Below, piece by piece: positions 1-64,000 of a stretch of DNA of 64,000 bases. Under the pieces are notes generated by a model. It was not told the origin of the DNA and did no database searches. It was given only the letters and a program-made list of their open reading frames with translations. Each line of letters starts with the position of its first letter. The first letter of the stretch is position 1. A program made the translations under genes and the position numbers. The stretch is from Nocardia vinacea (GTDB lineage Bacteria; Actinomycetota; Actinomycetes; Mycobacteriales; Mycobacteriaceae): the NCBI RefSeq assembly GCF_035920345.1, contig NZ_CP109149.1, positions 2,728,001 through 2,792,000 of the forward strand. The letters run 5' to 3'.

Positions 1-23151
<23,151 letters not shown>

Positions 23152-23160
23152 CGTCTAATC

Positions 23161-23168
23161 TCTCCTCG
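23161..23168 (-). promoter_or_regulatory. Ribosome binding site of the NRPS gene
   Basis: On the minus strand the sequence GAGGAGAG lies eight bases upstream of the ATG at 23151. It is the only good Shine-Dalgarno match near the N-terminus and fixes this start. Confidence 0.7.
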
Positions 23169-24204
23169 AATTCCGAGACACAGGGGCAGCGCGCAGCAAA
23201 GACCCCGTCCACGCCCAGGAATTTCCCGTAGTGCATTCTTACTTACAGATGCAATTGCATATGCGCTTCACCGGAGCGGCCATCCCCACTGCGGCCATGC
23301 GCCGGTCGAAGCGAATGACTTCACTAATGGCAACTCGAAGTCGTAGCCGCTCCCCGGTGAAAGCGATATTCAGACGTCGCCGCCTGCAATAGGTACACCA
23401 ACCACCAACCCCCTGTCCCGATCTTCCCGAGCAACTGTGCAACAAGTTCGTCGTAACGGAGTTACGACGATGTGCCGCCCCAAGTGTGTAGACGTCCGGA
23501 AACCCCTGCTCCCGCGAGGTCTATGGCGACCTCGCCGGACCTGTCACGCTATGTACGATATGTCCGTATCAAAAGGATATTTGCTTTGTCGAAGTGGCTG
23601 ATTCCCTCACCCACCTCGGTGCGGGATCGCACTCAAAAGTTGAGCCAGGCCCGGGGGTAGCCACGTCGAACATTATCCTGCCACTTCAAAATACAAGAAG
23701 CTCACACGTCCACGCGCTGAAACTGCGCGCAGGGACCTTCTGCACCAGCGATATATGGAAACCCGTTGCGCCGCACCCATCTAATGCTACTGAACACCGG
23801 CTTTGATGTCTCGCACTCGACGTGAATCGATGAGTTCCGCGGCCGGAAATTGTGATTTGATCGGTCGCGACGCCGAACACCGCCGCACCCGCCGCCCCAA
23901 AAGTCAGATAAATCGTGAGGATGTAATTCGACCCTGTTACCGAGTCGGCCGGCGATTCCGGTGCGGCTGTCAGGTAAAGTACGAGGTTTCAAACTCCAGA
24001 CCTCAAACGCTCCGACAACCGCAGGACCGGTTATTACGAGTCTGGAAGACAAGATTCGTGCTCTGGACGACAGAGCAGCGACCACTCCGCCCGCCGAGTG
24101 ACCGGGACGACCTGACCTCGACGATCTCCGCCCGCCGCGACTGCCTACTGTGTGCGGGTCCACGACGTGAAAACCAACTGCCGCGCCGTCGCGGTCACCG
24201 CCGC
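23169..24204. other. Stretch without a recognisable gene
   Basis: About 1 kb upstream of the NRPS. Only short open frames with no family features and unlike codon use occur here. It has several AT-richer patches (for example 23540-23600) and presumably holds the NRPS promoter, but no clear -35/-10 pair could be assigned. Confidence 0.5.
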
Positions 24205-24639
24205 CTAGCAGGCAGCTCGACGAGAGACCGCTCCGGCAGTATCCGGGATATACACGCGATGATCGGCCCGCCGCCGATCGCCCCGTGTTCTGGTGCGTCT
24301 GCAACGGCTAGGCCCCGGCGGGGCACCCGCCGACGTTCTGCGAGCACTGCGCACCCGGGCCCGCCGCCACCGGATGTCAGCGCCGGCGGCTTGGGTCGGG
24401 GATTGGTTCGCCGCGGCTGCCGTGATCGCACCCCACCTGCGCACCGAACCCGTTGCCGCGCATATGGCTTTCACGTCCCCGACGGCGCGCAGCCGATCGC
24501 AGTAATCGCGCCGCAGCGGCTTCGCACCGACGTCCGCGCCGGGCCGTGAGTCCGAGAAGTAGCCGATGACAACGTCGTATCCCGCATCCTTGATGGCTTG
24601 CCGGTCGATCAGACTCGCAGAGAAGCCCAACAGTTTCAC
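24205..24639 (-). pseudogene. Remnant of a DUF1906 (Rv2525c-like) protein
   Basis: The frame opens with ATG at 24639 and its first 60 or so residues read GFSASLIDRQAIKDAGYDVVIGYFSD and then LRRDYCDRLRAVG-DV (only fragments quoted as motifs). This follows the start of the DUF1906 glycoside-hydrolase-like domain: G-D-S, an AIKxAGY block, a YxS block, then an ExxxLRxAG block. After about residue 70 similarity is lost, and a fragment that could be the next piece of the domain (GGGPIIAC) appears in another frame near 24260. I read it as a frameshifted, truncated gene, but the match is short. Confidence 0.4.
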
Positions 24640-24750
24640 TGCCCCGCCTCCTCCTTGTGGTGAGTGCTGCCGAACCGCGCCCCGGGCAGGGAATGCGTAG
24701 TCTGCCCAAGAGCGCGGTTCGGCGTCATCCAGTGCATGGGCGTCAGCCGC

Positions 24751-24762
24751 CCGGGCGCCCGG
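24751..24762. terminator. Palindrome right after the IPT/TIG stop codon
   Basis: The perfect 12-base palindrome CCGGGCGCCCGG directly follows the stop codon (24763-24765, minus strand). It could form a short GC stem, but has almost no loop and no T-tract, so the assignment as a terminator is weak. Confidence 0.25.
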
Positions 24763-27700
24763 TCAGACGTAGATGTAGGACACCCCGTTGCTGGTTCCAC
24801 CCGCGGTGGTGGCAGTGACCTGCACCGTCCCGGCCGCACCCGCAGGGGCGACGGCCGTGATCTGGATGGCGGAGTCCACGGTGAACGAGGTTGCCGGTGT
24901 GGCACCGAAGTCGACCGCCGTGGCTCCCGTCAGATCTGTTCCGGTAAGGACCACCGTTGTTCCACCGGCTGCCGGACCCGTATTCGGGACGACCGTAGTG
25001 AGCGTCGGTACCGTGATGTAGGTGTAGCCGACACCGTTGCTGGTTCCGCCCGCGGTGGTGGCGGTGACTTGCACCGTCCCCGTGCCAGCGGGCGCGACCG
25101 CCGTGATCTGCGTAGCAGAGTCCACGGTGAACGAGATCGCCGGTGTAGCACCGAAGTCGACCGCGGTAGCTGCGGTCAGATTCGTCCCGGTAAGGACCAC
25201 CGTTGTTCCACCGGCCACCGACCCCACGTTCGGAACCACTGCGGTCAGGGTGGGGACAGCAACATAGGTGTAGGAGACACCGTTACTGGTTCCACCCGCA
25301 GTGGTGGCGGTCACCTGCACCGTCCCAGCCGACCCCGCTGGGGTGAGGGCCGTGATCTGGGTGTCGGAGTTGGCGGTGAACAAGGTCGCCGGTATCGCAC
25401 CGAAGGTGACCCCGGTGGTTCCGGTCAAACCTGTTCCCGTGATCACAACCACTGTCCCACCGCTTACCGGCCCTGAACTGGGAGTGATGCCGCTCAGGGT
25501 GGGGACCGCGACATAGGTGTAGCCGACACCGTTACTGGTTCCACCGCCGGTGGTAGCGGTGACCTGCACCGTCCCGGTTCCAGCAGGGGTAACGGCGGTG
25601 ATCTGGGTGGCAGAATCCACCGTGAACGAGGTTGCCGGTGTGGCACCGAAGTTGACCGCGGTGGTTCCGGTCAAACCTGTTCCCGTGATCACAACCACCG
25701 TCCCACCGCTTACCGGCCCTGAACTGGGAGTGATGGCGCTCAGGGTGGGGACCGCGACATAGGTGTAAGAGACACCGTTACTGGTCCCACCCGCAGTGGT
25801 GACGGTGACCTGCACCGTTCCGGCCGCACCCGCGGGGACGAGGGCCGTGATCTGGGTGTCGGAGTTGACAGCGAACAAGATCGCCGGAATCGCGCCGAAA
25901 GTGACCCCGGTGGCTCCGGTCAAACCTGTTCCCGTGATCACAACCACCGTCCCACCGGTTGCCGGCCCTGAACTGGGAGTGATGCCGCTCAGGGTGGGGA
26001 CAGCGACATAGGTGTAGCCGACACCGTTACTGGTTCCACCCGCGGTAGTGACGGTGACCTGCACCGTCCCCGTACCGGCAGGCGCGACCGCCGTGATCTG
26101 CGTGGCAGAGTCCACCGTAAACGAAATCGCCGGTGTGGCACCGAAAGTCACCGCTGTCGCCCCGGTCAGGTTCGTCCCGGTGAGGACGACCGTTGTTCCA
26201 CCGGCCACCGATCCCACGTTCGGAACGACCGTGGTCAGGGTGGGGACCGCAACATAGGTGTAGCCGACACCGTTACTGGTCCCGCCCACAGTGGTGACGG
26301 TGACCTGCACCGTCCCCGTACCGGCGGGCGCGACCGCCGTGATCTGGGTGGCAGAGTCCACAGTGAACGAGATCGCCGGGGTGGCACCGAAGTCGACCGC
26401 GGTAGCTGCGGTCAGATTCGTCCCGGTCAAAACAACCGTTGTTCCGCCGGCCACCGGACCCACGCTCGGAACCACCGTGGTCAGGATGGGGACAGCAACA
26501 TAGGTGTAAGAGACACCGTTACTGGTCCCACCGGCGGTGGTAGCGGTGACCTGCACCGTCCCAGCCGCACCCGCAGGGGCGACGGCCGTGATCTGGGTGG
26601 CAGAGTCCACAGTGAACGAAGTCGCCGGTGTGGCACCGAAACTCACCGCCGTGGCCGCGGTCAAATTCGTCCCGGTCAGAACCACCGTTGTTCCGCCAGC
26701 CACCGGACCCGCATTCGGAACGACCGTGGTCAAAGTAGGGACAGCAACATAGGTGTAGCCGACACCGTTACTGGTCCCACCGGCGGTAGTGACGGTGACC
26801 TGCACGGTTCCTGTGCCGGCGGGGGCGACCGCCGTGATCTGGGTGGCAGAGTCCACCGTGAACGAGATCGCCGGGGTGGCACCGAAGTCGACCGCGGTAG
26901 CTGCGGTCAGGCTCGTCCCGGTCAAAACAACCGTTGTTCCACCGGCCACCGATCCCACGTTCGGAACGACCGTGGTCAGGGTGGGGACAGCAACATAGGT
27001 GTAGCCGACACCGTTACTGGTTCCACCCGCAGTGGTGACGGTGACCTGCACGGTTCCTGTGCCGGCAGGCGCGACCGCCGTGATCTGGGTGGCAGAGTCC
27101 ACCGTGAACGAAATCGCCGGGGTGGCACCGAAGTCGACCGCGGTAGCTGCGGTCAGATTCGTCCCGGTCAAAACAACCGTTGTTCCACCGGCCACCGGAC
27201 CCACATTCGGAACGACCGTGGTCAAAGTGGGGACCGCAACATAGGTGTAGCCGACACCGTTACTGGTCCCACCCGCAGTGGTGACGGTGACCTGCACCGT
27301 CCCCGTACCGGCAGGCGCGACCGCCGTGATCTGGGTGGCAGAGTCCACCGTAAACGAGATCGCCGGGGTGGCACCGAAGTCGACCGCGGTAGCTGCGGTC
27401 AGATTCGTCCCGGTCAAAACAACCGTTGTTCCACCGGCCACCGGACCCACGCTCGGAACGACCGTGGTCAAAGTGGGGACAGCAACATAGGTGTAGCCGA
27501 CACCGTTACTGGTTCCACCGGCGGTAGTGACGGTGACTTGCACGGTTCCTGTGCCGGCGGGGGCGACCGCCGTGATCTGGGTGGCAGAGTCGACCGTGAA
27601 CGAGATCGCCGGGGTGGCACCGAAGTCGACCGCCGTGGCTCCTGTCAGGTTTGTTCCGGTCAGGATGACTGTTGTTCCGCCAGCCACCGGACCCGCATTC

Positions 27701-30700
27701 GGAACGACCGTGGTCAAAGTGGGGACCGCAACATAGGTGTAGCCGACACCGTTACTGGTCCCACCGGCGGTAGTGACGGTGACCTGCACGGTTCCTGTGC
27801 CGGCGGGGGCGACCGCCGTGATCTGGGTGGCAGAGTCCACCGTGAACGAGATCGCCGGGGTGGCACCGAAGTCGACCGCGGTAGCTGCGGTCAGGCTCGT
27901 CCCGGTCAAAACAACCGTTGTTCCGCCAGCCACCGGACCCACATTCGGAACGACCGTGGTCAAAGTGGGGACCGCAACATAGGTGTAGCCGACACCGTTA
28001 CTGGTTCCACCCGCAGTGGTGACGGTGACCTGCACGGTTCCTGTGCCGGCGGGCGCGACCGCCGTGATCTGGGTGGCAGAGTCCACCGTGAACGAGATCG
28101 CCGGGGTGGCACCGAAGTCGACCGCGGTAGCTGCGGTCAGATTCGTCCCGGTCAAAACAACCGTTGTTCCACCGGCCACCGGACCCGCATTCGGAACGAC
28201 CGTGGTCAAAGTGGGGACCGCAACATAGGTGTAGCCGACACCGTTACTGGTCCCACCCGCAGTGGTGACGGTGACCTGCACCGTCCCCGTACCGGCGGGC
28301 GCGACCGCCGTGATCTGGGTGGCAGAGTCCACAGTGAACGAAGTCGCCGGGGTGGCACCGAAGTCGACCGCGGTAGCTGCGGTCAGATTCGTCCCGGTCA
28401 GAACAACCGTTGTTCCACCGGCCACCGGACCCACGCTCGGAACGACCGTGGTCAAAGTGGGGACAGCAACATAGGTGTAGCCGACACCGTTACTGGTTCC
28501 ACCGGCGGTAGTGACGGTGACTTGCACGGTTCCTGTGCCGGCGGGGGCGACCGCCGTGATCTGGGTGGCAGAGTCGACCGTGAACGAGATCGCCGGGGTG
28601 GCACCGAAGTCGACCGCCGTGGCTCCTGTCAGGTTTGTTCCGGTCAGGATGACTGTTGTTCCGCCAGCCACCGGACCCGCATTCGGAACGACCGTGGTCA
28701 AAGTGGGGACCGCAACATAGGTGTAGCCGACACCGTTACTGGTCCCACCGGCGGTAGTGACGGTGACCTGCACCGTCCCAGCCGCACCCGCAGGGACGAC
28801 GGCCGTGATCTGGGTGGCAGAGTCCACCGTAAACGAGATCGCCGGTGTAACACCAAAAGTCACCGCCGTCGCTCCGGTCAGGCTCGTCCCGGTCAGGACA
28901 ACCGTCGTCCCACCGGCCACCGGACCCACGCTCGGAACCACCGTGGTCAGAGTGGGGACAGCAACATAGGTGTAAGAGACACCGTTACTGGTTCCACCCG
29001 CCGTGGTGACGGTGACCTGCACCGTCCCCGTACCAGCGGGTGCGACCGCCGTGATCTGGGTGGCAGAGTCCACGGTGAACGAAGTCGCCGGGGTGCCGCC
29101 GAAAGTCACCGCCGTGGCCGCGGTCAAATTCGTCCCGGTGAGGACGACCGTCGTCCCACCGGCCACCGGACCCACATTCGGAACGACCGTGGTCAGAGTG
29201 GGGACAGCAACATAGGTGTAAGAGACACCGTTACTGGTTCCACCGGCGGTAGTGACGGTGACCTGCACCGTCCCCGTACCCGCGGGCGCGACCGCCGTGA
29301 TCTGGGTGGCAGAGTTCACCGTGAACGAGATCGCCGGTGTGGCACCGAAGTCGACCGCCGTGGCCGCGGTCAAATTCGTCCCAGTCAGAACCACCGTCGT
29401 CCCGCCAGCCACCGGACCCACGCTCGGAACGACCGTGGTCAAAGTAGGGACAGCAACATAGGTGTAGCCGACACCGTTACTGGTCCCACCCGCGGTAGTG
29501 GCAGTGACCTGCACCGTCCCCGTACCGGCGGGCGCGACCGCCGTGATCTGGGTGGCAGAGTCCACAGTGAACGAAGTCGCCGGTGTAACACCGAAAGTCA
29601 CCGCCGTGGCCCCGGTCAAATTCGTCCCGGTCAGAACAACCGTTGTTCCACCAGCCACCGGACCCACGCTCGGAACGACCGTGGTCAAAGTGGGGACAGC
29701 AACATAGGTGTAGCCGACACCATTACTGGTTCCACCCGCGGTAGTGACGGTGACCTGCACCGTCCCAGCCGATCCCGCGGGCGCGACCGCCGTGATCTGC
29801 GTAGCAGAGTCCACCGTGAACGAAGTCGCCGGGGTGGCACCGAAGTCGACCGCCGTGGCTCCTGTCAGGTTTGTTCCGGTCAGAACCACCGTCGTCCCAC
29901 CGGCCACCGGACCCGCATTCGGAACGACCGTGGTCAAAGTAGGGACAGCAACATAGGTGTAAGAGACACCATTGCTGGTCCCACCCGCAGTGGTGACGGT
30001 GACCTGCACCGTCCCCGTACCAGCGGGCGCGACCGCCGTGATCTGGGTGGCAGAGTCCACCGTGAACGAGATCGCCGGGGTGGCACCGAAGTCGACCGCC
30101 GTGGCTCCTGTCAGGTTTGTTCCGGTCAGGATGACTGTTGTTCCACCGGCCACCGGACCCACGCTCGGAACGACCGTGGTCAGAGTGGGGACAGCAACAT
30201 AGGTGTAAGAGACACCGTTACTGGTTCCACCGGCCGTGGTAGCGGTGACCTGCACCGTCCCAGCCGCACCCGCAGGGGCGACGGCCGTGATCTGGGTGGC
30301 AGAGTCCACGGTGAACGAAGTCGCCGGGGTGCCGCCGAAAGTCACCGCCGTGGCCGCGGTCAAATTCGTCCCGGTGAGGACGACCGTTGTTCCACCGGCC
30401 ACCGGACCCGCATTCGGAACGACCGTGGTCAGGGTGGGGACCGCAACATAGGTGTAGCCGACACCGTTACTGGTTCCACCGTCGGTAGTGACGGTGACCT
30501 GCACCGTCCCAGCCGATCCCGCGGGCGCGACCGCCGTGATCTGCGTAGCAGAGTTCACCGTGAACGAGATCGCCGGTGTGGCACCGAAGTTGACCGCCGT
30601 GGCCGCGGTCAGGTTCGTCCCGGTCAGGACAACCGTTGTTCCACCGGCCACCGGACCCGCATTCGGAACGACCGTGGTCAGAGTGGGGACAGCGACATAG

Positions 30701-33651
30701 GTGTAGCCGACACCGTTACTGGTTCCACCGGCGGTAGTGACGGTGACCTGCACCGTCCCAGCCGCACCCGCAGGGACGACGGCCGTGATCTGGGTGGCAG
30801 AGTCCACCGTAAACGAGATCGCCGGTGTGGCACCGAAGTTGACCGCCGTGGCCGCGGTCAGGCTCGTCCCGGTCAGGACAACCGTCGTCCCACCGGCCAC
30901 CGGACCCACATTCGGAACGACCGTGGTCAGGATGGGGACAGCAACATAGGTGTAAGAGACACCGTTACTGGTTCCCCCCGCAGTGGTGACGGTGACCTGC
31001 ACCGTCCCAGCCGCACCCGCGGGCGCGACCGCCGTGATCTGCGTAGCAGAGTTCACCGTGAACGAGATCGCCGGTGTGGCACCGAAGTCGACCGCCGTGG
31101 CCGCGGTCAAATTCGTCCCGGTCAAAACCACCGTCGTCCCGCCGGCCACCGGACCCACGCTCGGAACGACCGTGGTCAAAGTAGGGACAGCAACATAGGT
31201 GTAGCCGACACCGTTACTGGTCCCACCCGCGGTAGTGGCAGTGACCTGCACCGTCCCCGTACCGGCAGGCGCGACCGCCGTGATCTGCGTGGCAGAGTCC
31301 ACAGTGAACGAAGTCGCCGGTGTAACACCGAAACTCACCGCCGTGGCCCCGGTCAAATTCGTCCCGGTCAAAACAACCGTTGTTCCACCAGCCACCGGAC
31401 CCACATTCGGAACCACCGTGGTCAAAGTGGGAACTGCGACATAGGTGTAGCCGACACCATTGCTGGTCCCACCGGCGGTAGTGGCAGTGACCTGCACCGT
31501 CCCCGTACCGCCGGGCGCGACCGCCGTGATCTGGGTAGCGGAGTTCACAGTGAACGAGATCGCCGGTGTGGCACCGAAGGTGACCGCCGTCGCCCCGGTC
31601 AAATTCGTCCCGGTCAGAACAACCGTCGTCCCACCGGCCACCGGACCCACATTCGGAACCACCGTGGTCAAAGTAGGGACAGCAACATAGGTGTAAGAGA
31701 CACCATTGCTGGTCCCACCCGCAGTGGTGACGGTGACCTGCACCGTCCCCGTACCAGCGGGTGCGACGGCCGTGATCTGGGTGGCGGAGTTCACGGTGAA
31801 CGAAGTCGCCGGGGTAACACCAAAAGTCACCGCCGTGGCCCCGGTCAAATTCGTCCCGGTCAAAACAACCGTTGTTCCACCAGCCACCGGACCCACATTC
31901 GGAACCACCGTGGTCAAAGTAGGGACAGCAACATAGGTGTAGCCGACACCGTTACTGGTTCCACCAGCGGTAGTGACGGTGACTTGCACGGTTCCTGTGC
32001 CGGCGGGTGCGACTGCGGTGATCTGGGTGGCGGAGTTCACGGTGAACGAGATCGCCGGGGTAACACCAAAAGTCACCGCCGTGGCCGCGGTCAGGTTCGT
32101 CCCGGTCAGGACAACCGTTGTTCCACCGGCCACCGGACCCGCATTCGGAACGACCGTGGTCAGGGTGGGGACAGCAACATAGGTGTAAGAGACACCGTTA
32201 CTGGTCCCACCGGCCGTGGTGACGGTGACCTGCACGGTCCCGGCTGCACCGGCAGGCGCGACCGCCGTGATCTGGGTGGCGGAGTTCACCGTGAACGAAG
32301 TCGCCGGTGTGGCACCGAATTTGACCGCCGTGGCCGCGGTCAGGTTCGTCCCGGTCAGGACAACCGTTGTTCCACCGGCCACCGGACCCGCATTCGGAAC
32401 GACCGTGGTCAAAGTGGGGACCGCAACGTAGGTGTAGCCGACACCGTTACTGGTTCCACCGGCGGTAGTGACGGTGACCTGCACCGTCCCCGTACCGGCT
32501 GGCGCGACCGCCGTGATCTGCGTAGCAGAGTTCACCGTGAACGAAGTCGCCGGTGTGGCACCGAATTTGACCGCCGTGGCCGCGGTCAGGTTCGTCCCGG
32601 TCAGGACAACCGTCGTCCCACCGGCCACCGGACCCGCATTCGGAACGACCGTGGTCAAAGTAGGGACCGCAACATAGGTGTAAGAGACACCGTTACTGGT
32701 CCCACCCGCAGTAGTGACGGTGACCTGCACCGTCCCCGTACCGGCTGGCGCGACCGCCGTGATCTGCGTAGCAGAGTTCACCGTGAACGAAGTCGCCGGT
32801 GTAGCACCGAATTTGACCGCGGAGGCAGTGGATAGCCCCGTCCCGGTGAGGACGACCGTCGTCCCGCCGACCACTGGTCCTGAACTGGGAGTGATGCTGG
32901 TCAGGGCGGGAACCCCGGCATAGGTGTAGGAGACCCCGTTGCTGGGACCACCCGAGCCAGTGACGGTGACCTGCACCGTGCCCGTCCCTGGAGGTGCGAT
33001 CGCAGTGAGCTGCGTACTGGAATTCACGGTGAAGGTGGTAGCGGTGGTGCCGAACCGCACGGTGAGGGGGCCGGTGAACTCGGTGCCGGTCACCGTGACA
33101 CTGTTACCTCCCGAGGCGGGCCCCGCAGTCGGAGAGATGGACGTGATGGTGGGTACGACGACATAGATATAGGTCGCCCCGTTGCTGGTTCCGCCCGGGG
33201 CGGTGACGGTGATCTGCACAATGCCGGTTCCGGCAGGAGCGACAGCCGTGATCTGCGTGTTCGAGACGACAGTGAAGGAGGTTGCCGCCGTACCACCGAA
33301 GCTGACCGCTGTGACACCAGACAGATTGGTGCCGGTGAGGGTGACCGTGTTCCCGCCAGTGGTGGGCCCCTGAGTTGGACTCACGCTGGTCAGGGAAGGA
33401 ACCGGGAGATAAGTGTAGGAAACACCGTTACTGATACCACCACCCGACGTGGTGACGGTGACCTGCACCGTACCTGTTCCGGGAGGGGCGATGGCCGTGA
33501 TCTGCGTGGGAGAGTTCACCGTGAAAGTGGTTGCCACCGTGCCGAACTTCACGGTGGTGACGATGGGGACGAACCCGGTGCCGGTAATCGTGACACTGGT
33601 ATTCCCCGAGGCAGGCCCCGCCGTGGGAGAGATGGACGTGATGGTTGGCAT
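24763..33651 (-). CDS. Giant IPT/TIG repeat protein, 2962 aa
   Basis: The protein is built almost wholly from about 36 copies of an 82-83-residue IPT/TIG (immunoglobulin-like) unit. Each copy runs from VPTLTTVVPNxGPVAGGTTV through a T/DFGxTPAxSFTV block to TAGGTSNGVxYTYV. The first three and a few late copies are the most divergent; the central ones are near-identical. There is no signal peptide, membrane segment, LPxTG motif or catalytic domain, and it begins directly with the first repeat (MPTITSISPTAGPASG). IPT/TIG folds usually occur in extracellular or surface proteins, so the lack of an export signal is odd; export by another route or a cytoplasmic role are both open. The ATG at 33651 is preceded by GAAGGAAG at a normal distance. 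Identification as IPT/TIG is strong; the function is unknown. Confidence 0.85.
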   Translation of the reverse strand: MPTITSISPTAGPASGNTSVTITGTGFVPIVTTVKFGTVATTFTVNSPTQITAIAPPGTGTVQVTVTTSGGGISNGVSYTYLPVPSLTSVSPTQGPTTGGNTVTLTGTNLSGVTAVSFGGTAATSFTVVSNTQITAVAPAGTGIVQITVTAPGGTSNGATYIYVVVPTITSISPTAGPASGGNSVTVTGTEFTGPLTVRFGTTATTFTVNSSTQLTAIAPPGTGTVQVTVTGSGGPSNGVSYTYAGVPALTSITPSSGPVVGGTTVVLTGTGLSTASAVKFGATPATSFTVNSATQITAVAPAGTGTVQVTVTTAGGTSNGVSYTYVAVPTLTTVVPNAGPVAGGTTVVLTGTNLTAATAVKFGATPATSFTVNSATQITAVAPAGTGTVQVTVTTAGGTSNGVGYTYVAVPTLTTVVPNAGPVAGGTTVVLTGTNLTAATAVKFGATPATSFTVNSATQITAVAPAGAAGTVQVTVTTAGGTSNGVSYTYVAVPTLTTVVPNAGPVAGGTTVVLTGTNLTAATAVTFGVTPAISFTVNSATQITAVAPAGTGTVQVTVTTAGGTSNGVGYTYVAVPTLTTVVPNVGPVAGGTTVVLTGTNLTGATAVTFGVTPATSFTVNSATQITAVAPAGTGTVQVTVTTAGGTSNGVSYTYVAVPTLTTVVPNVGPVAGGTTVVLTGTNLTGATAVTFGATPAISFTVNSATQITAVAPGGTGTVQVTATTAGGTSNGVGYTYVAVPTLTTVVPNVGPVAGGTTVVLTGTNLTGATAVSFGVTPATSFTVDSATQITAVAPAGTGTVQVTATTAGGTSNGVGYTYVAVPTLTTVVPSVGPVAGGTTVVLTGTNLTAATAVDFGATPAISFTVNSATQITAVAPAGAAGTVQVTVTTAGGTSNGVSYTYVAVPILTTVVPNVGPVAGGTTVVLTGTSLTAATAVNFGATPAISFTVDSATQITAVVPAGAAGTVQVTVTTAGGTSNGVGYTYVAVPTLTTVVPNAGPVAGGTTVVLTGTNLTAATAVNFGATPAISFTVNSATQITAVAPAGSAGTVQVTVTTDGGTSNGVGYTYVAVPTLTTVVPNAGPVAGGTTVVLTGTNLTAATAVTFGGTPATSFTVDSATQITAVAPAGAAGTVQVTATTAGGTSNGVSYTYVAVPTLTTVVPSVGPVAGGTTVILTGTNLTGATAVDFGATPAISFTVDSATQITAVAPAGTGTVQVTVTTAGGTSNGVSYTYVAVPTLTTVVPNAGPVAGGTTVVLTGTNLTGATAVDFGATPATSFTVDSATQITAVAPAGSAGTVQVTVTTAGGTSNGVGYTYVAVPTLTTVVPSVGPVAGGTTVVLTGTNLTGATAVTFGVTPATSFTVDSATQITAVAPAGTGTVQVTATTAGGTSNGVGYTYVAVPTLTTVVPSVGPVAGGTTVVLTGTNLTAATAVDFGATPAISFTVNSATQITAVAPAGTGTVQVTVTTAGGTSNGVSYTYVAVPTLTTVVPNVGPVAGGTTVVLTGTNLTAATAVTFGGTPATSFTVDSATQITAVAPAGTGTVQVTVTTAGGTSNGVSYTYVAVPTLTTVVPSVGPVAGGTTVVLTGTSLTGATAVTFGVTPAISFTVDSATQITAVVPAGAAGTVQVTVTTAGGTSNGVGYTYVAVPTLTTVVPNAGPVAGGTTVILTGTNLTGATAVDFGATPAISFTVDSATQITAVAPAGTGTVQVTVTTAGGTSNGVGYTYVAVPTLTTVVPSVGPVAGGTTVVLTGTNLTAATAVDFGATPATSFTVDSATQITAVAPAGTGTVQVTVTTAGGTSNGVGYTYVAVPTLTTVVPNAGPVAGGTTVVLTGTNLTAATAVDFGATPAISFTVDSATQITAVAPAGTGTVQVTVTTAGGTSNGVGYTYVAVPTLTTVVPNVGPVAGGTTVVLTGTSLTAATAVDFGATPAISFTVDSATQITAVAPAGTGTVQVTVTTAGGTSNGVGYTYVAVPTLTTVVPNAGPVAGGTTVILTGTNLTGATAVDFGATPAISFTVDSATQITAVAPAGTGTVQVTVTTAGGTSNGVGYTYVAVPTLTTVVPSVGPVAGGTTVVLTGTNLTAATAVDFGATPAISFTVDSATQITAVAPAGTGTVQVTVTTAGGTSNGVGYTYVAVPTLTTVVPNVGPVAGGTTVVLTGTNLTAATAVDFGATPAISFTVDSATQITAVAPAGTGTVQVTVTTAGGTSNGVGYTYVAVPTLTTVVPNVGSVAGGTTVVLTGTSLTAATAVDFGATPAISFTVDSATQITAVAPAGTGTVQVTVTTAGGTSNGVGYTYVAVPTLTTVVPNAGPVAGGTTVVLTGTNLTAATAVSFGATPATSFTVDSATQITAVAPAGAAGTVQVTATTAGGTSNGVSYTYVAVPILTTVVPSVGPVAGGTTVVLTGTNLTAATAVDFGATPAISFTVDSATQITAVAPAGTGTVQVTVTTVGGTSNGVGYTYVAVPTLTTVVPNVGSVAGGTTVVLTGTNLTGATAVTFGATPAISFTVDSATQITAVAPAGTGTVQVTVTTAGGTSNGVGYTYVAVPTLSGITPSSGPATGGTVVVITGTGLTGATGVTFGAIPAILFAVNSDTQITALVPAGAAGTVQVTVTTAGGTSNGVSYTYVAVPTLSAITPSSGPVSGGTVVVITGTGLTGTTAVNFGATPATSFTVDSATQITAVTPAGTGTVQVTATTGGGTSNGVGYTYVAVPTLSGITPSSGPVSGGTVVVITGTGLTGTTGVTFGAIPATLFTANSDTQITALTPAGSAGTVQVTATTAGGTSNGVSYTYVAVPTLTAVVPNVGSVAGGTTVVLTGTNLTAATAVDFGATPAISFTVDSATQITAVAPAGTGTVQVTATTAGGTSNGVGYTYITVPTLTTVVPNTGPAAGGTTVVLTGTDLTGATAVDFGATPATSFTVDSAIQITAVAPAGAAGTVQVTATTAGGTSNGVSYIYV
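24790..33400. repeat. 246/249-bp coding tandem repeat array
   Basis: A DNA tandem repeat of 246 or 249 bp underlies the IPT/TIG protein. The 3-bp length difference comes from PAGTGTV versus PAGAAGTV (or PAGSAGTV) variants. Landmarks such as the reverse complement of TACACCTATGT recur once per unit across the array. Central copies differ by a few bases each, as expected from repeated unequal crossing-over or gene conversion. The periodicity also keeps antisense frames open, creating long spurious ORFs on the plus strand. Confidence 0.9.
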
Positions 33652-34034
33652 GATTATCTTCCTTCGAGAAGTCCGTCAGAGCCCCGGTCCGCCCCTGGGC
33701 CAGTAGGCCAGGGCAGATTGTGGTGCTAGTGGGAGCCGGCCCCAGGCAGGGGCACGACAGCCTGGCCGCTGCCATTGCGGCATCGCCGATGACGTTGCCA
33801 GCGGTCAGTAATGCGACTCACCGTTGCCGGTGACGAATTTGCATTTCGAGTAAGCGGCGTCGCCAGGTTCGCGCCGCCACTTCCTCCATAATTTAGAACT
33901 GGCTACATTTTCCTCACAGAACTTGACTGGACATAAAACCACTCACAAACATACGTCTACGAAAACCAGCGCGCAATAGTTTATTTTGAATATAATCCGA
34001 GCGCCGAGGCAGGTCACGGGCCGTTTCAGTGAAT
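33652..34034. other. AT-rich intergenic region upstream of the IPT/TIG gene
   Basis: No gene is recognised here. The part from about 33880 to 34000 is clearly richer in A/T than the surroundings and probably holds the promoter of the minus-strand repeat gene. A short plus-strand frame starting at 33986 has no family features and runs across the IS end, so it was not called. Confidence 0.45.
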
Positions 34035-34048
34035 TTTTCACGAATGCC

Positions 34049-34123
34049 GACGGCGTTTTATCACGAATATCGACGGCGTTTTACCGCGAATTTCGACGGC
34101 GTTTTACCGCGAATTTCGACATC
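34049..34123. repeat. IS21-type right-end multiple repeats
   Basis: Three successive 23-bp units start at 34049, 34072 and 34095, each of the form GACGGCGTTTTA/C followed by C-CGAAT and ending TTC or ATC; a partial copy precedes the first and another follows the last. In IS21 such repeats are transposase binding sites. Confidence 0.75.
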
Positions 34124-34317
34124 GCCTCAGGTCGAGCTATTCGCGAATTCCGAGGACCTCAGCGATGCGTACTCTTTCTGAATTCGGAACGTATGTTCCT
34201 CATATACGGCCCGGGGCGTCCGATGGAACCGAAGCGGGGGCGCCGACGAGCCTTTTGTTGAGCAGACGCAGCTGCAGGCGCGACGGCATCGTCGGCGCGA
34301 GTCGGGGCTCGAGAAGG

Positions 34318-35289
34318 TCAGCGGGGTTTGTCGGTGGGTTCGGTTGCCCTGGCGTGGGCATTGCGATAGCTGTGGGTGCCAGTCTCGATGATGTTGCCGC
34401 CGAGGGTAAGTCGGTCGATGATGGCGGCGCGCAGCCCAGCGTCGGTGAAGGTTTTGGACCAGTCTGCGAAGCTGCGGTTGGAAACGATCGCGACCGACTT
34501 CCCCTCCTCGCGTTCGGTCAATACCTGGAACAGCAATTCGGCGCCGCGTCTGTCCAGTTCTGTGTAGCCGAGTTCGTCGATGCATAGCAGGTCGACGCCG
34601 CTGTAGCGAGCGATGGTGTTGGTGAGCCGTTTGCGATCGGCGGCTTCGATCAGTTTGTTGACCAGCCTGGCAGCCAGGGTGTATCTGACGCGATATCCGG
34701 CTTTCGCCGCCTCGGTGCCCAAGGCGATGAGCAGATGGGATTTTCCGGTGCCGGAGTCACCGATCAAGCACAACGGCAGCCCTTCCTTGACCCAGTCGCA
34801 TCTAGCGAGAGTGCGGATCATGGCAGGGTCGACACTGGGGTTGGCACCGAAATCGAAGTCACGCAACGTTTTAGAGCGAGGGAACCCCGCGGCCTTGATG
34901 AGCCTTTCGGAGCGGCGACGGGCTGTTATCTGTTCCGCCTGTAGCTGTGGTTTGCGTTTGCGGACATAGGCACTGACTCGCTGATACGACACGTCCCTCA
35001 TGCCGTGCTCCTCGACCAAACGGTGATAGATCCGGGTCGCCGTGTGATGTTGTCTACGAGGCACATCCAGATCGGCTCGCAGCACATCGTCGATGAACGG
35101 CTTGTAGGGATCCAGCTTCTGTGGTCGCGGCGGATACCCCTTACGCGGCTCGGGCCACACCGAATCCGTCGCGCTGGCCACCGTACGCCACCCGACCCTG
35201 TACTTGCGCTCGATGGCACGCATGGATAGGCCGGCACGAAGATCCTGTCGGATAGCCGCGTACAGTTCGACTTTTGACATGTCAGACAT
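34318..35289 (-). CDS. IstA N-terminus / IstB ATPase fusion protein
   Basis: The first 110 or so residues are the N-terminal part of an IS21 IstA transposase: a helix-turn-helix (VELYAAIRQDLRAGLSMRAIERKYRV) followed by a region ending YVRKRKPQ. The rest is an IstB helper ATPase lacking its first few dozen residues: ERLIKAAGFPRSKTL, Walker A GDSGTGKSHL, Walker B VDLLCIDELGYTEL, SNRSFADW sensor region and a C-terminal HxYR segment. The IstA DDE catalytic core is missing. The join is in frame, so an internal deletion of about 1 kb has turned two genes into one intact ORF. It should bind DNA and perhaps ATP but cannot catalyse transposition. ATG codons at 35289 and 35280 are both possible starts. 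Confidence 0.8.
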   Translation of the reverse strand: MSDMSKVELYAAIRQDLRAGLSMRAIERKYRVGWRTVASATDSVWPEPRKGYPPRPQKLDPYKPFIDDVLRADLDVPRRQHHTATRIYHRLVEEHGMRDVSYQRVSAYVRKRKPQLQAEQITARRRSERLIKAAGFPRSKTLRDFDFGANPSVDPAMIRTLARCDWVKEGLPLCLIGDSGTGKSHLLIALGTEAAKAGYRVRYTLAARLVNKLIEAADRKRLTNTIARYSGVDLLCIDELGYTELDRRGAELLFQVLTEREEGKSVAIVSNRSFADWSKTFTDAGLRAAIIDRLTLGGNIIETGTHSYRNAHARATEPTDKPR

Positions 35290-35346
35290 GGGCAGGCTCC
35301 CCTCGCCCCGCAACCGATAACTACACTATAACCGCTGGTGCTGCCT

Positions 35347-35397
35347 AAATCCGTGACTCCGCAACGCGCCCGTCAAGATTCGTGAGCAACCGCCGTC
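35347..35397. repeat. IS21-type left-end repeats, inverted relative to the right end
   Basis: On the minus strand, 35397-35375 reads GACGGCGGTTGCTCACGAAT and three more bases, matching the right-end unit at about 18 of 23 positions. A weaker copy (GACGGGCGCG followed by GTCACGGAT) lies just inside. The opposite orientation to the repeats at 34049 supports paired IS ends. Confidence 0.65.
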
Positions 35398-35400
35398 ACG

Positions 35401-35770
35401 GTTGATGAACATGGCACCGGCTCGAAGTGGCCTCGATACCGTCCTGAGTAGTGGCAGATCGTGTTTCGACTGGGCAGGTCGATGCGTTGCTGCTGCGGCA
35501 GCGACGCGGCAAGTCACCACGTGTCGTGCGCAGCAGTGGGAACGCCCGCGAGCACGCGCGGGCGTGGATGCTCGGCTCGACCCATGCGCCGCCAGGCAGG
35601 CAGCCTCGCGTTTGCTCGGTGGATCCGCGTCGAGGTATAACGTCGAACCCTCTTCCTGTTAGTGGGTCTTCCCGTCTGACGACTGGGGCCGCAATGGTGG
35701 CCGTAGGACGCGGACCTCACCTCGGCCCGTCACCGTTGACTATCCGGGAATTACGTGAACGAAAACCGGC
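35401..35770. other. Spacer between the two insertion sequences
   Basis: No gene with family features was seen in this stretch. Short frames on both strands have irregular composition and look fortuitous. Confidence 0.4.
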
Positions 35771-36205
35771 TCAACCTGAGGATTTCCGTGAACGCCGACA
35801 CTCCCGGCCTGCGATCGCCGTGTCGGACAACCGCCGCTCACAGCGACTGTGCACCCGAGCCGACAGCTTGCGAGACCGGAAACGCGGCGCGCCCAGCCTG
35901 GAGCCCTTGCGCTTGCCCGATAGGGAATCGAACCAGTTCCGGTACCCTGCCCGCGCATCCCGGCACGCCTGCACGAGCACCACCGATGCCACCTCTGCCA
36001 GCCACGCCCGCTCCGGGCTGCGCTTCGCCAACGTGACCACCCGGCGCTGAATCTCGGTGTCGGACACCTTCACACCGGCGGAATGTGCTTCCTGCCGCAC
36101 CCGCAGGCAATCGTTGTACACCACCCGCGCGCACCCGAACGCCCGCGCCAACGCAATCTGCTGGCCCGGCGTCGGATAGACGCGGAAGTTGTACCGTAGC
36201 TGCAC
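35771..36205 (-). pseudogene. tnpB: Truncated TnpB (IS605 OrfB)
   Basis: The ORF opens with the usual TnpB start: MQLRYNFRVYPTPGQ, then ARAFGCARVVYNDCL and a RFRSRK motif near residue 110. Intact TnpB proteins are about 370-450 residues with a RuvC-like nuclease and a zinc ribbon; here homology stops near residue 112 and the frame ends at 144. The RuvC catalytic residues and zinc finger are absent, so it is inactive as an RNA-guided nuclease. Confidence 0.7.
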
Positions 36206-36227
36206 AATTCGATCGTATCAATGGTCT

Positions 36228-36674
36228 ATGGTTTCGAATTCGGACTACAGACGCGGGCGCAGTGCCGTTTCCGCGATGCATGTTCATTTGGTCTTCGTCA
36301 CCAAATACCGACGTGGCGTGCTCACCGAAGAACTGCTCACCACCTGCGAGCACGTGATGCGCGACGTGTGCACCGACTTCGAGTGCGAGCTGGTCGAGTT
36401 CAACGGCGACCACGACCATGTGCACCTGCTGATCGAATATCCACCCAAGGTCGCGGTGTCCAAGCTGGTGAACAGCCTCGAGGGGGTGTCCGCTCGTCGC
36501 CTGCGTGACGAATACCGTGGTTGGGTGAACCGGCACAGCATGAACGGGCACTTCTGGTCCCCGAGCTATTTCGCTGCCTCCTGCGGCGGCGCCCCACTGT
36601 CGATCATCCAGCAATACATCGAGCAGCAGCAACGGCCGCCCCGTACCCCAGGAAGACCGAAGTTGATGCGCTGA
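36228..36674 (+). CDS. tnpA: IS200/IS605 family Y1 transposase TnpA
   Basis: A protein of 148 residues, the usual length for TnpA. It has the family start (DYRRGRSAVSAMHVHLVFVTK), the HUH metal-binding motif in HDHVHLLIEYPP, and the catalytic tyrosine in QQYIEQQQ near the end, preceded by FWSPSYFAASCGG. It cleaves and rejoins single-stranded DNA. I chose the ATG at 36228 because residues after it match the family; an upstream start at 36189 would overlap the tnpB start. It appears intact and could still mobilise this element. Confidence 0.85.
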   Translation: MVSNSDYRRGRSAVSAMHVHLVFVTKYRRGVLTEELLTTCEHVMRDVCTDFECELVEFNGDHDHVHLLIEYPPKVAVSKLVNSLEGVSARRLRDEYRGWVNRHSMNGHFWSPSYFAASCGGAPLSIIQQYIEQQQRPPRTPGRPKLMR

Positions 36675-36694
36675 CCCGGCCCTGAAGGACCGGG
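36675..36694. repeat. GC hairpin downstream of tnpA
   Basis: CCCGGCCCTGAAGGACCGGG forms an imperfect stem (CCCGG with CCGGG) with a small loop, directly after the tnpA stop codon. It may be the subterminal hairpin recognised by TnpA or a terminator; it also lies just beyond the stop of the convergent oxygenase gene. Confidence 0.45.
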
Positions 36695-36715
36695 CTTGCG
36701 CGCTACGTTTCTCGG

Positions 36716-37879
36716 TCAGGTCGTGATGGAGACGGCCGGGGGTGTCCAGCGGCGGGTGCGCGAAAGTGTGGACGAGACACCGAACTCCGGCTTGAGATGG
36801 TCCGGGATGGCGTAGTGCATGACGCGGCCACGGGTGAGAGAGCTGAGTTCGAAGAGGGTGGTGAAGTGGCCGAGGCGATCGAGGGCCCAAGCGCCCATCG
36901 GGGACTTGTCCTCGATCGTTTCCAGGATTCCGAGCAGGGTGGGCGCGGTCTTGACGGCGGCATCCCAGGCAGTACGCGGCACTTGCAGCCAGTCGGCGCA
37001 GGTGTCTCCGACGAGGTAGCGGATCAGTGCGGAAACGACGGGGTCGAAGAAGGTGCCGGGTACGACTTCCTCGTAGAGGTCGATGAGCTGTCGGGTGAGG
37101 CGGACGCCTTCGTCGCTGGGGCCCATATGGCGGATCATATAGAGGTCGTGGAATTGCCGTGCGGACTCCACATCCTTGGGTGCGTGCTCCTGGTCGACGC
37201 CGAGCATGGCGCCGACGACACGCCAAGCGTAGAAGTACGCCTCCGCGCCGTCGACGCTCATGTGGATGCTCAGTCGGTGCAGGCTGTCGAGCACGAGGAG
37301 GGAAAACAGCATCTGGCCGCCAATCATGTCCTCCTGGCAGATGGGAGTGCCGAATATGTCGGTGTCCCATCGGTTTTCCTGGGAGAGGTGATGGCGGATG
37401 GCTGCGTGCAGCAACCGCACTTTCTGGACCGCGGGTATGAAACGGCTGCCTGCCTCGAAAGCATCGGGCTGCATCAGGTAGACGGTGAACTGCCCGGTCT
37501 CGGCCATGCGTTTGGAGGGGTAATCCAGCGAATGCGTGGCCGACAGCAGTTTCGCGACGGGCGGCAGAACATAGCAGGCCGGCATCGCGGCAAAAGACAA
37601 TGCGGTGGAGATGTGCACGTTGTTGTCGATGAAGAACAGCCTGGCCTTCTCCATCTCGTCCCAGTCCACCCATGCTGGGGGAGCCGAGGTTTCGTGCAGA
37701 TAGTCCCGTGCGACGTCGGGCAGACCGTCGGGCAGGGGCGCGCCCGCGGTGGAGACATAGCGCATGAGCGTGTTGAACTTGCCCACCTCACCGCGTTCGA
37801 ACAGCGTGGCCACGGTGGCGTCGGCGATTTCGTCGCCGTACTGCCGCAGTGCATCCAATGACGTTTCGGTGTAGGTCAT
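36716..37879 (-). CDS. MpaB / latex-clearing-protein family haem oxygenase (DUF2236)
   Basis: A 387-residue protein of the MpaB/Lcp family (DUF2236), b-type haem oxygenases that cleave carbon-carbon double bonds in polyisoprene or prenyl chains. The segment PSKRMAETGQF (residues 121-131) and RLLHAAIRHHL (155-165) are visible. R124, T128 and H158 have the same spacing as R164, T168 and H198 of Lcp from Streptomyces K30 (from memory), H198 being the haem ligand; the position of K167 is a glutamate (E127), so distal ligation should differ. There is no signal peptide, unlike secreted rubber oxygenases, so an intracellular prenyl substrate is likely. The gene follows the polyprenyl synthase by 25 bp, with AGGAG before the ATG, so both are probably one operon. 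Family assignment is firm; the substrate is inferred. Confidence 0.8.
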   Translation of the reverse strand: MTYTETSLDALRQYGDEIADATVATLFERGEVGKFNTLMRYVSTAGAPLPDGLPDVARDYLHETSAPPAWVDWDEMEKARLFFIDNNVHISTALSFAAMPACYVLPPVAKLLSATHSLDYPSKRMAETGQFTVYLMQPDAFEAGSRFIPAVQKVRLLHAAIRHHLSQENRWDTDIFGTPICQEDMIGGQMLFSLLVLDSLHRLSIHMSVDGAEAYFYAWRVVGAMLGVDQEHAPKDVESARQFHDLYMIRHMGPSDEGVRLTRQLIDLYEEVVPGTFFDPVVSALIRYLVGDTCADWLQVPRTAWDAAVKTAPTLLGILETIEDKSPMGAWALDRLGHFTTLFELSSLTRGRVMHYAIPDHLKPEFGVSSTLSRTRRWTPPAVSITT

Positions 37880-37904
37880 CTGGGCTCCTGGATCAGGCGA
37901 AGGT

Positions 37905-38957
37905 TTAATGTCGGCGGGCCGTCGCGGCTTGGGCGAGTTCGGTCAACGCTCGGGCGGCGTGGGCCGCAACGTCGACGCCGCTCAGTGCGGATGTGGCCTC
38001 CTCGACCCGTGCGGTGATCATGGCTTCGATGCGGGCAGGAGCCTGGACACGGGACATCAGATCGCGAATTTCGTGCAGGTCGTCGTCGCTGGCGTCGGGT
38101 CGATTCAGCAAGCGCCGCAATTGTTTACGCTGTGTGTGGTCGGCCGCCTGCCAGGTCTCGGCGAGCAGGGCGGTAGGGCGTCGAGTGCGGAGGTCGTCGA
38201 TGCTCGCCTTACCGGTCCGGGCCGGATCGCCGAACAGGCCGAGCAGGTCATCGCGCAGTTGAAACGCTTCGCCCAGCGGTAATCCGTACGCGGAGAACGC
38301 CTTCAGCAGCCGGGGGGCAGCGCCGGCCAGTGCGCCGCCGATGAGCAACGGCTGCTCGACGGTGTACTTCGCGGTCTTGTATCGCACCACCTTCAACGAC
38401 TCGGTGATGTCCGGTGCCGCACCGGTGCAGAGGATTTCCAGACACTCCCCCGCGATCAATTCCCGAGCCAGCGACGCCCACAGCGGACGCGCCCGCGACA
38501 GGTACGCCGAGGGCAGGCCGCTGGCGACGAAAAGCTGTCCGGCCAACGCCATCAACATATCCCCGACCAGCATCGCGAGCGCCCGGGCGGACGATTTGGA
38601 TCTCGGCCGATCCCGCAGCGGTTCCCGCAGTGTGACGTGCGCGGTAGGCAGACCGTGCCGCAAGAGACTGTCATCGATGATGTCGTCGTGCACACTCGCC
38701 GCCGCGTGCACCAATTCCATTGCCGCCGCGGCCCGCACGAGAGCGTCACTATCCGGTTGTCCGGCCGCCCGCCAACCCCAGTAGCAGAACGCCGCTCGCA
38801 GCCGTTTGCCGTGCGTGGTCGCCACCACGATCTGATCGGCCACCGGCCGCAGTTGCGGGTCGATGGCCAGGAACTGGTCGTTCTCCTGCCCGACGAACTG
38901 TTCCAGTGCGGCATCGACGCGAGCTTTGAAGGCGCCCGGATCGTAGCGATCAGACAT
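37905..38957 (-). CDS. Long-chain polyprenyl diphosphate synthase
   Basis: A 350-residue all-trans isoprenyl diphosphate synthase, extending an allylic diphosphate with isopentenyl diphosphate. The first aspartate-rich motif is DDIID (91-95); the second is DDLLG (236-240), with Gly replacing the last Asp. HGKRLRA (49-55) provides substrate-binding Lys and Arg. The residues four and five before the first motif are both Ala, a small-residue pattern compatible with GGPP or longer products. The ATG at 38957 is chosen because it overlaps the end of the upstream 93-residue gene by 8 bases (translational coupling); an in-frame extension to 39053 has no matching sequence. The MpaB-like gene follows. 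Confidence 0.85.
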   Translation of the reverse strand: MSDRYDPGAFKARVDAALEQFVGQENDQFLAIDPQLRPVADQIVVATTHGKRLRAAFCYWGWRAAGQPDSDALVRAAAAMELVHAAASVHDDIIDDSLLRHGLPTAHVTLREPLRDRPRSKSSARALAMLVGDMLMALAGQLFVASGLPSAYLSRARPLWASLARELIAGECLEILCTGAAPDITESLKVVRYKTAKYTVEQPLLIGGALAGAAPRLLKAFSAYGLPLGEAFQLRDDLLGLFGDPARTGKASIDDLRTRRPTALLAETWQAADHTQRKQLRRLLNRPDASDDDLHEIRDLMSRVQAPARIEAMITARVEEATSALSGVDVAAHAARALTELAQAATARRH

Positions 38958-39231
38958 CGCCGGAAGCGCCACGTCGCGCCACAACCTGCCGGGCGAGGAT
39001 TTCCAGATGCGCCTCGGGCACAGCGGCATACCGGTCCAGCGCAACCCGTCCACGGGCCTTCAGATCCGTTTCCACCTCACCCGCCAGCCCCGCCAGGTCC
39101 GACCGTCGCAACAGCCCCCGAAGCCGACCCACCGCAGGCCCGACCCGGCTCAGCGCCAGATCCGCTAGTCCGGCCGCGAGCAGCAAGGCGTCCTCTCCGC
39201 GGCCACCGGGCTGATTCGAATTCTGCGACAT
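38950..39231 (-). CDS. Small conserved-looking protein upstream of the polyprenyl synthase
   Basis: A 93-residue, Ala/Leu/Arg-rich and probably helical protein (RGEDALLLAAGLADLALSRVGPAVGRLRGLLRR is the centre; quoted in part only as its character). It has no catalytic motif or membrane segment. The stop codon overlaps the synthase start by 8 bases, so the two are co-translated. I do not recognise the family; a partner or accessory subunit of the synthase is a reasonable guess from context. The frame remains open upstream to 39528, but codon use there is irregular and ATG 39231 is preferred. Confidence 0.6.
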   Translation of the reverse strand: MSQNSNQPGGRGEDALLLAAGLADLALSRVGPAVGRLRGLLRRSDLAGLAGEVETDLKARGRVALDRYAAVPEAHLEILARQVVARRGASGDV

Positions 39232-40211
39232 GCGATCACGCTCCATCCATACGTTCGGCACCGGGCACTCGTGCAGTTCCGACCGGCTGGAATCGGCCTC
39301 ACCCGCCAGTGTGGCACAAGCCCACTGGGACACGCCGAGAACCTGCTGGAGCAGCTTTGGCATCTGAACGGCTCGGAGCGCCAGGGACAGCCGACCCGCT
39401 CTGTTGGTGATCACAGATGAGACCCGTTGGCGCAGAGTGGTGTTCGATGTTCCAGGCATCGACTGAACAACGATGTTGCAGTCGTGCACATACATTCGAT
39501 CTCGAGCGCGAAATCTCGCACCCTGCACTATTCACTCGATTTCGGATCTTGGCATGTCCGAGGTTCCGGTTAGGACATCGATTGAGCGGATGGCAACTGG
39601 CCTCAGGTCGGACCCGCCACGACGGTGCAGATGCTGCTGTTCTCGGCGTCCCTCGAGGCAATCCAGCACGTCTTGGTGGACTACTCGAGCAGCGGTCAGG
39701 GAGAACCCCTGCTGCTGGGGAATCCGCAGCAGATCCTGGGCGGCCAACTCTCGCTGCTGTTGCAGCAGGTGAGCGTAGACCGCGAGCCCCGTTCAGCGCA
39801 CTCGAGAGTGATTTTCTGTGCTAACTACTTGACCAGCTGCACATTAAAGCGCAGAATGGCGATCGGGGACGGGAGTAGGTCACTAGGTGGCACAGGGGGA
39901 CGATTCGCAAAATGGCCCGAAAAATCCGCGATGGGCGGCGGCTGCACGTTATGACGACGACCAAATGCTTGTTCGGACTCGGCATGGGGATTGGTTAGTA
40001 GAATTGACAAGGCTGTCACGATATTCCCTGTCGAGCAAGTACGTCCGCCATAGGCCGACCCTATCTCTGTTGTCAATTCGGCATCCAGCCAACAAACGTG
40101 CGTCGTCGCGGTCTATATCTGCCTCGAAAATATAGATAGTTACTTTTCAGTTAAGTCTTCGAGTCGAACAAACCCGACTCAGGAAGAGACCCCGCCTCCG
40201 AGGGGAGTGCG
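39232..40211. other. Intergenic region before the lasso operon
   Basis: About 1 kb without a recognisable gene. Several overlapping short frames exist on both strands near 39470-39950, none with family features. From about 40080 the sequence becomes AT-rich (AAAATATAGATAG near 40128), which is where the lasso operon promoter most likely lies, although no convincing -35/-10 pair was fixed. Confidence 0.45.
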
Positions 40212-40226
40212 CGAAAGGAAAGGAAA
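40212..40226 (+). promoter_or_regulatory. Ribosome binding site of the lasso precursor gene
   Basis: The purine run GAAAGGAAAGGAAAG lies 7 bases before the ATG at 40233. It is a strong Shine-Dalgarno tract and supports the start of the short precursor gene. Confidence 0.65.
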
Positions 40227-40232
40227 GTAAAA

Positions 40233-40373
40233 ATGGAAAAGGTCGAAAATAACTCGAACAAAAAGGTGTACGAGAAGCCGGTCGTCGCCAAGTGCGGGGA
40301 GTTTCGAACGCTTACCGGAGGGGTTTTCACGACACAATCCGACTTGCTGGTCGGACGCCGAGGAATGATTTGA
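40233..40373 (+). CDS. Lasso peptide precursor, lassomycin-like core
   Basis: A 46-codon gene just upstream of the lasso cyclase. The leader contains YEKPVV (residues 13-18), the YxxPx(L/V) motif read by lasso RRE proteins, and ends with Thr at the penultimate position (T28-G29). The predicted core is GVFTTQSDLLVGRRGMI (residues 30-46): Gly1 would be joined to the side chain of Asp8, giving an 8-residue macrolactam ring and a 9-residue tail. The tail shares LVGRR in the same register with lassomycin (GLRRLFADQLVGRRNI, known from Lentzea), while the ring differs. A core starting one Gly earlier with a 9-residue ring is possible but would put Leu instead of Thr at leader position -2. Precursor identity is supported by the full A-C-B1-B2-D context; structure and activity are inferred. 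Confidence 0.88.
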   Translation: MEKVENNSNKKVYEKPVVAKCGEFRTLTGGVFTTQSDLLVGRRGMI

Positions 40374-40414
40374 TTCGACACCGTAAACGAACTCGAATCG
40401 TAGGAGCCTAACAG

Positions 40415-42253
40415 ATGACTGGCGATGCTCGAACAGGATTCGTCGTACTCCCTGATAGCGAGGCAGGAGTGGGCATCGCCAGGCGTCTTCTTCCATGGGG
40501 AAAAATATTGGCCGAGCACCCTTCGGAACGGCCCATGGTAGTTGGAGATTGCCGAGACCGGCCTGTCATTTACAAAGTCGGACACGCGGCGCGAGTAGTG
40601 ATACTCGGCCATGCCCTGATCGACGAAGACGCGGTTCACGAGTATGCGATATCGATTGATTCGGCAGCCCGCTGGCGAGCCCTTCTCGACACGATCGATG
40701 GATCCTTTCACTCTATCGTCAATGTGAATGGCGACATCTATGTAAATGGTTCCACATACGGGTCCCGCAGCCTGTACCGCGCTCGAGTGGACGGCATCGA
40801 CATTGCTGCCGACACGGTGCATGCCCTTACACACCTGGTCGGCGGGCGGCTCGACGTCGGCGCCCTCGCCGCGCATCTGCTCGAGCCGATACCCCATCAC
40901 CTTGCACAACGTCCATTGCTTGCCGGAATCGACCCGGTGCCCCCGGGCGTTGAGATGGTCCTAACGCCGAGGGGAACGTCCCGGTCGATCAGGGGCAAGA
41001 CAGAAACAACAGTGGTGCGGGACCTCGACGAAGGAGCACATGAGGTCCGGAATCGGCTGGTGGGTGCGGTGTCGGCTCGCACAGCGGCGGGTGGCACGGT
41101 TACTTCGGAGCTTTCAGGTGGCTACGACTCGACATCGATAAGCTTCATAGCTGCGAGGGGGCCGGCAGAGGTCAAGCTGCTGACGGCGCGCGGACGCGAT
41201 TCCGCCAATGAGGACCTCGAGTGGGCTTTGCGCGCCGCACGGCATCTGCCAGAAGTGGAACACACGATTCTCCCGGATTCCGATTTACCTCTTACCTATT
41301 CCGGGCTGGAGGATGGGCCGACCTGGTTGAACGAGCCGTCACCGCTGATCGTCGGCAGAAGTCGCGTCGGTGCGCTCGCAAAACTGGCGTCGACTTTCGG
41401 TTCGAGTGTGCATCTGACCGGTCATGGGGGCGACCACGTCTTCACCGGTTTGCCTACGCGCTATCGCGATCTCCTGTGGCAACGTCCTTTCACCGCCTGG
41501 CGCGGGTTGCGGGGCTTTGCGGCCCTTGGCGGATGGCGATTGCGAGACCTGTTGTACGACGCTGTCGAGCCCACCGGTTTCCACTCGTGGTGGAAGAAGA
41601 ACACCAGGCCGGTCGTGGGCGTGCCAGAAAGGCGTAAACCGATGTTGGGCTGGGCAATTACTCCATCCATGCCCATATGGGCGACGGAAACCGCTGAAAA
41701 GGCAATCAGCGAAGGCATCCTCTGGATGGCATCCACTAGGGAACCACTGGCACCCGAGCGTGGATATCATGTTGAACTGGAGACCATAATCGAGGGCGCC
41801 AGAACGGTGGCCGTATTGAACAGGATGTCGTTGGCAGCGGGCGGACCACCTTTGGCGGCACCCTACTTCGACGACAGAGTGATTTCCGCTTCCTTGTCGG
41901 TAGCCGTTCAGCACCGAGTCAGCGCGTGGACATACAAGCCCCTGCTCAGAGCATCGGTACGCGGAATCGTTCCTGATGTGGTTTTGCAACGGCAGACGAA
42001 GGACGACGGCTCGCATGATGTCGAGCTCGGATTGCGAAAGCATCGCGACGAACTCGTAGCACTATGGGAAGGGTCGCGGCTCGGCGATATCGGCCTCATA
42101 GACTCGCAGAAACTGAAGCAGTTGTGCGCGAATCCCAGCTCGTTCGAGTTGGAAGAGGGAACGATGTATACAACGATTGCCTGCGAGCTCTGGCTGCGAG
42201 ACCTGGAGCGAAGTTTCGTCGAACCGCAGAATGGTAGTACTGGGAAAAGATAA
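40415..42253 (+). CDS. Lasso peptide macrolactam synthetase (C protein, asparagine synthetase-like)
   Basis: A 612-residue homologue of asparagine synthetase B. The first 170 residues are a degenerate glutaminase-like domain without an N-terminal catalytic Cys. The synthetase domain has the ATP pyrophosphatase loop SELSGGYDSTS (231-241) and later GHGGDHVFTG. In lasso biosynthesis this protein adenylates the side-chain carboxylate at core position 7-9 and closes the ring onto the core N-terminus, here expected to join Asp8 to Gly1. It begins 41 bp after the precursor gene and ends 14 bp before the RRE gene, so it is in the same operon. Base composition is visibly lower in G/C than neighbouring operons. 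Confidence 0.92.
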   Translation: MTGDARTGFVVLPDSEAGVGIARRLLPWGKILAEHPSERPMVVGDCRDRPVIYKVGHAARVVILGHALIDEDAVHEYAISIDSAARWRALLDTIDGSFHSIVNVNGDIYVNGSTYGSRSLYRARVDGIDIAADTVHALTHLVGGRLDVGALAAHLLEPIPHHLAQRPLLAGIDPVPPGVEMVLTPRGTSRSIRGKTETTVVRDLDEGAHEVRNRLVGAVSARTAAGGTVTSELSGGYDSTSISFIAARGPAEVKLLTARGRDSANEDLEWALRAARHLPEVEHTILPDSDLPLTYSGLEDGPTWLNEPSPLIVGRSRVGALAKLASTFGSSVHLTGHGGDHVFTGLPTRYRDLLWQRPFTAWRGLRGFAALGGWRLRDLLYDAVEPTGFHSWWKKNTRPVVGVPERRKPMLGWAITPSMPIWATETAEKAISEGILWMASTREPLAPERGYHVELETIIEGARTVAVLNRMSLAAGGPPLAAPYFDDRVISASLSVAVQHRVSAWTYKPLLRASVRGIVPDVVLQRQTKDDGSHDVELGLRKHRDELVALWEGSRLGDIGLIDSQKLKQLCANPSSFELEEGTMYTTIACELWLRDLERSFVEPQNGSTGKR

Positions 42254-42267
42254 GGGACAGAAGGAAC

Positions 42268-42525
42268 ATGGATTCCGCTACACCGAGACCCGGCTTGTCT
42301 TTTGTAAGAACAGAGTATGGGGGTGTGATTCTCGATATGCAGCGAGGCGACTATTGGCGGCTGAATCCGGTAGGAGCGGAAGTGTTCGCATCGCTTGTCG
42401 TCGACAGCGGCGCCGACCTCGTTGCGGCAGTCCTCGATCAGTTCGATGTCGATGCAGCTACAGCACAGCGTGACGTGAAAGAACTCCTGGACCACCTTCG
42501 AGATGTTGGATTGGTGCTCGCGTGA
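42268..42525 (+). CDS. Lasso RRE protein (B1, PqqD-like)
   Basis: An 85-residue PqqD-family RiPP recognition element (LSFVRTEYGGVILDMQRGDYW is its strand region; then helices with LLDHLRDVGLV at the end). It binds the YxxPx(L/V) motif of the leader and presents the precursor to the B2 peptidase and the cyclase. Its stop codon overlaps the GTG start of the next gene (GTGA), indicating translational coupling. Confidence 0.88.
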   Translation: MDSATPRPGLSFVRTEYGGVILDMQRGDYWRLNPVGAEVFASLVVDSGADLVAAVLDQFDVDAATAQRDVKELLDHLRDVGLVLA

Positions 42526-42971
42526 GTCATCACATGGCCCTCGGGACCGGACTCGAGGCGGACGGGCGCAGGGGTGAACGGTTTTCCGCACGGTGGGCTG
42601 TTCGAGCCGCGAGGGTCGTTGTCATGTTGCGGCCGCGGCGGATCGAATGGTCCTTGAAGCAGTTACGTAGAGGAAGTCGTCCGGCCTCATTCGAAGATGC
42701 CGAAAGATGGAGGCGGCGGGTAGTGGAGGTGAGTCCTGATGCCGCCGGACGATATGGGTGTCTGATGAGGTCCGTGGCGACCGCCCTCTTGAGCCGAAGA
42801 TACGGTGCGTGGACGACCTGGTGTGTCGGCGTTCGCACGGAACTGCCGTTCGCGGCACACGCATGGGTCGAGGCAGACGGCAGGCTTGTCGGTGAGGCAG
42901 GCGATATGACTACATTCAGCCGACTGATCGTGGTCGGCCCGCACGAGAACGTGGGTGAAGATGTCAGCTGA
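42522..42971 (+). CDS. Lasso leader peptidase (B2, transglutaminase-like)
   Basis: A 149-residue transglutaminase-fold cysteine protease that removes the leader. The catalytic Cys is in YGCLMRSVA, the His in PFAAHAWVE, and an acidic residue follows in GEAGD. Together with the separate RRE this is the split-B arrangement usual in actinobacterial lasso clusters. The GTG at 42522 overlaps the B1 stop; an internal ATG at 42534 is an alternative. Its 3' end overlaps the transporter gene. Confidence 0.88.
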   Translation: MSHHMALGTGLEADGRRGERFSARWAVRAARVVVMLRPRRIEWSLKQLRRGSRPASFEDAERWRRRVVEVSPDAAGRYGCLMRSVATALLSRRYGAWTTWCVGVRTELPFAAHAWVEADGRLVGEAGDMTTFSRLIVVGPHENVGEDVS

Positions 42972-44751
42972 CAACGGTGACACTCGGCAGGGCGATTCGT
43001 GGCTGCGCAGAGTCGGGGCCTTACTCAGGTTGATCGCACCCCAACGGAATTCCTTGTTGGGAGCAACGGCACTTCTTCTCGTAGGTACCGGACTTTCGCT
43101 GGTGCAGCCGCTGCTGGCCGGACGGGTCATCCGGGATGCGGTTTCGGGTGAGACAATCGTATGGTCCCTTGCGGCGTTGGTCGGAGCCTATCTCTTGTAT
43201 GCCGTAACCGATACCTGCGGACTCTATATTCTCGAGCGATCCAGTGAGTCCGTGCTTTTGTCTGTGCGCAATCGCTTGGCCGGGCATCTGCTGAGGTTGA
43301 GAATTCCCACACTCGAGTCGCTCAGGGTTGGAGACCTGATTTCCCGCGTGACGCTCGATTCAACGGTGATTCGGAACGCCGTCGGGACCAGTCTTATTCA
43401 AATATTGACCGGGGCGATCACACTCATTGGGACCGTCGCGGTGATGATCTATCTCGATTGGCTGTTGTTCTCGATCGTTTTCGTTACCGTTGGCGCTGCC
43501 GCGGGTGCGATGTTGCTGGTCATGATGAGAATCGAGGTAGCCTCGACTCGATTGCAAGAGAGTGTCGGTGCGCTTTCCGCGGACATCGAACGCGCGCTCA
43601 CCGGAGTGCGCACGGTCAAAGTGAACAATGCCGAGGACCGCGAGCACGAGCACTTGGCCGAGTTGGCCGGTGCGGCATTCTCCGCCGGCGTGCGCGCCGC
43701 CAGATTGAAGGCACTGGGAAATCCGGCAATGCACCTGGCGGTGACCGGTTCGTTTGTTGTATCTCTGCTGGTCGGCGGCGTCCGGGTAGCGAATCACCAG
43801 ATGGAGTTGAGCAGTCTTGTGACGATGATGCTCCTCGCGATGAATTTGCTGATTCCGGTCGGCGATCTTTTCAACGGCTCCGTCGGGCTTCAGAAAGCCC
43901 TGGGTGCGCTCAGCCGGATAGAGTCGACACTCGAATTGCCTTCCGAGGACGTCGACGACATCCAGGAAAGCGGCACTGAACCAGGTCGCAGATCGCCGAT
44001 CGCAACGATCGACAAGTCTGCGGAAAATGGGCAACTCGCGCTCGAGTTCCGGGATGTGCATTTCTCATACGATGAGAGAACAATTCTCAAGGGTGTGAAT
44101 TTTTCGGTTCCGTCACACGGGCATGTAGCGTTGGTCGGGCATTCGGGTGCTGGAAAGTCCACGGTGTTCTCGTTGGTGAGCAGGTTCTACAATCCGGACG
44201 ACGGCGACATTCTGTTGGGAGGTCGGTCGTACGCTGGTCGGCCGCGCCGGGCATGGCGCTCGGAAATCAGCTTGCTGGAACAGAACGCGCCACTGTTGTT
44301 CGGCAGCCTTCGAGACAATTTGACATACCGGGAACCCGGTCTCGCTGAGGATGACCTGCAGCGCGCAATAAAGCTCGCCGGTCTGGCAGATCTTGTCGCA
44401 CGACTGCCTCGTGGCCTCGACACCCCAGTGGGTGAGCACGGCGTTCTGCTCTCTGGCGGCGAGCGACAACGCGTGGCGTTGGCACGGGCATTGATTCGAC
44501 GTCCAGTGCTGATGATGCTGGATGAGCCCACGGCGATGCTGGACGCCGAGACCGAGAAGGCGTTGAACGTGACCATCCAGGCAGTGCGAAAAGAGTGCGC
44601 GCTGTTGGTCATTGCCCATCGCCTGTCCACGATTCGCGAAGCTGATACCGTCATGTTCCTCAAGGACGGGCAGATCGTCGACAGCGGCTCACACGACGAG
44701 TTGGTTGCCCGGAACGTGGACTACCAACAGCTTGTCGGCGCGAAGGTGTGA
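42961..44751 (+). CDS. Lasso peptide ABC exporter (D protein)
   Basis: A 596-residue fused ABC exporter with an N-terminal six-helix transmembrane domain (about 20-320) and a C-terminal nucleotide-binding domain: Walker A GHSGAGKST, signature LSGGERQRVALARAL, Walker B LMMLDEPTAML and H-loop IAHRLS. It should export the mature lasso peptide and give self-protection. The ATG at 42961 lies within the end of the B2 gene (11-base overlap); a GTG two codons earlier is possible. It is the last gene of the lasso operon; no methyltransferase, acetyltransferase or isopeptidase gene follows. Confidence 0.9.
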   Translation: MSADNGDTRQGDSWLRRVGALLRLIAPQRNSLLGATALLLVGTGLSLVQPLLAGRVIRDAVSGETIVWSLAALVGAYLLYAVTDTCGLYILERSSESVLLSVRNRLAGHLLRLRIPTLESLRVGDLISRVTLDSTVIRNAVGTSLIQILTGAITLIGTVAVMIYLDWLLFSIVFVTVGAAAGAMLLVMMRIEVASTRLQESVGALSADIERALTGVRTVKVNNAEDREHEHLAELAGAAFSAGVRAARLKALGNPAMHLAVTGSFVVSLLVGGVRVANHQMELSSLVTMMLLAMNLLIPVGDLFNGSVGLQKALGALSRIESTLELPSEDVDDIQESGTEPGRRSPIATIDKSAENGQLALEFRDVHFSYDERTILKGVNFSVPSHGHVALVGHSGAGKSTVFSLVSRFYNPDDGDILLGGRSYAGRPRRAWRSEISLLEQNAPLLFGSLRDNLTYREPGLAEDDLQRAIKLAGLADLVARLPRGLDTPVGEHGVLLSGGERQRVALARALIRRPVLMMLDEPTAMLDAETEKALNVTIQAVRKECALLVIAHRLSTIREADTVMFLKDGQIVDSGSHDELVARNVDYQQLVGAKV

Positions 44752-44921
44752 ATCGCCCGACGCGTCCGGAGCGTTGGACATCCCCGGTTTCTCGGATGCC
44801 GCGTTGCCGGGCGCCGTCGTGGCGTCGCACACACTGCCCCACGTCAAGAAGCGTCAGCGACACCTGACTGGTGTCGAAGTGCCGCTTACCTACCTCCAGC
44901 CGCGTTACCGCCGGTACCGCC

Positions 44922-45797
44922 TCACCCCTGAGGGGCCGCGCCCTGATCAGCAAGTCTCCCAACCAGAAATGCGATGATCTCGTCGCGGACCGCTGCGGTG
45001 GGTTCGCCTTCGGCATCTATCAAGTGAGCCGTCACAACGCTGTGAGCGCAGCCGACGAACTGCTCGAAGAACGGCGGCGGGGCGGGATTCGCCGCAGCAG
45101 CGGAAAGGACGCGAGGCTCGAAACGAGGGCCGAGGGCCTCGGCATAGGCGGCGAAACGCGCTGCGGTGCAGAAGCGGTCGCCCTCGAAGCGATAGGCGCG
45201 CACGACCAGGTTCTCCCGATCCAGAACTTCGCGGACAGACGCCAGGTCCTCCGGTGAAATCTCCAGCCCAGCAGGATTATCCAGCGGCAGGGAAGGCTGG
45301 CAGAGCACGGGGGCGAGCATCGACGGCTCCAGCATCATCGTCAGGGCGAAGTTCCCGGTAAAACACATTCCCACCGCGCCGACTCCAGGGCCACCGCATT
45401 CCCGGTGGGCGAGGGCAGCCAGGGCACGCAACCAGTCGGCGACCGGACTCGCAGCCCCGCCGCCGAACGCACGGAATTCGGCACTGACACAGGCACGTTT
45501 GAACACCGCGAGCCCCGCCTCGGCCTCCGGGTAGGCCCCATCGCGGCCGAACAGCGACGGCATGTACACCGTGAGCCCGGCGTCACGGACCCAGCGGGCG
45601 AAGCGGGCCACATCGGGACTGATACCGGGCATTTCGGCCATCACAATGACCGCCGGTCCGGTTCCCGACACGTACACCGCGCGTGCGGCACCGTCGAACG
45701 TGACCATCCGGCGGTGGAAGTCGTCGAGCCGATCATCGCGGGCATTGTCAAAGGAGGAATGCTGCACATTCACACCATGCCGGTCGCAGGCTGGCAT
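44922..45797 (-). CDS. Dienelactone hydrolase family protein
   Basis: An alpha/beta-hydrolase of the dienelactone hydrolase family with a cysteine nucleophile in GAVGMCFTGNFAL, an early AVIVMAEMPGISP block and a C-terminal His region (GCAHSVVTAHL). The natural substrate is unknown; the family hydrolyses lactones and esters. It diverges from the GlxA-like regulator with about 40 bp between starts, so that regulator probably controls it. The start is uncertain: ATG at 45803 or 45797 are both possible and a downstream GTG near 45773 would also keep the whole domain. A CCCCTGAGGGG inverted repeat lies at its 3' end (44925-44935). Confidence 0.8.
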   Translation of the reverse strand: MPACDRHGVNVQHSSFDNARDDRLDDFHRRMVTFDGAARAVYVSGTGPAVIVMAEMPGISPDVARFARWVRDAGLTVYMPSLFGRDGAYPEAEAGLAVFKRACVSAEFRAFGGGAASPVADWLRALAALAHRECGGPGVGAVGMCFTGNFALTMMLEPSMLAPVLCQPSLPLDNPAGLEISPEDLASVREVLDRENLVVRAYRFEGDRFCTAARFAAYAEALGPRFEPRVLSAAAANPAPPPFFEQFVGCAHSVVTAHLIDAEGEPTAAVRDEIIAFLVGRLADQGAAPQG

Positions 45798-45838
45798 AAC
45801 CATTGACTGAATCGCCACTTTTCGGTCCAATCTTGCCA

Positions 45839-46843
45839 ATGATCACCCATCTGATCCTCGAGGGTGTGCTCGAAGGAGCGCTCGGCATGGGCATCGACAT
45901 CGTCGACACCGCTGCCGGACTAGCCCAGGACCGCACTCCCCCGCACCGCGACCACCTGCTGCGCCAACGCGTCATCTCCGTCGATGGCAAACCAGTGCGA
46001 TCCGGAAGCGGACGACCAATTCCGGTAACGACCGAAAACCTGTCCGCCGCTGTGCAATTCGGTTCAAACGATATCTTGGTTCTGCCGGGTCCGTCTGCCG
46101 GAACCGAAGGACGAATTCACGAACTTCTGTCACGCCCCGACACTGTGCAGGCCATTGAGCTGATCCGACAGGCCGCCGCCAACGGCGCAACCGTTGCCGC
46201 GTCCTGCTCGGCAACCTTCATCCTCGCCGCCTCCGGCCTGCTCTCCGGCCGCACCGCCACCACAACCTGGTGGCTCGCCCCTTTTTTCACCCGCCGCTTC
46301 CCCGACATCACCGTCCTAGTCGACCGCATGGTTATCGACACCGGCCCGGTCGTCACCGCCGGCGCCGCCTTTGCCCACGCCGACCTCATGCTCACCCTCA
46401 TCGCCCGCCTCCACAGTGCGGCACTGGCCGACCGCGTAGCTCGCTACCTCGTCCTCGATTCCCGAATGTCCCAATCCCGCTACATGATCCTCGAACACCT
46501 CCGCTCCACCGACCCCGCCCTGCGAGCCCTTGAACACCACATCACCATCAATCTCAGCCGCCAGCTAAGCCTCGCCGAACTGGCCGGCGCCGCATCCGTC
46601 TCCACCCGCACCCTCGCCCGCCGCACTCACACCCACCTGGGCATGTCCCCCACCGAATACGTCCATCGCCTGCGCGTCAGCCACGCGGCAGCCTTGCTGG
46701 CCACCACCGACGACCCCGTAGATGCCATCGCCGCCGCCACCGGCTACGCCGACCCTGCCGCCTGCCGCCGCATCTACCGCCGCTACACCGGCGAATCCCC
46801 CACCACCACCCGGACCCGCGCCCAAACCTCGACGCCGAACTGA
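45839..46843 (+). CDS. GlxA family AraC-type transcriptional regulator
   Basis: A 334-residue regulator with an N-terminal DJ-1/PfpI-like domain (about 1-190; the nucleophile elbow reads AASCSATFILAASGLL) and a C-terminal AraC helix-turn-helix pair (SRQLSLAELAGAASVSTRTLARRTHTHLGMSP, then DPVDAIAAATGYADPAACRRIYRRYTGESP; character only). The DJ-1 domain in this family senses small molecules and is not thought to be a peptidase. ATG 45839 is preferred over a TTG at 45803 because the family begins with this strand. The divergent hydrolase gene is the obvious target. Confidence 0.85.
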   Translation: MITHLILEGVLEGALGMGIDIVDTAAGLAQDRTPPHRDHLLRQRVISVDGKPVRSGSGRPIPVTTENLSAAVQFGSNDILVLPGPSAGTEGRIHELLSRPDTVQAIELIRQAAANGATVAASCSATFILAASGLLSGRTATTTWWLAPFFTRRFPDITVLVDRMVIDTGPVVTAGAAFAHADLMLTLIARLHSAALADRVARYLVLDSRMSQSRYMILEHLRSTDPALRALEHHITINLSRQLSLAELAGAASVSTRTLARRTHTHLGMSPTEYVHRLRVSHAAALLATTDDPVDAIAAATGYADPAACRRIYRRYTGESPTTTRTRAQTSTPN

Positions 46844-47125
46844 CACCACAGCTCGGTTACACCGCGGTAAGACTTGCGGCGTCAGAGTCCCCTCCGGACA
46901 CAGACCATAACCCCAACAGTGCGGGTCGAGAGATGTCTCGACCCGCACGGTTCGTTTGGCGGGGTGGTAGGTCATCTGCACGTTGAGGTGCCGGTAGACG
47001 TCGGCTTTGTCCGCCGGATCCGCCCCGGACAACACGTGCCGGATATCTCCTAGTTCCTTGATGAGACAACGGATCTCCTCGCTGGTCATTCGCCGTTGCC
47101 TCGCGATCGGCCGCGAACCTGACCA
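46844..47125 (-). pseudogene. C-terminal fragment of a serine recombinase
   Basis: The reading frame RRMTSEEIRCLIKELGDI, then SGADPADKADVYRHL, TYHPAKRTVRVE and a terminal CPEGTL matches the C-terminal end of large serine recombinases of actinobacterial mobile elements, which typically read EIRALVEALG...DADPADKAEVY...LTYHP. The catalytic N-terminal domain is absent, and an in-frame TAG lies at 47126-47128 just upstream. It is a relic of an excised or decayed element. Confidence 0.65.
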
Positions 47126-47287
47126 CTACGCTGCCCTCCGTTCATCGCGGAACTCGCTCTGTCGCTGAGCTAGCTCCTCGAACTTTTCCCGCGACCGCCG
47201 CTGTGCGGCGTTGCACGACAGGCGCAGCACCGCCCCCAACGTGATCTTCAGTGAGACAGGCATATTCGGCGATTCGAAGTCAGTCAT
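47126..47287 (-). CDS. Short hypothetical ORF
   Basis: A 53-residue frame (MTDFESPNMPVSLKITLG...EELAQRQSEFRDERRAA) in the same frame as the serine recombinase relic and separated from it by a TAG codon. I do not recognise it. It may be a real small gene or another part of the decayed element. Confidence 0.25.
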   Translation of the reverse strand: MTDFESPNMPVSLKITLGAVLRLSCNAAQRRSREKFEELAQRQSEFRDERRAA

Positions 47288-47404
47288 CGGTGCGTCCCTT
47301 TCGTCGACATCTCGCGAGAACCATGCACCTGTCGGGACCGGTCCCACAGCAGGCCGCTTACGGTGCGGCTGTCAACGAGCCGCGGCAGAGAGGCGTCGAT
47401 CCCG

Positions 47405-47901
47405 ATGTGGCTGAGAACTTCACGCAGATGCGTTCCTGCGCTGACGGCTGCGGCCGCCATTGCCCTGGCCGGATGTGGCAGCGCGGAATCGGTGCATCCC
47501 GGCGCGACAGTCCTACGTCCAACTCTGCCGTTGGCATGCCGACCTCGCCGAGCACATCCGTCGGCAGTAGTTCCGCACCGACTGAATCGCCAGGCGAGCC
47601 GATTACCTCCGACGTGGGAGACTGTTTCGGCGGTCAATGCCGGCTCGAGGTGCTCGGTCCGACGGCAATTCCGTTGGATGCCAATCGTTTCCACTACGAG
47701 TCGATCGCCGTGGTCGCGGTGACCAGCTCATCGCTGACCTACCAGGTGCCCTATCCGACAGGCGGACACGCAGAACAGACGCTCGGCGTGGGAGGTAGCG
47801 GATCGTTCGGCTTCCGGGGCCAGGACTCGATCTCCGTGCGTCTCGAGTCGATCGACAGCGGTCACGCAGTGCTCAGTTTGGTTCCTGGGCCACCATTGTG
47901 A
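47405..47901 (+). pseudogene. Frameshifted secreted lipoprotein
   Basis: From ATG 47405 the first frame gives a lipoprotein signal peptide (WLRTSRRCVPALTAAAAIA, lipobox LAGC). At about 47510-47525 that frame loses its typical codon use, and the frame one base back continues with a Ser/Thr/Pro-rich linker (MPTSPSTSVGSSSAPT) and a small domain (VGDCFGGQCRLEVLGPTAIPLD ... to a stop at 47901; fragments only). Joining the two gives a coherent lipoprotein of about 165 residues. Either a single-base indel inactivated it or the sequence has an error. The domain is of unknown function. Confidence 0.55.
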
Positions 47902-47916
47902 CCGACGCGGCTGGGC

Positions 47917-48105
47917 TTGTGAGCCCCTATTGCTATGGTGCACAACATCTTTCACGCAACAACCCTCGTATTTCCGCGTCCGGATGGCATGCTCGATCGC
48001 ACCGAGTACAAACGTCGTGGTCATCGACGTCGAGCTGTGCCAGCCCAGAATCCGGCGGGCGTAGGCGTCGACGACGAACGCGATTCTGTGGAATCTGATT
48101 TGTCC
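47917..48105 (-). pseudogene. IS3 family transposase (OrfB) fragment
   Basis: Reading the minus strand gives RFHRIAFVVDAYARRILGW, then MTTTFVLGAIEHAI and VVHHSNRGSQ, the second and third blocks of the DDE core of IS3-type OrfB (consensus FVIDAYARRIVGW and HHSDRGSQY). The first Asp of the triad region is present, but both ends of the gene are missing. The motif HHSNRGSQ carries Asn where the family has Asp. It stops 16 bp short of the neighbouring lipoprotein stop codon. Confidence 0.7.
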
Positions 48106-48127
48106 TTTTTGTGCCCGTTTTCCCTGG

Positions 48128-48540
48128 TTATTGAGGTGTGATCGGGAGGAGGGTTGCCGTGGGTGGGATTCCTATCTCACGTGGCGTTTGCCCTGTCGGC
48201 GTGGTGACGTTGGCCAGTCGTTCGAGGAGTCGGTCGAGGGCAGCTTGCCCGTCGTCGACGGCGGCGCGTTCGTCGTCGGTGAGCGGAATGGAGGAAAGCA
48301 TCCGTTGCAGGTTGTCCTTGGCTTCCAGAAGCTGGGCCTTGCTGGATGCCTTTGGTGTGTAGAAATCGCAACGGGCGCAAGCCATTCGGTGTGGACACTG
48401 CTCGAAAAAGCTGTAGGTGCACCATCCGTGACCGAGGTCGTAATACTGCCATGGTTGCCCGTTCGCGGCGGCTCCGCTGGTGACGGCGTCGCGGTCGACG
48501 AGGACTTCGATGGTGCGGACGTGTGCTCTGCACTTTCCTG
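48128..48540 (-). pseudogene. C-terminal fragment of a tyrosine integrase
   Basis: The frame contains RTIEVLVDRDAVTSG, QYYDLGHGWCTYSFFEQCPHRMACARCDFY and KAQLLEAKDNLQRML (fragments), the Cys-rich C-terminal tail seen in a family of actinobacterial Tn554-like tyrosine recombinases. The catalytic Arg-His-Tyr region is not present. The tail keeps its Cys/His pattern to the stop codon at 48128, so decay came from loss of the 5' part. Confidence 0.6.
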
Positions 48541-48599
48541 GACGGCAATCGCGCGGTTCGCGGCTGGTCGCCGCCGCCACCGATACACCAGATCCTGCG

Positions 48600-48977
48600 G
48601 GCTTGCCCGAACCCCCACTGCTCCCGCAACACCCGCTCGGCCCGCATACGCAGATCCGCTTCGGGCGGCGTGTAGGTGGGGCGTGTAGGTGGGCAGCCCA
48701 GCGCGCGCATCGACCGGCCCGATGAGCTCGATGTGACCATCCGCTCCGGCACCTTCCGGCTCCTGCGCCCGGACCGGATCGGCCGACTCGTCACCGCACC
48801 GGGTCGGCTGCCGATGTATCCGTCGGGTCCGATGTTTCCTCGCTCGTCGGGCGGAAACGGCTCGCCACTGTTCGGAGCCGACCCGTCCGTCGATTGCGCC
48901 GATCCGTCGGATATGAGCGGGCGGGGGCCGTCCAGCCGGATGTCCGGTTTCCCGCAGTCTCCCGTGCTGTCCAGCAC
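48600..48977 (-). CDS. Hypothetical ORF fragment with a GYIGSRP motif
   Basis: The frame starts with ATG at 48977, 18 bp after the stop of the 1531-residue gene, and gives a Pro/Ser/Gly-rich, probably disordered sequence containing GYIGSRP, the short motif also found twice in the upstream giant protein. Further on the frame runs antisense-like into the integrase relic, so the real gene is probably cut near 48600. Function unknown. Confidence 0.3.
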
Positions 48978-48994
48978 GACTTGGCCCGGCTAGA

Positions 48995-51900
48995 TCACTC
49001 GGTCCCGCCAGGGAGGAGGGCTTGGGTCAAGGCCGTGACCGTGGGTGTGAGATCCGGCAGGTTCGCGATCGCTCGGCGTTCGGCACCTACGGCCCGGATC
49101 CGATCGGTGACGATGCCGGTGACCGCGGCGGCGAGCAGGCGGCCGGTGTGTGTGTCGATGGGACCGAGCGACCTAGCGAAGTGCTCGGCGAGCATGGACC
49201 AGTGCTGGTCGTGCAGCGGGCGTGCTTCGAGACCGGGAGCGAACATGTCTCGGTGCAGGACACAGGCCTCGTCCGGATGCTCGGCCAGGGCGGTGAGGTA
49301 GGCGCGCGTGGCGGTCTCCAGCCGCGACCGCACGCCGCCGTGCCGCTCATGCGCGTCCGGCATCGCCGCGTCACAGGCGGTCCGCACGCGGTCGATCGCC
49401 GACGCGCAGGCGGCCTCGAAGCCGCTCCGCTTACCGGAATACATCCGGAAGTACGTCCGGCGCGTCAGCTGGGCGCGCTCCAGGACAGTCTCCAGCGACA
49501 TCGGACCGTATCCCTGGTCGGCCGCGACGGCGAGGAACTGCGTCAGAAGGTGTTCGCGCCGGTCGTCTCCCGGCTGTCCGGACGAGCGGCCGGCCCGCCG
49601 CGGCACCGCGCGGACCGGATCGCCGGAGCAGCCGGACATGCGGCCGGTGAGGGTCGGTTCGGTGAATCGAAGCTGCGGGAAATCGCGTCCGAGCAGCGGT
49701 AGCAGGAACCCACCCACCATCACGGCGATCTTGGAGCCCGACGTCTGGCGGTACGCCTCGACGTCGAAATCCGCCAAGGACTGCCGGAGCCGGTCAGTGG
49801 ACGGCCGGGCTGCTCCGGCCGGATCGAACGTGACGAAACCCGGGCACACGCCCCCACGATCGTCCGCGCGTGCCTGTTTCGCCGGTCCGGTGATCGCAAC
49901 CGACGTGATCGTCTGGTTCGCGGTGTCGAATTCGACGGCGAACCGCGGCGGGTCGCGCGGCTCGGTGAACTCACCCAGCGTGGTGAAGGTGACTCCCGCC
50001 AGCACGCTCAAGCGGCTGGCGAATTCCAGGACGCCGTGCTGGATGCTCGCCCACGGCCAGCCCTCGATCACGTCGGCATGCTCGGCGAGGCTCTCGAGGT
50101 AGCCCCGCAACACGATCTGCACGCTGCCCATGTTGGTCGCGGCGCTGAGCACCGTGTTGTCGCCCGGTATCGAGAATTCGTCGACCGAGTGAGCGGGTAG
50201 GTCGAGTTCGGCACGTCGGTGCGGCGGGATCGAGTTCAGCATCGGTGCCCGATCGCGGGAGCGTTCGTCCTTGATGGCCGCGAGTTCCTGCCATACCGGC
50301 CCGTCCACCAGATCCCAGACCGCGGTCAGATGCTCGACTGCCGCCTGCATGAATGCATGCTGGCCGCTGTCGCGGGGGTAACCGTCGCGGCCGTGCATGA
50401 CGTAGTCGTCGTCCAGCCAGGACGCGAAATAACCCGGCTCGACCTCCGAATACGTTGCCTGCAGTGCCGCGGCTACCCGCTCGGGGTGGCTCATCATCTG
50501 CTGCAACGCAGTCTCGGTCAGCTGGTACTGCAGGCATCCCGACGCGATCGACCGCTCCAGCGAATACTGCTGATAGGCAAGCTCATCCGGCGGAAACAAC
50601 TCCGCCAGCCGCCGCGTGACACCGCCGACGCGCACCGGGAGATCCGTCTCCGCGAACCGCCTGCCGACCTCGGCGATGACCGCCCGTGCCTGCGCCGGGT
50701 CCGCGAGCACTCGCGTCATGCCCTCCTTCGACAGCCCGCGAATCAGCGACACGACCGTGCGCGGCACCTGCGCCGACGGCAGCCAATCGGTCGGCGCATC
50801 GTCAGGCTGTGCGGCCTCGGGGGTCGAATCGCCCGACTCTCGGTGCTCCGGCCCGGTGGGGCCGGGCTCGGGCGGTTCGGCATCGGATTGGGAAACCGAT
50901 TGTCCACCAATTGGTCCGGTGTCGGCGGGCGGGGGGTGGCCCGAAGCAACCGTTTGCGGGCCATGTCCCACGAGATCGGCGATGTGTCGGCGGAGAAGGC
51001 TGGCGTCGCCGGATCCGGCCCAGTCGGCGAGTATGCCGTGAATGGCCGCCACCAGGATCCGGTGGGCGGGTGCGGGCGGCTCACCGAATGCGGTCGCCAC
51101 CGTGTCGGCGATGGCTTCCGTTACGGCCTCGTAGCTGCCCGACCGCAGCGGGTCGGCGACGAACTCCTCGGTCAGCAGCCGCTCCAGCACCGTGCCAGGT
51201 CCCAGGCGCACCGGCACCTGCTGCCCCTCGTCCTGATCCACCGGTAGCAATGCGGCCAACTCCGCTCGCAGCGCCGATCTCTCCTGTGGTGTCAGCACTG
51301 GCGGTGCCGAATCGGACGAGTCCGTCGGGCGGCTGCCGATGTAGCCGGGTCGGGCAGCGGTGGTTGCGGGTGAGGCGACCACTCGGCCGTTCAGCTGTCT
51401 CCGGATGAGGTTCAGCAACCGGCGGCGGCGGCGGGCATGCAGGTGCCGGCACCAGTGTGCGAGCACATCGCCCGGGTAGAAGTCGGAGTAGAACGGCACC
51501 AGCAGACGCCACGTGCCCGACGGGTCCTTCCCCACCGTGACACGCGCCGACATGACACCGAGGTCGAGCACTTCGCTGGAGCGTTCCGTCAACTGTGCCG
51601 GTTGTTCCGGGATCGGCGCGGGGCGGGCAACATCGTCGGGGGCCTCGAGGACAACCCGACGCAGTGCCGCCAACACACCGTGCGGATCGTCGGACTCACT
51701 CGCCCGCGGTGGCCTGCATCCCTCCTCTACAGCACGGTCGGTCAGAATGTGGCCGTTGGTCGTCATTGTGTAGGAGGAGTCACCGGGGCCCTTGAACACG
51801 CTTGGCGGGAGCCCCTGGATCCACTGCTCGAAGGTCGGCCGCTTCGGCGATTTCCCGGGCTTTGTCCCCGGCTTGTCGAGCACTCCCGCACTGCACAGAC

Positions 51901-53590
51901 GCAGGTACTCGTCGAGCAGCCGGCCCGGGATCAGTTTCCGGCTCGGATCGGCACCGTCGGGCTGGAGACGCTCGCTGCGAACCTCCCCGTCGATCCGCAG
52001 CTGCACGCCATCGTAGGCGATCCGCAGGCGGCCACCGTGGCGCGGAATCGTGTCCAGCACATCCGGGCGTTCGGTGAACAGCTTGCGCAGGACACGGCCG
52101 TGCCCGCCCATGCTCGCGACTCTCAGGCCGGTCGGATTGTCATCCCGGTCCACCTGTACTGCCACCTGCGGGTGTCCGTCGATCGGCAATGCTCCGGGCG
52201 ACCGTAGCGCCTCCTCGATCCGCGTGCTCGACACGGCGGCGTCGACCATCTCGACCAGTCGCGTCGGCGCACCCGCGGCGCCCTCGGCCCGCTCCCACTC
52301 GTCGAACGCGGCGGTCAATCGCTGTACGTCGGGCCGTCCTTGCACCCATTCAGCAAAGTCAGGGAACTCACGGCGCCAATTCTTCTTGTTGAACGGCCGC
52401 AAGGCCCGCGATTCCCGGCTCGGTGGCACTCGAAGCTCTGTGCCGGTCGCCGGTGGCTGCGTCCACGGACCGGGTCCGAACTCGACACGCACCGTGTGCG
52501 ACCAGTTCGCCAGCATTGCGTTACTGATGTCCGCGATTGTCGTGACTTCGACCCCGCTCAATCTGGTCGCGCCGCGGCGCGGCTGTGCCAGCAGCCAAGG
52601 GCAACGGGCGCCGAACGAAAGCACGGAGGCGGAGTCAACCCTGCGATCGGCTTTGCCGTCAGCCACCGCGACATGCATCAACCGTTCTTCTCCACCCGGC
52701 TCATCCGCGCCGAACCACATCACCACGTCACCGTGCTGTGGACGCGCCCCTGTGTCACGGTCCGAGAGGCGTTGCCGCCCTGCCGGAACCAGGAGGCCGG
52801 GCAGTTCGTGCACCCAGCGCCGGGAGAAGTCGTCGGGGTCGTCCCAGTTGTAGATAGCGCGGACCTGCTCGCGGCGGAGTGCACCGGCGGCGACGGCGGC
52901 GTACACCACCATGTCGATGCAGCTGAGCGGCAGGTCCGGGGCCAGAGCGGGGAGCTGTTCATCACTCGACCAGCCCCAGTCGGCGAAGACGCTGTCCGGC
53001 TTCAGCTGACACCAGTAGGCCGTATCTCGGCGGGTGAAGTACCCGAGCAAGTGCTCCACGACGCTGGCCGACGCGGGTATCGCAGATGATTCCGCCGCGA
53101 CCATCTCGGCCGTTTCGCCATCGCCGCCGACACCATCGCGTGCATCACTGTCCGAGAGCCGCGACCATGGCGTCGCCCGAGGCGTCTCCTCCGATGCCGG
53201 CCCAGGTGCAGACTCCCCCGGTTCAGGTGGTCTGCTCCCGATGAATCCGCCCGGCCTGGTCGTGCCCTCGCCCGGCGCGGAATCATCGCGCGACACCGGT
53301 GGATTCGACGGCTGATCCGACTCCGTGGTCGAGGTGTTCCACGGTGTCGGTATCGGCAGTTTCTGCTCGCTCGCGGAGGTGTCCCGATCACTTACGGTGA
53401 CTTCGGGGGCGAATGCGGTACGCAGCCGGACAAGGGCGTCGGCGAGGACGTCCGCCGCGATCGCGTGTGGCAGGCCCAGCCGTCTCGCGGTGTGGGCCAG
53501 CGACACGCCCTCGACCAGATGAGCCATTACCAGCCGTTCGGCGATACCGGGATCGGGCAGATCCACCAGCGCCGCTCGGACGGTCATCAT
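48995..53590 (-). CDS. Giant multidomain protein: HTH, Cys/His peptidase-like domain, TetR-like C-terminus
   Basis: A 1531-residue protein. Residues 1-60 (GVSLAHTARRLGLPHAIAADVLADALVRLR in its core) resemble sigma-factor region 4. Residues 65-160 are Pro/Ser-rich and contain GFIGSRP (115-121). Residues 180-330 look like an NlpC/papain-type fold: candidate nucleophile C224 in PLSCIDMVVYAA, then GDVV (287-290) and H306 in LMHVAVADG. A second GYIGSRP linker occurs mid-protein. The last 200 residues are TetR-like, with an HTH in LETVLERAQLTRRTYFRMY. There is no signal peptide or membrane segment. No Shine-Dalgarno precedes the ATG pair at 53590/53587, and the start lies about 10 bp from the break in the adjacent monooxygenase, so the 5' end may be truncated. 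I do not know its role; a regulator or effector-type protein is possible. Confidence 0.6.
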   Translation of the reverse strand: MMTVRAALVDLPDPGIAERLVMAHLVEGVSLAHTARRLGLPHAIAADVLADALVRLRTAFAPEVTVSDRDTSASEQKLPIPTPWNTSTTESDQPSNPPVSRDDSAPGEGTTRPGGFIGSRPPEPGESAPGPASEETPRATPWSRLSDSDARDGVGGDGETAEMVAAESSAIPASASVVEHLLGYFTRRDTAYWCQLKPDSVFADWGWSSDEQLPALAPDLPLSCIDMVVYAAVAAGALRREQVRAIYNWDDPDDFSRRWVHELPGLLVPAGRQRLSDRDTGARPQHGDVVMWFGADEPGGEERLMHVAVADGKADRRVDSASVLSFGARCPWLLAQPRRGATRLSGVEVTTIADISNAMLANWSHTVRVEFGPGPWTQPPATGTELRVPPSRESRALRPFNKKNWRREFPDFAEWVQGRPDVQRLTAAFDEWERAEGAAGAPTRLVEMVDAAVSSTRIEEALRSPGALPIDGHPQVAVQVDRDDNPTGLRVASMGGHGRVLRKLFTERPDVLDTIPRHGGRLRIAYDGVQLRIDGEVRSERLQPDGADPSRKLIPGRLLDEYLRLCSAGVLDKPGTKPGKSPKRPTFEQWIQGLPPSVFKGPGDSSYTMTTNGHILTDRAVEEGCRPPRASESDDPHGVLAALRRVVLEAPDDVARPAPIPEQPAQLTERSSEVLDLGVMSARVTVGKDPSGTWRLLVPFYSDFYPGDVLAHWCRHLHARRRRRLLNLIRRQLNGRVVASPATTAARPGYIGSRPTDSSDSAPPVLTPQERSALRAELAALLPVDQDEGQQVPVRLGPGTVLERLLTEEFVADPLRSGSYEAVTEAIADTVATAFGEPPAPAHRILVAAIHGILADWAGSGDASLLRRHIADLVGHGPQTVASGHPPPADTGPIGGQSVSQSDAEPPEPGPTGPEHRESGDSTPEAAQPDDAPTDWLPSAQVPRTVVSLIRGLSKEGMTRVLADPAQARAVIAEVGRRFAETDLPVRVGGVTRRLAELFPPDELAYQQYSLERSIASGCLQYQLTETALQQMMSHPERVAAALQATYSEVEPGYFASWLDDDYVMHGRDGYPRDSGQHAFMQAAVEHLTAVWDLVDGPVWQELAAIKDERSRDRAPMLNSIPPHRRAELDLPAHSVDEFSIPGDNTVLSAATNMGSVQIVLRGYLESLAEHADVIEGWPWASIQHGVLEFASRLSVLAGVTFTTLGEFTEPRDPPRFAVEFDTANQTITSVAITGPAKQARADDRGGVCPGFVTFDPAGAARPSTDRLRQSLADFDVEAYRQTSGSKIAVMVGGFLLPLLGRDFPQLRFTEPTLTGRMSGCSGDPVRAVPRRAGRSSGQPGDDRREHLLTQFLAVAADQGYGPMSLETVLERAQLTRRTYFRMYSGKRSGFEAACASAIDRVRTACDAAMPDAHERHGGVRSRLETATRAYLTALAEHPDEACVLHRDMFAPGLEARPLHDQHWSMLAEHFARSLGPIDTHTGRLLAAAVTGIVTDRIRAVGAERRAIANLPDLTPTVTALTQALLPGGTE

Positions 53591-53600
53591 GTGGCGTAAT

Positions 53601-54167
53601 CCGCGGTACCACAGTGGAATCGGTCACCTGGTAGTGCTCACCACGGTAGGTGACGTTCTCCTCGGTCCACAGCTTGCGGACGAGCTGAATGAATTCCTTG
53701 GTGCGGGAATAGCGATGCGCCTGATCGCTTTCGGTCTCGCCGTACGCTCCGAGGTTGTCCTTGCCGGACACGATGTTTACACGGACCCGGCCGCCGGACA
53801 GATGGTCCAGACTCGCCGCGGCGGACGCGAAGTTCGCAGGTCGCCAGTAGCCGGGCCGGATCGCGATGAGTGGCTCGAATGTCGTCGTCCTCGCGGCAAG
53901 GGCGGTGGCGACGGTGACCGTGTCCGGGTGACCCCAACCGGTGCCGATCAATGCCCCCTTCCAGCCGTGGTCCTCGAGGGCCTTCGCCTGGGCGCTCAGG
54001 GTTTCCAGGCTGTTGTGGTCGACCGTGACGGCGTCGCCACGGTGTCCCGGCGTCGCCTGATTGGGGATGTACCAGAGGAACTCCAGGCTCGAGGATTGCT
54101 TCCTGTTCGGTGCAGGGCTGTCCGCGGCTGCCACAGCCGGGCCGCCCGCCACATTCGCCACTGTCAT
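53601..54167 (-). pseudogene. Truncated LLM-class flavin-dependent monooxygenase (SsuD-like)
   Basis: The gene starts at ATG 54167 with GGAAGGGA upstream and reads as an alkanesulfonate monooxygenase-type luciferase-like protein: FLWYIPNQATPGH, a W-K-GALIGTGWGHPD strand, FEPLIAIRPGYW, LDHLSGGRVRVNIVSG and YRGEHYQVTDSTVVPR (motifs). Family members are about 350-380 residues; here homology ends at residue 189 and the frame continues with unrelated sequence to 53388. The lost half includes much of the FMN/substrate barrel, so it should be inactive. The intact paralogues oxidise sulfonates to aldehyde and sulfite, which fits the nearby sulfonate importer. Confidence 0.75.
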
Positions 54168-54215
54168 TGCGTCCCTTCCGTATTCCGCGTCGAGAATGCG
54201 GATCACTCGACAGAC

Positions 54216-54225
54216 GATGATCATC
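54216..54225. promoter_or_regulatory. Candidate operator palindrome upstream of the truncated monooxygenase
   Basis: GATGATCATC is a perfect 10-base palindrome in the 266-bp gap between the LacI gene and the monooxygenase remnant. The position suits an operator, but no second copy was found and it does not match the site proposed at 55570. Confidence 0.2.
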
Positions 54226-54433
54226 ATTCGGACATCGCGATTATTGCCCGAGACTGTCGACGAAAGCTGTTCACGACGTGCGTCATACACCACAAGAACA
54301 GGCACTGAACTGGGATATTTCGATGCGATCGGAGATAAATTCGTCCAGATTCCAGAACCACGAGCGCCGCTGCCCTGGCCGGCCAGCCGAGGCATCTCAC
54401 TCGGCCCGGAGCGCCTCTGACGACTCCGGAAGA

Positions 54434-55519
54434 CTACTGTGCCAAGGGCATTGGCGGTCGGCAGCCGCACGTTTCTCCGAGATCGAGCTGGATATCGATG
54501 GCCACGGGGCTCTCGTCGGCGTCGGGAGTGCTGCATGAACTCAGCACTGCGTTGAGGGCTGTGCGGGCGATTGTGTCGATGGGTTGCCGCACTGTGGTGA
54601 GGACCAGTTGCGCGTAGGTGTTGCTGCGGTCGCCGTCGAAGCCGACGACCGAAATGTCCTGGGGGATACGTGCTCCCGTGTCGGTGATGGCACGCAGCGC
54701 CGCGGCGGCCTGCCCGTAGGTGCCGACCACCACGCCGCCGGGCGCCGGGTTGTCGGCCAGGTACCGGCGCACCGCGCGGTACGCCCCTGCCGGGGTGAGA
54801 TCGGTGCGGATCTGGCGTGCGGCCTCGGCGCCCACGACGGAGGCATAACCCGCATAGCGCTGTGCAACGGTTTCGCGGTCACCGTGCTGAACGTCTTCGC
54901 TGGTGAATCCGCCGACGAACACGATGTCGTCGCGGTGGTGCGCGGTTGCGAGGTGACGGGTGGCCAGTGCGCCGGCCTCGAGATGGTCGGCGCCGATGAC
55001 GGGCGCGTCGACGTTATCCCTGTTGTTGTGCACCCAGACGATCGGAATCCGGTTCTGGGCACAGAGTTTCGCGGTCGCGGCACCGTTGGCGCCGCCAACG
55101 ACGATCAGGCCGTCGATGCCCGAGTCGGCGAAGGCGCCGACGAATTCGAGCTCCCGCTCCGGGTCGTATCCGGTGTTGCCGATCAGTGTCAGATGGTCGC
55201 GCAGCCGCGCCTCGACCTCGATATGCCCGACCAGTGCGCCGAACAGCGGTAGCGTCACGTCGGGGATCAGCAGTCCGATCTGCCGCCATCGGCTCGGGCG
55301 GCGCAGTGCGCGGGCGATGCGGTCCGGGCGATAGTCGAGATCGTCCAGCGCCTCGAGCACGCGCGCGCGCAAGGCCTCGGAGACCGGTCGCGGACCGTCG
55401 TTGAGGACGTAGCTGACGACAGCGGTGGAGGTCCCCGCTCGCCGCGCCACGTCGGCGAGCGTCACACGCTTGACTGTCACAACTGGCCCATTCTGGTCGG
55501 CATTACGCAGCTCGGACAT
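54434..55519 (-). CDS. LacI family transcriptional regulator
   Basis: A LacI-type repressor of about 360 residues. The DNA-binding domain reads VTLADVARRAGTSTAVVSYVLNDGPRPVSEALRARVLEALDDLDYRPD (first part is the HTH; hinge helix follows at RIARALR), then a periplasmic-binding-like effector domain with IGLLIPDVTLPLFGALVGHIE and the C-terminal DISVVGFDGD and TTVRQP blocks. It diverges from the arylsulfotransferase/importer operon, which is its likely target. ATG 55519 is chosen; a GTG at 55543 is possible, and a start closer to VTVKRVTL cannot be excluded. Confidence 0.88.
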   Translation of the reverse strand: MSELRNADQNGPVVTVKRVTLADVARRAGTSTAVVSYVLNDGPRPVSEALRARVLEALDDLDYRPDRIARALRRPSRWRQIGLLIPDVTLPLFGALVGHIEVEARLRDHLTLIGNTGYDPERELEFVGAFADSGIDGLIVVGGANGAATAKLCAQNRIPIVWVHNNRDNVDAPVIGADHLEAGALATRHLATAHHRDDIVFVGGFTSEDVQHGDRETVAQRYAGYASVVGAEAARQIRTDLTPAGAYRAVRRYLADNPAPGGVVVGTYGQAAAALRAITDTGARIPQDISVVGFDGDRSNTYAQLVLTTVRQPIDTIARTALNAVLSSCSTPDADESPVAIDIQLDLGETCGCRPPMPLAQ

Positions 55520-55569
55520 GGTTTTAATCGTCCTGATTCTCACACGGTACGGCCGCCGGAAAGCCTACG

Positions 55570-55581
55570 CAAATCGATTAG
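55570..55581. promoter_or_regulatory. Candidate LacI-type operator
   Basis: CAAATCGATTAG in the 116-bp divergent region is a near-palindrome (10 of 12 positions) with a central CG, as is usual for LacI-family operators. It lies about 55 bp from each start codon, suiting control of both directions. The assignment rests on position and symmetry only. Confidence 0.4.
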
Positions 55582-55635
55582 ATTGGTAACGCTCGCGATT
55601 CACGCACTTAACAACCGACTGGTGGAGTAATTGGC

Positions 55636-56955
55636 ATGGCATTCGTTCGGCTCACTGGCGTCACCTATTACGACCCCGATCTGGCGCACAACAGCTATGT
55701 CCTCTACACCGGATCGGATGCGATTACCCGCCTCATCGATCTGAACGGTGCGGTCGTCCAGGAGTGGCCGTTCGCGGGTGTGCCGCCACGCATCATCGAT
55801 CCCGCGCTCACCGGTGATCGGCTGGGCGATGTCGGTGTACAGCTCGCGCCCAGCGGCGACACCAGGGGCGGTATCTACGCGAATGGCACTGTGGGGCAGC
55901 TGACTTGGACGGGAGAGCGGGTATGGGAATGGGGTGAGCAGGCCCCCGGCGGGGCCGCGCGGCAAAACCACGACTGGGAACTACTGCCGAACGGGAACCG
56001 CCTGCTGCTGGTCACCATCCCGCGCATCGTGCCCGGCCTGGCCGACGAGATCGTCGGCGACCAGGGACTGTATGAGGTCACGCCCGACGGCGAGATCGTG
56101 TGGGAGTGGCGGGCCGGCGATCACCTCGACGAGCTCGGCTTCTCCGAAGACGGCTGGAAAACATTGCAGGACACCGCATCCCGTGATCCGAATGATCCAT
56201 GGGGCTATCTGGAGATGAACAGCGCCAAGACGCTGGGACCGAACCGGTGGCACCGCGCGGACCCGCGCAGCGTATTCCATCCCGACAACATCCTCATCAG
56301 CCTGCGCAAGGCGAATGTGATCGCGCTGATCGACAAGACCACCAAAGCCATTGTGTGGAAACTGGGTCCGTATTTCGCGGCCGAGCCCGGAGCACAGCAT
56401 CAGCGGATCAACGCGCACAAGGTGCCGCGTCCGCTCGATCAGATCTCCGGACAGCACAATCCGCACTTCATCGCCGACGGGCTCCCCGGCGCGGGCAATA
56501 TTCTGGTCTTCGACAATCAGGGCGGGGCCGGTTATCCGCCCGCGGCATTGGGGATTTACGCGGGATCACGCGTCCTGGAGATCGACCCGGCGACCGAGCA
56601 GATCGTGTGGCAGTACACGGCCGAGGACTCCGGGCAGCCATCGTGGACGTTCTTCAGCTCCTTCGTGAGCAACGCCCAACGCCTGCCAAACGGCAACACC
56701 CTGATCACCGAGGGCATGAACGGCCGTCTGTTCCAGGTGACTCCGGACGGCCAGGTGGTCTGGGAGTACCAGAACCCCTACGAAGGCTACGGAGTCGCCG
56801 GGGAACCGGAAGTGCACGAACCTCGGGTACCAGGCGTCGATCGCCTCAGCCGGACCTCGCTCATTTATCGCGCACAGGCGGTTCCGTTCGAATGGGTGCC
56901 CGTCGGGGCTCCACAGTCGGCTCCCGAACCCGTCGACCGGCGGACTGCGCCATGA
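55636..56955 (+). CDS. Arylsulfotransferase (ASST) family protein
   Basis: A 439-residue beta-propeller protein of the arylsulfotransferase family. Repeated blade motifs GxIVWEW, GRLFQVTPDGQVVWEY, LPNGNRLLL and LPNGNTLI are visible, with NHDWELLPNGN and QHNPHF providing His residues. The family transfers sulfuryl groups between phenols. No signal peptide is present, unlike the periplasmic ASST of E. coli, so this one should act in the cytoplasm. It is the first gene of an operon with an SsuC/B/A importer (its stop overlaps the ssuC start as ATGA), pointing to use of an imported sulfate ester or sulfonate. GGTGGAG precedes the ATG. Confidence 0.8.
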   Translation: MAFVRLTGVTYYDPDLAHNSYVLYTGSDAITRLIDLNGAVVQEWPFAGVPPRIIDPALTGDRLGDVGVQLAPSGDTRGGIYANGTVGQLTWTGERVWEWGEQAPGGAARQNHDWELLPNGNRLLLVTIPRIVPGLADEIVGDQGLYEVTPDGEIVWEWRAGDHLDELGFSEDGWKTLQDTASRDPNDPWGYLEMNSAKTLGPNRWHRADPRSVFHPDNILISLRKANVIALIDKTTKAIVWKLGPYFAAEPGAQHQRINAHKVPRPLDQISGQHNPHFIADGLPGAGNILVFDNQGGAGYPPAALGIYAGSRVLEIDPATEQIVWQYTAEDSGQPSWTFFSSFVSNAQRLPNGNTLITEGMNGRLFQVTPDGQVVWEYQNPYEGYGVAGEPEVHEPRVPGVDRLSRTSLIYRAQAVPFEWVPVGAPQSAPEPVDRRTAP

Positions 56956-57725
56956 AGACGTCGAACAAACGCTGGGCAGCGATCGGGGGAATCGTCGGCG
57001 GCCTTGCCCTGGCAAGCCTGCTGTGGAGTCTCGTCGTCGCGACCGGACGCTTTCCCAGCGCACTGTTTCCGACTGTGCCGCAGATCATTCGGGCCGGGCA
57101 CAGCCTGTGGTCTCAGGGGCTGCTGATACCGGATATCGCGGCCAGCCTGCAACGGGCGCTGCTCGGATTCGTCTCGGGTGCGATCGCCGGCATCTCGGCG
57201 GCGATCGTCACCGCAAGCACTTGGCTGGGGCGCAGGATTCTGCAACCCGTGCTCAGGTTGCTATCTCCCATTCCAACTATCGGCATCGTGCCGCTGGCGA
57301 TTCTCTGGTTCGGGATCGGCGAGAGCAGCAAGACCTTGGTCATCGCCCTCGGAGTTTTCGTCCCGGTGTGGATCAACAGTCATACCGGATTCGCGAGCAC
57401 CCCGGCCGATTACCTGCAGGCTTCACGCTGCCTCGGCGCGCGCCGCTGGCAAACCATGACTCGGATCGTCCTGCCCGAGGCGGCGCCCGATGTGGTTTCT
57501 GGCCTCCGGGTCGGCGCGGCGATGGCTTTCGTGCTGATCGTCGTCGCCGAAATGACCGGCACCACAGCGGGAATCGGCTACCGCATTTACCAAGCCCAAT
57601 TGTTCTCGCAGGCCGATCGGCTGATCTTCTGCCTGATAGTGCTCGGAGTAATCGGGGCGGTATGTGATCTGGCGATTGCCTCGATTTCCGCACCGGCCAC
57701 GCGATGGGCACACGAGGAGCACTGA
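56952..57725 (+). CDS. ssuC: SsuC-like ABC transporter permease
   Basis: A 257-residue inner-membrane permease of the nitrate/sulfonate/taurine family, with about six hydrophobic segments. The coupling loop reads EAAPDVVSGLRVGAAMAF, the EAA motif that contacts the ATPase. It overlaps the upstream gene by four bases and is followed by the ATPase gene after one base. Substrate (aliphatic or aryl sulfonate, or sulfate ester) is inferred from the operon. Confidence 0.87.
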   Translation: MKTSNKRWAAIGGIVGGLALASLLWSLVVATGRFPSALFPTVPQIIRAGHSLWSQGLLIPDIAASLQRALLGFVSGAIAGISAAIVTASTWLGRRILQPVLRLLSPIPTIGIVPLAILWFGIGESSKTLVIALGVFVPVWINSHTGFASTPADYLQASRCLGARRWQTMTRIVLPEAAPDVVSGLRVGAAMAFVLIVVAEMTGTTAGIGYRIYQAQLFSQADRLIFCLIVLGVIGAVCDLAIASISAPATRWAHEEH

Positions 57726-57726
57726 C

Positions 57727-58500
57727 ATGACCATCGTGACACAGGATCTTGTCGTTCAATTCCCGAACAAGTCCGCCCCCGCACTGCGCAACATCACGCT
57801 GAGTGTGCCCGAGGGCTCGTTCACCGTATTGGTCGGCGCGTCCGGCAGCGGCAAATCGACTCTGCTGCACTGTCTCGCCGGGCTCATTACGCCGACCTCC
57901 GGCACGGTGACCGACAACGACGAACCGGTGACGGCTCCGGACCCGCGCCGCGGCGTGGCCTTCCAGCGCGACGTGCTGTTTCCGTGGATGAGCGTTTCCG
58001 ACAACATCGGCTACGCCCTGCGCGCACATCGTGTTCCGCGCAAACAGCGGCGTGCGCGCATCGGCGAACTTCTCGACCTCGTCGGACTGTCGGGCGAGGT
58101 GGGCAAACAACGCCCGAGCCAGCTCTCGGGCGGCATGCGCCAACGCGTCGGCATCGCGCGCATGCTCGGCGGCGAACCCACCGTCATGCTGATGGACGAA
58201 CCGTTCGCGGCGCTCGACGCGTTGACGCGCCTGCGCATGCAGGACCTGCTCATCGATCTGTGGACGCGGTTGAACCGTACGGTCATCTTTGTCACCCACG
58301 ATGTCGACGAAGCAATTCGACTGTCGGACATCATCAGTGTGCTCAGGGACGGGCAGATCACCCGGCACATCACCAATCCGCTGACCCGCCCACGCCCCGC
58401 CGATACGCTCGCCGACCAATCCGGCTACAGCGAGCTCCGCCGCACTCTGCACCACGAACTCGGCGTCGAGCACGACGATCGACAGCTGCTGGACAGCTGA
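57727..58500 (+). CDS. ssuB: SsuB-like ABC transporter ATP-binding protein
   Basis: A 257-residue ATPase: Walker A GASGSGKST, Q-loop FQRDVLFPW, signature LSGGMRQRV, Walker B VMLMDEPFAALDA and H-loop VTHDVDEA. It powers uptake through the SsuC-like permease. An upstream in-frame extension to 57664 overlaps the permease and has no family match, so ATG 57727 is chosen. Confidence 0.88.
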   Translation: MTIVTQDLVVQFPNKSAPALRNITLSVPEGSFTVLVGASGSGKSTLLHCLAGLITPTSGTVTDNDEPVTAPDPRRGVAFQRDVLFPWMSVSDNIGYALRAHRVPRKQRRARIGELLDLVGLSGEVGKQRPSQLSGGMRQRVGIARMLGGEPTVMLMDEPFAALDALTRLRMQDLLIDLWTRLNRTVIFVTHDVDEAIRLSDIISVLRDGQITRHITNPLTRPRPADTLADQSGYSELRRTLHHELGVEHDDRQLLDS

Positions 58501-58530
58501 ATCCCTACCCGCAACACGAACAGAGACCCC

Positions 58531-59496
58531 ATGAAAACACTCACGAACCGGCTGCTCACGGCAGTCCTGACAGTCACCGCGATAGCCACTACGCTCGCCG
58601 CGTGCGCCACCTCCGACGGGTCCGATGCCAACACCCTCACGGTCGCCTTCGTCGTCGATCCGTCCTGGGCACAGATACCTGTAGCCCAGCAGGACGGATT
58701 GTTCGAAAAGCACGGCGTGCACGTCAAAGTCGTGAACTTCCCCTCGGGTGTGGAAGCGCTGCAAGCGCTCGCCGCGCACCAGGTCGACGTCGCGACCGCC
58801 GCCGATGTCCCAGCCGCCGCCACCCTGACACGATCTCCGTCGCTGCGCGTCGTCGCCGACGGGTCCCGTTGGCAGGGATCACGAATCGTGGCCCGGCGCA
58901 GCGCCGGAATCACCTCGCTCGAAAGCCTGTCCGGACGATCCATCGGCACCCCGCTCGGCACCAGTGCGGCGTACTTCGCCGCGAAAGCGCTCTCAGACAA
59001 GGGAATCGAAGCCGATTTGGTACAGGTAGCACCGCAGGCGACGCTCACAGCCGCGACCCAGCACAACGTCGACGCCGTCTCCATCTTCCAGCCGTATCAG
59101 GCGCAGGTGATCGCCGCCCTCGGCGACGACGCCGTCCAGCTCCCGGGCGGCAGCTACAACCAGCACAGCCTCTACCTGGCGTCCGATACCGTGGTAGCCC
59201 AGAAATCGGCTTCCCTGAGCGCATTCTTCGCAGCGCTGAACGAGGCGAGCACGGCACTGTCGACGCACGCCGACAGCGCGATCGCCGCCATCGCCGCCGC
59301 CACCCAGCTCGCACCCTCCCTACTCCAGAAGATCCTGCCCGAATTCGACTACACGATTCAGCTGCAGCCCGATCTCGCCGCCAATCTCATGAGCCTCGGC
59401 ACGTGGGCCAAGGCCCAAGGCAAAATCGACCAGTCCACCCAGTTGCCGAACTACGATTCCCTGCTCGTGACGACCTTCCTGCCGCACGTCGGCTAG
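58531..59496 (+). CDS. ssuA: SsuA-like sulfonate-binding lipoprotein
   Basis: A 321-residue substrate-binding protein of the SsuA/TauA family. It has a lipoprotein signal peptide (NRLLTAVLTVTAIATTLAAC, with Cys near residue 25), then LTVAFVVDPSWAQIPVAQQDGLF and the ligand-binding two-lobed fold with LSGRSIGTPLGTSAAYFA. It delivers substrate to the permease encoded upstream; 30 bp separate it from ssuB. It completes the importer. Confidence 0.87.
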   Translation: MKTLTNRLLTAVLTVTAIATTLAACATSDGSDANTLTVAFVVDPSWAQIPVAQQDGLFEKHGVHVKVVNFPSGVEALQALAAHQVDVATAADVPAAATLTRSPSLRVVADGSRWQGSRIVARRSAGITSLESLSGRSIGTPLGTSAAYFAAKALSDKGIEADLVQVAPQATLTAATQHNVDAVSIFQPYQAQVIAALGDDAVQLPGGSYNQHSLYLASDTVVAQKSASLSAFFAALNEASTALSTHADSAIAAIAAATQLAPSLLQKILPEFDYTIQLQPDLAANLMSLGTWAKAQGKIDQSTQLPNYDSLLVTTFLPHVG

Positions 59497-59663
59497 CGGG
59501 TCAGGTCCACTTGCACGAGGCACGGGGTGAAGTCGCCTATGCGACTTCGTGCGCTGGTTCGCCGAAGAGGCCGGCTGATGCCGCAACGGCAACCAACTGG
59601 CTGGCGCTGCTACAAGAATGAGCACGACGAACGCTGACGCCGTAGGGCGATATCGCAGCGCGG

Positions 59664-60992
59664 TTATCGCGATTCCGAATCGGTGCTCCGCCGTCGGAGG
59701 TCGGCGACAGCACAGACCAGCGACAATACGACCATCGCGAGGCAGACCGTGAGCGCGGGGGAAATCGCATGTCCCGCACCGCCGATGCGCGAACCGGTGG
59801 CCGCGAGATACAGTCCGGAGACGCCGGTCAGCGCGACGGTCGCCGAAAGACGTTGTGCCAACTGCAGGAATCCGGCCGCCACCCCGTTCGCACCGTTCGG
59901 CGCGTATTCGAGCGTCATCGCCCGGTTCGGCGCATCGACGAACCCTCCGGCCGTCCCCGACGCCGCAGCCAACAACGCCACCACGAAGAACACCGCCGGA
60001 CGCGGGATCACTTCGACCGCAACGATGTATCCGGTCACCACACCGCACTGCAGTACCAGCGCGCAGACCACGGTCATTCGGCCGAACTTCGTGACGATCC
60101 GCCAGCCGAAACCCGATGCCAGCGCCATCATTACCGAACCGCCGACCATCACCAGCGCGGCCTGGACCGCCCCGAGCCCGAGCCCTTCGACCAGGTACAG
60201 CGTCATCACCGTATTGAGCGAGACGATCGCGCCGAACCAGAACATCGCGACGGCCGTGCCGAGGGTGTAACCACGCGCGGCCGCCAGCGCGGGCAGCAGC
60301 ACCGGTGCGCCGCCGGATCGCGCGTACCGGCGCTCCCACCACCAGAACACCGCCAGCATGGCCAGCGATCCCGCGACGCAGACCACCGCACGGCCCCGCC
60401 CCGCCGAGGACACCATCGGCAGCAACAACAGCAGGGTCGCCGCCGCCAACATCACCAGGCCCACGGCATCGAACCGTGCCGAGCCGCGCACCGTGCGGTC
60501 CCGCCGCAGCAGCACCGCCCCGCCGACCAAGGTGAGCAGCGCGAACGGCACGTTCAGCAGCAGCACCAACCGCCAGCCGAGGTCCGGCCCGGCGGCGCCC
60601 AGGATCGCCCCCGCCGTGATCGGCCCGACCATTCCCGCGAGCCCGGCCGCGACACCGTAGGCCGCCAATGCCTTTGCCCGACCGACACCGGTGTATCGGT
60701 CGGCGATGATGCCCAGCACCTGTGAGCTGATCACGCCCGCACCCGCACCCTGACACAGCCGTGCCGCCACCACCGGCCACGGTCCGTTCGCCAGCGCCGC
60801 GCAGACCGCCGATACGGCGAAGACCGCGATTCCGGCCAGGAACAGCCGCCGTCGACCCAGGACGTCGCCGAGCCGTCCCGCGGGTACCAGCGCGAGGCCG
60901 AACGTCAATGAATAGCTCGCCAGCAGCCATTGGACCTGGCCCGCGTCGGCGCGCAATCCCGCCCGAAGCGCGGGCACCGTGATACCGAGCAC
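59664..60992 (-). CDS. MFS transporter, DHA2-type drug exporter-like
   Basis: A multi-pass major facilitator of the DHA2 drug:H+ antiporter type: motif A GRLGDVLGRRRLF, then ARLCQGAGAGVISSQVLGII (motif C-like) and many hydrophobic segments to the C-terminal RRRSTDSESR. The gene has an odd 5' end. The GTG at 60992 falls after the first part of transmembrane helix 1; the frame stays open to 61140 and encodes the expected helix (LEVLVCVCAGFATLLDSS), but no ATG, GTG or TTG occurs there, only CTG codons. Either a CTG start is used or the true 5' end is damaged. It is convergent with the ssuA gene and stands alone, so its substrate is unknown. Confidence 0.75.
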   Translation of the reverse strand: MLGITVPALRAGLRADAGQVQWLLASYSLTFGLALVPAGRLGDVLGRRRLFLAGIAVFAVSAVCAALANGPWPVVAARLCQGAGAGVISSQVLGIIADRYTGVGRAKALAAYGVAAGLAGMVGPITAGAILGAAGPDLGWRLVLLLNVPFALLTLVGGAVLLRRDRTVRGSARFDAVGLVMLAAATLLLLLPMVSSAGRGRAVVCVAGSLAMLAVFWWWERRYARSGGAPVLLPALAAARGYTLGTAVAMFWFGAIVSLNTVMTLYLVEGLGLGAVQAALVMVGGSVMMALASGFGWRIVTKFGRMTVVCALVLQCGVVTGYIVAVEVIPRPAVFFVVALLAAASGTAGGFVDAPNRAMTLEYAPNGANGVAAGFLQLAQRLSATVALTGVSGLYLAATGSRIGGAGHAISPALTVCLAMVVLSLVCAVADLRRRSTDSESR

Positions 60993-61438
60993 CGACGAGT
61001 CCAGCAGCGTGGCGAAACCGGCGCAAACACAGACAAGAACTTCCAGCCGCGCGCGTGCGGGTGTGGACGGCGGACTCGGCAGGACGGCGGTCAGTGTGGG
61101 TCCCCCGCGTCCGAGGGCGGGTTGTTTCGCACGCAGCGTTCAATTCCCCTGGCCCACAGGGTATTTCCCCTCGCTCGAGCTGATCGCAACCGTTGACATC
61201 AGGTTCGTCCGCAGGATCTGTTGCGGCTATGGTCACCACAGCACTACCGGTGAGTCCAGGGCGGGCCCGTCGACACGAATCCGATGGCCGCAACGCAGTA
61301 TCGGCGACCCAGCGAAGCACGGTGATCATTGCCGCCGAGCTTGTTCCGCTGTCGCCGGTCAGAGTTCGGACAGCCGAGCGGTGGCAGTGTGCCGTTCGGA
61401 AGTTGCGGCACGGTATTTCTTGGCTATCGAATATGGTT
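60993..61438. other. Divergent intergenic region between the MFS and SDR genes
   Basis: About 300 bp beyond the MFS open frame show no further gene. The SDR reading frame is open upstream to 61193 but carries no family sequence, so it was excluded. No repressor gene or clear operator was seen. Confidence 0.4.
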
Positions 61439-62260
61439 ATGACGTACTCACAGGTTCTGGCTGGGCGAGTCGCGGTCGTCACCGGAGTTTCTCGGCGACG
61501 CGGGATCGGTTTCGCTATCGCCCATCGACTGGCCGCGATGGGTGCACGGCTGTACATCACCCACTGGATTCCGCATGACGAGGCGCAACCGTGGGGTGCC
61601 GACGACATCGAACTAGTGCGGCGGGAACTGTCGGCGGCCCCACGGGTCATCGACCGCAGTATCGATTTCGCAGATCCGGACGCGCCGCAACAGGTCATGG
61701 ACGAAGCGGTCGCGGAGTTCGGGCACGTGGACATCCTGGTTGCCAACCACGCTCTCAGCGGTACCGACGGGACCCTGTTCGACATCGATGCGGCGGTGCT
61801 CGACAACCATTGGGTTGTCGATGCGCGGTCGGTGTTGATACTGACTCAGGCTTTCGCGAAGCAGTATCGCGCTGATCACAGCACAGTCACCGACAGAGGT
61901 CGCGTGATCTGGATGACGTCGGGGCAGCATCTAGCGCCGATGCGGGCGGAGATTGCCTACGCGTCTGCGAAGTCGGTGTTGGCAGGAATGACAGCCACGG
62001 TCGCGGCGGAGTTGATCGATCGGGGCATCGTGCTCAACACCGTCAATCCCGGACCGGTCGACACCGGTTTCCTATCGACCGACACGGCTGACCGCGATCT
62101 CACACTGATCGAGGAGGTCCGCTCGGCGTTTCCTCGCGGGCAAGTGGGCCAGCCGGATGATCCAGCACGTTTGATCACCTGGTTGGTATCGGACGAAGGT
62201 CGTTGGATCGTCGGACAAGTCATCGACTCCGAAGGCGGATTCCGCAGACAACGCTGGTGA
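61439..62260 (+). CDS. Short-chain dehydrogenase/reductase (SDR)
   Basis: A 273-residue classical SDR. The cofactor loop is TGVSRRRGIGFAIAHRLA, with an Arg-rich insertion between the glycines; catalytic Ser is in WMTSGQH and the YxxxK motif is YASAK. PGPVDTGFL follows. It oxidises or reduces an alcohol/ketone with NAD(P)H; the substrate is unknown. ATG codons at 61433 and 61439 are both possible and lack a good Shine-Dalgarno. The gene is convergent with the substrate-binding protein gene, with a strong terminator between them. Confidence 0.85.
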   Translation: MTYSQVLAGRVAVVTGVSRRRGIGFAIAHRLAAMGARLYITHWIPHDEAQPWGADDIELVRRELSAAPRVIDRSIDFADPDAPQQVMDEAVAEFGHVDILVANHALSGTDGTLFDIDAAVLDNHWVVDARSVLILTQAFAKQYRADHSTVTDRGRVIWMTSGQHLAPMRAEIAYASAKSVLAGMTATVAAELIDRGIVLNTVNPGPVDTGFLSTDTADRDLTLIEEVRSAFPRGQVGQPDDPARLITWLVSDEGRWIVGQVIDSEGGFRRQRW

Positions 62261-62437
62261 GAGCTGACCGAAAAGGCTTCGGGCGCAGTCCATTTCGGCC
62301 GAACCGGTGGAATACACGATATAGCCGATGAGCGGATACCGCCCACTCGATGTTATTGAGCGCGCTCGCCTGATCTCTGACATACTGACCAGCTGGTCGG
62401 GGGTTGCGGCGGGCGGCGCGGGTGATGGACCGATGCT

Positions 62438-62465
62438 GTCCGGCCGCTCACGCGAGCGGCCGGAC
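62438..62465. terminator. Bidirectional intrinsic terminator hairpin
   Basis: A perfect 12-bp inverted repeat (GTCCGGCCGCTC, loop ACGC, then its complement) lies between the convergent SDR and substrate-binding protein genes. It has no T-tract, which is usual in high-GC actinobacteria. Confidence 0.75.
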
Positions 62466-62473
62466 GGCACTTG

Positions 62474-63424
62474 TCAGTTGGCGGTCGCCGGCTCGCGGCT
62501 CGCGGCGACGAACTCACCGATCGATGCGTCGACCGCTTCGCGCACGCGAATCGTCTGGGGCAGTAGTCCGTTCGCGGCGAGCAAGTCCGCGGCGTGCTGC
62601 TGTTCGTCCAGGAATTCCTCGGTCACCGGGCCGATGCCGAACGGGCGCCCTCGCAGCGCCGCCTCCCAGGCATCCAGATCGGCGCTGCCGCCCCGGGCGA
62701 CGATGTCGTCGACGAAGTACTGGGCCGCCGCACGCGGGTTCTGCGCGATCCACGCATCGGATTCCTGCAGCGCGGCAATGATCGCCGCGAAGGCTTCGCG
62801 ATTGTTCTCGGCGAAGTCGCGGCGGGTGAACCACAGCGAAGGATGGCTGAACAGCGACTCGGTGTCGATCAGCGTCCGCAGTTCGGTGACAGCCTCCACG
62901 GCGGTCAACCCTGGGTAGGCGCCAACCCAGGCATCGAGGTCGCCTGCTATCAGCGCGGCGCCACCGTCGTGCACGTCGGTATCGACCGGTTCGATGTCGG
63001 CCCAGCCCAGTCCGGCCTGCTCCAGCGCGAACAGCAGCAGAGTGGTCTGCCAGGAGCCGTGGGCGATGCCGACGCGCTTGCCCTTCAAATCGGCGACCGA
63101 TTCGATGCCGCTGTCGGCCTTGGTGACCAGGCGCCCGTTCTCGATGCGCGGACCGGAGATGCCGACGTAGACGATGTCGCGGCCGTGGGCCAAGGCGGTG
63201 ACCGGCGGGGTGAAGCCGGTGCCGATGAAGTCGTAGCCGGGATCGGTGAACAAGAAGTCCGAATGCAGCGACGGCAGTGCGGTTTTCACATCCACGCGCT
63301 CCGGCTGCGGCAGAGCGCGCAGGTCCACCCATTCCACCTCGGGCACGGTGCGCTCGAGGATGCCGCGGTGGCGCAGGACGAACAGGGAGTTGTTGTGCGG
63401 GAAGTAGCCGACACGAACGGTCAT
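62474..63424 (-). CDS. SsuA/NrtA-like substrate-binding protein without signal peptide
   Basis: A 316-residue protein of the nitrate/sulfonate-binding (SsuA/NMT1) fold: VRVGYFPHNNSLFVLRHRGIL at the start, then SVADLKGKRVGIAHGSWQTTLL and a C-terminal helix bundle. It begins directly with the first strand, with no signal peptide or lipobox, so it is either cytoplasmic (an enzyme-like or sensory member, as in DszB/THI5-type proteins) or has a mis-assigned start; no better start is visible upstream. It lies 33 bp after the class II aldolase gene on the same strand, so the two are probably one operon. No permease or ATPase is adjacent in the window. Confidence 0.75.
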   Translation of the reverse strand: MTVRVGYFPHNNSLFVLRHRGILERTVPEVEWVDLRALPQPERVDVKTALPSLHSDFLFTDPGYDFIGTGFTPPVTALAHGRDIVYVGISGPRIENGRLVTKADSGIESVADLKGKRVGIAHGSWQTTLLLFALEQAGLGWADIEPVDTDVHDGGAALIAGDLDAWVGAYPGLTAVEAVTELRTLIDTESLFSHPSLWFTRRDFAENNREAFAAIIAALQESDAWIAQNPRAAAQYFVDDIVARGGSADLDAWEAALRGRPFGIGPVTEEFLDEQQHAADLLAANGLLPQTIRVREAVDASIGEFVAASREPATAN

Positions 63425-63457
63425 GGAAAGGCTCCTGGGGATACTGGGGAGTGGTGG

Positions 63458-64000
63458 TCAGATCAGGCCGCGGCGGCGGGCTTCGTCGGCGAGGCCGGTG
63501 CGACCCCACTGGACGGCGAGGTTGGATTTGTCGAAATCAACCGAGCCGCCGAGTGTTTCGGCGATGGCCTGATATTGGGCGCCTTCCTCGAGCAGGACCA
63601 CCAGCTTTGCCAGCTCCAGCAATCCGGCGCGGCCGATAACGTTGGCGCCGCCGTTGGCTTCGAAGATGGCGATCAGGTCGGGGTCCAGCGTGAGCTGGTC
63701 GAGGATGAAATCGCCGGCGCCGATGCTGCGGTCGATATGCGGCGGAATCTGCCGCGACAGGGTCAGCCGCTGCACCGCGGCGTAGCGGATGGGGAATACG
63801 CGGTGGGTCTGGGCCCAGCCGCCCAACCACGGGCTGTGCACGTGCACCACGGAGGTGATCTCCGGGTGCGCGCGGAACACCTTTGCGTAGCCGGTGACGA
63901 ACCCGGCGGATCCGGTGCCGGAGAGCACGTCTCCGTCGAAGCCGGCCACGACCGGCACGACGGTGCGCTCCTCGGCCCACGGGCCAGGTTCGTTGAGGGC
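63458..64000 (-). CDS. Class II aldolase/adducin family protein (5' end outside window)
   Basis: The visible 181 residues form the C-terminal part of a class II aldolase/adducin protein. HVHSPW gives two of the metal-binding His residues, and a later HIDRSIGAGDFI segment follows; the end is RRGLI. The frame is open to base 64000 and the start lies beyond the window. The family does aldol cleavage or epimerisation of phosphorylated sugars, or decarboxylation, using zinc. Its partner in the operon is a substrate-binding-type protein, so a catabolic role is likely but the substrate is unknown. Confidence 0.8.
   Translation of the reverse strand, partial: ALNEPGPWAEERTVVPVVAGFDGDVLSGTGSAGFVTGYAKVFRAHPEITSVVHVHSPWLGGWAQTHRVFPIRYAAVQRLTLSRQIPPHIDRSIGAGDFILDQLTLDPDLIAIFEANGGANVIGRAGLLELAKLVVLLEEGAQYQAIAETLGGSVDFDKSNLAVQWGRTGLADEARRRGLI

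What the first reader, a model, noticed from the sequence alone, without database searches (positions are those of the whole stretch)
40233..40373. Undescribed lassomycin-like lasso peptide
The 46-residue precursor, too short for standard ORF calls, encodes the core GVFTTQSDLLVGRRGMI. Gly1 and Asp8 would close an 8-residue ring, Thr is at leader position -2, and YxxPxV lies in the leader. From position 10 on, LVGRR matches the tail of lassomycin (GLRRLFADQLVGRRNI), which kills mycobacteria by acting on ClpC1. The ring differs completely: the basic residues R3 and R4 of lassomycin are replaced by F3 and T4, so target binding could be changed or moved to another AAA+ unfoldase. The tail Arg pair is kept.
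Basis: partly seen in the sequence, partly recalled or inferred. Interest (0 to 1): 0.85.

Follow-up and report, generated by a model that had tools for sequence, protein, structure and literature searches.

The report
Nocardia lasso peptide, lassomycin-type tail
A Nocardia bacterium carries a compact gene set for a small knotted peptide whose tail matches two known knotted antibiotics that kill mycobacteria but whose ring is different, which offers a ready test of which part of such peptides hits the target.

Summary
Window 40233-40373 encodes a 46-aa lasso precursor heading a five-gene operon (A, C, B1/RRE, B2, D). The core GVFTTQSDLLVGRRGMI is the cleavage that fits the leader register (Y-17, P-14, G-8, F-6, T-2). 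Of 150 Nocardia genomes, 6 hold the operon whole, 1 apparently split over contigs, 2 as remnants in which exporter D is still an open frame.

The lassomycin link is partly supported. A second lasso with ClpC1-linked resistance, kitamycobactin (GFGRIKADELVGRLIP), shares with lassomycin and this peptide G1, D8, L10, V11, G12, R13. Among 81 distinct lasso-like cores surveyed, only the 3 of this family carry VG[R/K/H]. Against: Arg4 of both known peptides is Thr4 here; no methyltransferase in the operon; the nearest sampled cyclase (SRO15-2005 type, placement unsure) also goes with an Arg-Arg tail; caulonodin II, from my list of 52 lassos, matches the tail as well as kitamycobactin does. The producer's own ClpC1 N-domain keeps Q17, R21 and P79, so protection would have to come from export.

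Verdict: a class II lasso operon (near certain, from genes alone), an undescribed member of a known kind, with a testable ClpC1 hypothesis (about 0.4).

The parts
40233..40373 (+). lasso precursor A, 46 aa: leader 1-29, core 30-46 GVFTTQSDLLVGRRGMI, predicted Gly1-Asp8 lactam
   Evidence: NF033521 18.4 bits and PF19397 20.6 bits, both just under cut-off; orthologues; leader register
40415..42253 (+). C, asparagine-synthetase-like lasso cyclase, 612 aa, SGGYDS at residue 234
   Evidence: PF00733 122.8 bits, cut-off 21; NF033561 219.1 bits, under its cut-off of 300; motif
42268..42525 (+). B1, PqqD-like RiPP recognition element, 85 aa
   Evidence: NF033530 72.9 bits, cut-off 70; PF05402 59.0 bits, cut-off 23.4
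42522..42971 (+). B2, transglutaminase-like leader peptidase, 149 aa, overlapping B1
   Evidence: NF033537 99.7 bits, cut-off 33; PF13471 87.9 bits
42961..44751 (+). D, ABC exporter, overlapping B2; scanned from 42964
   Evidence: PF00664 121.0 and PF00005 102.5 bits; Walker A and LSGGE motifs
40153..44769 (+). extent of the conserved operon block among Nocardia, about 80 bases upstream of A to the end of D
   Evidence: blastn against relatives, 77-80% identity for the whole copies

Best explanation
A five-gene operon makes and exports a class II lasso peptide. B1 binds the YEKPVV leader, B2 cuts after TG, C closes Gly1 onto Asp8 around the tail LLVGRRGMI, and D pumps the product out. Genes and order are shown; maturation is inferred from the known family. 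The most likely function is a narrow-spectrum antibiotic against related actinobacteria that binds the N-domain of ClpC1 through the face formed by D8-x-L-V-G-R, as lassomycin and kitamycobactin are thought to act; the producer, whose ClpC1 N-domain is of the sensitive type, is protected by export through D. Target and immunity are inferred. I put the lasso operon at 0.97 and ClpC1 as target at about 0.4; the confidence below is for the whole.
For: Complete operon with four curated-family hits over cut-off or typical domains. Conserved operon and core in Nocardia with purifying selection. Core register supported by T-2, F-6, G-8, P-14, Y-17 (rules from PMC10368454 and PMC4960549, passages). 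Shared G1, D8, L10, V11, G12, R13 with both lassomycin and kitamycobactin; 7 and 6 register-fixed identities, best outside the family 4 and 4 of 78 cores. Producer ClpC1 N-domain identical to a solved ClpC1 N-domain in 146 of 148 residues, with Q17, R21, P79, the positions of lassomycin resistance (PMC5322326, passage). D frame intact in two genomes that lost A, most of C and B1.
Against: Arg4 of both ClpC1 lassos is Thr4; net charge by my count is +1 (0 in the E6 form) against +4 for lassomycin methyl ester. No methyltransferase among 19 window ORFs scanned. Cyclase nearest to an SRO15-2005-type lasso, also with an Arg pair, with citrulassin grouping not rejected (p-AU 0.328). Caulonodin II also reaches 4 tail identities, so VGR occurs without ClpC1 evidence. 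Lassomycin's own cluster could not be found, so common descent is untested. D in remnants evolves no slower than the broken C fragment (0.132 vs 0.164), so retention is suggestive only. No expression or activity data.
Confidence: 0.42

Rival explanations
1. A genuine lasso antibiotic with a target other than ClpC1; LVGRR is a structural element (loop and steric plug residues) that fits this cyclase lineage rather than a target-binding face.
For: Nearest sampled cyclase clade makes GYFYGSYKEYWVRRII, and SRO15-2005 ends SRRII. Arg4 and the methyltransferase are absent. Caulonodin II has VGR.
Against: VGR in this exact register occurs in none of 78 other surveyed cores yet in both lassos with ClpC1-linked resistance; L10, V11 and G12 are not shared with SRO15-2005.
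Confidence: 0.4
2. A lasso peptide that is not an antibiotic but a signal or metal/siderophore-like factor for Nocardia itself.
For: No activity is known; most lasso peptides have no known function (general knowledge). Only 7 of 150 Nocardia genomes carry it.
Against: Patchy carriage, different flanks and D kept in remnants fit a weapon and its immunity better than a signal.
Confidence: 0.12
3. Chance ORF or dead operon.
For: Leader scores just under two curated cut-offs; two kin genomes hold broken copies.
Against: Conserved sequence, purifying selection, intact machinery.
Confidence: 0.02

Closest known systems
Lassomycin (Lentzea; GLRRLFADQLVGRRNI)
   Same: G1, D8 ring, residues 10-14 LVGRR, length 16 vs 17, class II
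   Different: R3 R4 are F3 T4; A7 is S7; end RRNI with methyl ester vs RRGMI with no methyltransferase in the operon; charge +4 vs +1
Kitamycobactin (Kitasatospora; GFGRIKADELVGRLIP)
   Same: G1, D8, L10, V11, G12, R13
   Different: R4 and K6 in the ring are T4 and Q6/E6; L14 where this and lassomycin have R14
SRO15-2005 (Streptomyces; GYFVGSYKEYWSRRII)
   Same: nearest sampled cyclase lineage is of this type (L216, 38% identity, SH-aLRT 98); G1, F3, Arg pair near the end
   Different: ring acid Glu9, tail YWSRRII without LVG
Citrulassins (e.g. LLGLAGNDRLVLSKN)
   Same: D8-x-L-V, cyclase about 39% identical in L204 and L207
   Different: Leu1, no VGR, ends SKN
Lariatin A (Rhodococcus; GSQLVYREWVGHSNVIKP)
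   Same: antimycobacterial, made by a near relative genus, VG in the tail with Gly11 needed for activity
   Different: Glu8 ring, VGH one place earlier, no Arg pair, target not given in the passages I saw

Membership tests
Lasso peptide biosynthetic operon (actinobacterial, split B) | precursor plus C, B1 (RRE), B2 in one operon | tested here: met
Lasso peptide biosynthetic operon (actinobacterial, split B) | leader YxxPx[L/V] at -17 to -12 and Thr at -2 | tested here: met
   rule from PMC10368454 passages
Lasso peptide biosynthetic operon (actinobacterial, split B) | residue 1 and Asp/Glu at 7-9 for the ring | tested here: met
   Gly1, Asp8
Lasso peptide biosynthetic operon (actinobacterial, split B) | threaded product shown | not testable with these tools
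   needs mass spectrometry, NMR
Lassomycin-type ClpC1 lasso | G1, D8, L10-V11-G12-R13 | tested here: met
Lassomycin-type ClpC1 lasso | basic ring residue Arg4 (shared by lassomycin and kitamycobactin; that it defines the group is my reading of two sequences) | tested here: not met
   Thr4
Lassomycin-type ClpC1 lasso | C-terminal O-methyltransferase in the cluster (lassomycin, stsp, sake) | tested here: not met
   conserved block holds five genes only; none among 19 window ORFs scanned; a gene elsewhere in the genome was not sought
Lassomycin-type ClpC1 lasso | common descent of the biosynthetic genes with lassomycin's | tested here: inconclusive
   lassomycin cluster not found: pattern search of 390 genomes gave no lasso locus; it may not be held
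Lassomycin-type ClpC1 lasso | acts on ClpC1 | not testable with these tools
   no assay; producer ClpC1 is of the sensitive type

The most novel reading that the evidence does not exclude
D8-x-[L/F]-V-G-R is the ClpC1-binding face of lasso peptides, separable from the ring: lassomycin, kitamycobactin and this Nocardia family carry it on three different rings. The Nocardia peptide poisons the ClpC1 of mycolic-acid bacteria although the producer's own ClpC1 is of the sensitive type, and the exporter D is the immunity gene, kept alone by kin that lost the peptide.
Probability: 0.3. Interest if true: 0.75.

Novelty: new member of a known kind. Interest (0 to 1): 0.48.

Why it matters
If it acts on ClpC1 without Arg4, without a methyl ester and with little positive charge, the tail alone would be the binding face, which would simplify the design question for antimycobacterial lasso peptides and give a natural variant for structure work. 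If it does not act on ClpC1, the tail motif is shown not to be enough and attention moves to Arg4 and the ester. Either result is informative. The two remnant loci with an open D frame also offer a simple genetic test of exporter-based immunity in Nocardia.

Tried and rejected
Core starting at Gly29 (9-residue ring): rejected, leader register fails. Search of 390 genomes of an unnamed family that I take for Pseudonocardiaceae with the 17-letter lassomycin query: 0 matches, and the 20 genomes listed show no candidates in the first look, so it says nothing. Degenerate D-x-[L/F]-V-G-[R/S]-R-x-[I/M] pattern in the same 390: 21 genomes, one match each, against 3 for the reversed control; 18 of 21 places were fetched (G815, G816, G817 were not) and none had C, B1 or B2 nearby (one had an ABC transporter hit, 32%); I treat them as chance. 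The window's genome has two further pattern matches, also without lasso genes. Precursor profile in 397 genomes of the order: only the window's own is strong; 11 others at E 0.0098-0.046 were not inspected. Precursor alone in 99 relatives: G000 and G015 clear, 16 other matches at E 0.1-1 not inspected. A stem-loop between A and C in the window is not kept in relatives: dropped. Cyclases of 55 genomes of a Streptomyces-like family: 30 places, no VG[R/K/H] tail found on the strand scanned. Retention of D as proof of immunity: downgraded, since dN/dS of the broken C fragment is similar. 10 of 85 B2 matches of the class survey were not fetched.

In one search the leader/core split for G1257 is off by two codons, so I do not quote it. 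In one search I left out 11 of the 62 table rows (near-duplicates, a non-standard letter, lariocidins, some siamycin types).

Full report
What is there. The ORF at 40233-40373 encodes MEKVENNSNKKVYEKPVVAKCGEFRTLTGGVFTTQSDLLVGRRGMI. It is followed by C (40415-42253), B1 (42268-42525), B2 (42522-42971) and D (42961-44751). B1 and B2 pass their NCBIfam lasso cut-offs; C is a clear asparagine-synthetase-like protein with an SGGYDS motif (Pfam cut-off passed; its best NCBIfam lasso-cyclase model, NF033561, scores 219.1 against a cut-off of 300); D has both ABC exporter domains; the precursor itself scores just under two leader models. The window lies in a 10.36-Mb Nocardia genome (genus from named relatives).

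Cleavage and ring. PMC10368454 (passages) places YxxPxL at -17 to -12 and Thr at -2; PMC4960549 (passages) adds Tyr/Phe at -6 and Gly at -8. With the core at Gly30 all are met (Y-17, P-14, V-12, G-8, F-6, T-2); with the core at Gly29 T-2, F-6, G-8, P-14 and Y-17 fail. So the predicted product is a 17-residue lactam Gly1-Asp8 with tail LLVGRRGMI, monoisotopic mass 1830.977, [M+2H]2+ 916.496.

Relatives. A scan of genome contigs found five Nocardia loci with cyclases 77-78% identical: N. kruczakiae, N. mikamii, N. nova, N. elegans and a metagenome-assembled genome. Four hold the precursor, core GVFTTESDLLVGRRGMI. Of 150 Nocardia genomes searched for B2, 22 have one. From the fetched regions, six hold this operon whole (G000, G328, G1228, G1231, G1232, G1257), G015 apparently holds it split over two contigs (precursor end on one, C to D on the other), two hold remnants (G1255, G1266) and 13 hold other lasso loci. 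G1257 has GVFTTQSDFFVGRRGMI. The shared DNA runs from about 80 bases before A to the end of D and no further, apart from one 80-base match upstream in N. mikamii, within the few kilobases of flank held: the operon sits in different places as a self-contained unit. IS-type genes lie 4-6 kb upstream in the window.

Selection. Against the four named species the core has dN 0.03 with dS 0.62-1.05; the leader dN is 0.16-0.21; genes C, B1, B2 and D of whole copies have dN/dS 0.08-0.24. G1266 starts inside B2 and keeps a full D frame; G1255 has no A or B1, a broken C, part of B2 and a full D frame. D kept in both hints at immunity, but the dN/dS of D (0.127, 0.132) is not clearly below that of the broken C piece (0.164), and n is 2.

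Comparison with ClpC1 lassos. Lassomycin is GLRRLFADQLVGRRNI (table in PMC12427821, section 16). Kitamycobactin is GFGRIKADELVGRLIP, and a ClpC1 Q17R change raises its MIC from 0.06 to 4 ug/ml (PMC7407088, passages). The two and the Nocardia peptide share G1, D8, L10, V11, G12, R13. In 131 loci scanned (window, 100 B2 regions, 30 cyclase loci) a strict-register search gave 81 distinct cores in 82 loci, some perhaps chance ORFs. Only the three of this family hold VG[R/K/H]; they have 6-7 identities with lassomycin and 5-6 with kitamycobactin, the rest at most 4 and 4. Random tails drawn from the known pool match lassomycin this well at 3e-5, or the best of 52 at 0.0044. In the same list caulonodin II also has 4 tail identities to this peptide, as many as kitamycobactin; so the motif alone is not proof.

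What differs. Arg4, common to both, is Thr4. Lassomycin's methyl ester is ascribed to LasF in its cluster, and two lassomycin-like clusters also carry a methyltransferase (PMC9266682, passages); the Nocardia block has five genes and none. By my count the charge is +1 or 0 against +4. Kitamycobactin has Leu14, so the Arg pair is not the common trait.

Machinery. In a tree of 55 cyclases the Nocardia clade (100) joins L216, whose core is GYFYGSYKEYWVRRII, like SRO15-2005 (SH-aLRT 98); the same set comes out with 63 rows (98), but holding the Nocardia clade with the two citrulassin rows is not rejected (p-AU 0.328), and long branches were flagged. Lassomycin's cyclase was not available, so whether the shared tail is inherited or convergent is open.

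Target side. The genome's ClpC1 (C1:6510270 region) has an N-domain identical in 146 of 148 residues to solved chain 7aa4_A, with Q17, R21 and P79 in place, the positions given for lassomycin resistance (PMC5322326, passage). A ClpC1 poison would thus need to be kept out of the producer, which fits exporter D but does not prove it.

In print. Searches for GVFTTESD, GVFTTQSD and DLLVGRRGMI found 0 papers; LVGRR gave 10 papers, of which I opened one; Nocardia with lasso peptide gave 45, 30 listed, one opened; lassomycin-like gave 9. The library holds open-licence papers only, and large genome-mining tables may list this precursor, so undescribed means not found in these searches.

Verdict. An intact, selected class II lasso operon, a new member of a known kind, with a tail that makes ClpC1 a reasonable but unproven target.

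Noticed in passing
window 24763-33651 (-): 2962-aa ORF with 36 stretches matching the IPT/TIG domain (PF01833); a very large repeat protein.
   Followed up: no
window 34318-36674: IstB-like gene, an OrfB/IS605 helix-turn-helix piece and an IS200-type Y1 transposase, 4-6 kb upstream of the operon.
   Followed up: no
L149 (G1266) and L201 (G1255): Remnant operons in which the exporter D frame is still open while A, B1 and all or much of C are gone.
   Followed up: partly
L141 (G1235:C20): Two neighbouring precursors GTIHTQKDATTWGFKKG and GTIHTKKDATTFGFKKG before one cyclase.
   Followed up: no
L140, L143, L144, L146: Four Nocardia genomes share core GSSYVIIEGYPSAWGSNY; L147, L151 and L200 share a family NL[R/K]RG..EP.
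   Followed up: no
PMC7407088: The exact mass printed for kitamycobactin (2259) does not fit its printed 16-mer (lactam 1721.994); perhaps swapped with the other peptide of that sentence (1735).
   Followed up: partly
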